From positions 1-55,567 of the forward strand of contig NZ_NFIH01000016.1 of assembly GCF_002161675.1 (NCBI RefSeq): DNA of 55,567 nt. The letters run 5' to 3'. A model generated the notes under the pieces. The model did no database searches. It was not told the DNA's origin and saw nothing but the letters and a program-made list of their open reading frames with translations. Within the stretch, counting starts at the first letter, position 1. Every line of letters starts with the position of its first letter. Origin of the DNA: Pseudoflavonifractor sp. An44 (GTDB lineage Bacteria > Bacillota > Clostridia > Oscillospirales > Oscillospiraceae). Position numbers and translations under genes: made by a program. Positions 1 to 55,567 of this stretch are shown here, in pieces.

Positions 1-339
1 CAGAAAGGGCCGAAACCTGGAGAAACGTGCACTATCCCGGCAGTAATAGAGAAAATCAGAGCTTTTTACTCCCTTGGTATGGTACTTGCTTTTCGGCCCG
101 GCCTGAGAACCACCGCAGGGACAGCCTCGTACCCCAGGGGGGTACTTAGGGGGGAACGCCCTAAGCGGGTTTTGGTTTCTTTTGACCGGGCAAAAGAAAC
201 CCCCAGCGGGTAGCGTCCCCACCAGGCTGGCAAGCCTGAACTAATCTATGGGAAAACGGGGTTTCCCTCCCCAGAAGGAACCCCCTTTTTCACCCCCGCA
301 TAGACTGGGTCAAAATCTCTCATCCAGAGGTGTTGACCC
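1..339. repeat. Mosaic intergenic repeat block, left edge
   Basis: There is no gene here. Positions 7-99 form a 93-nt unit bounded by an inverted repeat (GGGCCGAAA ... TTTCGGCCC). A second 93-nt unit with the same termini lies at 38017-38109. Positions 123-227 form a 105-nt unit whose reverse complement recurs at 45554-45658 with only four differences. It contains the hairpin GGTTTCTTTTG/CAAAAGAAACC at 174-201. The final part (246-309) has facing TCTATG/CATAGA arms. No promoter for murE could be recognised with confidence in this stretch. Confidence 0.75.
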
Positions 340-1788
340 ATGAAACTTGCCCCTTTGCTGGCCGTGCTCGGCCACTCCTGTGACCAGGATGTGGACATTT
401 CCTCCCTCTCCTGCGACTCCCGTACCGTCACCCCCGGCGCCCTCTTCGTGGCCATTCCCGGCGAACACGCCGACGGCACCCAGTACATCCCCCAGGCCGT
501 GGACCGGGGGGCCGCCGCCGTGGTCTCCCCCGTGTCCCTGCCCTGTCCCGCCCCCCTCTTTGTGGTGGAGGACCCCCGGGACGCCCTGGCCCACCTGGCC
601 GCCGCCTTCTACGGCCACCCCGCCAAGAGCCTCACCCTCATCGGCATCACCGGCACCAAGGGCAAGACCACCACCGCCCACATGGTGCGGGACATTCTTC
701 TAGCTGCCGGGCACACAGCGGGGATGATCGGCACCATGGGGGCATACATAGGGCGGGAGACGTGGGCCGACTGCCCCAACACCACCCCGGACCCCCTGCT
801 CCTCCACCGCCTGCTCCATGATATGGTGGAACAGGGGTGCACCCATGTGGTGATGGAGGTGTCCTCCCAGGCCATGAAACACCGCCGGGTGGCGGGGCTC
901 ACCTTCGCCGCCGGGGTCTTCCTCAATCTCTCCCCCGACCACATCGGCCCCGGGGAGCACGCCGACTACGCCGAGTACGCCGCCTGTAAGGCCGCCTTCT
1001 TCGCCCAGTGCGCCGGAGCGGTGGGCAATGGGGAGGACATGGCCTGGCCCCAGATGGCCGCCCAGCTGCCCCCAGAGGCCCCGGTGGCCACCTTCGGGTT
1101 CTCCCTCACCTGCGGGGTGCAAGGGGGCACCGTGGCCCCCATAGAGTCCCCCAGCGCCCTTGGAAGCCGCTTCACGGTGGCGGACTGTGACACCCCCTAT
1201 ACCATCCCCCTCCCCGGGCGGCACCACGTCCAGGACGCCCTGGCGGCGGTGGCGGTATGCCGCCAGCTGGGTCTGCCGGAAGAGGCCATCCGCCAGGGGC
1301 TGGAGGAGGCCGCCGTGCCCGGGCGGGCCCAGGTGTTCCCCAATGACCGGGGAATTCGGGTGGTGGTGGACTACGCCCATAACGCCGCCAGCTTCCGGGC
1401 CATTTTGAGCTGCCTCCACTGCTACCCCCACGGGAACATCATTGTGGTGTTCGGGGCCGGGGGCAACCGTCCCCCCATGCGGCGGCTGGACATGGCCCAA
1501 GTGGCGGCGGAACTGGCAGACTGCGCCATCGTCACCACCGACAACCCCCGGTGGGAGCCGGTGGAGGACATCTGCCGCTCCATCACCCAGGCCCTGGGCC
1601 GTCAAATCCCCTGGGAGGTGATCTACGACCGGAGAGAGGCCATTTTCCGGGCCCTGGACCTGGCCCAGCCCGGAGATATGGTGGCCCTGCTGGGCAAGGG
1701 CCACGAGGGGTACATTGAGACCTGTGGGCTGCGCCTGCCCTTCTCCGAGTGGGCGGTGCTGGAGGAATACTTCCACAAAAACCCCTGA
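340..1788 (+). CDS. murE: UDP-N-acetylmuramyl-tripeptide synthetase (MurE)
   Basis: This is a cytoplasmic Mur ligase that adds the third residue to UDP-MurNAc-L-Ala-D-Glu in peptidoglycan precursor synthesis. The 482-residue length is normal for MurE. The ATP-binding loop GTKGKTT is at residues 105-111, followed by the central ligase domain and a C-terminal domain. The C-terminal motif DNPR (about residues 401-404) is the version associated with meso-diaminopimelate addition rather than lysine. The ATG follows AGAGGTG at suitable spacing. The gene stands alone: the usual murF/mraY neighbours are absent and a repeat block precedes it. Confidence 0.93.
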   Translation: MKLAPLLAVLGHSCDQDVDISSLSCDSRTVTPGALFVAIPGEHADGTQYIPQAVDRGAAAVVSPVSLPCPAPLFVVEDPRDALAHLAAAFYGHPAKSLTLIGITGTKGKTTTAHMVRDILLAAGHTAGMIGTMGAYIGRETWADCPNTTPDPLLLHRLLHDMVEQGCTHVVMEVSSQAMKHRRVAGLTFAAGVFLNLSPDHIGPGEHADYAEYAACKAAFFAQCAGAVGNGEDMAWPQMAAQLPPEAPVATFGFSLTCGVQGGTVAPIESPSALGSRFTVADCDTPYTIPLPGRHHVQDALAAVAVCRQLGLPEEAIRQGLEEAAVPGRAQVFPNDRGIRVVVDYAHNAASFRAILSCLHCYPHGNIIVVFGAGGNRPPMRRLDMAQVAAELADCAIVTTDNPRWEPVEDICRSITQALGRQIPWEVIYDRREAIFRALDLAQPGDMVALLGKGHEGYIETCGLRLPFSEWAVLEEYFHKNP

Positions 1789-1814
1789 GGGGTGTGGAAG
1801 TTTCGAAGGAAAAC

Positions 1815-1845
1815 AGCGGCGGGTGGAGTTCTTCCACCCGCCGCT
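1815..1845. terminator. Convergent terminator after murE
   Basis: A perfect 13-bp stem AGCGGCGGGTGGA/TCCACCCGCCGCT with a 5-nt loop lies between the convergent murE and lipoprotein genes. The T-run is weak (TTATCT), so termination is likely but not certain. Confidence 0.65.
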
Positions 1846-1861
1846 TATCTGTCTCGCTTCG

Positions 1862-2575
1862 TCAATATCCAAAGTTGCTGTAGTCGATCATGGCCAGATC
1901 AATGGAGTTAAAGTCGTCCTGGGAGGGGGTCCAGATGTTCCCGTCGTCCTCAATCTGCACGGTGAAGGTCTCCGCCTCCCCGTTTCCGGTGTTGGGCAGC
2001 TCCTTCTCCAACAGGTCCACGATCTTCTCGGCGTACACCGCGTCGATCTCCTGGTACTCCTCCTCGCTGAGGGCCTCCAGCTGCTCCTGGGTGGTGATAC
2101 CCCGGTCGGAGAGAATCTGGTCAAAGATGGCCTGGAAGTCATCCGAGGTCACCTTGGTCATGAGATCAATGGGGCGCACCGTCACCTCCACGGCGTAGTT
2201 TCCGCTGTCCAGCTTGGTGGCAGCCCCCACGGTGTAGTCGCTGTGGCTGTAAATCTCCTTGTACAGCTCAGTCAAACGCTGGGTGATCTCCTCGGTGGGG
2301 TAGTCAATGAGGCCAATGCCGCTTTCAAAGAACTCCACCTCCACCTGGATGCCCTCTTCGTACTGCTGTTGGGCCTCCTCCTCGGACAGCTCCATTTCGG
2401 TCTGATAGTCCTTGTTGAGCTTGCCCAGGTATGTCAGGTCCAAATAGCCCTGGACATAGCCCTCCATGCGGCTCTTCTCGCTGCCCAGGTTCAGGCTGAT
2501 GCTGCCGCAGGCGGTGAGAGACAGGGCCAGTACCGCTGCCCCGGCCATGGCCACCCATTTCATACGCTTTTTCAT
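1862..2575 (-). CDS. Putative lipoprotein, unknown function
   Basis: The product has 237 residues and begins with a lipoprotein signal: positive residues MKKRMK, a hydrophobic stretch, then the lipobox LTAC (Cys about 23). It is therefore probably exported and lipid-anchored to the outer face of the membrane. The mature part is acidic (ELSEEEAQQ, EALSEEEYQE) and has no motif I recognise. It resembles small clostridial lipoproteins annotated only as DUFs. The ATG at 2575 was preferred to an upstream start because AGGGGG lies 8 nt before it. A TGTACA-N17-TATACT promoter precedes it. It is a single-gene unit between two terminators. Confidence 0.75.
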   Translation of the reverse strand: MKKRMKWVAMAGAAVLALSLTACGSISLNLGSEKSRMEGYVQGYLDLTYLGKLNKDYQTEMELSEEEAQQQYEEGIQVEVEFFESGIGLIDYPTEEITQRLTELYKEIYSHSDYTVGAATKLDSGNYAVEVTVRPIDLMTKVTSDDFQAIFDQILSDRGITTQEQLEALSEEEYQEIDAVYAEKIVDLLEKELPNTGNGEAETFTVQIEDDGNIWTPSQDDFNSIDLAMIDYSNFGY

Positions 2576-2640
2576 GATGACGCCCCCTTTTCTTCCCAAT
2601 TCTCACAACAGAAGGCGGAGAAATCCGTCCTCTTTTTGTC

Positions 2641-2669
2641 AGTATAGCACAAAAGCGCCCCCTTGTACA
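2641..2669 (-). promoter_or_regulatory. Sigma-A promoter of the lipoprotein gene
   Basis: Read on the minus strand: -35 TGTACA, 17-nt spacer, -10 TATACT. The -35 is imperfect and the -10 is strong. Confidence 0.6.
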
Positions 2670-2674
2670 GATGC

Positions 2675-2719
2675 AAAAAAGCCTGGGCCCACGAGAACTC
2701 GTGAGTCCAGGCTCTTTTT
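2675..2719. terminator. Terminator of the ribosomal protein operon
   Basis: A long stem (AGCCTGG...CCAGGCT with an inner ACGAG/CTCGT helix) is flanked by an A-run and a T-run. On the minus strand the T-run follows directly, closing the rpsJ-rplQ operon. Confidence 0.85.
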
Positions 2720-2745
2720 GTTCTAATACGGTAGCCCGTATTCCA

Positions 2746-3087
2746 TTACACCAGCTGGATGATGGCCATCTCGGCGGCGTCGCCGCGACGGGGACCCATC
2801 TTCAGCACACGGGTGTAACCGCCATTGCGGTCGGCGTACTTGGGGCCGATCTCGTCGAAGAGCTTCTTAGCCACATCCTCCTTGGTGATGTAGCTGAGCA
2901 CCTGACGGTAAGAAGCCAGGTTGTTCTTCTTAGCCAGGGTGATCATCTTCTCGGCAATGGGGGCGACCTCCTTAGCGCGGGCGTAGGTGGTCTTGATCTG
3001 ACCATTCTCCAGCAGGTAGGTGGTCATGGCGCGCAGCATGGCGCGGCGCTGATCGCTGGTCTTACCCAGTTTACGGTTCTGAGCCAT
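2746..3087 (-). CDS. rplQ: 50S ribosomal protein L17
   Basis: This is a large-subunit protein and the last gene of the alpha operon, directly after rpoA as in most bacteria. The protein has 113 residues, starting [20 protein letters not shown] and ending IIQLV, which are typical ends for L17. The ATG at 3087 is supported by GGAGGA upstream. An in-frame start 14 codons earlier lacks a site. It is separated from rpoA by 160 nt containing a hairpin, an unusually wide gap for this operon. Confidence 0.97.
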
Positions 3088-3211
3088 TTTTAACACTCCT
3101 CCGACCTCGCGTTGCGAGATCTCATTCAAATTCGTTCTGGCACCCGGATGGGGACACTTGCGTGTGGGTGAGGAGGAACGTTACATACCCTCTACCCTGC
3201 CTCCAGTGGGC

Positions 3212-3233
3212 CCCCGTGGATTTCTCCACGGGG
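3212..3233. other. Inverted repeat between rpoA and rplQ
   Basis: A perfect 9-bp stem CCCCGTGGA/TCCACGGGG lies just after the rpoA stop on the minus strand. No T-run follows, so it is more likely an mRNA processing or stability hairpin than a terminator. Confidence 0.5.
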
Positions 3234-3247
3234 AATCCTCACATTTT

Positions 3248-4195
3248 TTAGTTTTCCTCGCTGGCCAGGGACAGACCCATCATCGCCAGCTTGTTGATGA
3301 CCTCTTCCAGGGACTTGCGGCCCAGGTTGCGCACCTTCATCATCTCGTCCTCGGTCTTGGAGATCAAGTCCTCCACGGTGTTGATGTTGGCGCGCTTGAG
3401 GCAGTTGAAGGAACGGACGGACAGGTCCAGCTCCTCGATGGTCAGCTCCAGCACCTTATCGCGCTGGGTCTCAGCCTTCTCCACCACGGTGGACTTGGAG
3501 CCCATGGTCTCAGAGAGATCGGTGAAGAGGGTGAAGTGGTCCAGCAGGATGCGGGCGCCCAGGGACACGGCGTCCCGGGCGGAGATGGTGCCGTTGGTCC
3601 AGACCTCCAGGGTCAGCTTGTCGTAGTCGGTGGCGTCTCCCACGCGGGTGTTCTCCACGGTGTAGTTGACCTTGCGCACAGGGGTGTACACAGAGTCCAC
3701 GGGAATGACGCCGATGACCGTCTGAGCATTCTTGTTCCGGTCGGCGGTGACGTAGCCACGGCCCTGGGACAAGGTCAGCTCCATGTTCAGAGTGGCATCG
3801 GGGCCCAGAGTGGCGATGTGATGCTCAGGATTGAGAATCTCCACATCGCTGTCGGCCTTGATGTCACCAGCCGTCACGACCCCCTCACCGGAGGCCTCGA
3901 TATAGACGGTTTTGACCCCTTCGCTGTACAGCTTGGCAATGATGCCCTTGATGTTCAGAACGATCTGGGTCACGTCCTCCTTCACCCCGGGGATGGTGGA
4001 GAACTCGTGCTGGACGCCGGCGATTTTCACCGTGGTCACTGCGGTGCCGGGCAGAGAGGACAGAAGGATGCGGCGCAGGGAGTTGCCAATGGTGGTGCCG
4101 TAGCCCCGCTCCAGAGGCTCTACGACATACTTGCCGTAGGTCTCCTCACCCACGTTTTCGATGCACTCAATGCGCGGCTTCTGAATTTCTACCAT
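3248..4195 (-). CDS. rpoA: DNA-directed RNA polymerase subunit alpha
   Basis: This is the alpha subunit of RNA polymerase, which nucleates assembly and contacts UP elements and activators. The 315-residue length is normal. The N-terminal dimerisation domain is recognisable by [20 protein letters not shown] (about residues 31-50). The C-terminal domain follows from about residue 245, with [14 protein letters not shown] and [11 protein letters not shown] helix-hairpin motifs. It sits between rpsD and rplQ in the canonical alpha-operon order. Confidence 0.98.
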
Positions 4196-4268
4196 ATCGT
4201 GAATACCCTCCTTTTACTGTGGCGTAGCTTCCAAAACGGTTGCGAACTGCTTGAGTTGAGGGTGACGA

Positions 4269-4868
4269 TTACTTGGAGTACAACTCCACGATCAGGTTGA
4301 CAGCGACCTCGAAGTCGATATCCTCACGGGTGGGCATGGCCACGACCTTGCCCTGGAGGGGGGCGTTCTTGGTCTTCTCCAGCCAAGCGGGAGCGGCCAC
4401 GAACTTATCCTCCTCCACCAGCTTCTTGAACTTGGCGGAAGAACGGCTCTTCTCGCACACGGCGATCTCCTCGCCCACCTTCACCAGGTAGGAGGGGATG
4501 TTCACGCGCTTGCCATTGACGGTGAAGTGGCCGTGGTTGACCAGCTGACGGGCCTCGCGGCGGGTGCTGGCCAGACCCAGACGGTACACCACGTTGTCCA
4601 GACGGCGCTCCAGCAGGGTCATCAGCTCGTCGCCGGTGTTGCCCTTCATGCGGGCGGCCTTCTCGTAGTAGGAACGGAACTGCTTCTCCAGCACGCCGTA
4701 GATGAACTTCACCTTCTGCTTCTCAGTCAGCTGCAGAGCATACTCGCTCTTCTTGCTGCGGCGCTGGGGGCCGGGGTTCCGGTTGGACTCCTTATTCACG
4801 CCCATGGTGGCGGGAGAGATGCCCAGGGTTCTGCAACGCTTCAGATAGGGCTGCATATTCTTAGCCAT
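4269..4868 (-). CDS. rpsD: 30S ribosomal protein S4
   Basis: This is a primary 16S rRNA binding protein that starts assembly of the 30S body. It has 199 residues. The S4 RNA-binding domain is visible as [20 protein letters not shown] and [19 protein letters not shown]. The N-terminal part lacks the cysteine zinc cluster, so it is the zinc-free form. It lies in the alpha operon between rpsK and rpoA. In many bacteria S4 represses its own operon, but I see no leader structure here that would show this. Confidence 0.97.
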
Positions 4869-4889
4869 ATTGCTTTTCCTCCTTCCAGA

Positions 4890-5285
4890 TTACACGCGGC
4901 GGCGCTTGGGGGGACGGCAGCCGTTGTGGGGCACGGGGGTCACGTCCTTGATCAGGGTGACTTCCAGGCCCACGGCCTGCAGAGCCCGGATGGCGGCCTC
5001 ACGGCCCTGGCCGGGACCCTTGACGTACACCTCAACGCTCTTGAGGCCGCACTGCTCGATGGCAGCGTTGGCGGCAGTCTCAGCAGCGGTCTGGGCGGCG
5101 AAGGGGGTGGACTTACGAGAGCCACGGAAGCCCATCTCGCCGGAGGAAGCCCAGGACAGGGCGTTGCCCTGCATGTCGGTCACAGTAACCATGGTGTTGT
5201 TGAAGGAGGAACGGATGTGCACCTGACCCTTCTCCACGTTCTTGCGCTCACGACGGCGCTTGATCACTTTCTTAGCAGTAGCCAT
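4890..5285 (-). CDS. rpsK: 30S ribosomal protein S11
   Basis: This is a component of the 30S platform near the mRNA exit. The 131-residue protein shows the family signatures [16 protein letters not shown] and [13 protein letters not shown], and ends with the expected basic tail [10 protein letters not shown]. It has an SD-like GGAGG before the ATG and sits 15 nt after rpsM. Confidence 0.97.
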
Positions 5286-5300
5286 GTGTCTAATCCCTCC

Positions 5301-5669
5301 TTACTTCTTCTTGTTCGCCACAGTGCGCTTGGGACCCTTGCGGGTACGAGCGTTGGTCTTGGAACGCTGGCCGCGGACGGGCAAGCCCTTGCGGTGACGG
5401 ACACCACGGTAGCAGCCGATCTCGGTCAGACGCTTGATGTCCATAGCCACATTCCGGCGCAGGTCGCCCTCCACCACGTAGTCGTGGCTGATGATCTCAC
5501 GCAGCTTGGCCTCATCGGCGTCGGTGAGGTCCTTCACGCGGGTATCAGGGTTAATGCCAGCCTTCTCCAGAATCTTGGTAGCGCTGGTACGGCCAATGCC
5601 GTAGATATAGGTGAGTCCGATCTCGACTCGCTTCTCCTTAGGCAGATCAATGCCTGCAATACGTGCCAT
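5301..5669 (-). CDS. rpsM: 30S ribosomal protein S13
   Basis: This is a 30S head protein that contacts P-site tRNA and the 50S subunit. The 122-residue product starts [20 protein letters not shown] and carries the typical basic C-terminus with [18 protein letters not shown]. It is followed by rpsK and preceded by rpmJ, the standard order. Confidence 0.97.
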
Positions 5670-5687
5670 ATTCTCCTTGCCCCTCCT

Positions 5688-5801
5688 TTAACCTTGTCTC
5701 TGCTTGTGCTTGGGGTTTTCACAAATGACCATTACTTTGCCCTTGCGCTTGATGATCTTGCACTTCTCGCACATGGGCTTGACAGACGGTCTTACTTTCA
5801 T
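5688..5801 (-). CDS. rpmJ: 50S ribosomal protein L36
   Basis: This is a 37-residue ribosomal protein, the smallest gene in the operon. I translated it directly from the reverse strand: it begins [15 protein letters not shown] and ends KHKQRQG. The zinc ligands C-X2-C, a later Cys and His are all present, so it is the zinc-binding form. An AGGAGG site lies just before the ATG. The position between infA and rpsM is canonical. Confidence 0.96.
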
Positions 5802-5882
5802 ATCGGTTAACCTCCTGTGAATGCCTGATGGCCCCGAGTTGGGCGGAGGCAAGGCCCCGGCCCTTCTCGGTCGTGTTATCTC

Positions 5883-6101
5883 TTACTTGCTTCGCCAGGT
5901 GATGCGACCCCTGGTCAGGTCGTAGGGCGACATCTGTACGGTGACCTTGTCGCCGGGCAGGATGCGGATGAAGTTCATGCGCAGCTTGCCGGAAATGTGG
6001 GCCAGGATGATGTGTCCGTTCCCGATGTCCACATTGAAAGTCGTATTGGGCAGGGCCTCGGTGACGACGCCCTCCAGCTCGATCATATCGTCCTTCGCCA
6101 A
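5883..6101 (-). CDS. infA: Translation initiation factor IF-1
   Basis: IF-1 is an OB-fold factor that blocks the A site during initiation. Starting at the TTG codon at 6101 gives exactly 72 residues, [11 protein letters not shown]...RITWRSK, the universal IF-1 length. GGAGG stands 9 nt before that TTG. Longer readings start inside the upstream KOW gene and have no site. The rare TTG start may limit output of a protein needed in modest amounts. Confidence 0.95.
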
Positions 6102-6105
6102 AGCT

Positions 6106-6378
6106 TCATACCTCCATTTCGTCCCGGATGGCCGCCAACGCCGCCCGCAGCTCGCGGTTGCGGACAGGTTCGCCGGCCCGGACTTTTTCGATGGTTGGGT
6201 GGTGAAACTCTCCCACGCACTGAACGTGCTTGACGTTTTTGCGCTTGGGGTTCTCCACCCGCCGCCGCTTCCCATCTGCCAGCAGCACGAAGCTGCCATC
6301 TAAGGCCAGGACACAGAACAGCTGGTCCTTGTCGTGGCCGCTGAGGGAGCGCACGATTTGGGCTTGTTGGAAACTCAT
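6106..6378 (-). CDS. KOW domain RNA-binding protein (L14e-like)
   Basis: The product is a 90-residue basic protein with a KOW-type N-terminus ([22 protein letters not shown]) and a middle block [15 protein letters not shown]. Firmicutes commonly carry such a gene between map and infA, annotated as a KOW or L14e/L6e/L27e-like RNA-binding protein. A ribosome-associated role is inferred from position and fold. It ends 5 nt before the infA TTG and starts 2 nt after map, so the three are probably translationally coupled. Confidence 0.85.
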
Positions 6379-6379
6379 G

Positions 6380-7144
6380 TCACATCTCTCCGCATTGGGT
6401 GAGAATCTCGACCTCTCCGTCGGTGATGAGTACGGTGTTTTCGTAATGGGCCGCCAGAGAGCCGTCCACCGTCACGGTGGTCCAGCCGTCCTTGAGCACC
6501 TTTACCTGCCAGTCACCGGCACACACCATGGGCTCCACGGCAATGGTCATGCCGGGTTGGAGCCGGGGGCCGTGGCCAGCGGGACCGTAGTTGGGCACCT
6601 CGGGGGCCTCGTGGAGTTTCGCGCCCACACCGTGGCCAACGAAGTCGCGAACGACCGAGTAGCCGAAGCTCTCCACATACTTCTGAACGGCATGGGAGAT
6701 GTCGGACACTCGTTGGCCGGCCTTGGCGTGCTTCATGCCTTCCCAGAAGCTCTGCTGGGTGACCTCGATGAGGCGCTGAGCCTCTTCGGAGATCTTCCCG
6801 CAGGGATAGGTGGCAGCACAGTCGCCGTGGAAACCATCGATGCAGGCACCCACGTCTACGCTGACGATGTCACCCTCTTTCAGCACCACCTTCTTGGAAG
6901 GGATGCCGTGGATGACCACGTCGTTGACCGAGATGCAGGCAGATCCGGAGAATCCGCCGTAGCCCAGGAAGGAAGGTTTCGCTCCCTGGCTCTCGATGAA
7001 CTTGCGTACCGCGGTATCAATGTCTAAGGTCGTCACGCCGGGGGCCACCATCCGCCCGGCCAGCTCTCTGGCCTGGGCGGCGATGCGGCCCGCGCGGCGC
7101 ATTGCGTCCAGCTCTCTGGACGACTTGAGCGTAATCAGCTCCAT
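6380..7144 (-). CDS. map: Methionine aminopeptidase, type I
   Basis: This enzyme removes the N-terminal methionine from nascent proteins. The 254-residue length is typical for type I. The metal-binding site can be followed through VSVDVGACIDGFHGD, the HGVG motif (FVGHGVGAKLHE) and the C-terminal EPM and ENT glutamates. The catalytic histidine precedes with VVIHGIPS. It lies 3 nt downstream of adk in the spc operon. Confidence 0.97.
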   Translation of the reverse strand: MELITLKSSRELDAMRRAGRIAAQARELAGRMVAPGVTTLDIDTAVRKFIESQGAKPSFLGYGGFSGSACISVNDVVIHGIPSKKVVLKEGDIVSVDVGACIDGFHGDCAATYPCGKISEEAQRLIEVTQQSFWEGMKHAKAGQRVSDISHAVQKYVESFGYSVVRDFVGHGVGAKLHEAPEVPNYGPAGHGPRLQPGMTIAVEPMVCAGDWQVKVLKDGWTTVTVDGSLAAHYENTVLITDGEVEILTQCGEM

Positions 7145-7147
7145 CGT

Positions 7148-7780
7148 TTAGATCCCCAGAGCCTTCTCGATGACCTCAGTGGTGGCCTCGATGCTGGACT
7201 GATTGTCCACAGAGCAGAGCAGATTCCGCTCAGCATAGAACGCCTTGAGAGGCTCGGTCTCGGCATGATAGACCTCCAGGCGGTGCTGGACGGTCTCGGG
7301 CTTGTCGTCGTCCCGCAGCTCCAGGGTGCCGCCACACTTGTCGCACACGCCCTCCACCTTGGAAGGAGCGTTGACCACGTGGTAGGTGGCGCCGCAGGAA
7401 GCGCAGAAGCGGCGGCCGCTCATGCGCTTCTTGATCTCCTCGTCGGAGATCTCGATGGACAGGACGTGGTCGAACACCACGCCGGCCTGCTCCAGAGCCT
7501 CAGCCTGGGCGATGGTGCGGGGCACGCCGTCCAGAATGTAACCCTTAGAGCAGTCATCTTGGGCCAAGCGCTCAGCCACGATGCCGATGATCACCTGGTC
7601 GGGGACCAGTTTCCCGGCGTCCATGTAGCTCTTGGCCTCCAATCCCACGGGGGTGCCGTTCTTCACGGCAGAGCGCAGGATGTTACCAGTGGAAATGGTG
7701 GGGATCCCCAGCTTTTCGCTCAAGATAGCGGCCTGAGTACCCTTACCGGCGCCAGGGGCGCCCAGCATAATCAGCTTCAT
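7148..7780 (-). CDS. adk: Adenylate kinase
   Basis: The enzyme interconverts ATP + AMP and 2 ADP. It has 210 residues with the P-loop GAPGAGKGT near the N-terminus and the long LID domain. The LID carries two Cys-X2-Cys pairs (CASC ... CDKC), so it is the zinc-stabilised form usual in Gram-positives. The ATG at 7780 has AAGGTG at good spacing. A TTG six codons earlier abuts the secY stop and looks less likely. Confidence 0.97.
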
Positions 7781-7798
7781 CTCGTTCACCTTCTCCAA

Positions 7799-9130
7799 TT
7801 ACTCCAGGAAACCCTTGTAGTGACGCATCATCAGCTGAGCCTCCAGAACCTTCACGGTCTCCAGGGCGACGCCCACCACGATGATGATGGAAGTACCGCC
7901 GATGGCCAGGCTGTTGCCAGCGGAGCTGCCAAAGGCCAGCATGATGTTACCGGTGATGGCGGGCAGCAGGGCTACCACAGCCAGGTAGATGGCGCCGAAC
8001 ATGGTCAGGCGATTGATGACGCGGGCCAAGAAGTCAGCGGTGGGCTTGCCGGGACGGAAGCCGGGCACGAAGCCGCCGTTCTTCTTGAGGTTGTTGGCGA
8101 TCTCCACGGGGTTGAACTGAATGGTGTTGTAGAAGTAGCTGAACACGATGATCAGCAGGAAGTACACCACGCAATAGATCAGGCCGTTGGAGTCAAACAC
8201 CTTCAGGAAGGTGTTCCAGCCAGAGCCCTCGGTCTGAGCAGAGGGCACGAACATGCCGATGGTGGCGGGGATGGAGGCGATGGCCTGAGCGAAGATGATG
8301 GGCATCACGCCGGACATATTCACCTTGATGGGAATATGGCTGGACTGACCGCCGTACATCTTGCGGCCCACCACCCGCTTGGCGTACTGCACGGGCACGC
8401 GGCGCTCGGAGTTGGTGATGAACACGATGAACACCACCAGCAGCAGGATACCCACCAGAATCAGGGGGATGAACGCGGGGTGCAGGGAGGCGGTGGTGGT
8501 GCTGGTGGAGCCGGAGGCCCACACGCGCACGCCGTTGATCATGGAGGAGACCATGTGGGGTCCCCGGGCAATGATACCGCCGAACAGGATGATGGAAATA
8601 CCGTTGCCCACACCGAACTCGGTGATCTGCTCGCCCAGCCACATCAGGAAGGCGGAGCCGGCGGTGAAGGCAAAGATGATGACGAAAGCGGGCCACAGGC
8701 CGTCAGCCACCAGTTCGTAGTAGCTGATGAGCTTGTAGTAGCCAAAGGCCTGAAGCAGGGCGATGGCCACAGTGGCGTAGCGAGTGATGGCGGCGATCTT
8801 CTTCTTGCCCTCCTCGCCCTCGTCCCGGGCCATCTTCTCCAGAGCGGGGATGGCGATGGTCAGCAGCTGCACAATGATGGAGCTGTTGATATAGGGCTGG
8901 ATGGACAGAGCGAAGACGGTAGCCTGAGCAAAGGCGTCGCCGCTCATGACATTGAGCAGACCAAAGATACTGGAAGACTGAGAGGCCATGTAGGTCTTCA
9001 GAGATTCGGTATCAATGAAGGGGACGGGAATGGCAGAACCAACCCGGAAAATCAGCAGAGCAAAGATGGTAAACAGCAGCTTGTTGCGCAGCTCTTGCAC
9101 CTTCCAGGCACTACGGATGGTCTGAATCAT
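7799..9130 (-). CDS. secY: Protein translocase subunit SecY
   Basis: SecY is the channel-forming membrane subunit of the Sec translocase, the partner of SecA encoded at 34.8-37.5 kb. It has 443 residues and about ten hydrophobic segments. Recognisable SecY stretches are RVGSAIPVPFIDTESL near the N-terminus (plug region) and FNPVEIANNLKKNGGFVPGFRPG in the cytoplasmic loop. The gene sits between rplO and adk as usual. SecE and SecG are not in the window. Confidence 0.97.
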   Translation of the reverse strand: MIQTIRSAWKVQELRNKLLFTIFALLIFRVGSAIPVPFIDTESLKTYMASQSSSIFGLLNVMSGDAFAQATVFALSIQPYINSSIIVQLLTIAIPALEKMARDEGEEGKKKIAAITRYATVAIALLQAFGYYKLISYYELVADGLWPAFVIIFAFTAGSAFLMWLGEQITEFGVGNGISIILFGGIIARGPHMVSSMINGVRVWASGSTSTTTASLHPAFIPLILVGILLLVVFIVFITNSERRVPVQYAKRVVGRKMYGGQSSHIPIKVNMSGVMPIIFAQAIASIPATIGMFVPSAQTEGSGWNTFLKVFDSNGLIYCVVYFLLIIVFSYFYNTIQFNPVEIANNLKKNGGFVPGFRPGKPTADFLARVINRLTMFGAIYLAVVALLPAITGNIMLAFGSSAGNSLAIGGTSIIIVVGVALETVKVLEAQLMMRHYKGFLE

Positions 9131-9131
9131 G

Positions 9132-9572
9132 TCAGATCACCTCCGCTGTACCGCCTGCCTTTTCGATCTTCTCTTTCGCGGAGGCGGAGAACGCGGAAGC
9201 ACGCACGGTGAGCTTCTTGGTGATCTCGCCGTTGCCCAGCACCTTAACGCCGTACTCGCACTTGGAGAGGATGCCCTGCTCCAGCAGGTCGCAGACGTTG
9301 ACGGTGGCGCCATCCTCGAACTTGTTCAGAGCGGAGACATTGATGGTCTCCAGACGCTTGGCAAAAATGTTGTTAAAGCCGCGCTTGGGCAGACGACGAG
9401 CCAGAGGCATCTGGCCGCCCTCGAAGCCCACACGGACACCGCCGCCGGAACGAGCCCACTGACCCTTGTGTCCACGGCCGGCAGTCTTGCCGTTACCGGA
9501 ACCGGGGCCGCGGCCCTTGCGCTTGCCCACCTGAGTGGAACCAGCGGCGGGAGAGAGAGTATGCAGATTCAT
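9132..9572 (-). CDS. rplO: 50S ribosomal protein L15
   Basis: L15 is a 146-residue large-subunit protein with the typical glycine/arginine-rich N-terminus ([22 protein letters not shown]) that threads into 23S rRNA. The ATG at 9572 has GGAGGTG upstream, whereas a longer reading runs back into the rpmD region. It ends one nucleotide before secY starts. Confidence 0.96.
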
Positions 9573-9585
9573 GTTGGGCACCTCC

Positions 9586-9768
9586 TTAGGCGTTCTCGGT
9601 GACCTGGAGCAGGTAACCGATGGCGGCAATCTTGCCGCGGGTAGCAGCGTTGTCGGGCTGCACGGTCACATCGCCGATGTGACGCAGGCCCAGAGCCTCG
9701 GCAGTGGCCTTGTGCTTGGCCAGACGGCCGTTCAGGCTCTTGACGAGCTTGATTTCAATGTTAGCCAT
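9586..9768 (-). CDS. rpmD: 50S ribosomal protein L30
   Basis: This is a 60-residue protein, the short bacterial form of L30, with the characteristic [22 protein letters not shown] and an intact C-terminus. It lies between rpsE and rplO, 14 nt from each. Confidence 0.96.
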
Positions 9769-9782
9769 AGTCGTGAGCCTCC

Positions 9783-10283
9783 TTAACCGATGATTTCTTC
9801 CACGCTCTTGCCGCGGATACGAGCGACTTCAGCGGGGCTGCGCAGAGCCTTCAGGCCAGCCATGGTGGCAGCCACCACGTTCTGGGGGTTGTTGGTGCGC
9901 AGGCACTTGGCACGGATGTCGGAGACACCCGCGGCCTCCATCACAGCACGCACGGGGCCGCCGGCGATGATACCGGTACCCTTGGATGCGGGCTTGAGGA
10001 GCACGCGGCCGGCGCCGAACTCACCGATGACCTCGTGGGGAATGGTGGTGCCGGACAGGGTCACGGTCACCATGTTCTTCTTGGCATCCTCGATGCCCTT
10101 GCGGATGGCCTCGGCCACCTCAGCGGCCTTGCCCAGGCCGTAGCCGACCTTGCCCTTCTCGTCGCCCACAACAACCAGGGCGGAGAACTTGGCCACACGG
10201 CCGCCCTTGACGGTCTTGGAGACGCGGTTGAGGTACACAACCTTCTCTACGAACTCCTTGGGTTCTTTCTCAAAACGAGCCAT
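9783..10283 (-). CDS. rpsE: 30S ribosomal protein S5
   Basis: S5 lies near the mRNA entry site and affects decoding accuracy. The 166-residue product has the double-stranded RNA-binding-like N domain ([21 protein letters not shown]) and the C domain with [21 protein letters not shown]. The gene is in the canonical place after rplR. Confidence 0.97.
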
Positions 10284-10300
10284 ACTTTCTTCCTCCTCCC

Positions 10301-10660
10301 TTAGAACTGCAGGCCGCCCTCACGGGCGCCCTCGGCCAGAGCCTTCACGCGGCCGTGGTACAGGTAGCCACCACGGTCGAACACAACAGCCTCGATGCCC
10401 TTGGCACGGGCGCGCTCGGCAATGGCCTCGCCCACCTTCTTGGCAGCTTCGCAGTTGCTGCCGGAGCCTTCAAAGCCCTTCTCCAGGGAAGAAGCGGAAA
10501 CCAGGGTCACACCCTTGGTGTCGTCGATGATCTGAGCATAGATGTTGGTCTCGCTGCGGAACACATTCAGACGGGGACGCTCGGAGGTGCCGGACACCTT
10601 ACCACGAACGCGCTTATGACGATGCAGGCGCTGAGCCTTAGTGTTGGGTCTGTTAATCAT
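10301..10660 (-). CDS. rplR: 50S ribosomal protein L18
   Basis: L18 binds 5S rRNA together with L5 and L25. With the ATG at 10660 the protein has 119 residues and starts [25 protein letters not shown] stands 10 nt upstream of this ATG. A GTG three codons earlier overlaps the site and was rejected. The C-terminal signature [21 protein letters not shown] is intact. Confidence 0.95.
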
Positions 10661-10679
10661 AATCGGCACACCTCCTTAA

Positions 10680-11225
10680 TTACTTCTTAGCACCGGTCTT
10701 ACCAACCTTGCGGCGGATGACCTCGTCAGAGTACTTAATACCCTTACCCTTGTAGGGCTCGGGGGGACGCTTCTCGCGGACCTTGGCAGCGAACTGGCCG
10801 ACCAGCTGCTTGTCGAAGCCTGCGATGATGATCTGGTTCTGGTTGGGAACCTCGATGGTGATGCCCTCGGGAGCCTCCATGATGACCTGGTGAGAGAAGC
10901 CCAGGTTCATCACCAGCTTGCCGCCCTCCAGAGCCACACGGTAACCTACGCCGTTGACGTCCAGGGACTTCTTGTAGCCCTCGGTGACACCCACGATCAT
11001 GTTGTGCACCAGGGTGCGGGTCAGACCGTGGAGGGCACGGTTCTCCTTCAGATCGTTGGGACGGGTGACGGTGATGACGCCGTCAGCCAGAGTGATGGTC
11101 ATGTTGGGGTGGAACTGCTCCACCAGGGTGCCCTTGGGGCCCTTGACGGTGACCACGTTGTTGTCAGCAATGCTTACCTCCACGCCGGCGGGGACGGCGA
11201 TAGGAGCTCTACCAATTCTAGACAT
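10680..11225 (-). CDS. rplF: 50S ribosomal protein L6
   Basis: L6 binds near the sarcin-ricin loop and the factor-binding site. The protein has 181 residues from the ATG at 11225 ([17 protein letters not shown]), which has a GGAGGGT site. The conserved C-terminal motif [23 protein letters not shown] is present. It lies 13 nt downstream of rpsH. Confidence 0.96.
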
Positions 11226-11238
11226 TCCTATACCCTCC

Positions 11239-11640
11239 TTACCAAACGAAAGCCAGGACTTCGCCGCCGACATGGGCCTCGCGGGCCTTCTTGTCGGTCA
11301 TGACGCCCTTGGAAGTGGACACGATAGCAATGCCCAGGCCACGGAGCACGCGGGGCAGCTCCTCAGCGCCAGCGTACACACGCAGGCCGGGCTTGGACAC
11401 CCGGCGCAGACCAGTGATGGCCTTCTCCTTGCCGGGCTGCACATACTTCAGAGTGATGCGGATGACACCCTGGGTACCATCGTTGATGGTCTGGAAGTTC
11501 TTGATATAGCCCTCGTCCAGCAGAATCTGAGCGATGGCCTTCTTCATGTTAGAAGCAGGAACATCCACGGTGTCATGCTTTGCGTTGTTCGCGTTGCGGA
11601 TGCGAGTGAGCATATCCGCAATGGGATCGGTGATTTGCAT
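11239..11640 (-). CDS. rpsH: 30S ribosomal protein S8
   Basis: S8 binds the central domain of 16S rRNA and in gamma-proteobacteria also represses the spc operon. The 133-residue product starts [20 protein letters not shown] and carries the [13 protein letters not shown] motif near the C-terminus. Unusually, 234 nt separate it from rpsZ upstream. That gap holds a consensus-like promoter and a hairpin ending just before the GGAGG, so rpsH and the genes after it can probably be transcribed on their own. Confidence 0.97.
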
Positions 11641-11874
11641 GATTTTTACCTCCTATAAAATTTACGGGCTTGATGCCCGTACAGGCGGAAAGGTATCGAA
11701 GGCTAGGTTGGTTCCTCCGACCTTTTGTCCGTCTTTTCCCACGCTGGGGGTCTCTTTTACCATTGGCACGGTGGCCAACGATTTATTATAACATGCCCAT
11801 AGGCGGGGGTGCAACCCCCCGCCTGGGACTTGTTATCCAAATTTTTCTCCGGTATTCGACCGTTTTGCGGCAAA
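11641..11874 (-). promoter_or_regulatory. Long rpsZ-rpsH spacer with leader hairpin
   Basis: This 234-nt gap has no gene. On the minus strand it holds a GC-rich stem (11801-11824), a promoter, and about 130 nt of leader. The leader ends with the stem ACGGGC/GCCCGT followed by an A/T-rich tail immediately before the rpsH ribosome binding site. The stem could be an attenuator or a protein-binding site, possibly for S8. That reading is inference. Confidence 0.6.
11785..11814 (-). promoter_or_regulatory. Internal promoter in front of rpsH
   Basis: On the minus strand: -35 TTGCAC, 18-nt spacer, -10 TATAAT. The -35 overlaps the GC-rich stem at 11801-11824, so folding or readthrough from upstream could affect its use. 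Confidence 0.65.
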
Positions 11875-12060
11875 TTACCAGGAGGCCTTCTTCACGCCGG
11901 GAATCTGGCCCTTGTAGGCCAGCTCGCGGAAGCAGATACGGCAGATGCCGTAGTCCCGGAGGTAAGCGTGGGGGCGACCGCAGATCTTGCAGCGGTTGTA
12001 GCGGCGGCTGGAGAACTTGGGCTCAGCCTGCTGCTTGAGAATCATAGACTTCTTAGCCAT
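11875..12060 (-). CDS. rpsZ: 30S ribosomal protein S14, zinc-binding type Z
   Basis: This is a 61-residue S14 of the short zinc-binding class. It has two Cys-X2-Cys pairs (CKIC and CRIC) around [11 protein letters not shown]. Many Firmicutes also carry a zinc-free S14 elsewhere that is induced in zinc shortage, but none is visible in this window. The gene lies between rplE and the rpsH promoter region. Confidence 0.97.
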
Positions 12061-12078
12061 AGCTGGTTTCTCCTTCCA

Positions 12079-12630
12079 TTAACCGTTGGTGGTGAAGGGA
12101 GCGCCCAGGAGAGTCAGCAGCTCCTTGGCCTCCTCGTCCGTCTTAGCAGTGGTGCAGATGACGATGTCCATACCACGGATCTTGTCGATCTTATCGTACT
12201 CGATCTCGGGGAAGATCAGCTGCTCCTTCAGGCCCAGGGCGTAGTTGCCGCGGCCATCGAAGGCGTTGGGGTTGATGCCACGGAAGTCACGCACACGGGG
12301 CAGGGCCACGTTGAACAGACGATCCATGAACTCCCACATCTTGTCCTGGCGCAGGGTGACCTTAGCGCCGATGGGCATGCCCTCACGGAGCTTGAAGTTA
12401 GCCACGGACTTCTTGGCCCGGGTGATGACGGGCTTCTGGCCGGTGATGGTGGCCAGGTCGTTGACCACGCTCTCCAGCACCTTGGCGTTGTCGCGGGCCT
12501 CACCACAGCCCACGTTCACCACGATCTTGTGGATGCGGGGGATCTCCATGGTGGACTTGTAGCCGAACTTCTGCATCAGAGCAGGAGCGATCTCGGCATT
12601 GTACTTAGCCTTCAGATTGGGGTTAGCCAT
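12079..12630 (-). CDS. rplE: 50S ribosomal protein L5
   Basis: L5 binds 5S rRNA and contacts the P-site tRNA. It has 183 residues with the family motifs [15 protein letters not shown] and [17 protein letters not shown], and ends with [16 protein letters not shown]. It stands between rplX and rpsZ in canonical order. Confidence 0.97.
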
Positions 12631-12651
12631 TTTCTATACTCCTCCTCTTTC

Positions 12652-12957
12652 TCAGATTTCAGCGCCGCAGTGCTTGCACACGCGCACCTTCTTGCCGTCC
12701 ACGATCTTGTGGGCGACGCGGGTGGCCTTGTTGCACTTGGGGCACACGGTCATAACCTTGCAGGCGTAGATGGGGGTCTCCTTCTTGACGATGCCACCCT
12801 CCTCGCCCTGACGGCGAGCCTTCTGGTGACGGGTAGCGACGCTGACGCCCTCCACGACCACCTTGCCGGCCTCGGGGTTGACGGACAGGACCTTGCCCTG
12901 CTTGCCCTTGTCCTTACCGGACAGGACAACCACGGTATCGTTCTTCTTTACGTTCAT
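12652..12957 (-). CDS. rplX: 50S ribosomal protein L24
   Basis: L24 is an assembly initiator that binds near the 5' end of 23S rRNA. The KOW motif is KKNDTVVVLSGKDKGKQGKV. The C-terminus carries two Cys-X2-Cys pairs (CPKC and CKHC) forming a zinc ribbon, as in a number of Clostridia. I chose the ATG at 12957 (101 residues) because GAGGT is at working distance. An ATG two codons upstream remains possible. Confidence 0.95.
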   Translation of the reverse strand: MNVKKNDTVVVLSGKDKGKQGKVLSVNPEAGKVVVEGVSVATRHQKARRQGEEGGIVKKETPIYACKVMTVCPKCNKATRVAHKIVDGKKVRVCKHCGAEI

Positions 12958-12980
12958 ACTCATACCTCGTAACCCCCCTC

Positions 12981-13349
12981 TTACAGCACTTCGGGAGCCA
13001 GGGACAGGATCTTCATGTAGTCCTTGTCACGCAGCTCACGAGCCACTGGGCCAAAGATACGGGTGCCGCGGGGGTTCTTGTCGTCGCGGATGATAACGGC
13101 GGCGTTGTCGTCGAAACGCACATAGCTGCCGTCGGCACGGCGCACGCCGCGCTTGGAGCGGACGATAACGGCCTTGACCACTTCGCCCTTCTTCACGGTG
13201 CCGCCGGGAGCGGCCTTGCGTACGGAGGCGACCACCACGTCGCCGATGTTACCAAACTTGCGCTTGGAGCCGCCCAGTACGCGGATGGTCTTGATCTCCT
13301 TGGCGCCGGTGTTGTCGGCAACCTTCAGATAGCTTTCTTCCTGAATCAT
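12981..13349 (-). CDS. rplN: 50S ribosomal protein L14
   Basis: L14 forms part of the intersubunit bridge and the landing site for RsfS. The 122-residue length is typical. It starts [20 protein letters not shown] and contains the signature [18 protein letters not shown]. It lies 15 nt after rpsQ. Confidence 0.98.
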
Positions 13350-13364
13350 ACTGGCACCTCCTTC

Positions 13365-13628
13365 TTACTTCGCCTTCTCGATGATCTCAACCACGCGCCA
13401 GCGCTTGTCCTTGGACAGGGGGCGGGTCTCCATCACACGAACACGGTCACCTACGCCGCACTGGTTCAGCTCGTCGTGAGCCTTCAGCTTGTAGGTGCGC
13501 TTGACAATCTTCTTATACAGAGGGTGGGCCACGCGGTCGGCGATGGCGACCACCACGGTCTTATCCATCTTATCCGAAACCACCAGGCCGACTCTGGTCT
13601 TACGAGAAGAGGTTCTCACTTCGCTCAT
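13365..13628 (-). CDS. rpsQ: 30S ribosomal protein S17
   Basis: This is an OB-fold primary 16S rRNA binding protein of 87 residues. The family stretch [21 protein letters not shown] and the motif [20 protein letters not shown] are intact. It is preceded by rpmC and followed by rplN. Confidence 0.97.
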
Positions 13629-13641
13629 CGTTTACTCCTCC

Positions 13642-13839
13642 TTATCGGCCCTGCTGCTCACGCAGGATGGTCTTGACTCGGGCAATGTCTTTCTTAACCT
13701 CTGCGATGCGGATGGGATTTTCCAGCTGATTGGTGGCGTGCTGAAGACGGAGGTTGAACAGGTCCTTCTTCAGCTCCACCAGCTTGGTCTCCAGCTCGGT
13801 TGCGCTCATCTTACGGACTTCGTTAGCTTTCATCTTCAT
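13642..13839 (-). CDS. rpmC: 50S ribosomal protein L29
   Basis: This is a 65-residue helical-hairpin protein near the peptide exit tunnel. It starts [20 protein letters not shown]. The ATG overlaps the rplP stop as ATGA, indicating translational coupling. A second ATG two codons later is an alternative. The C-terminus is [14 protein letters not shown]. Confidence 0.96.
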
Positions 13840-14258
13840 TCACCACCATTCGTCTCTTTCTTGATAATCTTGCACTTGACAGGCAGCTTGTGGCTGGCCA
13901 GACGGAGGGCCTCACGGGCGACCTCCTCGGAAACGCCGGCGATCTCGAACATGACACGGCCGGGCTTGACAACGGCAACCCAGTACTCGGGAGCGCCCTT
14001 ACCGGAACCCATTCGGGTACCCAGGGCCTTCTTGGTCACGGGCTTGTCGGGGAAGATCTTGATCCAGACCTTACCGCCACGCTTGGTGTAACGGGTCATG
14101 GCCACACGGGCGGCCTCGATCTGGTTGCCGGTGATCCAAGCGGGCTCGGTGGTCACCAGGCCGAACTCACCGTAAGCGATGGTGTTGCCACGGGTGGCGA
14201 CGCCGGTCATACGACCACGGTGCACGCGGCGATATTTCACTCTCTTAGGCAGCAGCAT
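13836..14258 (-). CDS. rplP: 50S ribosomal protein L16
   Basis: L16 organises the A-site and peptidyl-transferase region of 23S rRNA. The 140-residue protein starts [19 protein letters not shown] and contains [18 protein letters not shown] and the [19 protein letters not shown] signature. Its ATG overlaps the rpsC stop (TAATG). Confidence 0.98.
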
Positions 14259-15070
14259 TACTGGGCGCCTCCTTCCTTAGCAGCGGGACGGCCCTGGCGG
14301 TTGCCACCATTGCGGTTGAAGCCGCCCTGGCGACGATCACCACCGTTGCGGCGATCGCCATTGCGGCGGTCACGACGGGGGCGCTGCTCACGCTCTTTGT
14401 AGTTCTTGGTGTCGATGGTGCGGGGAGTGGTGCGCAGGGTCTGAGTCAGAACCTCGCCCTTGTAGATCCACACCTTGATGCCGATGCGGCCATAAGTGGT
14501 GGCAGCCTCAGCAAAGCCGTACTCGATGTCGGCACGCAGGGTCTGCAGGGGGATGGTGCCGTCGTGGTACTGCTCGGTGCGGGCGATCTCAGCGCCGTTG
14601 AGACGGCCGGAAGCCTGCACCTTGATGCCCAGGGCGCCCATGCGCATAGCGCGGCCCATGGCGTTCTTCATCGCGCGGCGGAACGCGATGCGCTTCTCCA
14701 GCTGCTGAGCGATGTTCTCAGCCACCAGCTGAGCGTTGGTGTCCACGTTCTTGACCTCAACGATGTTGAGAGCCACGGGCTTGCCCAGCTTCTTCTCCAG
14801 CTCCACGCGCAGCTTCTCGATCTCCTCGCCGCCCTTGCCGATGACGACACCGGGACGGGCGCAGTGCACATAGATGCGGATCTTGGCGTTGTCACGCTCG
14901 ATCTCGATCTTGGGCACGCCGGCGGAGTAGAGCCGCTTCTTCAGATCGCGGCGGAGATTGTAGTCCTCAACCAGGAGGTCGCCCACTTTCTCATTGCGGG
15001 CATACCAACGGGAGTCCCAGTCTTTGATGACGCCCACGCGAAGGCCGTGGGGGTTAACTTTCTGTCCCAT
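14258..15070 (-). CDS. rpsC: 30S ribosomal protein S3 with Arg/Gly-rich tail
   Basis: S3 lines the mRNA entry channel and shares helicase activity with S4 and S5. The core is normal, with KH-domain motif [17 protein letters not shown] equivalent ([14 protein letters not shown]) at about residues 72-85 and the IKVWIYKGE motif. At 270 residues it is longer than typical S3. The extra part, from about residue 228, is a low-complexity tail of [16 protein letters not shown]-like repeats. Such RG-rich tails suggest extra RNA contacts, but that is inference. Confidence 0.97.
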
Positions 15071-15089
15071 TACTCTTTGACCTCCTTAC

Positions 15090-15422
15090 TTAGCGCTCTT
15101 TGACCACAACGGTCACGTGAGAAGTTCTCTTGTTGATGCGATAGGCACGACCCTGGGCCCGGGGCATGAAGCGCTTGATGATGGGGCCGGGGGTGGCGAA
15201 GGTGGCAGCAACGTACAGCTTCTCGGGGTCCATGCCGTGGTTGTTCTCGGCATTGGCGGCGGCGCTGTTGACCAGCTTCATCAGGGGCTCAGCAGCGGCC
15301 TTGGGGGTCAGAGCCAGGATGGCGTTGGCCTGAGCAATGCTCTTGCCACGGATCAGGTCGCACAGAATGCCGACCTTGCGGGGAGAGATACGAATGTATC
15401 TCAGTGTTGCTTTAGCTTCCAT
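15090..15422 (-). CDS. rplV: 50S ribosomal protein L22
   Basis: L22 lines the nascent peptide tunnel through its beta-hairpin loop. The protein has 110 residues, starts MEAKATLRYIRISPRKVGIL and has the C-terminal motif RAQGRAYRINKRTSHVTVVV. Macrolide resistance changes usually occur in this hairpin. Nothing odd is seen here. Confidence 0.97.
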   Translation of the reverse strand: MEAKATLRYIRISPRKVGILCDLIRGKSIAQANAILALTPKAAAEPLMKLVNSAAANAENNHGMDPEKLYVAATFATPGPIIKRFMPRAQGRAYRINKRTSHVTVVVKER

Positions 15423-15436
15423 TCTATCTCTCCTCC

Positions 15437-15709
15437 TTACTTACCAGTCTTGCTGCCAGCGTGACCCTTGAAGGTACGGGTGGGAGCAAACTCGCCCAGC
15501 TTGTGGCCGACCATGTCCTCGGTGACGTACACGGGCACGTGCTTGCGGCCATCATGCACAGCAAAGGTGTGGCCCACGAAGGAGGGGAAGATGGTGGAGG
15601 CGCGGCTCCAGGTCTTCAGAACCTTCTTCTCGTTGGCCTTGTTCATTTCGTCGACCCGCTTCAGCAGCTCGGGAGCGCAAAAGGGGCCTTTCTTGATACT
15701 TCTGCTCAT
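15437..15709 (-). CDS. rpsS: 30S ribosomal protein S19
   Basis: This is a 30S head protein that contacts S13 and the A-site tRNA. The 90-residue product starts [19 protein letters not shown] and has the signature [21 protein letters not shown] followed by [13 protein letters not shown]. Confidence 0.98.
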
Positions 15710-15723
15710 CTTTTACTGCCTCC

Positions 15724-16557
15724 TTACTTACCGTTACGACGCTTGACGATGAACTTGTCGGTGGGGTTCTTCTTCTTGCGGGTCTTGTAACCCATAGCAG
15801 GCTTGCCCCAGGGAGTGACAGGACCGGGACGGCCCACGGGGCTCTTGCCCTCACCACCGCCGTGGGGGTGGTCATTGGGGTTCATGACGGAGCCACGCAC
15901 GGTGGGACGCCAGCCCATGTGACGCTTACGGCCGGCCTTACCGATGTGGATGTTGGCCCAGTCGGTGTTGCCGACCTGACCGATGGTGGCCTTGCACTCC
16001 TCACGGATGAGGCGGACCTCGCCGGAGGGCAGACGCACCTGAGCCATGCCGTTCTCCTTGGCCATCAGCTGAGCGGCCACGCCAGCGGAACGAACCAGCT
16101 GAGCGCCCTTGCCGGGATACAGCTCGATGCAGTGGATCATTTCACCCACGGGGATGTTGGCGATGGGCAGGCAGTTGCCGGGCAGGATGTCGGCGTCGGC
16201 GCCGGTCATGATGATGTGGCCGGCCTTCAGGCCCACGGGAGCCAGGATATAACGGCGCTCGCCGTCCTCATACTCGATGAGGGCGATGTTGGCGGAGCGG
16301 TTGGGGTCGTACTGCAGGTTGATGACGGTAGCGCTGCCCACCTTATCACGCTTGAAGTCGATGATACGGTACTTGCGCTTGTTGCCGCCGCCGCGGTGGC
16401 GGACGGTGATGCGGCCGTAGCTGTTACGGCCGGCGTGCTTCTGGAGCACCTCGGTGAGGGAGCGCTCCGGCTTGGCCTTCTTATCAATGCCCTCGAAGGC
16501 GGACACAGTCATGTGACGGCGGGAGGGCGTTGTGGGCTTGTATACGCGAATAGCCAT
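15724..16557 (-). CDS. rplB: 50S ribosomal protein L2
   Basis: L2 is required for peptidyl-transferase activity and subunit association. The 277-residue protein shows [17 protein letters not shown], and the C-terminal signature [21 protein letters not shown] with the catalytically important histidine. It lies between rplW and rpsS. Confidence 0.98.
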
Positions 16558-16574
16558 AGTTCAATTTCCTCCTC

Positions 16575-16871
16575 TTACACCATACCCTCGAAGAACTCGA
16601 TGGTCTTGGACTCCTCGGTCAGAGTCACAACGGCCTTCTTCCAGCTGGCCCGACGGCCCTCGGGATAACGGCCCATGCGCTTGACCTTACCCTGCATGTT
16701 CAGGGTGTTAACCTTCGCCACGTTCACGCCGAAGATCTCCTCGACTGCCTTGGCGATCTCGATCTTGTTGGCGTCCTTGGCGACCTCGAAGGTGTACTTC
16801 TTCTCGGTGGCCAGCATCATGGACTGCTCGGTGACGATGGGGCGCTTGATGATATCGTAAGCGGTCTTCAT
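16575..16871 (-). CDS. rplW: 50S ribosomal protein L23
   Basis: L23 sits at the tunnel exit and docks trigger factor and SRP. It has 98 residues and starts [20 protein letters not shown]. The conserved [18 protein letters not shown] stretch is present. Its start overlaps the rplD stop by one nucleotide (TAATG). Confidence 0.97.
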
Positions 16872-17485
16872 TAGGCGAACACCTCCTCGATGGTGGCCAG
16901 CGCAGCCTTGTCGATGATCAGCTGGTTGGCGTTGACAATGTCATAGACATTGATCAGGTTGGCGGGAGTGGTGACCACGCCGGGAATGTTGCGGGCGGAC
17001 TTGACCACGTTGGCGCAGCTGGTGACAACCACAGCCTTGTCGGCCTCCACGGCGTTCAGGAAGCCCTGGAAGGTACGGGTCTTAATCTCGTTCATGCCCA
17101 GGCCGTCCACCACCAGCAGGTTGCCGGAGGCAGCCTTAGCGGACAGAACGGACTTCAGGGCCAGACGCTTCACCTTCTTGTTGAGGGTGTAGCTGTAATC
17201 CCGGGGCTTGGGAGCGAACACGATACCGCCGTGGGTCCACTGAGGAGCACGGGTGGAACCCTGACGGGCGTGACCGGTGCCCTTCTGGCGCCAGGGCTTG
17301 CGGCCGCCGCCGGAAACCTCGGCACGGGTCAGAGCGCTCTGAGTGCCCTGACGGCAGTTGGCCAGGTGATTCTTGACCACATCGTGAACGACGTACTGGT
17401 TGGGCTCGATGCCGAAGATGGACTCGGAGAGCTCGACCTCGCCGATCTGCTTACCGGCCATATCATAAAGGTTAGCTTTAGGCAT
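16871..17485 (-). CDS. rplD: 50S ribosomal protein L4
   Basis: L4 extends into the peptide tunnel and in E. coli also represses the S10 operon. The protein has 204 residues. The tunnel loop contains [23 protein letters not shown], followed by [19 protein letters not shown]. It is 18 nt downstream of rplC. Confidence 0.97.
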
Positions 17486-17503
17486 TTGTCATTCTCTCCT
17501 TTC

Positions 17504-18226
17504 TTACTTGTTACGCGCAGAGGCCTTCTGGGGATTGACACGGGCGGAAGCCTTCTGAGGATTGACGCGGCCAGCCTCGGTGACCTTCTTCTCCATGACC
17601 TTCTTGACGGAGCTGCGCAGAGCGACCACGCCGCCCTTGGGGCCGGGGATAGCGCCGCGCACGGCAACCAGGCCCATCTCCTCGTCGACCACCACAACGT
17701 CCAGGTTCATCACAGTGACCTGCTCGTTGCCCATCTGGCCGGCGCCGATCTTGCCCTTGAAGATGCGGGAAGGATCGGTGCTGGAGCCCATAGAACCGGC
17801 GTGACGGTGCACAGGACCGGTACCGTGGGTATTCTTCAGGGTGTGAGCGCCCCAGCGCTTGACGACGCCCTGATAGCCGTGACCCTTGCTGATGCCGGTC
17901 ACGTCCACGCGATCGCCCACGGCGAACACGGTGGCGTTGATCTCGTCGCCCACGTTGAGCTCGGCGGCGTTATCCAGCTTGAACTCCTTCAGGACGCGCA
18001 GGACCTTGCCGGACTTCTTGCTGTGGCCCACCTCGGGCTTGGACAGCTTGCGCTCGGGAACTTCCTCAAATCCCAGCTGAACGGCGGTGTAGCCGTCCTT
18101 TTCCTCGGTCTTCTTCTGCACCACGGTGCAGGGGCCTGCCTGGATGACAGTGACCGGGATGACCTTGCCGGCTTCATCGAAGATCTGGGTCATGCCCAGC
18201 TTCTTGCCGATAATGGCCTTTTCCAT
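17504..18226 (-). CDS. rplC: 50S ribosomal protein L3 with duplicated C-terminal repeat
   Basis: L3 helps form the peptidyl-transferase centre. The core is normal: it starts [21 protein letters not shown] and has the signature [14 protein letters not shown] and [20 protein letters not shown]. At 240 residues it is longer than usual because the C-terminus ends in two copies of RVNPQKASA. The two DNA copies (27 nt each, 17513-17566) differ at a few bases. This suggests an old tandem duplication. The gene is 273 nt from rpsJ. Confidence 0.97.
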
Positions 18227-18499
18227 GTGTATTCCTCCTTAATAAGGTTATTGGTTGAAAAACGTGAGACATTGGGTGCTCATTGGTTTTCCAACATGAC
18301 CCGCTCACCTCAATTTCAGCGGTGAGCTGCGGGTACAACAAAGTTGTGTGAGAGTCAGTTGTAATGTTGTCACGTTCCAAAGCCTTCGCGACGGCCGCTT
18401 TCCCTTCGACTCGCTTTCCAAACTCGAAGTGCTGCTCACTTCTCCTTTGAAACGCTCGCTACGGTCCAAGCTTCCTGCTCCCGGCTTTTCCACGCTTCC
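18227..18499 (-). other. Structured rpsJ-rplC spacer, no gene seen
   Basis: This 273-nt gap inside the S10 operon has no convincing reading frame. The transcript side is purine-rich for about 130 nt after rpsJ and contains two similar strings (CCGTAGCGAGCGTTTC and CCGTCGCGAAGGCTTT). A stem GCTCACC/GGTGAGC lies at 18303-18327. Most genomes have a short gap here, so this may be an inserted repeat or a regulatory spacer. Confidence 0.5.
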
Positions 18500-18814
18500 T
18501 TACAGCTTGATCTCGATGTCCACGCCAGCGGGCAGGTCCAGGCTCATCAGAGCCTCCACAGTCTTGGCAGAGGGCTTCACCACGTCGATCAGACGCTTGT
18601 GAGTGCGACGCTCAAACTGCTCACGGCTGTCCTTGTACTTGTGGACAGCGCGCAGGATGGTGACCACTTCCTTCTTGGTGGGCAGGGGGATGGGGCCGGA
18701 GACGGTGGCGCCGGAGCGCTTGGCGGTCTCCACGATCTTCTCGGCGGCCTGGTCGATCAGCTGATGATCGTAAGCCTTGAGCCGAATGCGAATCATTTCT
18801 TTCTGAGCTGCCAT
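18500..18814 (-). CDS. rpsJ: 30S ribosomal protein S10
   Basis: S10 is a 30S head protein and also a partner of NusB in antitermination. It has 104 residues from the ATG at 18814, which follows AAGGAGGAAAACCCAA. Family motifs are [20 protein letters not shown] and [21 protein letters not shown]. It is the first gene of the ribosomal operon. Confidence 0.97.
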
Positions 18815-19078
18815 TTGGGTTTTCCTCCTTAATAACATACGAAGTGATGATTGGTCGTCCCTTCGTACGGTGAAAAACTCCGTCCACGTTTCCGTGCGTA
18901 TCACTCTGGGACATGAATAAAACCGGCACAAAAGCTGGCCGGTTTCACCCATTTCCCGGCGATATACGCCGTGAACTGAGTCTCTCAGCCGCCCGATTCT
19001 CGGACATACTCCGCGGAAGTTACCTCGTTTTCACGAGCAATCTCCCGCATCATCGCATAGTGCACCCTTTGCAGGCGC
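18815..19078 (-). ncRNA. S10 operon leader with attenuator-like hairpin
   Basis: About 265 nt of transcript precede rpsJ. On the minus strand a stem AAACCGGC/GCCGGTTT with a 10-nt loop is followed by TTATT (18914-18945), resembling a terminator. A second stem TACGAAG/CTTCGTA lies just before the ribosome binding site. Leader control of S10 operons is known in other bacteria, but I cannot match this leader to a described family. Confidence 0.55.
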
Positions 19079-19084
19079 TTGGTT

Positions 19085-19113
19085 ATTGTACTATATACAC
19101 TTTGTAAAGTCAA
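19085..19113 (-). promoter_or_regulatory. Main promoter of the S10 operon
   Basis: On the minus strand: -35 TTGACT, exactly 17 nt, -10 TACAAT. This is a strong sigma-A promoter as expected for ribosomal protein genes. Confidence 0.85.
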
Positions 19114-19577
19114 GGGAAAATTCAAGTTTTTTCGCTGCAAACTCCGCCAGTTCCCGGGGAAAACCAGGGGGTTTTTGTGTGCAATTTGACCTTTGCTTTT
19201 CCGGCCTCCAGGCCCTCAAAACGCCTCCGGCTCTTCGGACGTTTCCGCACCCCATGCGGCGCTGTGGTAGGGGCCGTGGCTTGCCCGGCCCGCTTTGCCG
19301 GGGGCCTGTTCTTCTCCCATGTCTCAGGCGCAAACCTGCGCCCCAACGGGGGACGCTCCGCCGGGAGCATTTCCGCCCCCCTGTGGCGCTGGGGTAGGGG
19401 CCGCGGCTTGCCCGGCCCGTGGCTACCCTGGTATTGCCCTGGAGGATTCGGGAGGGGCAAGCCCCTCCCCTACGCCCATCAACGCAAGAAATGCACCGAT
19501 GTTAGGGCTGCCTCAATTAAAATCCGTGCCGCCCAGCGGCACACCACAATTCTTCATTATTCATTCTTCACTATTCA
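19114..19577. repeat. Intergenic repeats between S10 operon and deaminase gene
   Basis: No gene is seen. A 26-nt direct repeat (GGTAGGGGCCG then GGCTTGCCCGGCCC) occurs at 19266-19291 and 19393-19418 with one mismatch. GGGGAGGGGCTT-type palindromes follow near 19450-19475. At 19515-19582 lies copy 1 of the dispersed GTGCCGC/GCGGCAC repeat described under findings. Confidence 0.6.
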
Positions 19578-19582
19578 TTACC
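19515..19582 (+). repeat. Dispersed CGTGCC repeat, copy 1
   Basis: The element has AAAATC followed by the hairpin GTGCCGC/GCGGCAC, then ACACC and an A/T-rich tail of TTCATTATTC-type words. Related copies lie at 25647-25706 and, inverted, at 43165-43230. Confidence 0.75.
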
Positions 19583-20111
19583 CACAACAGCCGCCGCTGC
19601 AACTGCAAGAACTCCCCTGCCCCTCTCTCAGGTGGCTGGGCAGAGAGTCGTCTTCCTCAATCCACTCCTTCTCCACATCCACAATGCGGTACTCCGTCTC
19701 CGTGTCCCGGATGACCAGCCGGGAGATACCCGCATTGATGATGAGGCGGCGGCACATGGAGCAGGAGGTGGCCCCGGCCAGAAGGGTGCGGGTCTTGGGG
19801 TCCACGCACACCATATATAAGGTGGCCCCCAGCACTTCCCGGCGGGAGGCGGAGATGATGGCGTTGGCCTCGGCGTGCACCGAACGGCACAGCTCGTACC
19901 GCTCCCCGGAGGGGATGTTCATGGCCTCCCGGGTGCAGTAGCCCAAATCAATGCAGTTTTTCCGGCCACGGGGAGCCCCGTTGTAGCCGGTGGACACGAT
20001 CTCGTCATTCTGGACGATGATGGCCCCATAGTGGCGGCGCAGGCAGGTGGAGCGCTCGGACACCGTCTGTGCAATGTCCAGATAATAGTTTGTCTTGTCA
20101 ATGCGTGGCAT
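19578..20111 (-). CDS. Deoxycytidylate (dCMP) deaminase family protein
   Basis: This is a zinc-dependent deaminase, probably converting dCMP to dUMP for thymidylate synthesis. It has 177 residues. The catalytic motif HAEANAI (ligand His and catalytic Glu) and the second zinc motif C-SM-C (SCSMC) are both present, with SERSTCLRRHYGAIIV and STGYNGAPRG typical of dCMP deaminases and ComEB. The C-terminus ends in a short cysteine-rich tail (SSCSCSGGCCG), an unusual addition that might bind metal. The stop codon lies in repeat copy 1. Confidence 0.87.
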   Translation of the reverse strand: MPRIDKTNYYLDIAQTVSERSTCLRRHYGAIIVQNDEIVSTGYNGAPRGRKNCIDLGYCTREAMNIPSGERYELCRSVHAEANAIISASRREVLGATLYMVCVDPKTRTLLAGATSCSMCRRLIINAGISRLVIRDTETEYRIVDVEKEWIEEDDSLPSHLREGQGSSCSCSGGCCG

Positions 20112-20144
20112 GGGACCATCCCTCCATATTTCGTACTGCCTGCC

Positions 20145-20173
20145 ATTATATCAGCCTTTTTTCCGTGACACAA
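20145..20173 (-). promoter_or_regulatory. Promoter of the dCMP deaminase gene
   Basis: On the minus strand: -35 TTGTGT, 17 nt, -10 TATAAT, with a TG one base before the -10. Confidence 0.6.
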
Positions 20174-20207
20174 CGGTCAAATTCACATTTTGTTTACCGT
20201 TACCCCA

Positions 20208-20236
20208 TTGACGTTGCCAAGGGTTGCGATTATCAT
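20208..20236 (+). promoter_or_regulatory. Promoter of the zinc-ribbon membrane protein gene
   Basis: -35 TTGACG, 17 nt, -10 TATCAT, divergent from the deaminase promoter. An AGGAGG and a GTG start follow about 40 nt downstream. Confidence 0.7.
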
Positions 20237-20285
20237 AATAGTAAACAATACAGCGACGCCTTAGGCTGTCAGGAGGTAAGAACCT

Positions 20286-20681
20286 GTGATTCGTCAATAT
20301 CTCAGCCGTTTTATGACTGGCCGCTATGGCATGGACCAACTCAATCTGTTTCTCATGGTCACCTATCTGGTGCTCTACCTGGTGTTTTTCCTCACCGGGC
20401 TGTGGGTGCTGGACATGATCGTACTGGTACTATTACTGGTGGTGCTGTTTCGGATGCTGTCCCGGGACATCTACCGCCGTCAGGCAGAAAACACCCGGTT
20501 TCTCCAGATTGTCCGGCCCATCCAACATAAATTCCGCACCTTCCGCACCCGGATGAAAGACCGGGAGCACCGTTACTTCAAGTGCCCCAGCTGCGGCCAG
20601 CAGATGCGGGTGCCCCGGGGCAAGGGACGCATCACCGTCCACTGCCGCTCCTGCGGGGCCACCTTCGAGGAAAAAAGTTAA
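20286..20681 (+). CDS. Membrane protein with C-terminal zinc ribbon, unknown
   Basis: The product has 131 residues. Two adjacent hydrophobic segments (about residues 20-60) are followed by a basic stretch. A zinc ribbon closes the protein: C-PS-C about residue 100 and C-RS-C about residue 121, spaced by QQMRVPRGKGRITVH. It is probably membrane-anchored with the ribbon in the cytoplasm. The GTG start has AGGAGG at 9 nt. I do not recognise a named family. A nucleic-acid or protein-binding role is only a guess. Confidence 0.75.
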   Translation: MIRQYLSRFMTGRYGMDQLNLFLMVTYLVLYLVFFLTGLWVLDMIVLVLLLVVLFRMLSRDIYRRQAENTRFLQIVRPIQHKFRTFRTRMKDREHRYFKCPSCGQQMRVPRGKGRITVHCRSCGATFEEKS

Positions 20682-20716
20682 AAAAATGGGTCGGACCAAG
20701 GTCCGACCCATTTTTT
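20682..20716. terminator. Bidirectional terminator
   Basis: A perfect stem TGGGTCGGACC/GGTCCGACCCA is flanked by A6 and T6, serving both convergent genes. Confidence 0.93.
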
Positions 20717-20722
20717 ATGGAA

Positions 20723-21136
20723 TTACTTGTTCTGGTTGGGCTGCTTGACCTGCACAGAGTCCTTGGTCATGGGACGGCGCAGCAGGCGGAAGTTGGGCAT
20801 ACCGCCGGCCTCGCACACCCGGCTGACCAGGGTGTCGGCGTAGCAAAACAGCTGCTCGTAGCAGCGCACGTGGAACTCCTTCTTATCGTCGTCGGTGACC
20901 TCACCAGTGACCTGGAACAGGCCCACCAGCTCCACAGAGGCGAAGAAACGGTGATCGGGGTTGTCGGTCTTGTCCTTCACGCACTGATACAGCTTGGCCA
21001 CGCACTTGGTGGAGTCGGCGTTGTACTTGACGGTGAAATTGGAGTTGTTCTCCAGCTGGACCTGCCCAGCCTTGTCCAGCTTGTTGAAAAACTGGAGGTC
21101 CTCCAGCTTGTAGGAAAGCATTTGCAAATCTGCCAT
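20723..21136 (-). CDS. SecB-like chaperone family protein
   Basis: The protein has 137 residues. Its pattern resembles the SecB fold: beta-rich segments (VQLENNSNFTVKYN, RFFASVELVGLFQVTG) followed by helix CYEQLFCYADTLVSRVCEAGGMPNFRL, matching the SecB C-terminal LFPYAR...GGFP block. SecB proteins hold unfolded clients and pass them to SecA. Firmicutes members are divergent and some pair with toxins, but no toxin partner is seen here. The ATG at 21136 has GAGGTG upstream. The assignment is moderate and could be wrong. Confidence 0.55.
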   Translation of the reverse strand: MADLQMLSYKLEDLQFFNKLDKAGQVQLENNSNFTVKYNADSTKCVAKLYQCVKDKTDNPDHRFFASVELVGLFQVTGEVTDDDKKEFHVRCYEQLFCYADTLVSRVCEAGGMPNFRLLRRPMTKDSVQVKQPNQNK

Positions 21137-21243
21137 GGTTGGCACCTCGCCCTTCTTGTTGATTTTTCCTGTGTTCCATTGTACCATAGAGATACCATGG
21201 CCGGACGTCTCTGACGCCCCTCGCCTTTGGCGACACTGCCGCT

Positions 21244-21272
21244 ATTGTACCATAACTTGACAGGGTGTGCAA
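21244..21272 (-). promoter_or_regulatory. Promoter of the SecB-like gene
   Basis: On the minus strand: -35 TTGCAC, 17 nt, -10 TACAAT. It gives a leader of about 100 nt. Confidence 0.75.
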
Positions 21273-21336
21273 CCGTCCTTGTGTAAATTTCTCTCTCTTT
21301 TGCACACACGCTCCCTGGCTTTTCGAGGTGATTTTT

Positions 21337-22704
21337 ATGAATGATACCATTGCCGCCATTGCCACCGGGCACCAGGCCACTGCCATCGGCATCCTCCGCC
21401 TCTCGGGGCCCCAGGCCATTTCCGCCCTGGACCAGGTGTTTACCCCCGCCCGTGGCAAGCCCATGGCAGAGCAGCCCAACCGCCTGCTGGTGTACGGCAC
21501 CCTCCACGACGCCCAGGGCAAGGCCCTGGACCACTGCCTGGCCACCGTCTCCCGTGGCCCCCACAGCTATACGGGAGAGGACACCGCCGAGCTGCAATGC
21601 CACGGCTCCCCGGTGCTGCTGACCATGGCCCTAGAGGCCCTGTTTTCCTGCGGGGTGCGCCAGGCCCAGGCGGGCGAATTCACCCGGCGGGCCTTCCTGG
21701 CGGGAAAAATGGATTTGACCCGCACCGAGGCGGTGGCAGACCTCATCCACGCCGAGACCCAGGGGGCGGTGTATCAGGCCGCCGGACAGCTGGGCGGGGC
21801 CCTGGCCCAGGTCATTGAGGACATCTACCACCAGCTCACCGCCCTCATGGCCCACTTCCACGCCGTGCTGGACTACCCCGACGAGGACATCGACCCCTTC
21901 GAGGCCCAGGAGATCAACCACACCCTGGGCCAGACGGAGAAACAGCTGGACCAGCTCACCGCCACCTACCAGCGGGGCAAAGCCCTGGTGGAGGGCATCC
22001 CCTGCGCCATCGTGGGCAAGCCCAACGCCGGAAAATCCACCCTGTTCAACGCCCTGCTGGGCTATGACCGGGCCATCGTCACCCCCATTGCCGGCACCAC
22101 CCGGGACACCGTGGAGGAGCGGCTGAATATGGGCGGGGTGCTGCTGCGCCTCATCGACACCGCCGGACTGCGAGACAGCGACGACCAGGTGGAGCAGTTG
22201 GGGGTGGAGCGCAGCCGGGAAGCCCTGCGCCGCTCCGAGTTGACCCTGGTGGTGGTGGACGCCTCCCGGCCCCGGGACGAGGAGGAGGAAGAGCTGCTGC
22301 GGCTGGCCGCCCAGAACGGCCCCACCATCCTGGTGTACAACAAGGAGGACCTGCCCTCCGCCGCTCCCCTGCCCCAGCCCCCCGCCGGGGTGGAGACGGT
22401 GACCCTGTCCGCCCTCACCGGGGACGGCATCGACCAGCTGGAGCTGGCCATTGGCCGCCTGTTCCCCCACGACCCCGGCCTGCGCCCCGGTGCCCTTTTA
22501 ACCAATGCCCGCCAGGCCCAGGCCGCCGCCCAGGCCCGGGACTGTCTCACCCGTGCCCAGCTGGCCCTCCAGGCCGGGCTCTCCCCCGACGCCGTCCTCA
22601 CCGATGTGGAAGACGCCCTCCAATATCTGGGCCAGCTCACCGGGCGTGTGGTGCGGGACGACATTACTTCCCAAATTTTCCATCGCTTTTGCGTGGGTAA
22701 ATGA
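21337..22704 (+). CDS. mnmE: tRNA uridine-5-carboxymethylaminomethyl GTPase MnmE
   Basis: MnmE works with MnmG to modify U34 of certain tRNAs. It has 455 residues. The N-terminal tetrahydrofolate-binding domain starts NDTIAAIATGHQATAIGILRLSG. The G domain holds GKPNAGKST (residues 227-235), the switch TTRDTVEE, DTAGL and NKED. The protein ends in the catalytic FCVGK. The ATG at 21337 has CGAGGTG upstream. The usual partner mnmG does not follow. Instead there is an unrelated membrane gene. Confidence 0.96.
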   Translation: MNDTIAAIATGHQATAIGILRLSGPQAISALDQVFTPARGKPMAEQPNRLLVYGTLHDAQGKALDHCLATVSRGPHSYTGEDTAELQCHGSPVLLTMALEALFSCGVRQAQAGEFTRRAFLAGKMDLTRTEAVADLIHAETQGAVYQAAGQLGGALAQVIEDIYHQLTALMAHFHAVLDYPDEDIDPFEAQEINHTLGQTEKQLDQLTATYQRGKALVEGIPCAIVGKPNAGKSTLFNALLGYDRAIVTPIAGTTRDTVEERLNMGGVLLRLIDTAGLRDSDDQVEQLGVERSREALRRSELTLVVVDASRPRDEEEEELLRLAAQNGPTILVYNKEDLPSAAPLPQPPAGVETVTLSALTGDGIDQLELAIGRLFPHDPGLRPGALLTNARQAQAAAQARDCLTRAQLALQAGLSPDAVLTDVEDALQYLGQLTGRVVRDDITSQIFHRFCVGK

Positions 22705-22750
22705 CAGTTTTTGTCACTTTTTAGGGGTTGACACCATATCTATGGATAGC

Positions 22751-22799
22751 CTTCCACAACTCACACACCATGTGGAAAACTTTGTGGAAGCTGTGGAAG
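22751..22799. repeat. Cluster of TGTGGAA words after mnmE
   Basis: CTTCCACA (22751), TGTGGAAAA (22771), TGTGGAAG (22783) and TGTGGAAG (22792) lie within 49 nt. They resemble DnaA boxes with mismatches and can also pair with each other as a hairpin before the mnmE terminator. Confidence 0.45.
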
Positions 22800-22806
22800 T
22801 CTCTCT

Positions 22807-22846
22807 CACCGGGAAAGGCAGACCGCCTTTCCCGGTGTCTTTTTTT
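22807..22846 (+). terminator. mnmE terminator
   Basis: A 13-bp stem CACCGGGAAAGGC/GCCTTTCCCGGTG is followed by TCTTTTTTT. Confidence 0.92.
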
Positions 22847-23144
22847 GCACCCTGCTGCGCGCATTTTTGTCCGCCACAGGCGGCCAAAACCACACTTGCA
22901 GGGCGAGAAGTATGGGATCCCATGCGCATGTCCTGGGCTCCCATGTATTTCCATGTTTCCCGCCTGGCGGCGGGAACTCTGCGAGGCTTTTCCCCCCTTC
23001 CCTGCCACACAGGCCGCTATAGGTGGTGGGTTGTTTCCCGTTTGTTGCCGATGTTTGGCTATCCTGGGGGGATACTGGACTTTTCTCTCCCCCTGTGCTA
23101 AGATGCTCTCATCCCCACCCAGGGGAGAGAAAGAGAGAGAGTTT
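22847..23144 (+). promoter_or_regulatory. Upstream region and promoter of the zinc-ribbon membrane gene
   Basis: This is a gene-free stretch of about 300 nt. The only signal I see is a promoter at 23076-23104: -35 TGGACT, 17 nt, -10 TAAGAT, about 40 nt before the start codon. It contains a small palindrome around CCGCCTGGCGGCGG (about 22960) of unknown meaning. Confidence 0.55.
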
Positions 23145-24098
23145 ATGAACAAGAAAATTTCCAACGCCTACGCTGGGTTTGCCCAGCGCCTGGGGTTGCA
23201 GATGGACCCCAGCGGTGGCCTGTACGGCCAGCGGGGCGGCTACGCCTGGACCATCTTCGCCCCGGACCCCCGCTACCCCTATCAGCTTTTGGTGACCACC
23301 CCCGTCCACCGCACCGCCGGACCTCTCAGCAAAGAGGAGGTGCGCCAGTTCAAGCGGGAGCACAAGGAGATTTTTCTCCTCCACCAGCGTCAGAACGCCA
23401 TCTCCATCACCGTCCGGGTCAAGGGCTCCAAGGGGGCAGAGCGGCTGGAGTCGGCTATGAACGCCTTCATCGAGCTGCTGCGCACCCAGTCCTTCCGGCC
23501 CTGCTGCCAGAACTGCGGCCAGGAGTTGCCTGTGGAGGGCTACTTTGTCTCCGGCGGCTACATGCAGGTGTGCGACAGCTGCGCCCAGGCTCTGAAGCAG
23601 TCCCACAACACCGCCCAGACCCAGAGAGCCCAGAAGAGCGAAAATGTGGCGGGCGGCATCGTGGGCAGCCTCATCGGCTCCCTGTTGGGAGTGCTGTGCA
23701 TCGTCCTGCTCAGCCAGTTGGGGGTTGTAGCCGCCCTGTCCGGCCTCATCATGGCCGTGTGTACCCTCAAGGGCTATGAGATGCTGGGGGGCAAGCTGTC
23801 CAACCGGGGCATCGTCATCAGCATTGTGGTGATGATCGTCATGACCTTTGTGGGCGACCGGATCGACTGGGCCATTCTGGTGTCTCAGCAGCTGGAAATG
23901 TCCCTGCCCATGGCCTTCCAGGCCGTGCCCGTGCTGCTGGCCGAGGAGATCATCGTGCCCTCTGCCTATTGGACCAACCTGGTGCTGCTGTATGTATTCA
24001 TGTTGGGCGGCGCTGTGCCCACCATCCGCAGCTCCATCCGCAACCGCCGATTTGTGGATGTGGTGTACCGCCTGGGCCACCCGCCTGTGGAACTGTAA
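23145..24098 (+). CDS. Zinc-ribbon protein with C-terminal membrane domain, unknown
   Basis: The product has 317 residues. The N-terminal 120 residues are soluble (QRLGLQMDPSGGLYGQRGGY). A zinc ribbon follows at about residues 123-150 with CCQNC and CDSC pairs. The C-terminal half has four to five hydrophobic segments starting at GGIVGSLIGSLLGVLCIVLL. This resembles clostridial membrane proteins of unknown function. An AGAGAG site precedes the ATG. It is a single-gene unit. Confidence 0.7.
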   Translation: MNKKISNAYAGFAQRLGLQMDPSGGLYGQRGGYAWTIFAPDPRYPYQLLVTTPVHRTAGPLSKEEVRQFKREHKEIFLLHQRQNAISITVRVKGSKGAERLESAMNAFIELLRTQSFRPCCQNCGQELPVEGYFVSGGYMQVCDSCAQALKQSHNTAQTQRAQKSENVAGGIVGSLIGSLLGVLCIVLLSQLGVVAALSGLIMAVCTLKGYEMLGGKLSNRGIVISIVVMIVMTFVGDRIDWAILVSQQLEMSLPMAFQAVPVLLAEEIIVPSAYWTNLVLLYVFMLGGAVPTIRSSIRNRRFVDVVYRLGHPPVEL

Positions 24099-24100
24099 GA

Positions 24101-24137
24101 AAAAATCCGCTGTGCATGGTTGCACAGCGGATTTTTT
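24101..24137. terminator. Bidirectional terminator
   Basis: Stem AATCCGCTGTGCA/TGCACAGCGGATT is flanked by A-run and T-run, between convergent genes. Confidence 0.93.
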
Positions 24138-24138
24138 G

Positions 24139-25542
24139 TCAGTTGCGGGTTGTTAAGCGGTCTGCCACCACTCGGGCGGCCTTGACGCCGGAGGCGCCGG
24201 CCTGGGCCAGGCCACGGGTGACACCGGCGCCGTCGCCCACGGCGAAGAAGCCGGGCAGGGCGGTCTCCAGCTGGTTGGACAGGGAGATGCGGGCGGAGTA
24301 GAACTTCACCTCGGCACCATACAGCAGGGTATCGTAGTTGGCGGTACCGGGGGCCAACTTGTCCAGGGCGTAGATCATCTCGATGATGTCGTCCAGCTGC
24401 CGCTTGGGCAGAGCCAGGGACAGATCGCCGGGGACGGCGGCGGTGAGGGTGGGCCGCACAAAGGACTTGGCCAGCCGGTGCTCATTGGTGCGGATGCCGG
24501 ACACCAGATCCCCGAACCGCTGCACCAGCACCCCGCCCGCCAGCATGTTGGACAGAGAGGCGATGTGCTTGCCGTAGCGGTAGGGCTCGTTGAAGGGCTG
24601 GGTGAACCGGTTGGACACCAGCAGGGCGAAGTTGGTGTTGCGGCTTTGCAGCTTGGGGTCGGAGTAGGAGTGGCCGTTGACGGTGTTGATGCCCTCCACG
24701 TTCTCCGCCACCACGTGGCCGTAGGGGTTCATGCAGAAGGTGCGCACCGAGTCGCCGTACTGCTTGGTGCGGTAGACCAGCTTGGACTCGTACACCACGT
24801 CGGTGATGTGCTCGAAGACGGTGGCGGGCAGCTCCACCCGCACGCCGATGTCCACCTGGTTGTTGATGAGCTCCAGCCCCAGCCCCTTGCACTGGTTGGC
24901 AAACCACTCCGCGCCGGAGCGGCCGGGGGCAGCGATGAGATAGGGGGCGTTGAAGGTGTCCCCGTTCTCGCTGGCCAGGGTGTAGGTGCCGTCGGCCTCC
25001 ACGGTGATGGAGCGGATGGCGGTGCGGAACCGGAAGTCGTGATTGTCCCGGATGTGCTCATAGATGTTGGTCAAAATGCGCAGGTTGTTCTCGGTGCCCA
25101 GGTGCTTGCACCGGGCCTGGAGCAGGTGCAGGTCGAACTCCAGGGCCTTTTTCTCCAGCTCCCGGGCCTGGGGGGTGGTGGTGGAGAAGCACTGGGTGGT
25201 GGCGCCGTGCTGGACATTGATGGAGTCCACGTAGTCGATGAGCTCCATCACCTCTTCCTGGCTGAGGAAGTCGGTGAGCCAGCCGCCGAAATCGGTGGTA
25301 AAGTTAAATTTGCCATCGGAGAAGGCCCCGGCTCCGCCGAAGCCGCACATGGTGTCGCACACCTTGCAGTTGATGCAGGCCTTCACTTTGCCCGCCACAA
25401 TGGGACAGCTGCGGTGGTAAATATCGGCGCCCTGGTCCACCACCAGCACCTTGGCCTCGGGGCAGCGCAGCGCCAGCTCATAGGCGGCAAAAATGCCCGC
25501 CTCTCCGGTGCCCAGCACCATAACATCATAACGATTGGTCAT
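24139..25542 (-). CDS. FAD-dependent dehydrogenase family protein
   Basis: The 467-residue product matches the uncharacterised FAD-dependent dehydrogenases (COG2509 type). The FAD-binding loop GTGEAGIFAAYE is at about residues 11-22, and the acidic strand end LVVDQGAD follows. A cysteine-containing region (SCPIVAGKVKACINCKVC) and FGGAGAFSDGKFN are typical of this family. The C-terminus has a second FAD motif (FFAVGDGAGVTRGLAQAGASG). The substrate is unknown. It stands alone with its own promoter. Confidence 0.85.
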   Translation of the reverse strand: MTNRYDVMVLGTGEAGIFAAYELALRCPEAKVLVVDQGADIYHRSCPIVAGKVKACINCKVCDTMCGFGGAGAFSDGKFNFTTDFGGWLTDFLSQEEVMELIDYVDSINVQHGATTQCFSTTTPQARELEKKALEFDLHLLQARCKHLGTENNLRILTNIYEHIRDNHDFRFRTAIRSITVEADGTYTLASENGDTFNAPYLIAAPGRSGAEWFANQCKGLGLELINNQVDIGVRVELPATVFEHITDVVYESKLVYRTKQYGDSVRTFCMNPYGHVVAENVEGINTVNGHSYSDPKLQSRNTNFALLVSNRFTQPFNEPYRYGKHIASLSNMLAGGVLVQRFGDLVSGIRTNEHRLAKSFVRPTLTAAVPGDLSLALPKRQLDDIIEMIYALDKLAPGTANYDTLLYGAEVKFYSARISLSNQLETALPGFFAVGDGAGVTRGLAQAGASGVKAARVVADRLTTRN

Positions 25543-25586
25543 GAACGTTCCTCATTTCCGTAATAGTAGGGGCAAAGCCCCGATGC

Positions 25587-25615
25587 AGTATAGCAGAGGT
25601 TTGGGATTGTTGCAA
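25587..25615 (-). promoter_or_regulatory. Promoter of the FAD dehydrogenase gene
   Basis: On the minus strand: -35 TTGCAA, 17 nt, -10 TATACT. The short leader contains a GGGGC/GCCCC hairpin. Confidence 0.75.
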
Positions 25616-25646
25616 TGGAGTTTTCTGTCAAGAAAGGCCCCTTCGA

Positions 25647-25706
25647 CTAAAATCCGTGCCGCTATGCGGCACACCTTACTTCTTCACTCTTCACTATTAC
25701 CTATTC
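25647..25706 (+). repeat. Dispersed CGTGCC repeat, copy 2
   Basis: Same architecture as copy 1: TAAAATC, hairpin GTGCCGC/GCGGCAC, ACACC and a TTCACTATT tail. Its end supplies the stop codon of the metallophosphoesterase gene on the other strand. Confidence 0.75.
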
Positions 25707-26813
25707 CCTGCCCTTTATCCTTCCCCGGTACCAACCCGTCACCCCGTGTTTTTTCACCAGGTAGCCCCGGCTGCATTCGGTAACCAGGGCCAGCCGGTCC
25801 CCGGCCTGGATGGGGAGCTCATAGTCGGTGGTGTCCTCGGTGTGGGTGAGGCCGTCGCTCTGGCGGGTGTACAGGTAGTGGCGCAAAATCCACATCTCCC
25901 GCCCGGTGGACACATGGCGGCACCAGCACACGTCCTCCCCCTCCTCTAAAATCTCCACCACGCTGTCGCTCCAGCGGATGTTAAAGGAATCCTGGGATGG
26001 CGCCTGGTCATCCAGGGCCGTCACCACCGGCAGGCCGTCATAGGCCACATAGTCCATGTGCTCCTGGGTGATGTCGGGGATGATGAGGGCGTTGAGCTGG
26101 CCGTCCACCTTGAGCACACAGCCGCCGTCAATGGAGACGATGTGCTGGTCCTCTTTCATCCAGGGCCGGGCCACGGGAATGTCGGTGCGGTAGAGGGTCA
26201 CCGGCCAGTGGCCCACCACCACCCAGTGGTGGAAGTTCCGCCCCTGGCCCACAAAGTTGTCGTTTTTCATGCAGCCGTAGGCGGGCAGGGACTCCATGTC
26301 CTCCTCCCGGTCAATGCCGCCGTGGACAAAAATGTACCGCCCTGCCTGTAGGATGTGGGCCATCCCCCGCAAATATGCCACCTCCCGGGGCATTTTTTCC
26401 AAAATCTCCGCCCGCAGCCGGGGCAGGTCCTCCGGCCCCTGGGGATGCAGCCCCAGCTCTGCCCCCATCTGGAGGATGAGAGAGCGTTGGTCCCAGGTGC
26501 GAAACACCGGCCACAGGGCCTCGTCAATGCCCGGCCGCCCCTCCAAAAAGATGAGGTCCAGGTGGTCGCAGTTGCCGCACAGGGGGTACACGGTGTGGGT
26601 CTCCCCCAGCTCCATGAGATAGCGCAGCAGGCCCAGGCTCTCCTCCCCTTTTTCAAACAAGTCTCCCACCAGGATGAGCACATCTTCAGGGGTAAATTCG
26701 GCTTTTTTCAGTACGCCACGAAAAAAGGGCAGGTTTCCGTGGATATCGCTGATGGCCAGCACCCGTCTGCCCGGGGCAATGTCAGGCCGTAGAAGCTTAG
26801 CTGTGGAACTCAT
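25701..26813 (-). CDS. Metallophosphoesterase with C-terminal SH3-like region
   Basis: This is a calcineurin-like phosphoesterase of 370 residues. Metal-site motifs run in order: SDIHGN, GDLFEKG, GNCDH (in place of the usual GNHD/E), FVHGGID and VVGHWPV. The domain resembles bacterial PP2A-like serine/threonine phosphatases. The last 60 residues (QAGDRLALVTECSRGYLVKKHGVTGW) look like an SH3-like module. The ATG at 26813 has GGAAGG upstream. The substrate cannot be told. The stop lies in repeat copy 2. Confidence 0.82.
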   Translation of the reverse strand: MSSTAKLLRPDIAPGRRVLAISDIHGNLPFFRGVLKKAEFTPEDVLILVGDLFEKGEESLGLLRYLMELGETHTVYPLCGNCDHLDLIFLEGRPGIDEALWPVFRTWDQRSLILQMGAELGLHPQGPEDLPRLRAEILEKMPREVAYLRGMAHILQAGRYIFVHGGIDREEDMESLPAYGCMKNDNFVGQGRNFHHWVVVGHWPVTLYRTDIPVARPWMKEDQHIVSIDGGCVLKVDGQLNALIIPDITQEHMDYVAYDGLPVVTALDDQAPSQDSFNIRWSDSVVEILEEGEDVCWCRHVSTGREMWILRHYLYTRQSDGLTHTEDTTDYELPIQAGDRLALVTECSRGYLVKKHGVTGWYRGRIKGRE

Positions 26814-26849
26814 GGGACTCATCCTTCCGTGTGGCATGTATTCCCTTTT

Positions 26850-26878
26850 ATCATATCACGACTTCTCCCCCGGTGCAA
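26850..26878 (-). promoter_or_regulatory. Promoter of the metallophosphoesterase gene
   Basis: On the minus strand: -35 TTGCAC, 17 nt, -10 TATGAT. Confidence 0.75.
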
Positions 26879-26912
26879 AAGAAACCCGCCGCAAGGCGGA
26901 GTGAAAAAACCG

Positions 26913-26941
26913 TTTACTTCATCGCTTCAATGTGTTAGGAT
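26913..26941 (+). promoter_or_regulatory. Promoter of yerC
   Basis: -35 TTTACT, 17 nt, -10 TAGGAT, divergent from the metallophosphoesterase promoter. Confidence 0.65.
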
Positions 26942-26979
26942 AAACGTATCAGAAACTACCCATCCACAAGGAGGAGCCT

Positions 26980-27285
26980 ATGCCCAAAGTAGCGAGCAAG
27001 GAGCGCAGCATGGCGCTGTATGAGAGCATTGTGCAGCTGAAGAGCGTGGAGGAGTGTTGCGCCTTTTTTGATGATTTGTGTACCGTGGGAGAGCTGCGGG
27101 CCATGGAGCAGCGGTATGACGTGGCCCGCCTGCTGGACCAGGGGCTGGTGTACACCGAGATTCTGGAGAAGACCGGGGCCAGCTCCGCCACCATCAGCCG
27201 GGTCAACCGGATTTTCTCCTTCGGCACCGGAGGCATGCACCGGATGATTCAGCGGCAGAAAGAGGACCAGGAGCCCTCAGAATAA
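26980..27285 (+). CDS. yerC: YerC/YecD family TrpR-like protein
   Basis: This is a 101-residue DNA-binding protein of the TrpR superfamily. The helix-turn-helix region is RYDVARLLDQGLVYTEILEKTGASSATISRVNR, preceded by the conserved CTVGELRAMEQR. Firmicutes YerC is a small conserved regulator whose effector is not known to me. It is not clearly a tryptophan repressor. The gene is monocistronic with its own promoter and a downstream hairpin. Confidence 0.9.
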   Translation: MPKVASKERSMALYESIVQLKSVEECCAFFDDLCTVGELRAMEQRYDVARLLDQGLVYTEILEKTGASSATISRVNRIFSFGTGGMHRMIQRQKEDQEPSE

Positions 27286-27302
27286 CGTCCCAACAACAAG
27301 CA

Positions 27303-27332
27303 GGAGGAAGAGCCAGCTTTGGCTCTTCCTCC
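27303..27332 (+). terminator. Hairpin after yerC
   Basis: A perfect 12-bp stem GGAGGAAGAGCC/GGCTCTTCCTCC lies 18 nt after the stop. No T-run follows (GATTGTCC), so its efficiency is uncertain. Confidence 0.6.
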
Positions 27333-27361
27333 GATTGTCCATACACAGCCCGGTCTTCATC

Positions 27362-27390
27362 TTGACATTCCTCCGAAAACGGGCTATCAT
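27362..27390 (+). promoter_or_regulatory. Promoter of the antisense antitoxin RNA
   Basis: -35 TTGACA (consensus), 17 nt, -10 TATCAT. It drives the RNA running into the 3' end of the toxin gene. It is stronger than the toxin promoter, as is usual in type I systems. Confidence 0.78.
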
Positions 27391-27396
27391 ATAAGC

Positions 27397-27486
27397 GAAG
27401 GGTGCTACCGGTGACGGTTGTCCCCCAGCGTTTACTTAAGAAGTAACCGGAAGTTTGGGAGACTGGCGGTTACTTCTTTTTTATGT
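27397..27486 (+). ncRNA. Putative antisense antitoxin RNA (type I system)
   Basis: A transcript from the promoter at 27362-27390 would start near 27397 and end after the stem AAGAAGTAACCG/CGGTTACTTCTT (27438-27479) with a T-run, giving about 90 nt. Its 3' half is complementary to the last toxin codons and the toxin 3' UTR. This arrangement matches RatA/TxpA-type modules. Its 5' end shares GGGTGCTACC with the toxin mRNA leader. Confidence 0.72.
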
Positions 27487-27559
27487 TCTGAAACAGAGCA
27501 ATTATCCCCACGACTAAAATGCCAATCTGAATCAAATCAGAAAATGTCACATATGTCAC
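27470..27559 (-). CDS. Holin-like type I toxin peptide
   Basis: This is a 29-residue peptide I translated from the reverse strand, starting at GTG: (M)TYVTFSDLIQIGILVVG, then IIALFQNIKKK. It has a short polar start with the SDL-IQ-GILVVGI pattern, one transmembrane helix and a basic tail. These are the hallmarks of the putative holin-like toxin family (Hol_Tox, related to TxpA). AAGGGGG lies 8-9 nt before the GTG and is probably sequestered by facing CCCCC runs in the leader. The promoter is at 27648-27676. The expected action is membrane insertion and growth arrest. That is inferred from the family. Confidence 0.82.
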   Translation of the reverse strand: MTYVTFSDLIQIGILVVGIIALFQNIKKK

Positions 27560-27647
27560 CGGGACCACCCCCTTTCTCAGGGGGCAAGAAGCACCCCCTT
27601 ATGAAGCAGGGGGGACAAACCGCCAACCGTATGGTAGCACCCACATC

Positions 27648-27676
27648 ATGATACCGGATACGACACAAAATAGCAA
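27648..27676 (-). promoter_or_regulatory. Toxin mRNA promoter
   Basis: On the minus strand: -35 TTGCTA, 17 nt, -10 TATCAT. The -35 lies at the edge of the 28-bp terminator repeat at 27673-27700. Confidence 0.68.
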
Positions 27677-27700
27677 GCCCCCAGGCCGTTTGGCCTGGGG
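27673..27700. repeat. 28-bp direct repeat, copy 1, GNAT gene terminator
   Basis: This is identical to 28669-28696. It holds the stem CCCCAGGCC/GGCCTGGGG and acts as a likely terminator of the GNAT gene on the minus strand. The two copies bracket the two-gene GNAT module. Confidence 0.85.
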
Positions 27701-27724
27701 GCTGTTTAGTTTAGTTGTTTTCTC

Positions 27725-28330
27725 CTAGTGTATGTACTTCAACATCTGCACAAGATACTCTCCAGCAAGACCGGTTTCATCTCGATCCAATGTTCTTCTG
27801 TCAAATTCACAAAATCCATTGGAAGAATAAAACTCAATTAACTTCGGCTTGTCCTCACATTCCACATAAGTTACCCTGCCTCCCAGCTCCAGCTGAATTT
27901 TGGACACCTTATCGCAAGCTAACTTCAGTAACTCGTCTCCTGTCATCAAGCAGTTCAAGCCATTGGTGTAGTTCTTTCCCAACTGGGCAATCAGTGGAGC
28001 GGATAACGTGTAAGAGCGAATCGTTGGGTCATATACTGCAAACTTGGCAATTCGTTTCGCCAACGACCCAGATAAGCGATTTTTCTTGACGGTAATATAC
28101 TTATTGGCCAAGGTAAAATACCCGGCTATCTCTGCCTTTCCCCGATAAGATGCATACACAATGTGTGTTTGAGACAAGCTGCGTTTAGAAAACTCCACTG
28201 CCTTCTGAGTGAAGAAATTCTCCACATCTTCATTAAGCGGGCACGAAAAAGAGGAAAGGAGCTCTTTGGTACGTTCTTCTCCAAGCTCCTCCACCATAAG
28301 TTTTAAATTGACAACTTTATACCCCGTCAT
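27725..28330 (-). CDS. GNAT-fold acetyltransferase, candidate toxin
   Basis: The protein has 201 residues. The C-terminal part reads as a GNAT domain end: VTYVECEDKPKLIEFYSSNGFCEF is the motif-B region common in acetyltransferases. The N-terminal half (SCPLNEDVENFFTQKAVEFSKRSLSQTHIVYAS) is like the clostridial GNAT proteins paired with a 55-60 residue partner. It starts 3 nt after that partner gene. Toxic GNATs acetylate aminoacyl-tRNA. Whether this one does is inference. The DNA is visibly AT-richer than the neighbours, suggesting transfer. Confidence 0.7.
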   Translation of the reverse strand: MTGYKVVNLKLMVEELGEERTKELLSSFSCPLNEDVENFFTQKAVEFSKRSLSQTHIVYASYRGKAEIAGYFTLANKYITVKKNRLSGSLAKRIAKFAVYDPTIRSYTLSAPLIAQLGKNYTNGLNCLMTGDELLKLACDKVSKIQLELGGRVTYVECEDKPKLIEFYSSNGFCEFDRRTLDRDETGLAGEYLVQMLKYIH

Positions 28331-28333
28331 CTC

Positions 28334-28504
28334 TCATGCCCCAAACATCTTGCGAATATCCTCTCGGGACGCCTCAGAATGGGACCGTTGCATAACAACG
28401 TCTTTCTGTGACTTTCCTCCTGCATTCTCCAAAGCCCGTACCAGTGCAAGTGCAGATTTTCTGTCCTTGATGTGAATGGTTTTCAAAATGCTCTTGGTGG
28501 ACAT
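28334..28504 (-). CDS. Small partner protein, candidate antitoxin
   Basis: This is a 56-residue protein I translated by hand: it starts MSTKSILKTIHIKDRKSALA, continues with an ALENAGGKSQKDVVMQRSHS segment, and ends REDIRKMFGA. It is basic, probably helical, and has a flexible C-terminal half, as expected for an antitoxin that neutralises its partner. AGGAGG lies upstream. It is followed after 3 nt by the GNAT gene. No named DNA-binding fold is certain. Two inverted repeats at its promoter suggest self-regulation. Confidence 0.68.
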   Translation of the reverse strand: MSTKSILKTIHIKDRKSALALVRALENAGGKSQKDVVMQRSHSEASREDIRKMFGA

Positions 28505-28551
28505 ACCTTGCACCTCCTATCTTACTTTGCTTATCTCTCCATGATATGAAT

Positions 28552-28568
28552 CACAACCTTTAGTTGTG
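28552..28568. promoter_or_regulatory. Operator-like inverted repeat 2
   Basis: A perfect 6-bp inverted repeat CACAAC-N5-GTTGTG lies at the expected transcription start of the GNAT module. Confidence 0.5.
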
Positions 28569-28573
28569 TTCTT

Positions 28574-28595
28574 ATTATATCAAGATTGTTGATAT
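28574..28595 (-). promoter_or_regulatory. GNAT module promoter with overlapping operator
   Basis: On the minus strand the -10 TATAAT is preceded by TGA (extended -10), while the -35 (TGTAAA) is weak. A perfect inverted repeat ATATCAA-N5-TTGATAT (28577-28595) overlaps the -10, an arrangement that would let a bound protein block transcription. Confidence 0.65.
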
Positions 28596-28668
28596 TTTAC
28601 ATGCACGTATTGTCCAAATTTATCACATATTTGTTGTAAACAATTTCTGTAAAACCTATCTTTCAAAA

Positions 28669-28696
28669 GCAAGCCCCCAGGCCGTTTGGCCTGGGG
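28669..28696. repeat. 28-bp direct repeat, copy 2, purL terminator
   Basis: This is identical to 27673-27700. The stem CCCCAGGCC/GGCCTGGGG follows the purL stop on the minus strand and is followed by GCTTGCTTTTG. Confidence 0.85.
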
Positions 28697-28712
28697 ACTT
28701 GTCTTATTTTGT

Positions 28713-31700
28713 TTATTTGAAGTACAGAGCGCCGGACTCGAAGATGGGCTGCATCTTGTCGCCCACGATGTTCACGCCCACATGGGCGCCGCACCGCTCG
28801 GAGTGGCCCATCTTGCCGAACACCCGGCCATCGGGGGAGAAAATACCCTCAATGGCGCACACCGAGCCGTTGGGGTTGCCCACCATGTCCATGGTGGGGG
28901 CTCCGGTGAGGGGGTTGACGTACTGAGTGGCCACCTGGCCGTTGGCGATGAGCTCCCGCACCACACTCTCGGGGGCCACGAAGCGGCCCTCGCCGTGGGA
29001 GATGGCGATGGAGTGCAGGTCGCCCACCTGGCTCTTGAGCATCCAGGGGGACTTCACGGAGGCCACACGGGTGGTGACATAGCGGCTCTGGTGGCGGCCA
29101 ATGGTGTTATAGGTCAGAGTGGGGCAGCTGTCGTCCATGTCCCGAATCTCGCCGTAGGGCACCAGACCCAGCTTGATGAGAGCCTGGAAGCCGTTGCAGA
29201 TGCCCAGCATCAGGCCGTCTCGGTTCTTCAGCAGGTCGTGGACCGCATCGGTGAGCCGGGGGTTGCGGAAGAAGGAGCAGATGAACTTGGCGGAGCCGTC
29301 GGGCTCGTCGCCGCCGGAGAAGCCGCCGGGCACAAAGATGATCTGGCTTCTGGCAATGGCCTTCTCCAACTCCACAGCGGACTGCTGGAGATCCTCGGCG
29401 GTGAGGTTGCGCACCACCACGATCTCCGCCTCCATGCCGGCCCGCACACAGGCCCGGGCGGAGTCAAACTCACAGTTGGTGCCGGGGAACACGGGGATGA
29501 CCACCCGGGGCTTGGCAATGGAGCCGCTGAACACGGCGGGAGAGCGCTTCTCACAGGAGATGGTCTCCACGTCGCCGGACAGGCCCGCGTCGGTGGGGTA
29601 CACGGTCTCCAGCACGCTGTCGTTGAGCTCCAGCAGCTCGGCGATGGGGGCGGTATCGTCGCCAATGGTGACGGCACCGGACTCGTCGGTGTAGCCCAGC
29701 AGCACGCCGCCCTCCACTTCCTCGGTGCACTCGGCAATGATCATGCCGGGACAGGGCGTGTACCAGGGGGCGTTGACGCCGCTCTCAGCGGTAAAGCCCA
29801 CGCCGTTGCCGAAGGCCATCTTCATGACGCCCTCGGCCACGCCGTTCTCCACGGCCCAGGCGGCGGCCACCTTTCCGGTGCGGCACAGGGCGTGGAACTT
29901 CTCAAAGGCGGTGCGGTGTCCGGCGTAGTCGGTGAGGTCGGCCCCGCCGAAGAGGTACACGGGGTGGCCAGCGGCCTTAAACTCCTGGGTGATGACCTCG
30001 CCCGCCTTCACGGGAGCGATGGCAAAGGAGATGAGGGTGGGGGGCACGTCCAGTTCCATGAAGGAGCCGGACATGGAGTCCTTGCCGCCGATGGCGGCAC
30101 AGTTCAGGCCCAGCTGAGCGTCCAGAGCGCCCAGCAGCGCCTGGAAGGGCTTGCCCCAGCGCTTGGCCTCGTCCCGGAGCTTCTCAAAGAACTCCTGGAA
30201 GGTGAGGTAGGCACGGGTGTAGTCGGCGCCTGCGGCCACAATCTTGGCCACGGAGGTGACCACGCTGGCCTGAGCACCCAGATAGGGGTCGGCGCTCATC
30301 CAGTCGGGGTCAAAGCCCCAGGCCATCAGGCTGGCCTGGTCGGTCTCCTGGCCGGGCTCCACGGGGAACAGGGCGGCCATGGCCTGGGCGGGGGTGCGCT
30401 GGGTTTTACCGCCAAAGGGCATGAGCACGCTGCCAGCCCCGATGGAGCCGTCGAACCGCTCGGTGAGGCCCCGGCGGGAGGCGCTCTTCAAGCTGCCGGC
30501 CATATCCCGCAGGGTATTGGCCCCGGCCACAGGCTTCACGGTGCCCTGGGGCACCTCCACCTGGGCGTGCTTGACAGCGCCATTGGTGTTCAAAAAGTCT
30601 CGGCTCAGGTTGGCGATGGTCTGGCCCTTCCAGGTCATGACCATGCGGGGGCTCTCGGTGACCACGGCCACCTGATAGGCCTCCAGGTTCTCGCTCGCTG
30701 CGGCGGCCATGAAGGCGGCGGCGTCCTCGGGGGCCACCACCACGGCCATACGCTCCTGGCTCTCGCTGATGGCCAGCTCGGTGCCGTCCAGGCCGTCATA
30801 TTTCTTGCGCACGGCGTCCAGGTCGATGGTCAGGCCGTCGGCCAGCTCGCCGATGGCCACGGACACACCGCCGGCGCCGAAGTCGTTGCAGCGCTTGATG
30901 AGGCGGGTCACGTCGCCCCGGCGGAACAGGCGCTGAATCTTCCGCTCCTCGGGGGCGTTGCCCTTCTGCACCTCACTGGCCATGGTGGACAGAGAGGTCA
31001 TGTTGTGGCTCTTGGAGGAGCCGGTGGCACCGCCGATGCCGTCCCGGCCGGTACGGCCGCCCAGCAGGATGACCACGTCACCGGGGGCGGGCACTTCCCG
31101 GCGCACGTGGCTGGCGGGAGCGGCACCCACCACAGCGCCGCACTCCATGCGCTTGGCGATGTAGCCGGGGTGGTAGACCTCGGCCACGTGTCCGGTGGCC
31201 AGGCCGATCTGGTTGCCGTAGGAGGAGTAACCAGCGGCAGCGGTCTGGGCAATCTTGCGCTGGGGCAGCTTGCCGGGGATGGTGTCGGAGAAGGGCACGG
31301 TGGGGTCGCCGCCGCCGGTGACACGCATGGCCTGGTGGACATACACACGGCCGGACAGGGGGTCCCGGATACAGCCGCCGATACAGGTGGCAGCGCCGCC
31401 GAAGGGCTCAATCTCGGTGGGATGGTTGTGGGTCTCGTTTTTGAACATGAGCAGCCAATCCTGCTCGGTACCGTCCACCTGGGCGGGGACGTGGATGGAA
31501 CAGGCGTTAATCTCCTCGCTCTCGTCCAGCTCGGGGAGCATGCCCCGCTTTTTCAGGGTCTTGGCGCCGATGGTAGCCAAATCCATGAGGGTCTGGGGCC
31601 GCTTGTCCGCCTTCTCCTGGCCGTACACCTCCACCCGGGCGTCCAGGTAGCGCTGATAGGCGGCCTTCACGTCGTCCCGCTTGACGCTGACGCTGTCCAA

Positions 31701-32411
31701 GTGGGTGGAGAAGGTGGTGTGGCGGCAGTGGTCGGACCAATAGGTGTCCACCACCCGCACCTCGGTGAGGGTGGGGTCACGCCCCTCCTCGTCCCGGAAA
31801 TAGGTCTGGAGGAAGGTCAGATCCGCCAGGTCCATGGCCAGGCCGTACTGGGCCAGCAGCTCTTCCAGCCCCTCCCGGTCCAGCTGGGTGAAGCCGTGGA
31901 GCACAGGCACCGCCTCGGGCACGGGGTACTGGCCCTGGAGGGTCTCGGGCTTGTCCAGACTAGCCTGACGGCTCTCCACGGGGTTGATGAGGTGGCCACG
32001 AATCTTGTCCAGTTGCTCCTCGGTGAGGGTTCCCTCCAGCACGTACACGGTGGCGCAGCGCACGGTGGGGCGCTCGCCGCCGGTCATCATCTGGAAGCAC
32101 TGGGCGCAGGAGTCCGCCCGCTGGTCATACTGGCCGGGCAGGGCCTCCACGGCCACGATGGTGTGGGGCTCCTGGGGCAGCTGGGGCATCTCCTCGTCCC
32201 AAATGCCGTCCACCTGGGGCTCCGAGAGGATGGTGGTGCGGGCGGCGTCGTAGACGCTGCGCTCCACTCCCTCCACGTCGTAGCGGCGGATGACCCGCAC
32301 CCCGGTGAGGGAGTCCACCCCCAGGGGGCCTTTCAGCTCTCCCATCAGGTGCCCTGCCTCCACGTCAAAGCCGGGCTTCTTTTCCACAAAGCAGCGAAAT
32401 ACCTTGCTCAT
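28713..32411 (-). CDS. purL: Phosphoribosylformylglycinamidine synthase, single chain
   Basis: This enzyme makes FGAM from FGAR, ATP and glutamine in purine synthesis. At 1232 residues it is the large fused form rather than the three-part PurLQS usual in Bacillus. Two synthetase halves are followed by a glutaminase domain: PGTNCEFDSARA, the catalytic Cys in LGICNGFQAL, and the HGEGRF His/Glu. Other marks are TWWSDHCRHTTF-like (YWSDHCRHTTF) and NDFGAGG. The ATG at 32411 has GGGAG at 9 nt. It is last in the secA-pgeF-binding protein-purL run. Confidence 0.95.
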   Translation of the reverse strand: MSKVFRCFVEKKPGFDVEAGHLMGELKGPLGVDSLTGVRVIRRYDVEGVERSVYDAARTTILSEPQVDGIWDEEMPQLPQEPHTIVAVEALPGQYDQRADSCAQCFQMMTGGERPTVRCATVYVLEGTLTEEQLDKIRGHLINPVESRQASLDKPETLQGQYPVPEAVPVLHGFTQLDREGLEELLAQYGLAMDLADLTFLQTYFRDEEGRDPTLTEVRVVDTYWSDHCRHTTFSTHLDSVSVKRDDVKAAYQRYLDARVEVYGQEKADKRPQTLMDLATIGAKTLKKRGMLPELDESEEINACSIHVPAQVDGTEQDWLLMFKNETHNHPTEIEPFGGAATCIGGCIRDPLSGRVYVHQAMRVTGGGDPTVPFSDTIPGKLPQRKIAQTAAAGYSSYGNQIGLATGHVAEVYHPGYIAKRMECGAVVGAAPASHVRREVPAPGDVVILLGGRTGRDGIGGATGSSKSHNMTSLSTMASEVQKGNAPEERKIQRLFRRGDVTRLIKRCNDFGAGGVSVAIGELADGLTIDLDAVRKKYDGLDGTELAISESQERMAVVVAPEDAAAFMAAAASENLEAYQVAVVTESPRMVMTWKGQTIANLSRDFLNTNGAVKHAQVEVPQGTVKPVAGANTLRDMAGSLKSASRRGLTERFDGSIGAGSVLMPFGGKTQRTPAQAMAALFPVEPGQETDQASLMAWGFDPDWMSADPYLGAQASVVTSVAKIVAAGADYTRAYLTFQEFFEKLRDEAKRWGKPFQALLGALDAQLGLNCAAIGGKDSMSGSFMELDVPPTLISFAIAPVKAGEVITQEFKAAGHPVYLFGGADLTDYAGHRTAFEKFHALCRTGKVAAAWAVENGVAEGVMKMAFGNGVGFTAESGVNAPWYTPCPGMIIAECTEEVEGGVLLGYTDESGAVTIGDDTAPIAELLELNDSVLETVYPTDAGLSGDVETISCEKRSPAVFSGSIAKPRVVIPVFPGTNCEFDSARACVRAGMEAEIVVVRNLTAEDLQQSAVELEKAIARSQIIFVPGGFSGGDEPDGSAKFICSFFRNPRLTDAVHDLLKNRDGLMLGICNGFQALIKLGLVPYGEIRDMDDSCPTLTYNTIGRHQSRYVTTRVASVKSPWMLKSQVGDLHSIAISHGEGRFVAPESVVRELIANGQVATQYVNPLTGAPTMDMVGNPNGSVCAIEGIFSPDGRVFGKMGHSERCGAHVGVNIVGDKMQPIFESGALYFK

Positions 32412-32425
32412 TGCCACACTCTCCC

Positions 32426-33913
32426 TTATTTATCTTTGTCTTGCTGTTGGATACCAGCGTTTTTATCTTCCACGGACGACCAGATCGTCCACTGATCCAC
32501 ATTCGCATAGAGATTTGACTGGGTGGGGGTCACCCCCGTCACCAGGCCCCACCGCACCAGCAGGGAACCCCGTAAAAAACAGATGGGAGCCAGCGGGGTC
32601 TGCTGGGCAAAGCCCGCCAGATAGGCCTCCAGCTCCGTCTCTCCCCCGGTCCTGCGCCAGGCGTTGAGCAGCTCCTGCACCTCGCTCTGGGTGCCCCCAT
32701 AGCTCAAGGACCCGGTGAGCAGAGCGGTGAGGTCAAAATCCGAAGTGAGCTGCACCTGGCCTAGGTACAAATCAAAATTGCCCCGCTCCAGGGCGGACAC
32801 ATAGTCCTCCCAGGCCAGGGACTTCACGGTTACGGTAAACCCCGCCCCCTCCAGCTGATTGGCCACAGCCTGGGCCACCTGCTGCCGGGTGGAGTTGTCC
32901 TCGTTGACGATGAGGGTGAGGCTCCCCCCGGTAGTCTCCTCCGTGCCCCCCTGGGTCCATTCGGGCAGCTCTCCCCACGCCGGGGAGATGGGCCATGGGG
33001 TGGGGTCCCCATGGCCGGACAGCTGCACCTGCACCAGGCTGTCCCGGTTCAGGGCCGAGGAGATGCGCTGGCGCACCGCGGCGTCGGCACACACCCCTCG
33101 CTGGGTCTGGAAGCCCAGGTAGAGAAGCTGGCTGGTGGGGTAGTCGAACACCTCACAGGTGCCGGAGTAGCCCACCGCCTGGGGGTCGGAAAACTGGGTG
33201 GTGGCCATCCACACCTCGCCGCTGTCAAAGGCGGCCTTGCGCCGGTCCGGGGTGCTCACCTCCACCAGGGGGATGGTCTGGGCGGGCAGGGCGTCCACCT
33301 GGCCGCTGTAAGGGTTGGCCACCAGGGCCCCATCCTGCAACAGGTAGGGCCCGGTGCCCAGGGGGTCCTGTCCCTCCCGCTCCAGCACCACCGGAATATC
33401 CAGCAGGGCGGGCAGGTTGGCGTTGGGGCGGGACAGGGTGATGGTGAGGGTATAGGTCCCGGTCTGGGCCACCCCAGTGACGCCGGACAGGCGATTTTGG
33501 TACCGGGTGGCGGTGCGGGCGGTCTCCAGGGAGGAGACCACATGGGCGGCAGTGAGGGGGGTGCCGTCGGAGAAGCACACCCCCTGGGCCACCTCCACCG
33601 TCCAGGTCAGGCCATCGGACCCGGCGGTGGCCCCGGCAGCCAGCCGGGGCTGGGGCTGGAAACTCTGGTCCAGCTCATACAGGCCCTGGTACACCAATCC
33701 CCCCAGCTCCAAATTCGCCCCGTTGGTGCCCGTGATGGGGTGCATGGTCTGTTTGGGGTCATAGGCCAGGGAGAAGGTCCCGGTCTGGACCGGCTGCACC
33801 GTCCCGGTGGGGGCGGCAGACTGAACCGGGTTCTCCTCCGTGGCGGCGGTACAGCCGGACAGGAGCAGCGCCCCCGCCACGGCCAGGGCCGCTAGTTGGG
33901 TCTTGCGTCTCAT
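32426..33913 (-). CDS. Peptide ABC transporter substrate-binding lipoprotein
   Basis: This is an extracytoplasmic solute-binding protein of the oligopeptide/dipeptide type (SBP family 5), 495 residues. The signal peptide MRRKTQLAALAVAGALLLSG ends in the lipobox Cys. Family features include LVYQGLYELDQSFQPQPRLA and the WTVEVAQGVCFSDGTPLTAAHVV block. No permease or ATPase genes are adjacent, so it is an orphan binding protein. Its ATG overlaps the pgeF stop (ATGA), showing coupling. Confidence 0.88.
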   Translation of the reverse strand: MRRKTQLAALAVAGALLLSGCTAATEENPVQSAAPTGTVQPVQTGTFSLAYDPKQTMHPITGTNGANLELGGLVYQGLYELDQSFQPQPRLAAGATAGSDGLTWTVEVAQGVCFSDGTPLTAAHVVSSLETARTATRYQNRLSGVTGVAQTGTYTLTITLSRPNANLPALLDIPVVLEREGQDPLGTGPYLLQDGALVANPYSGQVDALPAQTIPLVEVSTPDRRKAAFDSGEVWMATTQFSDPQAVGYSGTCEVFDYPTSQLLYLGFQTQRGVCADAAVRQRISSALNRDSLVQVQLSGHGDPTPWPISPAWGELPEWTQGGTEETTGGSLTLIVNEDNSTRQQVAQAVANQLEGAGFTVTVKSLAWEDYVSALERGNFDLYLGQVQLTSDFDLTALLTGSLSYGGTQSEVQELLNAWRRTGGETELEAYLAGFAQQTPLAPICFLRGSLLVRWGLVTGVTPTQSNLYANVDQWTIWSSVEDKNAGIQQQDKDK

Positions 33914-34722
33914 TTCAAACCAATGGCGGCGGCCATGGAGCCCCGGTTGGTGCCCACCTGGCGGTGGCTCCAGAACAGGTCCGGGTGGCAGCTGGTGCAC
34001 AGCTCACACACGCCGATGTTCTCGGTGGGCACGCCCGCCTTTTCCAGGCGCATGGCGTTAATTCCCTTCAAATCCACGGAATACTTGCCGTTTTCCTGGA
34101 TGTGCAGATACTTGAGCACCGGGGTGGAGAAGGCGGACATCATGGCGTTGGGCACGTCCTCATGGGTCTCAAAGCAGCAGGGGCCGATGCCCGGGCCGAT
34201 GGCGGCCAGGATGTTCTGGGGGTCACAGCCGTACACCTCTTCCATCTTGCGCACCACCGCCCCGGCGATGTCGGCGGCGGTGCCCCGCCACCCGGCGTGG
34301 GCGGCGGCCACCACCTGGCGCACCGGGTCATAGTACAAGATGGGCAGGCAGTCGGCGGAAAAGATCACCAGGGTCACCCCGGGCAGGTCGGTGACCAGGC
34401 CGTCGGCCTCATAGGACACCTTCTCGTAGGGGTCCTCTTTCACGTCCGCCTTGGTGATTACCCGCACATGGTTTTCATGGACTTGATTGGACATGGCCAT
34501 CCGGGGCCCTTGGGCCCCGATGGCGGTCAAAAACCGGCGGTAGTTCTCCCGCACATGGTCCGGGTCGTCCCCCCGGCTTACGCCCAGGTTCAGGGACGCC
34601 CACATGCCCTCTGAGATGCCGCCCAGGCGGGTGGAGAAGCCGTGGGCCACTCCCCCGGCCTGTTCCATCTCCTCAGAGGCCAAAAAGACCACAGATTGAT
34701 GTTGCTTCTGGACAATTGTCAT
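33910..34722 (-). CDS. pgeF: Peptidoglycan editing factor PgeF (YfiH/LACC1 family)
   Basis: This is a 270-residue multicopper-oxidase-like protein. E. coli PgeF removes wrongly placed L-Ser from UDP-MurNAc, and related LACC1 proteins act on purine nucleosides. Metal-site motifs are present: the SADCLPI motif (VIFSADCLPILYYD), HAGWRGT, and the C-terminal CELCTSCHPDLFWSHR. It lies 34 nt after secA and overlaps the binding-protein gene. Confidence 0.92.
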   Translation of the reverse strand: MTIVQKQHQSVVFLASEEMEQAGGVAHGFSTRLGGISEGMWASLNLGVSRGDDPDHVRENYRRFLTAIGAQGPRMAMSNQVHENHVRVITKADVKEDPYEKVSYEADGLVTDLPGVTLVIFSADCLPILYYDPVRQVVAAAHAGWRGTAADIAGAVVRKMEEVYGCDPQNILAAIGPGIGPCCFETHEDVPNAMMSAFSTPVLKYLHIQENGKYSVDLKGINAMRLEKAGVPTENIGVCELCTSCHPDLFWSHRQVGTNRGSMAAAIGLK

Positions 34723-34756
34723 GGTGGGTTACCTCCCGGTGATTGGGTCACAAAGG

Positions 34757-37546
<2,790 letters not shown>

Positions 37547-38376
37547 GTTGCGCGCTTCCTTTCTGGTTCAGTGCTTGGGTAGAAAAACCCATTTTAACTT
37601 ATGTAGTATACCATACTCCCCCACGAGAAAAAAGAGGAAATTGAAATTTCAGTATGTTTTGGGCGTTGCCCCACCCAAAAGCCCCCTGACTGGGGCGTGT
37701 GGGTGGGCTTGTCCCTCTGTCTGAGGTGAGTTTAGACCCTGCCAGCCTGTTTTTCGCTCCGCTGGGGTTACTTTCTGATGGGCAGAAAGTAACCAAAGAC
37801 CCACCAAAGGGAGATCCCTTTGGAAACCCCATGTTTTTATGTTTTGTACCGGGTCGAGGCTCAAGTCGGCCCTGGGCCTGGTGGGGCTGGTTGGATGGCT
37901 GGGCATATCTCTGGGCAATTTCTGCTCCGCTGGCAGTTCCCGCTCCTTCCACCAGGGCCTCAGGTCTGGGGGAGCGGCCTCGCCCGGCCGCCGTCGGCCG
38001 GGGTGCGCCACAGGTAGGGCCGAAAACAAGAGAATGGCGCACCACCCCAGCAGCGACCAAAAAGAGAAGCGCTGCTTTCCCTCTTGGTATGGCAAACGCC
38101 CTTCGGCCCGGCCTGGGAAGCAACTCCTCACAGCCCAGAAAAGCGGGGTGGATTCCACAAGGAGGGGGAAGGCCCCTCCTTTGGCGATTCTTTGGTGGCT
38201 TTCTCATCGCTGAGAAAGCCACCCTGCGGAGCAAACCCCGGCTGGCAAGCCTGAAACAGGGGCGGTTCGACGGGTCTGCCTAGCGGCAGACAGCTCCCCC
38301 TGCACCGGGGGTGCTCTGCGCCTGGAGGTGCATCTAAATTCCCACCCCTTTATGCACCACTTTACTGTACAAAATT
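37547..38376. repeat. Mosaic repeat block between secA and symporter
   Basis: No real gene is seen in these 830 nt. Listed from the left: hairpin GGTTACTTTCTG/CAGAAAGTAACC (37766-37794), palindrome CCAAAGGG/CCCTTTGG (37804-37823), the 93-nt GGGCCGAA...TTCGGCCC unit (38017-38109), and an 81-nt unit (38143-38223) with two hairpins that recurs at 45974-46054. The secA promoter (-10 at 37605-37610, minus strand) is at its left edge. Confidence 0.75.
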
Positions 38377-38380
38377 CCCC

Positions 38381-38409
38381 TTGACACTGTCCGCATGTGG
38401 CGGTATAAT
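38381..38409 (+). promoter_or_regulatory. Promoter of the glycine riboswitch transcript
   Basis: -35 TTGACA, 17 nt, -10 TATAAT: a perfect sigma-A consensus. Confidence 0.9.
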
Positions 38410-38439
38410 GTCCATCACAACAAAACAAAAGCAGACGAA

Positions 38440-38614
38440 GCGTGCAGGAAAAGGCCAGGGTCGGCCTACCGAAGGAGTGACACTCTCAGGTTCCCCGGGA
38501 CACGGGGTGAGGACTGTACGTGGATGTAACTCTGGAGAAGCTCAGCAATGAGTGCCGAAGGTGCAACGTGGGGACCGCTGGTTCCCGCCAATCTCTCAGG
38601 CAAAAGGACAGAGG
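38440..38614 (+). ncRNA. Tandem glycine riboswitch
   Basis: Two glycine aptamers stand in series. The first has CCGAAGGAG and CTCTCAGG...GGACTG. The second has GTGCCGAAGGTGCAA and the signature ATCTCTCAGGCAAAAGGACA. The two are joined by a short linker, and a terminator lies downstream at 38678-38718. Glycine riboswitches normally permit expression when glycine is abundant. The downstream gene is a Na+/alanine-glycine symporter, which fits. Confidence 0.9.
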
Positions 38615-38677
38615 AAATCATACGCCGACGCACCCGCTCCCCCGTTGGGGAGTCGGTGCCAGCACCGTCATTTCCTC

Positions 38678-38718
38678 AGGTTGCGGAGTATTCCATCCGC
38701 AACCTGTTTTTGTTTTGT
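38678..38718 (+). terminator. Riboswitch-controlled terminator
   Basis: A 10-bp stem AGGTTGCGGA/TCCGCAACCT is followed by GTTTTTGTTTTG. This is the expression platform of the glycine riboswitch. Confidence 0.88.
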
Positions 38719-38746
38719 CAAAAACAGCTCGAGGAGAGGATTCAAC

Positions 38747-40156
38747 ATGGTTCAGCAATTGGAAGCCGCACTTTTACCCGTGGTCAACGCCTTAAATGAC
38801 TACCTATCCAGCTACATTCTGGTGTTTCTGCTCATTGGCGTTGGCCTGTTCTACTCCATCCGCACCCGGTTTGTGCAGGTGCGCTGCTTTGGCGAGGGCA
38901 TGAAAAAGGTCTTTGGCAACCTGTCCCTGCGGGGCGGGGCCCAGGCCCAGGGCATGAGCTCCTTCCAGGCCCTGGCCACCGCCATCGCCGCCCAGGTGGG
39001 CACCGGCAACATCGTGGGCGCCTCCGGCGCCATCCTCACCGGCGGCCCCGGGGCCATCTTCTGGATGTGGATCATCGCCTTCTTCGGCATGGCCACCATT
39101 TACGCCGAGGCCACCCTGGCCATCCACACCCGGGTCATTGACCAGGACGGCCACATCCACGGCGGCCCGGTGTACTACATCACCACCGCCTTCCGGGGCG
39201 CCTTCGGCAAGTTTCTGGCCGGGTTCTTCGCCGTGGCCATCATCCTGGCCCTGGGCTTTATGGGCTGCATGGTCCAGTCCAACTCCATCGGCTCCACCTT
39301 CCAGACCGCCTTTGGCGTGCCCTCCTGGGTGATGGGCGTGGTGCTGGTGGTCATCTGCGCCTTCATCTTCCTGGGCGGCGTGCAGCGTCTGGCCGCCGTC
39401 ACCGAGAAGCTGGTGCCCATCATGGCCGCCATCTTCCTGCTGGGCGCTGTGGCGGTGCTGGTGGCCCGCATCGCCTACCTGCCCGAGACCTTCGCCATGA
39501 TCTTCCGCTACGCCTTCCAGCCCCAGGCTATCATCGGCGGCGGCTTTGGCTACGCCATCAAAACCGCCGTCAGCCAGGGCGCCAAGCGTGGCCTGTTCTC
39601 CAATGAGGCGGGCATGGGCTCCACCCCCCACGCCCACGCCCAGGCCAACGTGAAAGACCCCCATGAGCAGGGCGTGGTGGCCATGGTGGGCGTGTTTATC
39701 GACACCTTCGTGGTGCTCACCCTCAACGCCCTGGTGGTCATCTCCACCCTGTACACCTCCGACGGCCCCCTGGCCGGCGGCTATGTGGGGGACGTCACCG
39801 CCACCCTCAACAGCGCCAACCTGGCCCAGACCGCCTTCGGCACCGTGTTCGGCGCCCACTTCGGGGCCATCTTCGTGGCCATCTGCCTGTTCTTCTTCGC
39901 CTTCTCCACCGTGCTGGGCTGGAACCTGTTCGGCAAGATCAACGTGATGTACCTCTTCGGCAAAAAGGCCGCCCCCGTCTACGGGGTGCTGGCCCTGGTG
40001 TTCATCTTCCTGGGCACCACCATGTCCAACGACCTGGTTTGGGGCCTCACCGACCTGTTCAACAACCTCATGGTCATCCCCAACGCCATCGCCCTGTTTG
40101 CCCTGTCCTCCATCGTGGTGGGCATCGCCAAACGCCGGGGAAACGCCCTGAAATAA
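38747..40156 (+). CDS. Sodium:alanine/glycine symporter family protein
   Basis: This is a 469-residue membrane transporter of the AGCS (AlsT) family with about ten to eleven hydrophobic segments. Family marks are GNIVGASGAILTGGPGAIFW (with the GTGN just before) and SNEAGMGSTPHAHAQA. It imports alanine or glycine with sodium. The upstream glycine riboswitch points to glycine. The ATG at 38747 has GGAGAGGA upstream. A longer reading would run into the riboswitch and is wrong. Confidence 0.93.
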   Translation: MVQQLEAALLPVVNALNDYLSSYILVFLLIGVGLFYSIRTRFVQVRCFGEGMKKVFGNLSLRGGAQAQGMSSFQALATAIAAQVGTGNIVGASGAILTGGPGAIFWMWIIAFFGMATIYAEATLAIHTRVIDQDGHIHGGPVYYITTAFRGAFGKFLAGFFAVAIILALGFMGCMVQSNSIGSTFQTAFGVPSWVMGVVLVVICAFIFLGGVQRLAAVTEKLVPIMAAIFLLGAVAVLVARIAYLPETFAMIFRYAFQPQAIIGGGFGYAIKTAVSQGAKRGLFSNEAGMGSTPHAHAQANVKDPHEQGVVAMVGVFIDTFVVLTLNALVVISTLYTSDGPLAGGYVGDVTATLNSANLAQTAFGTVFGAHFGAIFVAICLFFFAFSTVLGWNLFGKINVMYLFGKKAAPVYGVLALVFIFLGTTMSNDLVWGLTDLFNNLMVIPNAIALFALSSIVVGIAKRRGNALK

Positions 40157-40229
40157 TGGGAATTTCCCTATAGTTTCTCTGTCCCCCCTCCACTCCCCCG
40201 GGCAGGTTTGCCAAAAATCTTCGGATTGG

Positions 40230-40258
40230 TTGACAATTCTGCCCGGGGGAGATATAAT
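40230..40258 (+). promoter_or_regulatory. Promoter of the lysine transport operon
   Basis: -35 TTGACA, 17 nt, -10 TATAAT: a perfect consensus, just upstream of the lysine riboswitch. Confidence 0.9.
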
Positions 40259-40276
40259 ACCGCCAAAATGAACCAC

Positions 40277-40437
40277 TGATAGAGGCGCGGTGCCAATGGG
40301 TGCCCCACATGAGCCTGGAAGGGCGTGGGGTGCGAGGTGTCACCGCCGAAGGGCAAAGGGGCTTCCACCCGCTTTGTGCCTGGGTCGTCGGGAAATACCC
40401 GGCGGACTGTCACACCCCCTGGTGTGAAGCGCTATCA
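40277..40437 (+). ncRNA. Lysine riboswitch (L box)
   Basis: The element starts TGATAGAGGCGCGGTGCC and closes with GAAGCGCTATCA, pairing as P1. Inside are the L-box marks GCCGAAGGGCAAAGGGG, CTGGGTCGTCGGG and GGACTGTCACACC. A terminator follows at 40483-40518. Lysine riboswitches turn expression off when lysine is high, so the downstream transporter should be a lysine importer. Confidence 0.9.
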
Positions 40438-40482
40438 TGGCAAGCCAAAAGTTCCCGTCCCTCTCGTGGGCGGGGGTTTGTT

Positions 40483-40518
40483 GACCATGATCGCATCACG
40501 CGGTTCATGGTCTTTTTG
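40483..40518 (+). terminator. Lysine riboswitch terminator
   Basis: Stem GACCATGA/TCATGGTC with a 14-nt loop is followed by TTTTTGTTT. It is the expression platform. Confidence 0.83.
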
Positions 40519-40551
40519 TTTATTCGAAAAAAGAAGGAGAGAGGAACCCCC

Positions 40552-42372
40552 ATGAAACAGAAACTCTTTGCCCTGCTCCTGGCGGTGGCGCTGGTGCTGT
40601 CCCTGGCGGCCTGTACCGCCAGCCCTTCGGACTCCGGCTCCAACACCTCTGCCAGCCAGGCACCGGCCGCGGACGTCCCCGACGTCCCCGACTTCACCGA
40701 CGTGGACACCTCCACCATCCCCGGATTGGAGGACGGCGTGCTCACCGTGGGTATGGAGTGCGCCTACGCCCCCTACAACTGGATGCAGATGGACGACTCC
40801 AACGGAGCCGTGCCCATCTCCAACGTGTCCGGGTCCTACGCCAACGGCTATGACGTGATGATCGCCAAGCGCATCTGTGAGGCCTACGGCTGGGAGCTGG
40901 AAGTGGTGTCCAGCTCCTGGGACTCCCTGACCCCCGCCGTCCAGGCGGGCACCATGGACGCCAACATCGCCGGCCAGTCCATGACCGCCGACCGGATGAA
41001 GGAAGTGGACATGGCTGGCCCCTACTACTACGCCACCATCGTGTGCCTGACCTCCAAGGACAGCCCCTACGCCTCCGCCACCTCCATTGCCGACCTGGCC
41101 GGGGGCATCTGCACCGCCCAGTCCGGCACCATCTGGTATGACTCCTGTCTGCCCCAGATTCCCGACGCCAACATCCTGTCCCCCGCCGACAACGCCCCTG
41201 CCATGATTATGCAGCTGCAAACCGGCATGGCCGACTTCATCTGCACCGACATGCCCACCGCCAAGGGCGCCGCCGCCAAGGACGACAACCTGGTGGTGCT
41301 GGACTTCTCCGGCACCGACGGGGACTTCCAGTTTGAGACCGAGGCTGAGCGGGCGGAGAACGTGAACATCGGCATTTCCGTGAAGAAGGGCAACACCCAG
41401 CTCAAGGACGCCATGGACGCCGTGCTCTCCCAGCTCACAGCGGAGGACTTTGACGCCATCATGGACCAGGCCATCGCTGCCCAGCCCGCCACCGACGACA
41501 CCGACGCCAACCTCTTTGTCAAGCTGGGCCACGACATGGCCCAGCTGTGGAGTGAGTACCACACCGGCTACCTCAAGGGCATCTTGAACACCCTAGTGCT
41601 GGCCGTGGCCGCCACCGTCATTGGCTGTATCATCGGCCTGGTGTGCGGCATTCTGAACACCATCCCCTACGCCAAGCAGGACCCCCTGCCCAAGCGGGTC
41701 ATCCTGAAGGTGATTCGGGCCCTGGTGCGCATCTATGTGGAGGTATTCCGCGGTACTCCCATGGTGCTGCAAGCGGTGTTTATCTACTATGGCCTGCCCT
41801 ACTTCACCAATGGCTCGGTGGCCTTCCGGGGCTCCTCCGGCATCTGGCTGGCCTCCATCATCGTGGTGTCCATCAACACCGGCGCCTACATGGCCGAGTC
41901 GGTGCGTGGCGGTATCATCTCCATTGACCCCGGTCAGACTGAGGGCGCCCGGGCCATCGGCATGAACCACTTCCAGACCATGACCTCGGTGATTCTGCCC
42001 CAGGCCATCCGCAACATCATCCCCCAGATCGGCAACAACTTCATCATCAACATCAAGGATACGTCCGTGATGTTCATCATCAGCTTCACCGAGTTCTTCG
42101 CCTTCCACCGCTACATCGTGGGCGTGAACAACATGTACTTCCCCTCCGCCGCCATCGAGATGATCGGCTACCTGACCATGACCCTCATTGCCTCCGCCCT
42201 GCTGCGCCTCATTGAGAAGCGCATGGACGGCTCGGACAACTACGAGCTGGTGCAGGTGGATGCCCTGACCATGGCCGCCGGGACCTACAGCCACCCCAAC
42301 CGGGGCACGCCCTTTGACGAGCACAGCAAGGAACAGCGGGACCGCAACGGCAGCACGAGAGGAGAGCGGTAA
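40552..42372 (+). CDS. Amino-acid ABC transporter, fused binding protein and permease (lysine)
   Basis: The 606-residue product joins two functions. A lipoprotein signal ([21 protein letters not shown]) leads into a periplasmic-type binding domain (to about residue 315), with [20 protein letters not shown] and [21 protein letters not shown] membrane permease domain of the His/Glu/Gln type follows, with [17 protein letters not shown] and the EAA-like [21 protein letters not shown]. Lysine specificity is inferred from the riboswitch. It is followed by its ATPase 1 nt later. Confidence 0.92.
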
Positions 42373-42373
42373 T

Positions 42374-43114
42374 ATGAGCGACGCCATTTTACAAGTCAAG
42401 CACCTGTCCAAGTCCTTTGGCAGCCACCAGGTGCTGAAAGATATCGACTTCACCGTCCGGCCCGGAGACGTGACCTCCATCATCGGCGCCTCCGGCTCGG
42501 GCAAGTCCACCCTGCTGCGGTGCATCAACCTCCTGGAGACCCCCTCCGCCGGAGACATCCTCTTCCACGGGGAGAACATCACCGCCCGGGGCTTTAACCC
42601 CTGCCGCTACCGCTCCCAGGTGGGCATGGTGTTCCAGTCCTTCAACCTGTTCAACAACATGACCGTGCTGGAAAACTGCATGGTGGGCCAGGTGAAGGTG
42701 CTGAAAAAGTCCAAGGCCGAGGCCAAGGAAAACGCCATGAAGTACTTAGAGCAGGTGGGCATGGCCCCCTACATCAACGCCCGCCCCCGGCAGATCTCCG
42801 GCGGCCAGCGCCAGCGGGTGGCCATCGCCCGGGCCCTGGCCATGGAGCCGGAGGTGCTGCTCTTCGACGAGCCCACCTCCGCCCTGGACCCGGAGATGGT
42901 GGGCGAGGTGCTCTCCGTCATGCGGGACCTGGCCTCCCAGGGCATGACCATGCTGGTGGTGACCCACGAGATGGCCTTCGCCCGGGACGTGTCCAACCAC
43001 GTGGTGTTCATGGCCGATGGAGTCATCTGCGAGCAGGGCGACCCCAAGGACGTGTTCACCAACCCCAAGCAGACCCGGACCCGGGAGTTTTTGTCCCGTT
43101 TTATGGGAGAATGA
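42374..43114 (+). CDS. Amino-acid ABC transporter ATP-binding protein
   Basis: This is a 246-residue ATPase of the polar amino-acid uptake type (GlnQ/ArtM-like). Walker A is GASGSGKST, the signature is [15 protein letters not shown], Walker B is [12 protein letters not shown] and the H-loop is VVTHEM. The start ATG has GAGAGCGG upstream and almost touches the permease stop. Together they form a complete importer under the lysine riboswitch. Confidence 0.95.
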
Positions 43115-43115
43115 G

Positions 43116-43166
43116 AAACCCGCCCCGGCAGAGTGCAAACGTTGTACTCCGCCGGGGCGGGTTTTA
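43116..43166 (+). terminator. Terminator of the lysine transport operon
   Basis: Stem AAACCCGCCCCGGC/GCCGGGGCGGGTTT ends in TTTTAA. It abuts repeat copy 3. Confidence 0.88.
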
Positions 43167-43230
43167 ATGAATAATGAAAAATGAATAGTGAATAAGTATG
43201 GTGTGCCCCACAGTGGCACGAATTTTAATT
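43165..43230 (-). repeat. Dispersed CGTGCC repeat, copy 3 (inverted)
   Basis: Read on the minus strand it matches copies 1 and 2: AATTAAAATTCGTGCC, a short hairpin GTGCC/GGCAC, ACACC, then an A/T-rich tail of TTCACTATTC words. It sits right at the terminator of the lysine operon. Confidence 0.72.
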
Positions 43231-43259
43231 TGAGGTGGAGACTTGAGGGCAGTTTCCCC

Positions 43260-43288
43260 TTGCCAACTTGGCCGCGATTTAGTACAAT
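43260..43288 (+). promoter_or_regulatory. Promoter of the YheO-type regulator
   Basis: -35 TTGCCA, 17 nt, -10 TACAAT. Confidence 0.75.
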
Positions 43289-43324
43289 AAAGGTTGACAG
43301 TTTGTAAAGAAGGAGGGCTTCCAT

Positions 43325-43963
43325 ATGACGAGAGATGAAGCCTTTGAATTTTTAGACCGCACCGCCCGGGGCATTGCCGAGATGTTCGGCTCCTCCTGTG
43401 AGACGCTGGTGCACGACATGGGAGTCCCCTCCCATCCCATTTTGTCCATCTATAACGGCCATGTCTCCGGCCGAGAGGTGGGCTCCACCATGGATATCCT
43501 GGGCATCGGCCTGGAGCTGGATGCCGACTCCTCGGTGACGGATTTTGTCAACCTGGCCGCCACCACCCCCGACGGACGCCAGACCAAATCCTCCACCTTC
43601 CACATGATCGGCGAGGACTACAACCTGGCCCTGGGCATCAACTTCGACTACACCTCTCTGGTGTTTGCCAACCGCATTCTGGTGGACCTGATGAGCGCCA
43701 GCTCGGACTTGCAGTCCGCCCTGTGGCAGGAGGGGGACTCCAAGCAGCTGGCCGACCTCTTCGAGCGGTGCCTGGCCGCCCTGGGCAAGCCGGTGGACGC
43801 TCTGAATAAGAAGGACCGCCTGCGCATGATTGCCATGCTGGAGCAGAAAAACGCCTTCTCCTTCCGCAAATCCGTGCCCTATGTGGCCAAGCACCTGGGG
43901 GTGTCCCGGTACACGGTGTACAAGTACCTGGGCGAGCTGGCCGAGCACAGCGAGGAGGAATAA
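43325..43963 (+). CDS. YheO-family PAS/HTH transcriptional regulator
   Basis: This is a 212-residue protein with an N-terminal YheO-type PAS-like domain (CETLVHDMGVPSHPILSIYNGHVSGREVG) and a C-terminal helix-turn-helix (SVPYVAKHLGVSRYTVYKYLGEL). A relative in Pseudomonas, DauR, represses D-arginine catabolism genes. The ligand here is unknown. The M20 dipeptidase gene follows 87 nt later and has its own promoter, so it is a possible target. AGGAGG precedes the ATG. Confidence 0.87.
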   Translation: MTRDEAFEFLDRTARGIAEMFGSSCETLVHDMGVPSHPILSIYNGHVSGREVGSTMDILGIGLELDADSSVTDFVNLAATTPDGRQTKSSTFHMIGEDYNLALGINFDYTSLVFANRILVDLMSASSDLQSALWQEGDSKQLADLFERCLAALGKPVDALNKKDRLRMIAMLEQKNAFSFRKSVPYVAKHLGVSRYTVYKYLGELAEHSEEE

Positions 43964-43978
43964 TCCCCCTTTCTTCCC

Positions 43979-44007
43979 TTGTTTTTTCCGCCTCGGTGGA
44001 CTACAAT
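43979..44007 (+). promoter_or_regulatory. Promoter of the dipeptidase gene
   Basis: -35 TTGTTT, 17 nt, -10 TACAAT. The -35 is weak, so activation or readthrough may matter. Confidence 0.55.
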
Positions 44008-44050
44008 GTGGAATAGTTATACATTCGTTTACATAAGGAGATCATACATC

Positions 44051-45454
44051 ATGTATCGTGAACAGTTAGAAGCTTATTTTCAGGACAAGCAGGACATGCT
44101 GGTGGACGCCGTGTGCCGCCTGGTGTCCATTGACAGCGTGGAGGGCGAGCCCGCGCCCGGCGCTCCCTTCGGCCCCGGCCCCGCCGCCGCGCTGGAAGAG
44201 GGCCTGAAGCTGGCCCAGGAGTGGGGCCTCATCACCCAAAACCACGAGGGCTACGTGGGCACCGCCGACCTGTGCGACAAGGAAGACGCCCTGCACATTC
44301 TGGGCCATCTGGACGTGGTGGCCCCCGGCGAGGGCTGGACCGTCACCCAGCCCTATCAGCCCAAGGTGGTAGATGGCCTCATCTATGGCCGTGGCACCGA
44401 CGACGACAAGGGCCCTGTGGTGGCCTCCCTGCTGGCCATGAAGGCGGTGAAGGACCTGGGTGTGCCCCTGAAGTCCAACTGCCGCCTCATCATGGGCACC
44501 AACGAGGAGAGCGGCTCCGGGGACATCGCCTGGTACTTTGCCCGCCACCCCTTCGCCCCCGCCACCTTCTCCCCTGACTCCGGCTACCCCGTCATCAACA
44601 CCGAGAAGGGCGGCTTAAAGCCCACCTTCTCCCGCTCCTGGCCCGTCCAGGAGGCTCTGCCCCGGGTGAAGTGGCTCCACGGCGGCTTCCGCATCAACGT
44701 GCTCCCCGGCGACGCTGAGGCAGCGGTGGAGGGGCTCACCCTCCACGACGTGCACCCCTTCGCCCGGGACATCACCGCCCGCACCGGCATCACCTTCACC
44801 TGCACCAGCCAGGACGGCTGCACCGTCATCCACGCCAAAGGCGAGGGCAGCCACGCCGCCTGGCCTGAGGGGGGCAACAACGCCGTCACCGGCCTCATCG
44901 CCCTGCTGTGCGCCCTGCCTCTGGCCGAGGGTCCCTGCAAGGAGGCCCTGAACCAGCTCAACACCCTGCTTCCCCACGGGGACTACCACGGGCGGGCCCT
45001 GGGCATCGCCCAGTCCGAGCCCATCGCCGGGGATTTGACCGTGGCTTTCACCCTGCTGGAGGTCACCGAGACCGGACTCACCGGCCGCTTTGACTCCCGG
45101 GTGCCCCTGTGCGCCACCAAGGAAAACTGTGAGGACGTGGCCCGGGCCGCTTTTGAAACGAGTGGCTTCACCTTTGAAGGTGAGCAGGAGGAGGCCCACC
45201 ACACCCCCGCCGACTCCCCCTTCGTGCAGACGCTGCTGAAGCGGTACGAGGAGTACACTGGACAAAAGGGCGAGTGCCTGTCCACCGGCGGCGGCACCTA
45301 CGTCCACGAGATTCCCGGCGGCGTGGCCTTCGGCTGCACCATGCCCGGGTTTGACACCCACCTCCACGGGGCGGACGAGCGGGTGAAGATCGCCGACCTG
45401 ATGCTGTCGGCCAAGCTCTTTGCCCACATTATCCTTGATATGTGCGCTGAATAA
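44051..45454 (+). CDS. M20 family dipeptidase (Sapep/PepV-like)
   Basis: This is a cytoplasmic metallo-dipeptidase of 467 residues. Active-site motifs run HILGHLDVVAPGEGW (metal His and Asp), YGRGTDDDKGP and the catalytic GTNEESGSGD. A lid domain follows, and the last metal histidine is in the C-terminal part (FDTHLHGADER). The Sapep group uses manganese in other Firmicutes. It probably supplies amino acids from dipeptides. AAGGAG precedes the ATG. Confidence 0.92.
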   Translation: MYREQLEAYFQDKQDMLVDAVCRLVSIDSVEGEPAPGAPFGPGPAAALEEGLKLAQEWGLITQNHEGYVGTADLCDKEDALHILGHLDVVAPGEGWTVTQPYQPKVVDGLIYGRGTDDDKGPVVASLLAMKAVKDLGVPLKSNCRLIMGTNEESGSGDIAWYFARHPFAPATFSPDSGYPVINTEKGGLKPTFSRSWPVQEALPRVKWLHGGFRINVLPGDAEAAVEGLTLHDVHPFARDITARTGITFTCTSQDGCTVIHAKGEGSHAAWPEGGNNAVTGLIALLCALPLAEGPCKEALNQLNTLLPHGDYHGRALGIAQSEPIAGDLTVAFTLLEVTETGLTGRFDSRVPLCATKENCEDVARAAFETSGFTFEGEQEEAHHTPADSPFVQTLLKRYEEYTGQKGECLSTGGGTYVHEIPGGVAFGCTMPGFDTHLHGADERVKIADLMLSAKLFAHIILDMCAE

Positions 45455-45460
45455 TCTTCT

Positions 45461-45498
45461 GGGGCCGCTGCACCATGCAGCGGCCCCTTTGGTTTTTC
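45461..45498 (+). terminator. Dipeptidase gene terminator
   Basis: A perfect 12-bp stem GGGGCCGCTGCA/TGCAGCGGCCCC is followed by TTTGGTTTTTC. Confidence 0.88.
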
Positions 45499-46175
45499 GG
45501 CACACTGGGGAAAAAGTTTCCCCTTCTCTTATTTCTTTGTTCCAGCCCTCCGGCCTGGTGGGGACGCTCCCCGCTGGGGGTTTCTTTTGAGCGGGCAAAA
45601 GAAACCAAAACCCGCTTAGGGCGTTCCCCCCTAAGTACCCCCCTGGGGTACGAGGCTGACGTGCGTCAAGTCTATGGTCGTCCCGTCACCCTTGCTGTGG
45701 CTCCTGTCGCTGCCACCACACCAGGCAACCTTGGGCAGCTGGCCCTATAGCCAGGCAATTTCCACGTCCGGGCCTATCCTGGCCAAGCGGCGTTCCCGCC
45801 GCCGGGAGCCTAGCTTCCGGTCGCTGGGAACAGCGGCTCACCAGGGTAAGGCCCTGGGGACAGAAGCATTGTCTGCCAGAGAAGTAGGTACTTTCTGTAG
45901 AATTTCCACGCCATCCATGTGACCCCACCAGGCCAAGGGCCGAAACAAGGAGAACGCAGGGGCATCCAGTACCGCGGGGTGGATTCCACAAGGCGGGGGA
46001 AGGCCCCGCCTTTGGCGATTCTTTCCCCAATTTCTCATCGCGGAGAAATTGGGGAAAGCGGAGCGTCCCTGCCAGGGGCGCTGGTTTCCGCCTGAGAAAT
46101 CGGAGGAGAGCAAGCCCCTCAGGTCAGAGACAAAGAATTGCACCATTCTTCCCTGGCCCTTGTCAGGTGGATGTG
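45499..46175. repeat. Mosaic repeat block before the HdeD-like gene
   Basis: No real gene is seen. Positions 45554-45658 repeat 123-227 in inverted orientation (101 of 105 identical). The left arm GGGCCGAAA recurs near 45945. Positions 45974-46054 repeat 38143-38223: the first 51 nt differ at only two sites, which form a base pair, and the following hairpin keeps its loop but has different, still fully paired, outer stem bases. A TGG-TACAAT extended -10 near 46175-46183 probably drives the next gene. Confidence 0.78.
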
Positions 46176-46233
46176 GTACAATGAACTCAGATCTGCGGCC
46201 CGCCCGTTTGCGGGCCATTGAGGAGGTCATACT

Positions 46234-46764
46234 ATGTTCAACTACTTCTGGTCCCGCAACGCCTCGGTGGGCATGGCGGTGCTCTACATCGCCCTGGGCC
46301 TGCCCCTGGTCCTCTTTCCCGCCGCCGTGGGTACCGCCTTTGTCTGGGCCCTGGCCATCGGCTGTGTGGTGTACGCCATTCCCCACCTCATCCGCTACCT
46401 CCAGGGCCGGAAAGTGGGCCAGTCCTTCGGAGGCGACCTGTTTCTCACCGTTTTACCCCTGTTCTTCGCCCTGTTCGCCCTCTTCCGCCCCCATGTGATT
46501 CTCTCCTTTCTCCCCTTCGTGCTGGGCGCTCTGCTGCTCATGGACGGGGTGGGAAAGCTGCCCCTGATGCTGGCGGCCATCCAGGACCACGCCCCCGGCC
46601 TGGCCTTCTGCGTCATCTCCACTCTGGTGCCCCTCATCGTGGGTCTGGTACTCATCGTCAACCCCTTCCAGGCCGCCCAGATGGTCATCATGGTCTTTGG
46701 CATCGGCCTCATTGTGGACGGCATCGGCGACCTCATCACCGCCCTGTCCGCCCGTCACCCCTGA
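46234..46764 (+). CDS. HdeD-like DUF308 membrane protein
   Basis: This is a 176-residue protein with six hydrophobic segments arranged as two similar halves (VLYIALGLPLVLFPAA..., VISTLVPLIVGLVLIVNPFQAAQ...). The LIVNPFQAAQMV...GIGLIVDGIGDL pattern is typical of the DUF308/HdeD family. E. coli HdeD is linked to acid stress, but the function of Firmicutes members is unknown. GAGGTC precedes the ATG. The esterase gene follows 19 nt later, probably in the same operon. Confidence 0.83.
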   Translation: MFNYFWSRNASVGMAVLYIALGLPLVLFPAAVGTAFVWALAIGCVVYAIPHLIRYLQGRKVGQSFGGDLFLTVLPLFFALFALFRPHVILSFLPFVLGALLLMDGVGKLPLMLAAIQDHAPGLAFCVISTLVPLIVGLVLIVNPFQAAQMVIMVFGIGLIVDGIGDLITALSARHP

Positions 46765-46783
46765 TACCTGGAGGTCCCTTTAT

Positions 46784-47728
46784 ATGAAATACCACTCCCT
46801 GCTCCCCCGGGAGCGCGCCGAGCGTCTGAATAAGCGGATTACCGAAGGCATGATGTCCGCTTTGAAAACCATCCACTCCGCCACCTCCCCCGACTCCATG
46901 GACCCCGCCGACCTGAACCGTCAGCGCAGAGGCCAGGAGGTGCTGGGGCGGCTGGCCTCTCCCCCCATCGGCTTTAGCTGGGAGCCCTTTACCCACCACC
47001 AGATGTCCATGGCCTGGGTGCGCCCCGAGCGGGGCCACCAGCGGCGGCGGGTCATCCTCTACTGCCACGGCGGCGGCTACACCAGCGGCAATCTGGGCTA
47101 CGCCCGGGTGCTGGCGGCCAAACTATCCGCCGCCACCGGCTGTGAGACCCTGGCCTTCCAGTACCGTCTGGCCCCGGAGCACCCCTACCCCGCCGCCTTA
47201 GAGGACGCCCTCACCGCCTGGGACTACCTGATGCACCTGGGGTATGGCGCCCGGGACGTCATTGTGGCCGGGGACTCCGCCGGGGGCAACCTGGCTTTGG
47301 AACTGACCTTGAAGCTGAAAGAGTCCGGGCGGTTCCTACCCGGGCGGCTGGTGCTCTTCTCCCCCTGGACCGACCTCACCGCCTCCGGGGAGTCCTACCA
47401 GAGCGCCCGGGACTTAGACCCCATGCTCACCATGAACTACATCCAGGCGGTGCGCTCCGCCTACGCCCCTCAGACCGACTGGAGCGACCCGCACCTGTCC
47501 CCCCTGTTTGCCGATCTCCACGGCTTTCCCCCCACCCTCATCCACGTGGGAGAGCGGGAAATCCTCCGGGACGACTCCACCGCCCTGGCTCAAAAGCTGC
47601 GGGAGGCGGAAGTGCCCTGCGTCATCCGCACCTGGCCGGACATGTGGCACGTGTTCCAGATGTTCCCTCTGAAAAGCGCTGGGGAGGCCATGGAGCACGT
47701 GGCGGATTTTTTACAGCGTTACGATTAA
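46784..47728 (+). CDS. Alpha/beta hydrolase, HSL-type esterase
   Basis: This is a 314-residue esterase of the hormone-sensitive-lipase family. The oxyanion motif HGGGYTSG and nucleophile motif GDSAGGNLA are clear, with a later Asp (about DDST/ADLHGFPP region) and a His in the C-terminal WHVFQMFP. It acts on short-chain esters in related proteins. The substrate here is unknown. GGAGG precedes the ATG. The acyltransferase/zinc-ribbon pair that often accompanies such hydrolases lies 5-6 kb away on the other strand. Confidence 0.88.
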   Translation: MKYHSLLPRERAERLNKRITEGMMSALKTIHSATSPDSMDPADLNRQRRGQEVLGRLASPPIGFSWEPFTHHQMSMAWVRPERGHQRRRVILYCHGGGYTSGNLGYARVLAAKLSAATGCETLAFQYRLAPEHPYPAALEDALTAWDYLMHLGYGARDVIVAGDSAGGNLALELTLKLKESGRFLPGRLVLFSPWTDLTASGESYQSARDLDPMLTMNYIQAVRSAYAPQTDWSDPHLSPLFADLHGFPPTLIHVGEREILRDDSTALAQKLREAEVPCVIRTWPDMWHVFQMFPLKSAGEAMEHVADFLQRYD

Positions 47729-47783
47729 ATGCCCTTTCCATTTGGCAAGTTTTCCAACAAAGAAATAAGGAGAGTATCCTATT

Positions 47784-48119
47784 ATGACGGATGCCCAGTT
47801 AAACTATCATCTTCGATATTGTGGTAAAGGTTTTTTTGTGGAATTTTTTCCAAATTTAAATTCTATTCTATGGACAGACTCAACCCAAGTTCATGCAGCC
47901 ACAGAGGAAATCTTCCATAAGCTGATAACAAAACAGCGGCCCGATGGGCGGCCATACACACTCAGTGGGCTAGCCGCTCGCATGTCTCATTGCCGCTACA
48001 TCTTTTTAGAACAACAGCAGTGGGCCGCTTTGCGCAATATTACTCACTCTAAAGTTACACCCAAACAAAGACAGCTAGCTCACACATATCTTAGTCTAAT
48101 TCCTTCACATACTTGTTAA
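47784..48119 (+). CDS. Hypothetical protein, 111 residues
   Basis: I do not recognise this protein. It has no signal or membrane segment. It contains several aromatic residues at the start (YHLRYCGKGFFVEFFPNLNS) and a basic, helical C-terminal part (HSKVTPKQRQLAHTYLSL). AAGGAG is about 12 nt upstream of the ATG. Base composition is clearly AT-richer than the esterase before it, which suggests recent arrival. A long hairpin with a T-run follows. Confidence 0.55.
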   Translation: MTDAQLNYHLRYCGKGFFVEFFPNLNSILWTDSTQVHAATEEIFHKLITKQRPDGRPYTLSGLAARMSHCRYIFLEQQQWAALRNITHSKVTPKQRQLAHTYLSLIPSHTC

Positions 48120-48140
48120 GATCAAAAATGCGTCTATATC

Positions 48141-48207
48141 AAATGCAGGCCCCCCAACTTCCCACCAGCCCAAATGGCTAGGGGAATCCTGGAGCGCCTG
48201 CATTTTT
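48141..48207 (+). terminator. Hairpin after the hypothetical gene
   Basis: Stem AAATGCAGGC/GCCTGCATTT encloses about 45 nt with an imperfect inner helix and ends TTTTTATC. Confidence 0.6.
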
Positions 48208-48564
48208 ATCTATTTAACTGCAGTTAATCCCGCCGCCCGCTCCGTGGCGGAAACCTCCCAGGCCCTGGCCCAGGCTCTGGCGCTGTGGCCGTACCACCAG
48301 TACACCGCCCTGTGGCAGGTGGCGGTGCACAACCGGGACGCCCAGGAGGCCCTCACCCGGTTGGAGCAGATGCTGGAGACCCTGGAGCAGCCCTGGCAGC
48401 TGGGGGACACGGTGCTGTACCGCCGCATGGCCCCCCAGGCCAAGGAGTTCCAGCCCGGAGAACTGCGGGCCCTGCTGCTGGGCCAGCTGGAGCAGGACCC
48501 GGACCTCAGTTGGCTGCGGGAGCACCCCCGGGCCCAGGCCCTTCTCCAACGCATTCACCCATGA
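48208..48564 (+). pseudogene. C-terminal remnant of a GC-rich gene
   Basis: The frame is open from about 48208 to a TGA at 48562-48564, but there is no good start with a ribosome binding site. A GTG at 48244 has none. The encoded stretch is GC-rich, alanine/glutamine/leucine-rich and helical (ALAQALALWPYHQYTALWQVAV, LLLGQLEQDPDLSWLREHP), as in the back half of a native chromosomal gene. A good terminator follows. I read it as a gene whose front was lost when the AT-rich DNA before it arrived. It could instead be a short real gene. Confidence 0.5.
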
Positions 48565-48569
48565 GGAAA

Positions 48570-48602
48570 CCCCCGGCGGCTCAATTCTTGAGCCGCCGGG
48601 GG
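48570..48602. terminator. Terminator between remnant and mcrC
   Basis: A perfect 13-bp stem CCCCCGGCGGCTC/GAGCCGCCGGGGG is followed by TCTTGTGTTT on the plus strand and TTTCC on the minus strand. Confidence 0.8.
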
Positions 48603-48611
48603 TCTTGTGTT

Positions 48612-49937
48612 TCAAGTATATTCCGCAAACAGCACTTGTCGAAATTCTTGTTCGCTTACCTTCATTTGCTCCACAAAGCTCTGGTAATTCTCTGCATTCT
48701 GTGGAATCTTCAGGCCGTGTTTCACCACCGTCACGTCCTCTCTCGGCTGGACGTTTCTCTCATAGGTACAGCCCCGGTTCATGTGCAGAACCACGTCTTT
48801 GTTCTGGTCTGCCTCGGGATAGAGATAAAATCCTTTTTGGGCCTCAAAGCGAAACAGATAGGCCAACAGCTGCAAATAGTCTCGGTTCCCGATATTGGTG
48901 GACGGCTTGTATTTTGCGTCTGCAATCACACGATGTTTTCTGTCTCTGCCAATAAAATCAGGGTAAATCCAACCACTGTTTCCGGCAAACAGTCGCTGAG
49001 CACCCTCCCTGCTCCGGTTCATGGGGTGGTAAAACCGCTCCTGGATGAGGGTATTGACATATTCCTCCCACAGCCATGCACCATCAAACAAAATTCCATA
49101 CACCTGCCGTGACCCGCTGCCAATCTGATGTTTCTGATGCTGCAAAATCAACAGGCACAGGAGCTGCAAGGCCCGGTATTCATGATAATAGGCGTGTCTG
49201 ACGATGTTGTGCTTATTTTCGGCAATCAGTTTTCCCCGATCATAGGGTTGGTAGCGGGCCGTTGCGTCCACCACCATCTGGACTTCATCCTTCACCTTTG
49301 CCAGGATTCCTCGTCCATAGGGTTTCTTGCGAATGTATTCGATGGTATGCCGTACCAACTCCATCAATCCATTGTCGTAGGAATACTCCCTCTGGTTATA
49401 GGCCACACGTCCGGTAAAGGGTGTATTCCTCTTAATATGCCTGGCAATATCAATAGCTCCTTTGATATGGCTGTCATTGTACGGATTGTGGATATAGGTT
49501 TTGTAAATTCCCTTCCGCATTGCAGTCCTCAGATAGTGTGGAAAGAGAAACAGAAGGAACTGGAACAGTTTATTTTCATGATCCGCATCGGTTTCTAAGT
49601 TTACCAAGTTGGGAAAATCCAGCACACGATCCAGCAAATATTGAAAGAAATAGTCGTGACGAGATGTGGAAAAACGGGATTCTATCACCAGTCTCTGATT
49701 CCCACACCCCAGATAGCCCATCACATTCCCGGAACAATAGCAGTCATTGACGCTTTGTAGCACCATTTGATCGGCCACCATATCCTCTGCATCTTCCATC
49801 ACCGCAGGAAAGACAAAAACTCCCTCGTATTCCAGCTGTTTGAGGGTCTTATCTGCAATTTTTTTGGTAAGCAGCGGGATGTCCGAAAAGGCCTCTTTCC
49901 TGGTGGAGGTATTGTCCTTAATTTTCAGCGGCTTCAT
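48612..49937 (-). CDS. mcrC: McrC-type restriction endonuclease subunit
   Basis: This is the nuclease partner of the McrB AAA+ motor. It has 441 residues. The PD-(D/E)xK core is visible as YPDFIGRDRKHRVIADAKYK (Asp about 328, DAK about 340). The N-terminal part is the McrC fold that stimulates McrB GTP hydrolysis. Start ATG 49937 has a partial GGTGAG site and overlaps mcrB by 20 nt. An ATG at 49952 is the alternative. GC content is lower than in the flanking housekeeping genes, consistent with transfer. Confidence 0.88.
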   Translation of the reverse strand: MKPLKIKDNTSTRKEAFSDIPLLTKKIADKTLKQLEYEGVFVFPAVMEDAEDMVADQMVLQSVNDCYCSGNVMGYLGCGNQRLVIESRFSTSRHDYFFQYLLDRVLDFPNLVNLETDADHENKLFQFLLFLFPHYLRTAMRKGIYKTYIHNPYNDSHIKGAIDIARHIKRNTPFTGRVAYNQREYSYDNGLMELVRHTIEYIRKKPYGRGILAKVKDEVQMVVDATARYQPYDRGKLIAENKHNIVRHAYYHEYRALQLLCLLILQHQKHQIGSGSRQVYGILFDGAWLWEEYVNTLIQERFYHPMNRSREGAQRLFAGNSGWIYPDFIGRDRKHRVIADAKYKPSTNIGNRDYLQLLAYLFRFEAQKGFYLYPEADQNKDVVLHMNRGCTYERNVQPREDVTVVKHGLKIPQNAENYQSFVEQMKVSEQEFRQVLFAEYT

Positions 49938-52005
49938 CGCTCTTCTCACCATCTGGCTGTTGGTAGCCGTATGCCTTGGCTAACCGCTGCATGATACTCT
50001 CCTCGTCGTACATTCCCCGGATGTAGTCTTGCAGCAGGGGCTGGAGATAATCGGTCCACAGTTGATCAAAGGTCAGAGTCTTTAATTTGAGGAAATAGGC
50101 AGCGCCGATTTGATAGTTTTCGTTCAGGTCCTCCACCTTGACAATCTCCTGGTTCAGGGCCGACATGCGCCGAATCGCCTCGGCCTCCAGCACTTCATCC
50201 TCCAACTGATCCAGCATATCCAGGCATTCGTCCGCTTTCAGCTCCACAAACCGGAACCTGCGCCGCATGGCAAAGTCAAAGCTATCCACCGATCGGTCAA
50301 TGTCGTTCATGGTTCCAATGATGTAGACATTCTCGGGGATAAAGAACTTCTCGTCGGGGTCCGCATGGAGATTTGCATATTGGGTGGAAACCTCCCCCGC
50401 TCTGCCACGGTAGCCGGGGTCTATGGCAAAAAACAGCTCGCCAAAAATTTTGGATATCTCGCCACGGTTGATTTCATCCATGATAAACACATACTTTTTC
50501 AGTGCTTCCTGCCCAGGCACCCGCTTGGAGGCCGTATACTTGGTTGCCTGAATGGCCTTATAAATGGCAAAGTCATAGGAAAATTCCTGTGTGGCAAACC
50601 GCTTTCCAAAAAAGTTGGTCACATCCTTGATTTTCTCAAATCTCTGGCCAGACTCCAGCATGCTGCTAATCTCGTCGATGTTAAGACGCAGCCGCTTCAC
50701 TGTGGCATTACCAGGAATGGAGACCTGCACATGCTGATCGTCCACACTGGTAATATAGAACTCGTTTCCGCTGATGGTTTGAAAGCGCGTCCCGTCCAGC
50801 TCGATGCTGGAAAAGAAGTTCTCCATGGCGTCCTGTGCAGATACCTCTTTCTGGATGACCTCCTTGGGCTTTTGGGAGTCCTCATAGTTCTTTCGGGCCC
50901 GGGAAATAAACTTCTTAAAGACGCCATCTTGAAGCTCAAAGCCCATGGAACCGTCCTCATTTACCTTGGGCCGGAGGCCCTCCACAAAGTCGGAGTAGTC
51001 ATAGCTGGGGTGGAACTGTACAAACTCCACCTGCTTTCTCTGCTCTGGCGTCAGTCTGTTATAGTCACTTGTCTCCCCGTTGCTGATGATATCGGCGGCC
51101 ATGGACCGGGCCAAATAGGACTTTCCAGTGCCGGGAGCCCCTCGAAAGATGACGTTTTTCGACTCCAACAGCATGGAGGAATAGGGATTTTGATACCCCG
51201 GCCCTGGAGGAACGATTGTTTCTTGCTGTTCCCCTCCGCCGGAAGGCAAAGCAAGCTCTTTCTCATCCTTTTCCCGATACCGAAGCACGAACTCATCTCC
51301 CGGTGCTCCAAATCGCTTCAGACACTCCTGCACAAAGAGGAGGGTTGAGAAGATATTCCAGCGATAGAACACAAACTTCTCACCGTTATTACAGTGATAT
51401 ACTAGATATTCATATGTATTCCGGTATCTTTTGAACTCCTCCACACTGGGATAAATGCCGCAAATCATCATATGAGTGGGCTTATATTGACAGATCGGAA
51501 AATTTTGTTTTTCTTCCATAGACAAGGCCTGTAGCTGTTTCTCAAACACCTGACAGGCCAGACGTGGCAACGTCATATTGGAATTTCTCTGCTCTGCTTT
51601 TTTTCGTTTTCTTGTAATTCGCCGTCCATCTGCCCTTTGAAAGTACACTTCCAGCGGCCTATAGTAGTCCCCCAAACCCAATTCCTCCATGGAAAACTCC
51701 TCATCTGTGGAGGTGACCTCCTCTGCGGTGATGGTGAGCTGGTAGGTCTGCTGCTTTACATCCACCCGGAAGCCCTGTTTCAGCAAAAACGCCCTGGCCT
51801 CTGAGCCATGGAACGTCGCGGTGGAAATTTCTCCCCCGTTGGCCAGGTGATTTGCCACAGCAATCACATATTTGGGGGGATATTTCTTCCCATTCTCTCC
51901 AATCAGCTCATATCTCACACTTTGATGATTGGAAGGGACTTTATGGACATCAATGTATTTTAAAGCCTCCACGATGTCCTGATAGTTTAACTTTGGAATT
52001 GCCAT
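49918..52005 (-). CDS. mcrB: McrB-type AAA+ GTPase with ScoMcrA-like N-terminal domain
   Basis: This is the motor and DNA-reading subunit of a modification-dependent restriction system, 695 residues. Residues about 8-90 (YPPKYVIAVANHLANGG, then TATFHGSEARAFLLKQGF) resemble the N-terminal head domain described in ScoMcrA-type endonucleases. A middle domain of about 150 residues is unassigned. The AAA+ module follows: Walker A GAPGTGKSYLA about 290, Walker B FIMDEINRGEISK about 508, and sensor GTMNDIDRSVDSFDFAMRRRF about 565. E. coli McrB uses GTP. The ATG at 52005 has GAGGTG. Confidence 0.88.
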   Translation of the reverse strand: MAIPKLNYQDIVEALKYIDVHKVPSNHQSVRYELIGENGKKYPPKYVIAVANHLANGGEISTATFHGSEARAFLLKQGFRVDVKQQTYQLTITAEEVTSTDEEFSMEELGLGDYYRPLEVYFQRADGRRITRKRKKAEQRNSNMTLPRLACQVFEKQLQALSMEEKQNFPICQYKPTHMMICGIYPSVEEFKRYRNTYEYLVYHCNNGEKFVFYRWNIFSTLLFVQECLKRFGAPGDEFVLRYREKDEKELALPSGGGEQQETIVPPGPGYQNPYSSMLLESKNVIFRGAPGTGKSYLARSMAADIISNGETSDYNRLTPEQRKQVEFVQFHPSYDYSDFVEGLRPKVNEDGSMGFELQDGVFKKFISRARKNYEDSQKPKEVIQKEVSAQDAMENFFSSIELDGTRFQTISGNEFYITSVDDQHVQVSIPGNATVKRLRLNIDEISSMLESGQRFEKIKDVTNFFGKRFATQEFSYDFAIYKAIQATKYTASKRVPGQEALKKYVFIMDEINRGEISKIFGELFFAIDPGYRGRAGEVSTQYANLHADPDEKFFIPENVYIIGTMNDIDRSVDSFDFAMRRRFRFVELKADECLDMLDQLEDEVLEAEAIRRMSALNQEIVKVEDLNENYQIGAAYFLKLKTLTFDQLWTDYLQPLLQDYIRGMYDEESIMQRLAKAYGYQQPDGEKSDEAAEN

Positions 52006-52057
52006 AAGACACCTCAAGTACAAGTTTTTTCTCTATAACTTCGCCCTCTTGGCACAA

Positions 52058-52087
52058 GCAGCGTTTCCTCCTTGGAGAAAACGCTGC
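52058..52087. terminator. Hairpin between mcrB and zinc-ribbon gene
   Basis: Stem AGCAGCGTTT-(C)CTCC/GGAG-AAAACGCTGCT lies between the two minus-strand genes. It lacks a clear T-run, so it is a weak terminator at best. I found no convincing mcrB promoter beyond it. Confidence 0.45.
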
Positions 52088-52114
52088 TGAGGCCTCATAT
52101 TTCGGGATTTATTT

Positions 52115-52813
52115 TTAGAAGTGGAATCTCCGCCGTACCTCCCGGCGCAAATCCGGCCGATAGCGGATGATGAGCAGGGGCACCATGAGGGTCACCCCCA
52201 CCACCGCCACCACCAGGGACCACATGGGCCGATAGCCGCCCAAAAACAGGTCAATGCACAGCTCCAGCCACAGCATCAGCACCACGCAGCTGCCCAGCAC
52301 CAGCATACACCGGCTCAAAATGGAGCGCAGGGGGAGAATATACCACAAAAACAGGATGACCACCGAGCACCCCCACCAGATGGGCAGGGCCAGCCGTCCC
52401 AGCCAGCTGCCCCCATGCACCGCCATAGCGATGACCCAGAGGAAGCCCGCCACCGCCAGCAGGTCCAGCCCCACCAGGAAGATGGAGTGCAACGAGCGCA
52501 GCAGCAAGGGGAGCACCGTCCACACCCACAGCATGGCACAGGCCCCCGCCACAATGGCGGACCAGGGCATCCCCCGCCACCAAAACAGCAGGTTGAGCAC
52601 CACACAGCACAGGCCCACCACCCCGTACAGAGCGGAGAGCAGCACCGCCACCTCTCTGTGATTCACCGGCTCCACCTCCCGCCGCTCCACGGGGAAATTG
52701 GGGGGAATGGTGGTGTCCACCGGACACACCGGGTTGACCACCGGGGTCTGGCACAGGGGACACTTGGCAGCGTCCTTGTCCAGCTCCACCCCGCAGTTGA
52801 CACAGTATGACAT
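52115..52813 (-). CDS. Zinc-ribbon membrane protein (DUF6320-like)
   Basis: This is a 232-residue protein. An N-terminal zinc ribbon (CVNC about residue 4 and CPLC about 17) is followed by about seven hydrophobic segments from residue 52 on. The C-terminus is basic (RREVRRRFHF). In Clostridia, proteins of this type often follow an alcohol-acetyltransferase-like gene, and that is the case here, 9 nt downstream. The function is unknown. Confidence 0.75.
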   Translation of the reverse strand: MSYCVNCGVELDKDAAKCPLCQTPVVNPVCPVDTTIPPNFPVERREVEPVNHREVAVLLSALYGVVGLCCVVLNLLFWWRGMPWSAIVAGACAMLWVWTVLPLLLRSLHSIFLVGLDLLAVAGFLWVIAMAVHGGSWLGRLALPIWWGCSVVILFLWYILPLRSILSRCMLVLGSCVVLMLWLELCIDLFLGGYRPMWSLVVAVVGVTLMVPLLIIRYRPDLRREVRRRFHF

Positions 52814-52822
52814 GGCCTGATT

Positions 52823-54109
52823 TCACTCCCTTCGATTGGATGTAATCTTCACGTGGAGCCCATCCTGTACCAGCGTGCGGAAAAAGTCCCGCTCCACGTC
52901 CGTCTCCTTCACCGTCCCGGCAAAGGTGATCTCCATCATGTCCCCGTAGCTGATGGAGGCGCAGTTCACCCGGGGGGTGTAGGACTGGCCCAGCACCACC
53001 TCCATGTGCTGGATGTGGGGCTCCATCTCTTTGGGCACCCGGAAGGCCCCGGGGTTGGTATACGTGGTGGAGTAGGGGCGGTTGCCCGCCAGACGGTACC
53101 CTAAGTCCACGGCAAAGTTCTTCACTGGCACCGGAATGAGCTGGAGGGGCAAAAACCGCTGGAGAAACACGTTGCAGGTGATGACTCCCTGCATCTCCTG
53201 GCGGGTGATGTGCAGCCGCATGTGGTGGTGCACCTGGGAGATGATCTCCTCCAAGGTGTAGTCCCCCAGCTCGGGGTCAATGGAGGGGCGCACCGTGAGG
53301 ATGAAGTTGCGCATGCTGCGGGTGGGAAAATAGGGGCGCAGGTTGATGGGGATGGCCAGAGCCACCGGCAGCTCCCGCCGCCGCCCCTCCCGGCGCTGGC
53401 GGGCCAGAATGGACTGGATGAGCACAGCGGCCAGATACTCGGTGATGGAGGCCCCATGGCCCTTGGCCACCTGGCGCAGGGCCTGCACCGACACAAAGCC
53501 CATGGTGACGTTGAGGGTGTAGAAGGGCTCCGGGGTTCCGGTACAGGGGTAGGCCTTGGGCTCGGACTTGCCCAGCCGCACCCGGGACCGGGCGTACCGG
53601 GCGTAGGCGTCCTCCCACTCCTGGGGGTCCGGGGCCTCGTCCACGTCCAGAATCCCCTCCTCATTGGGGATCTCCTCCCCCAGCTCCCGCAAGTACACCG
53701 CCAACAGGGTCTTGAAGAGCACCAGCGCCCCGCCGCCGTCGGCCAGGGCGTGGAACACCTCCATGGAGATGCGGTGGCGGTAGTAGAAAAACCGGATGAG
53801 CTGGTCCTTGTTCTGAAAATACACCGGCTGACAGGGGTTTTGAATGTCCGGCTGCAAAAAGGGCCCGGGGGTGTCGTCCGGCTCGAAGTAGTACCAGAAT
53901 ACCCCCTTGCGGATTTTCACATGGAAGCCGGGGAACCGGGGCATGGTGCGGTCAATGGCCCGCTGGAGGGCCTGGGGGTCCACCTCCTGAGTCATGACGG
54001 CGGAAAAGCGGTACACCGCCGAATAGGTGCCGCTCTGGATGGCAGAGTACATCATGGCGGCGTTATCCAGCTGAAACCAGCCCTTGTCCTGTCCTCTCCG
54101 CCTAACCAT
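52823..54109 (-). CDS. Condensation-type acyltransferase (alcohol acetyltransferase-like)
   Basis: This is a 428-residue protein of the chloramphenicol-acetyltransferase-like fold. The catalytic motif HxxxDGG is HALADGGGALVLF (His about 137). The opening domain (AVYRFSAVMTQEVDPQALQRAIDRTMPRFPGF) is typical of condensation and PapA-like enzymes. It probably transfers an acyl group to an alcohol. Substrates are unknown. The ATG at 54109 lies after GGGGGTGGAGT. It forms an operon with the zinc-ribbon gene. Confidence 0.82.
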   Translation of the reverse strand: MVRRRGQDKGWFQLDNAAMMYSAIQSGTYSAVYRFSAVMTQEVDPQALQRAIDRTMPRFPGFHVKIRKGVFWYYFEPDDTPGPFLQPDIQNPCQPVYFQNKDQLIRFFYYRHRISMEVFHALADGGGALVLFKTLLAVYLRELGEEIPNEEGILDVDEAPDPQEWEDAYARYARSRVRLGKSEPKAYPCTGTPEPFYTLNVTMGFVSVQALRQVAKGHGASITEYLAAVLIQSILARQRREGRRRELPVALAIPINLRPYFPTRSMRNFILTVRPSIDPELGDYTLEEIISQVHHHMRLHITRQEMQGVITCNVFLQRFLPLQLIPVPVKNFAVDLGYRLAGNRPYSTTYTNPGAFRVPKEMEPHIQHMEVVLGQSYTPRVNCASISYGDMMEITFAGTVKETDVERDFFRTLVQDGLHVKITSNRRE

Positions 54110-54134
54110 ACTCCACCCCCCTTTCGTTTGCTTT

Positions 54135-54163
54135 ATTATAATACGCCCTTTTGACCGTGGCAA
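54135..54163 (-). promoter_or_regulatory. Promoter of the acyltransferase operon
   Basis: On the minus strand: -35 TTGCCA, 17 nt, -10 TATAAT. Confidence 0.8.
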
Positions 54164-54186
54164 TACCGCAAAACCTGCCGACTGCG

Positions 54187-54216
54187 TTGACACCCACTCG
54201 CTCCGCCTGTTACAAT
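54187..54216 (+). promoter_or_regulatory. Promoter of the PH-domain gene
   Basis: -35 TTGACA, 18 nt, -10 TACAAT, divergent from the acyltransferase promoter. Confidence 0.75.
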
Positions 54217-54269
54217 GGCCTCACAGGCGGCTCCTACGCCGTCAATTCCTCTCAAGGGGGTTTTTACAA

Positions 54270-54722
54270 ATGGGACTCATCAATAAACTGGGCGGCTCCA
54301 TGCTGCAAGGGATGGCTGGCAACCTCAACGAGGTCTCCCCCGAGGCCCTGAACCAGGAGTTCGGCATGTATCTCATGGACGGCGAGACCATCGCCATGGG
54401 CTTCCGGCTCATCCGGGACGTGGTGATCTTCACCGACAAGCGCATCATCGACTTTGACAAGCAGGGCGCCACCGGCGTGAAAATGCGGGTGGATTCCATC
54501 AACCTGAGCACCATCATCCACGTCTCTGCGGAGACGGCGGGCTTTGGCGCCGACGACAGCGAGATCAATGTCCACTACATCGCCTCCCCCTACTTCAAGT
54601 GCAGCGGCGGCGTGGAAGTGGCGGAAAAGAAGTTCGAGTTCCCCAAGAAATACAACATCCAGCCCCTGTACAAGTATTTGCAGGAGATCGCCTACCACAA
54701 CCACGAGACCCTGAACCACTAA
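54270..54722 (+). CDS. PH domain-containing protein (bPH family)
   Basis: This is a 150-residue bacterial pleckstrin-homology-like protein. The core reads ETIAMGFRLIRDVVIFTDKRIIDFDKQG followed by VKMRVDSINLSTIIHVSAETAG, the usual pattern of the bPH_1 (DUF1696) family. Members form ring oligomers of unknown function. It has no signal peptide. CAAGGGGG lies upstream of the ATG. Confidence 0.87.
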   Translation: MGLINKLGGSMLQGMAGNLNEVSPEALNQEFGMYLMDGETIAMGFRLIRDVVIFTDKRIIDFDKQGATGVKMRVDSINLSTIIHVSAETAGFGADDSEINVHYIASPYFKCSGGVEVAEKKFEFPKKYNIQPLYKYLQEIAYHNHETLNH

Positions 54723-54731
54723 ACAGCAAAA

Positions 54732-54766
54732 AACACCCCGGAGAACTCCGTTCTCCGGGGTGTTCT
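54732..54766. terminator. Bidirectional terminator
   Basis: Stem AACACCCCGGAGAAC/GTTCTCCGGGGTGTT is flanked by A-run and T-rich sequence, between convergent genes. Confidence 0.88.
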
Positions 54767-54781
54767 GTGTCTTTCTGGTGT

Positions 54782-55228
54782 TTAGCCGATGGCAATGGTG
54801 GTGCTTCTGGGCAGCTCCTTCTTCACATGCTTGGGCATGGACAGCTTGAGGATACCGTCCTCATATTTGGCGGAGATGTCCTGGGGCTCCACATCCCCCA
54901 CGTAGAAGCTGCGGCTGCAGGCGCCCACATACCGCTCCTGGCGGATGTACTTGCCCTTCTTGTCTTCCTCGTCCTTATCCAGACCCTTAGCGGCCTGGAT
55001 GGTCAGATAGCCGTCCTTCAAATCCACCTGGATTTCGTCCTTCTTGAACCCGGGCAGATCCACGTCCAGCTCATAGCTGTTCTCGGTCTCCCGCACGTCG
55101 GTCTTCATCAAGTTCTTGGCGTGCTTGCCGTACAGAGGGTTGCGGCCGTTGTTCCACACGGGGAACATCCCAAAGTCATCACCAAAGAAATCATCAAACA
55201 AATTCTCACCAAAAATGCTGGGCAACAT
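54782..55228 (-). CDS. Hsp20/alpha-crystallin small heat-shock protein
   Basis: This is a 148-residue ATP-independent chaperone. The alpha-crystallin domain runs from about residue 40 (MKTDVRETENSYELDVDLPGFKKDEIQ) to SAKYEDGILKLSMPK, where GILKL carries the usual I/V-x-L-type contact. It is monocistronic with its own heat-shock promoter and a CIRCE operator. GGAGG precedes the ATG. Confidence 0.95.
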   Translation of the reverse strand: MLPSIFGENLFDDFFGDDFGMFPVWNNGRNPLYGKHAKNLMKTDVRETENSYELDVDLPGFKKDEIQVDLKDGYLTIQAAKGLDKDEEDKKGKYIRQERYVGACSRSFYVGDVEPQDISAKYEDGILKLSMPKHVKKELPRSTTIAIG

Positions 55229-55307
55229 AAGTCATTCCTCCATTCGTTGCATTCATTGATGCCCTGCGGGAGAAGCTCTTTCGAGCCCCTCTTCTTGGAA
55301 CAATTAT

Positions 55308-55336
55308 GTTATAACACCGCCAATTAGCACTGTCAA
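55308..55336 (-). promoter_or_regulatory. Promoter of the Hsp20 gene
   Basis: On the minus strand: -35 TTGACA, 17 nt, -10 TATAAC. The -35 lies inside the CIRCE element. Confidence 0.85.
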
Positions 55337-55350
55337 GGCGAGAGTGCTAA
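55324..55350. promoter_or_regulatory. CIRCE operator (HrcA site)
   Basis: TTAGCACTG-N9-GAGTGCTAA, one base from the consensus inverted repeat. HrcA normally controls groESL and dnaK. Here it covers the -35 of a small heat-shock gene, so HrcA would repress it directly. Confidence 0.92.
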
Positions 55351-55453
55351 TGTTTACATGTTATGTGATGTTTGTTCATAAAATATGCGATTTCTCCCGG
55401 TGGGCTCACCGCACTCTCCCATTCGCTCAAAAAAGCACGGCCAGCTGGATGAT

Positions 55454-55509
55454 ATGCTCCCTCTATGAGAGACAGTGAAATAAAACACTGTCAAACATAG
55501 GGGGAGCAT
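55454..55509 (+). other. Hairpin sequestering the transposase ribosome binding site
   Basis: ATGCTCCCTCTATG pairs with CATAGGGGGAGCAT (14 bp, one G-U), enclosing a perfect inner stem GACAGTG/CACTGTC. The right arm contains the GGGGGAG used by the start codon at 55514. Confidence 0.7.
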
Positions 55510-55513
55510 TGCT

Positions 55514-55567
55514 ATGCCACAGAAACAAAAGGTCAGTATAGAGACAAAGGTCACAATCATACAAGAT
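55514..55567 (+). CDS. Start of a probable transposase (cut by window edge)
   Basis: Only 18 codons are in the window: MPQKQKVSIETKVTIIQD. The basic start and the helix beginning VTIIQD resemble the N-terminal helix-turn-helix of IS3-type transposase genes. GGGGGAG lies 7-9 nt upstream but is buried in a hairpin. The exact IS family and its left end cannot be settled from this fragment. Confidence 0.5.
   Translation, partial: MPQKQKVSIETKVTIIQD

Follow-up and report, generated by a model that had tools for sequence, protein, structure and literature searches.

The two 81-nucleotide hairpin-bearing copies at positions 38143-38223 and 45974-46054 of the DNA analysed here (the window, a 55,567-nucleotide stretch from Pseudoflavonifractor sp. 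An44) were first noted as the unit of a repeat. The repeat is real, but these 81 nucleotides are only the 3' arm of a mobile-looking, non-coding element of ~560 nucleotides that is dispersed between genes. The repeat family, its ends, the covariation of those ends, their presence in several phyla, and the existence of empty and re-occupied sites are established here. We consider it somewhat probable that the 81-nucleotide unit forms one terminus of a MITE-like mobile element of ~560 bp that is non-coding and non-autonomous, and that recognition of its ends takes place on the folded single strand.

Copies of the element and changes in its 3' arm

The coordinates given for the two copies in a sequence-only reading were verified in the sequence. 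As that reading also stated, the only differences between copies within the first 51 nucleotides are at columns 21 and 35, the two partners of a single base pair. Sequence and folding place this pair in a second, G-rich hairpin, as A38163-T38177 in copy 1 (38159..38181, + strand) and as C45994-G46008 in copy 2 (45990..46012, + strand). The differences in the outer six pairs and the loop likewise match the earlier description. RNA folding of the two copies yields -45.7 and -43.9 kcal/mol (z -5.10 and -4.25), and 0 of 200 shuffles of either copy fold as well.

The proposal that this fold is under selection is upheld, in that changes to the stems are mostly compensated when further copies are searched for unpaired ones. 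For example, among 31 distinct 3' arms from the source genome (G000) and its relatives, for which a conserved lead-in was required, 5 have A-T at the first-stem pair and the other 26 have C-G, with no half-changed case. However, the evidence from two copies alone is weak because their outer-stem difference mirrors a few recurring hairpin types. Chance or artefact was rejected on the basis of the folding shuffles, together with the loop-flank permutations and the covariation presented below. The view that no named RNA family matches was also borne out, since Rfam at gathering thresholds returned nothing over either copy and, in the window, only riboswitches of the lysine and glycine types and the S10 leader.

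Whole elements were located with a one-strand HMM. A both-strand iterated HMM was dropped, having come out symmetrised because the element is nearly palindromic. Copy 1, which has a divergent interior, spans 37736..38262 (+ strand; HMM positions 5-559, 232 bits), and the more typical copy 2 spans 45543..46115 (+ strand; positions 4-577 of the 577-position model, 592 bits). The window also holds a partial element (5' arm) near its edge (94..240, - strand, 118 bits) and, identified by profile search and cross-species locus comparison, a solitary outer-end sequence without the element (19304..19372, - strand). At the place corresponding to the latter in genome G018, a full element is present (locus L069).

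The source genome carries the repeat in at least 40 places, both window copies counted, plus two hairpin self-matches; this is a lower bound, with 40 of 93 candidates scored. Copies were also sought in related genomes, and 9 of 36 other genomes of the same genus carry the repeat, 5 of them with full-length copies. No match was obtained in 23 genomes from other genera of the same order, with at most 10 candidates scored in each. Interiors vary between lineages and ends are retained, and the whole has the form expected of a MITE, a dispersed non-coding element with reversed terminal repeats. A phage origin was rejected, as the window element has no match at E 0.01 among 50,697 phage records. A Thiobacillus element likewise has no match in E. 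coli at E 0.01.

Predicted pseudoknot at the element ends

The stems are as the sequence-only reading described them, but it overlooked the most telling feature, namely complementarity between the loop and the upstream flank together with a linker that mirrors the stem. Each element end is a reversed copy of one module composed of a flank, a pyrimidine linker, and a hairpin. On the pyrimidine strand, the order is flank, U/C-rich linker, six-position outer stem, inner U/C stem, loop, and purine strand. Both relationships hold across hairpin types: loop and flank are complementary, and the linker is a mirror of the inner stem, from which the six-position outer stem separates it. Such a layout is, by prediction, that of an H-type pseudoknot containing a triple helix in the major groove. 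Pseudoknots of the telomerase and SAM-II type proceed from a flank through a pyrimidine loop 1, stem 2, the return strand of stem 1, and the return strand of stem 2, with loop 1 matching stem 2 as U.A-U and C.G-C. The module, whose fold is predicted, has the same order and the same matching between loop 1 and stem 2, but it resides in a dispersed bacterial repeat and is present, reversed, at both ends.

In copy 1, the 5' arm module (37766..37805, - strand, which is the pyrimidine strand) was found by our detector and by model R1 (match G000:C8:37760-37808:-). It comprises stem 37766-37777/37783-37794, loop 37778-37782, linker 37795-37799 (AAAGA), and a loop-complementary flank from 37800 (CCCA). 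The 3' arm module (38184..38223, + strand), evident from the sequence, the detector, and the loop-flank test, comprises flank GCGAT (38184-38188), linker TCTTT (38189-38193), stem 38194-38205/38212-38223, and loop ATCGCT (38206-38211). In copy 2, sequence and detector identify the 5' arm module (45579..45616, - strand), with stem 45579-45589/45596-45606, loop AGCGGG (45590-45595), linker AAAA (45607-45610), and flank CCCGCT (45611-45616), a 6-nucleotide complement of the loop. The 3' arm module (46015..46054, + strand; sequence and loop-flank test) has flank GCGAT (46015-46019), linker TCTTT (46020-46024), stem 46025-46036/46043-46054, and loop ATCGCG (46037-46042). The strict detector missed this last arm because a longer stem is possible there, in which linker CTTT could pair with AAAG after the stem; the linker at L077:4071 could likewise pair in a longer stem instead. 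Among pairs of neighbouring modules less than 3 kb apart, 58 of 67 face each other, 37 of these 58 with gaps of 388-397 nucleotides.

Loop-flank matches of at least 4 nucleotides are present in 44 of 52 distinct arms from the genus (permuted mean 20, maximum 31; 2000 permutations). Seven distinct arms reach just 3 nucleotides, and in one hairpin type (6 copies) the flank is equal to the loop, not complementary. A public-genome scan, which included some Oscillospiraceae, yielded complements of at least 4 nucleotides for 38 of 68 distinct loops (permuted mean 8, maximum 17). The motif was found in Pseudomonadota, Bacteroidota, Fusobacteriota, and Bacillota; AT-rich copies in genome G206 have loops too small for a pseudoknot. 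Model R1, made of 47 sequences of which none is titled Bacillota (one is titled only 'bacterium'), matched 18 of 18 candidates scored in the source genome, window copy 1 among them.

Covariation was evaluated with an alignment of 47 modules that share one geometry and come from other bacteria. In the loop-flank helix (7-10/35-38), pairing reaches 89.9% and each of the four pairs shows double changes. The whole structure contains 97 double-change cells versus 26 in shuffles, with 0 of 500 shuffles as high. Two other counts exceed the shuffles only weakly, namely pairs showing a double change (25 of 500) and pair types (46 of 500). Linker and stem columns also covary (24 cells versus 8; 0 of 500), with three of the four columns conforming to U.A-U or C.G-C and the column nearest the loop misfitting (12.8%); additional examples of such linker-stem matching were seen outside this alignment. 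In this linker-stem test the actual register is 70.7% paired versus 69.7% and 73.4% for slid registers, and pair types are no more numerous than in shuffles. The alignment thus exhibits the loop-flank covariation expected of an H-type pseudoknot and, in three of four columns, the linker-stem covariation expected of a triplex. The cross-phylum search pattern fixed part of the stem and linker, and those columns therefore provide no evidence. Of the 61 non-Watson-Crick cells at the third outer pair, 58 are G.U when read on the pyrimidine strand. Wobble counts on the predicted consensus fold of the whole element were discarded as uninformative, as G.U is in excess on both strands because the prediction prefers it.

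These matches might instead be by-products of template switching in inert DNA palindromes, with ordinary recombination and replication slippage accounting for their spread and homogenisation. Long palindromes do mutate through template switching, and such events are suggested by both the loop-inverted type and, at one G024 site (L079), a derivative in which two arms are fused; exchange breakpoints at the base of terminal hairpins (L035/L067) also agree with this explanation. We nevertheless find it quite improbable, given that template switching leaves the constant six-position outer stem between mirrored blocks unexplained, that the same geometry recurs with different letters in several phyla, and that double changes exceed those in all shuffles.

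The arms might also belong to an A/T-rich relative of BoxC/PIT that acts as DNA, with the purine strand forming a class II triplex that destabilises the locus. BoxC/PIT are intergenic, multi-copy repeats with a hairpin and a mirror third strand, sometimes in reversed pairs, and with no transposase seen beside them (PMC4666352). The element is likewise intergenic and present in many copies, with a hairpin, a mirror third strand, and no transposase seen next to it. It has the class II order of pyrimidine, purine, and mirror purine on one strand, its mirrored purine blocks, separated by a short spacer, agree with how class II is defined, and its paired reversed copies have their like among these repeats (PMC4666352). 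Its loci also rearrange between species. However, BoxC/PIT are G/C-rich whereas the element arms are A/T-rich inside. Their formula, CCCTCNCCC N3-6 GGGNGAGGG N3 GGGNGAGGG, has the whole stem mirrored after a 3-nucleotide spacer (PMC4666352), whereas the mirrored blocks of the element are split by six outer positions that mostly form a paired stem rather than a loop. BoxC/PIT are not described as ends of a ~500-nucleotide element, and their description contains nothing equivalent to the loop-flank helix (the word 'pseudoknot' is absent from the text of PMC4666352). With the G.U cells also indicating the pyrimidine strand, we judge this relationship very doubtful.

Site occupancy, gene context, and the search for a mobiliser

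As would be expected of MITEs, insertions are polymorphic between relatives. The copy 2 locus is an empty site in G001 and in G010, a second locus is empty in G001 and G020, and a third is empty in G001. Comparison of occupied with empty sites revealed no clear target-site duplication in the strongly diverged flanks. Thirteen cross-species comparisons of shared sites comprise 7 with the same orientation, 6 of which are best matches, 5 that are reversed, and 1 that is unclear. In 4 of the 5 reversed comparisons, the two copies resemble each other no more than unrelated copies do and therefore appear to have been replaced, and in-place inversion was rejected as the general cause. The reversed pair formed by copy 1 and its G018 counterpart does resemble an in-place inversion.

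No transposase or autonomous copy was found with the elements. No transposase-bearing parent with the same ends was noticed in the loci, and the ORFs between two wide pairs, inspected by eye, included none. The genome-wide transposase search covered one family, Y1_Tnp (PF01797), which has no match in G006, G018, G020, G024, or G010, all with full elements. The source genome has one 29-bit match containing a stop, and G001, which has mainly the ends, has two strong matches. A RAYT/Y1 transposase was rejected as the mobiliser, with no match in five of the six genomes that carry full elements.

We infer a mechanism in which the loop would pair with the flank to form the H-type pseudoknot, and the linker would occupy the inner stem's major groove to form U.A-U and C+.G-C triples. 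This fold, as RNA or single-stranded DNA, may be the recognition signal for the element, which would then be copied or exchanged by separate machinery. Because the module is reversed at both ends, the same fold would lie at the end of whichever strand is considered, and this would account for refilling in either orientation. A more specific version appears unlikely: that these are widespread bacterial mobile elements using an RNA (SINE-like) or single-stranded DNA intermediate, whose symmetric, telomerase-like triplex pseudoknot ends serve as the start or recognition signal on the copied strand, and which interchange at fixed intergenic sites in either orientation.

None of the 56 element sites lies inside an ORF longer than 1200 nucleotides, shorter frames covering the element having been removed beforehand as spurious. 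In other phyla, 32 of 138 motifs lie inside greedy ORFs of at least 120 amino acids in genomes that are mostly GC-rich, and these frames are perhaps spurious. Terminator-like sites number 8 versus 1.1 expected around copy 2 and 4 versus 1.3 around copy 1. The arm hairpin lacks a T tail. The outer hairpin together with the T-rich arm stem after it does score as terminator-like; this combination accounts for 3 of the 8 and 1 of the 4 sites, respectively, and sits at the 5' end in both copies. This resemblance favours a role in transcripts. The ends may accordingly constitute a functional RNA module, such that intergenic transcripts arriving from either direction would finish in a triplex pseudoknot that resists nucleases, or would stop at the outer hairpin, shielding 3' ends or uncoupling neighbouring genes, with spread being secondary. 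The excess of terminator-like sites around both copies agrees with such a role, as do a pyrimidine-type module at the 3' end of either strand, the confinement of G.U cells to one strand, and the lower share of divergent gene pairs at element sites (10 of 56, versus 50 of 161 other intergenic gaps in the same loci; p 0.06), with 34 tandem, 25 convergent, and 8 divergent contexts in other phyla. However, those 10 divergent sites include the flanks of copy 1, the ends are conserved among lineages whose interiors differ, and sister-species sites are empty or replaced. We therefore regard this role as rather unlikely and continue to favour a mobile element.

Relation to known repeats and significance

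MITEs such as ERIC, RUP, and Correia are short, non-coding, dispersed sequences with reversed end repeats and no gene of their own, and the element resembles them in each of these respects. It exceeds the general MITE length of <200 bp (PMC4666352), has no parent transposon that we found, and, unlike MITEs, shares its structured end module across several phyla while interiors differ. REP/BIME repeats with RAYT are extragenic palindromes in alternating orientation (PMC2817692), as are the element ends. They form a plain hairpin, in contrast to the predicted pseudoknot layout of the element, and a Y1 match is absent from 5 of 6 full-element genomes. The R-family of Pseudomonas fluorescens (PMC2718517) is also intergenic, with reversed repeats (11-43 bp) around a variable core and tabulated sizes of up to 352 bp. 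Four core-sequence words of 14-16 letters are not printed in the searched literature, and five of 12-14 letters match 18 papers, none of which, judging by title, deals with bacterial repeats. At the level of concepts, BoxC/PIT is the sole close precedent in the accessible literature, and subscription literature may hold an earlier description.

Many bacterial genomes contain dispersed intergenic repeats for which neither a mover nor a role is known. The occurrence of the same predicted end fold in distant bacteria suggests a type of small mobile element that has yet to be described. This family offers a precise and testable cross-phylum signature composed of the loop-flank helix, the mirrored linker, and the six-position outer stem. 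The signature predicts which strand folds and allows disruption-and-repair tests, and the machinery, whether protein or RNA, may be traced by co-occurrence. Triple-helix pseudoknots are known mainly from telomerase and a few riboswitches; if the predicted fold forms, it would place such a structure at the ends of a mobile element.

A repeat family of about 560 nt

The sequence-only reading had described two 81-nt copies, at 38143-38223 and 45974-46054, that differ by a compensatory pair in the first stem and by the outer half of the second. The positions are exact, the differences between the copies are as described, and both fold much better than shuffled sequences. The window's own genome (G000) and relatives provide 31 distinct 3' arms whose lead-in is conserved, and in these the compensatory first-stem pair is seen again: A-T in 5/31, C-G in 26/31 and half-changed in 0/31. 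These copies are the 3' arms of a larger repeat, here called the element. An alignment of 40 extended copies, two of them truncated at contig ends, shows a conserved span of ~560-580 columns with background level on either side. A one-strand model yields 57 near full-length copies in G000 and relatives, and in the window it places copy 1, whose interior is divergent, at 37736-38262, a typical copy 2 at 45543-46115, and an element fragment at 94-240.

With copy 1 as query, the element was found at no fewer than 40 places in G000 (2.75 Mb), both window copies counted, which is a lower bound because 40 of 93 candidates were scored; two further matches, beyond these places, are hairpin self-matches. 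Matches also occur in 9 of the 36 other genomes of the genus, with full-length copies in five of the nine and short weak pieces alone in three, and in 0 of 23 genomes from other genera of the order, with at most 10 candidates scored per genome. Genome G001 has chiefly the element ends in common, around a different interior: its loci L083 and L084 show the same arms as the window's element with an unlike interior, and the four G001 copies read are alike by eye. Contigs L014, L078 and L079 terminate within or near an element copy, so these draft genomes probably contain more copies than were counted. Frames over modules at locus L167 (1400-3300) yield look-alike peptides (KKVTKE, KRKSPKKRR); some proteins annotated as hypothetical may therefore be this repeat.

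Geometry and covariation of the terminal module

The 5' end of the element is the module of the 3' end in reversed copy. On the pyrimidine strand, each module runs through flank, linker, outer six stem positions, inner stem, loop and stem return, and one genome holds several hairpin types. Loop and flank are complementary in most types (GCGAT/ATCGC, TGGG/CCCA, AGCGGG/CCCGCT, AGTGGC/GCCACT), and the linker mirrors the inner stem (TCTTT/TTTCT, TTTT/CTTTTG, TTTTT/ATTTTTG). Among types laid out by hand, the outer stem between linker and inner stem has six positions whatever their letters, one of which is unpaired in some types. A hairpin was obtained for 112 of 114 arms in the genus, and a loop-flank match of at least 4 nt is present in 44 of 52 distinct arms, versus a mean of 20 and a maximum of 31 with permuted flanks (2000 permutations). 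Several arms stand against the loop-flank and linker rule: a hairpin type with 6 copies has a loop that repeats the flank instead of complementing it, as if the loop had been inverted; seven further distinct arms match over just 3 nt; and the linker of window copy 2 and of L077:4071 is able to pair within a longer stem instead.

The predicted fold is an H-type pseudoknot, formed by the loop-flank helix, with a major-groove triplex of the linker on the inner stem. Tests on modules from a public scan addressed the parts left free by the search pattern. Flank complements of at least 4 nt occur in 38 of 68 distinct loops (permuted mean 8, maximum 17; 2000 permutations), and mirror matches number 158 of 232 (permuted mean 102, maximum 123). 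For covariation, 47 modules of one geometry were aligned, none titled Bacillota and one (L085) titled 'bacterium' only. Pairing in the loop-flank helix is 89.9%, and each of its four pairs shows double changes. Double-change cells, which count sequences rather than events and are inflated by relatedness, reach 97 over the whole structure versus 26 in shuffles (0/500) and 13-28 in slid versions, and 24 over the four tested linker-stem columns versus 8 in shuffles (0/500). For the whole structure, pairs with a double change and pair types are weakly above shuffles (25 and 46 of 500).

Linker and stem columns 12-14 and 42-44 switch jointly between U.A and C.G, and linker-stem covariation is 0.324 versus at most 0.200 when slid. 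Column 11 does not fit with 41 (12.8%), the linker-stem percentage paired is equalled by two slid versions, and linker-stem pair types are not above shuffles. In genomes found by a covariance model, linker and stem shift jointly at L294 (TTTCTTTTT beside TTTTTCTTT) and L298 (TTTCTTTT beside TTTTCTT), and the outer stems differ (GGGTAC, GATAC), each with a matching partner. In the AT-rich copies of genome G206 the loops are too small to form the pseudoknot.

Over 116 distinct sites, the third outer pair has 61 non-Watson-Crick cells, of which 58 read C.A or A.C along the purine strand and so correspond to G.U (or G.T) on the pyrimidine strand; the search pattern confined one partner of this pair to A or C and left the other free. 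The 54 distinct genus stems, which carry no such restriction, have five pyrimidine-strand mismatches, comprising three wobbles, one G.A and one A.C. These patterns give a weak to moderate indication that the relevant fold is that of the pyrimidine strand, whether as RNA or single-stranded DNA. To span six base pairs with no nucleotide to spare, as the linker would here, is compatible with crossing the deep groove of an A-form helix, which tilts the choice towards RNA. According to PMC4666352, RNA is unable to form purine-motif triplexes and able to form pyrimidine ones.

Distribution and nearest precedent

A search pattern that fixed only part of stem and linker matched at least 118 stretches in public genomes, whose record titles include Burkholderiales, Lysobacterales, Methylophilus, Pseudomonas, Selenomonadales, Oscillospiraceae, Mucilaginibacter, Segetibacter, Chitinophaga, Desulfuromonadales and others. 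BLAST adds Pasteurella, Aeromonas, Variovorax and the fusobacterium Ilyobacter, and also matched 15 plasmid records of Paraburkholderia and Caballeronia; seven of these have at least 37-40 arm matches each. A full-geometry detector finds 191 modules in 1.31 Mb of loci, mostly chosen for carrying the motif, whereas a mononucleotide shuffle gives 1; a 4-nt loop complement is present in 153 of the 191 modules. The covariance model of the 47-module alignment, built without the pseudoknot, matched 18/18 scored candidates in G000 (the best 18 of 1021), including the 5' arm of window copy 1. It matches in at least 5 of 299 Bacillota genomes, G000 included, and the true share may be higher since just 18 candidates were scored per genome.

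The sequence-only reading had named no matching family, and likewise we found no description of this element in the literature consulted, including the available portions of PMC2718517 and PMC2267715. The nearest precedent in that literature is the BoxC/PIT intrastrand triplex repeat (PMC4666352), with which the element has a mirror third strand and a position between genes in common, but not the loop-flank helix, paired spacer or paired-end organisation. Because A/T-rich triplex motifs are counted in bulk in that paper, some modules may already sit unrecognised in its database.

Placement, site turnover and a possible mobile element

Neighbouring modules less than 3 kb apart face each other in 58 of 67 pairs, with gaps of 388-397 nt in 37 of the 58. 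By crude gene calls, 56 element sites are bounded by a gene on either side, in 30 tandem, 16 convergent and 10 divergent contexts; the element lies inside an ORF longer than 1200 nt at 0/56 sites, shorter frames over it having been discarded beforehand as spurious. An RNA-level role at transcript ends would accord with the relative scarcity of divergent gene pairs around elements and with terminator-like sites, which exceed expectation around both window copies and partly consist of the outer hairpin followed by the T-rich arm. Copies are nevertheless also placed between divergent genes, and interiors are not common to different lineages; we therefore regard such a role as less likely than mobility as a reading of the element, with a low probability.

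Copy 1 lies a short way upstream of a perfect consensus sigma-70 promoter (TTGACA, 17, TATAAT; 38381-38409), which it leaves intact and which precedes a glycine riboswitch (38522-38621). The window also holds a lysine riboswitch (40272-40442) and an S10-Clostridia leader (18989-19061).

G001 and G010 each show an empty site where the window has copy 2. At a second site the element is present in G006 and G000; G001 is empty there, G020 has another repeat and G018 a different insert. At a third, G006 carries the element, G001 is empty, G018 and G024 have half-elements, and the match in G020 is weaker; in G000 a single flank aligns, and no element was found next to it. Thirteen cross-species comparisons were made at shared sites that were not systematically chosen. 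Orientation is the same in 7, 6 of them mutual best matches (one by a mere 0.002), and reversed in 5, 4 of which are no closer than unrelated copies though their flanks reach up to 96.7% identity; one is unclear. Between L035 and L067 the breakpoints of the exchange fall at the foot of the terminal hairpins, and the outer flank is kept. Together, the orientation comparisons and this exchange indicate that element sites are re-occupied in either orientation.

At several loci the element is flanked or enclosed by a further palindromic intergenic repeat (GGCTCCCCTGTGTAAGGGGAGC ... and its reversed copy; L279 1210-1500, L071 5170-5340, L073 3800-3990), as if it had inserted in the centre of that repeat. 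At L079 11890-12145 (G024), a short derivative has its two terminal modules fused via one G-rich hairpin; the counterpart site carries full elements in G000 (L012) and G010 (L082).

The search for a mover gave none: matches to the REP-type transposase family are absent from five of the six genomes that carry full elements, and no transposase was seen by eye among the ORFs between two unusually wide module pairs. The data establish the repeat family, its module geometry and covariation, its distribution and the turnover of its sites, while the fold itself is a prediction. The simplest account, which we modestly favour, is that this is a non-autonomous mobile element whose ends would be recognised as folded single strands by some putative machinery; any host benefit would be similarly conjectural.
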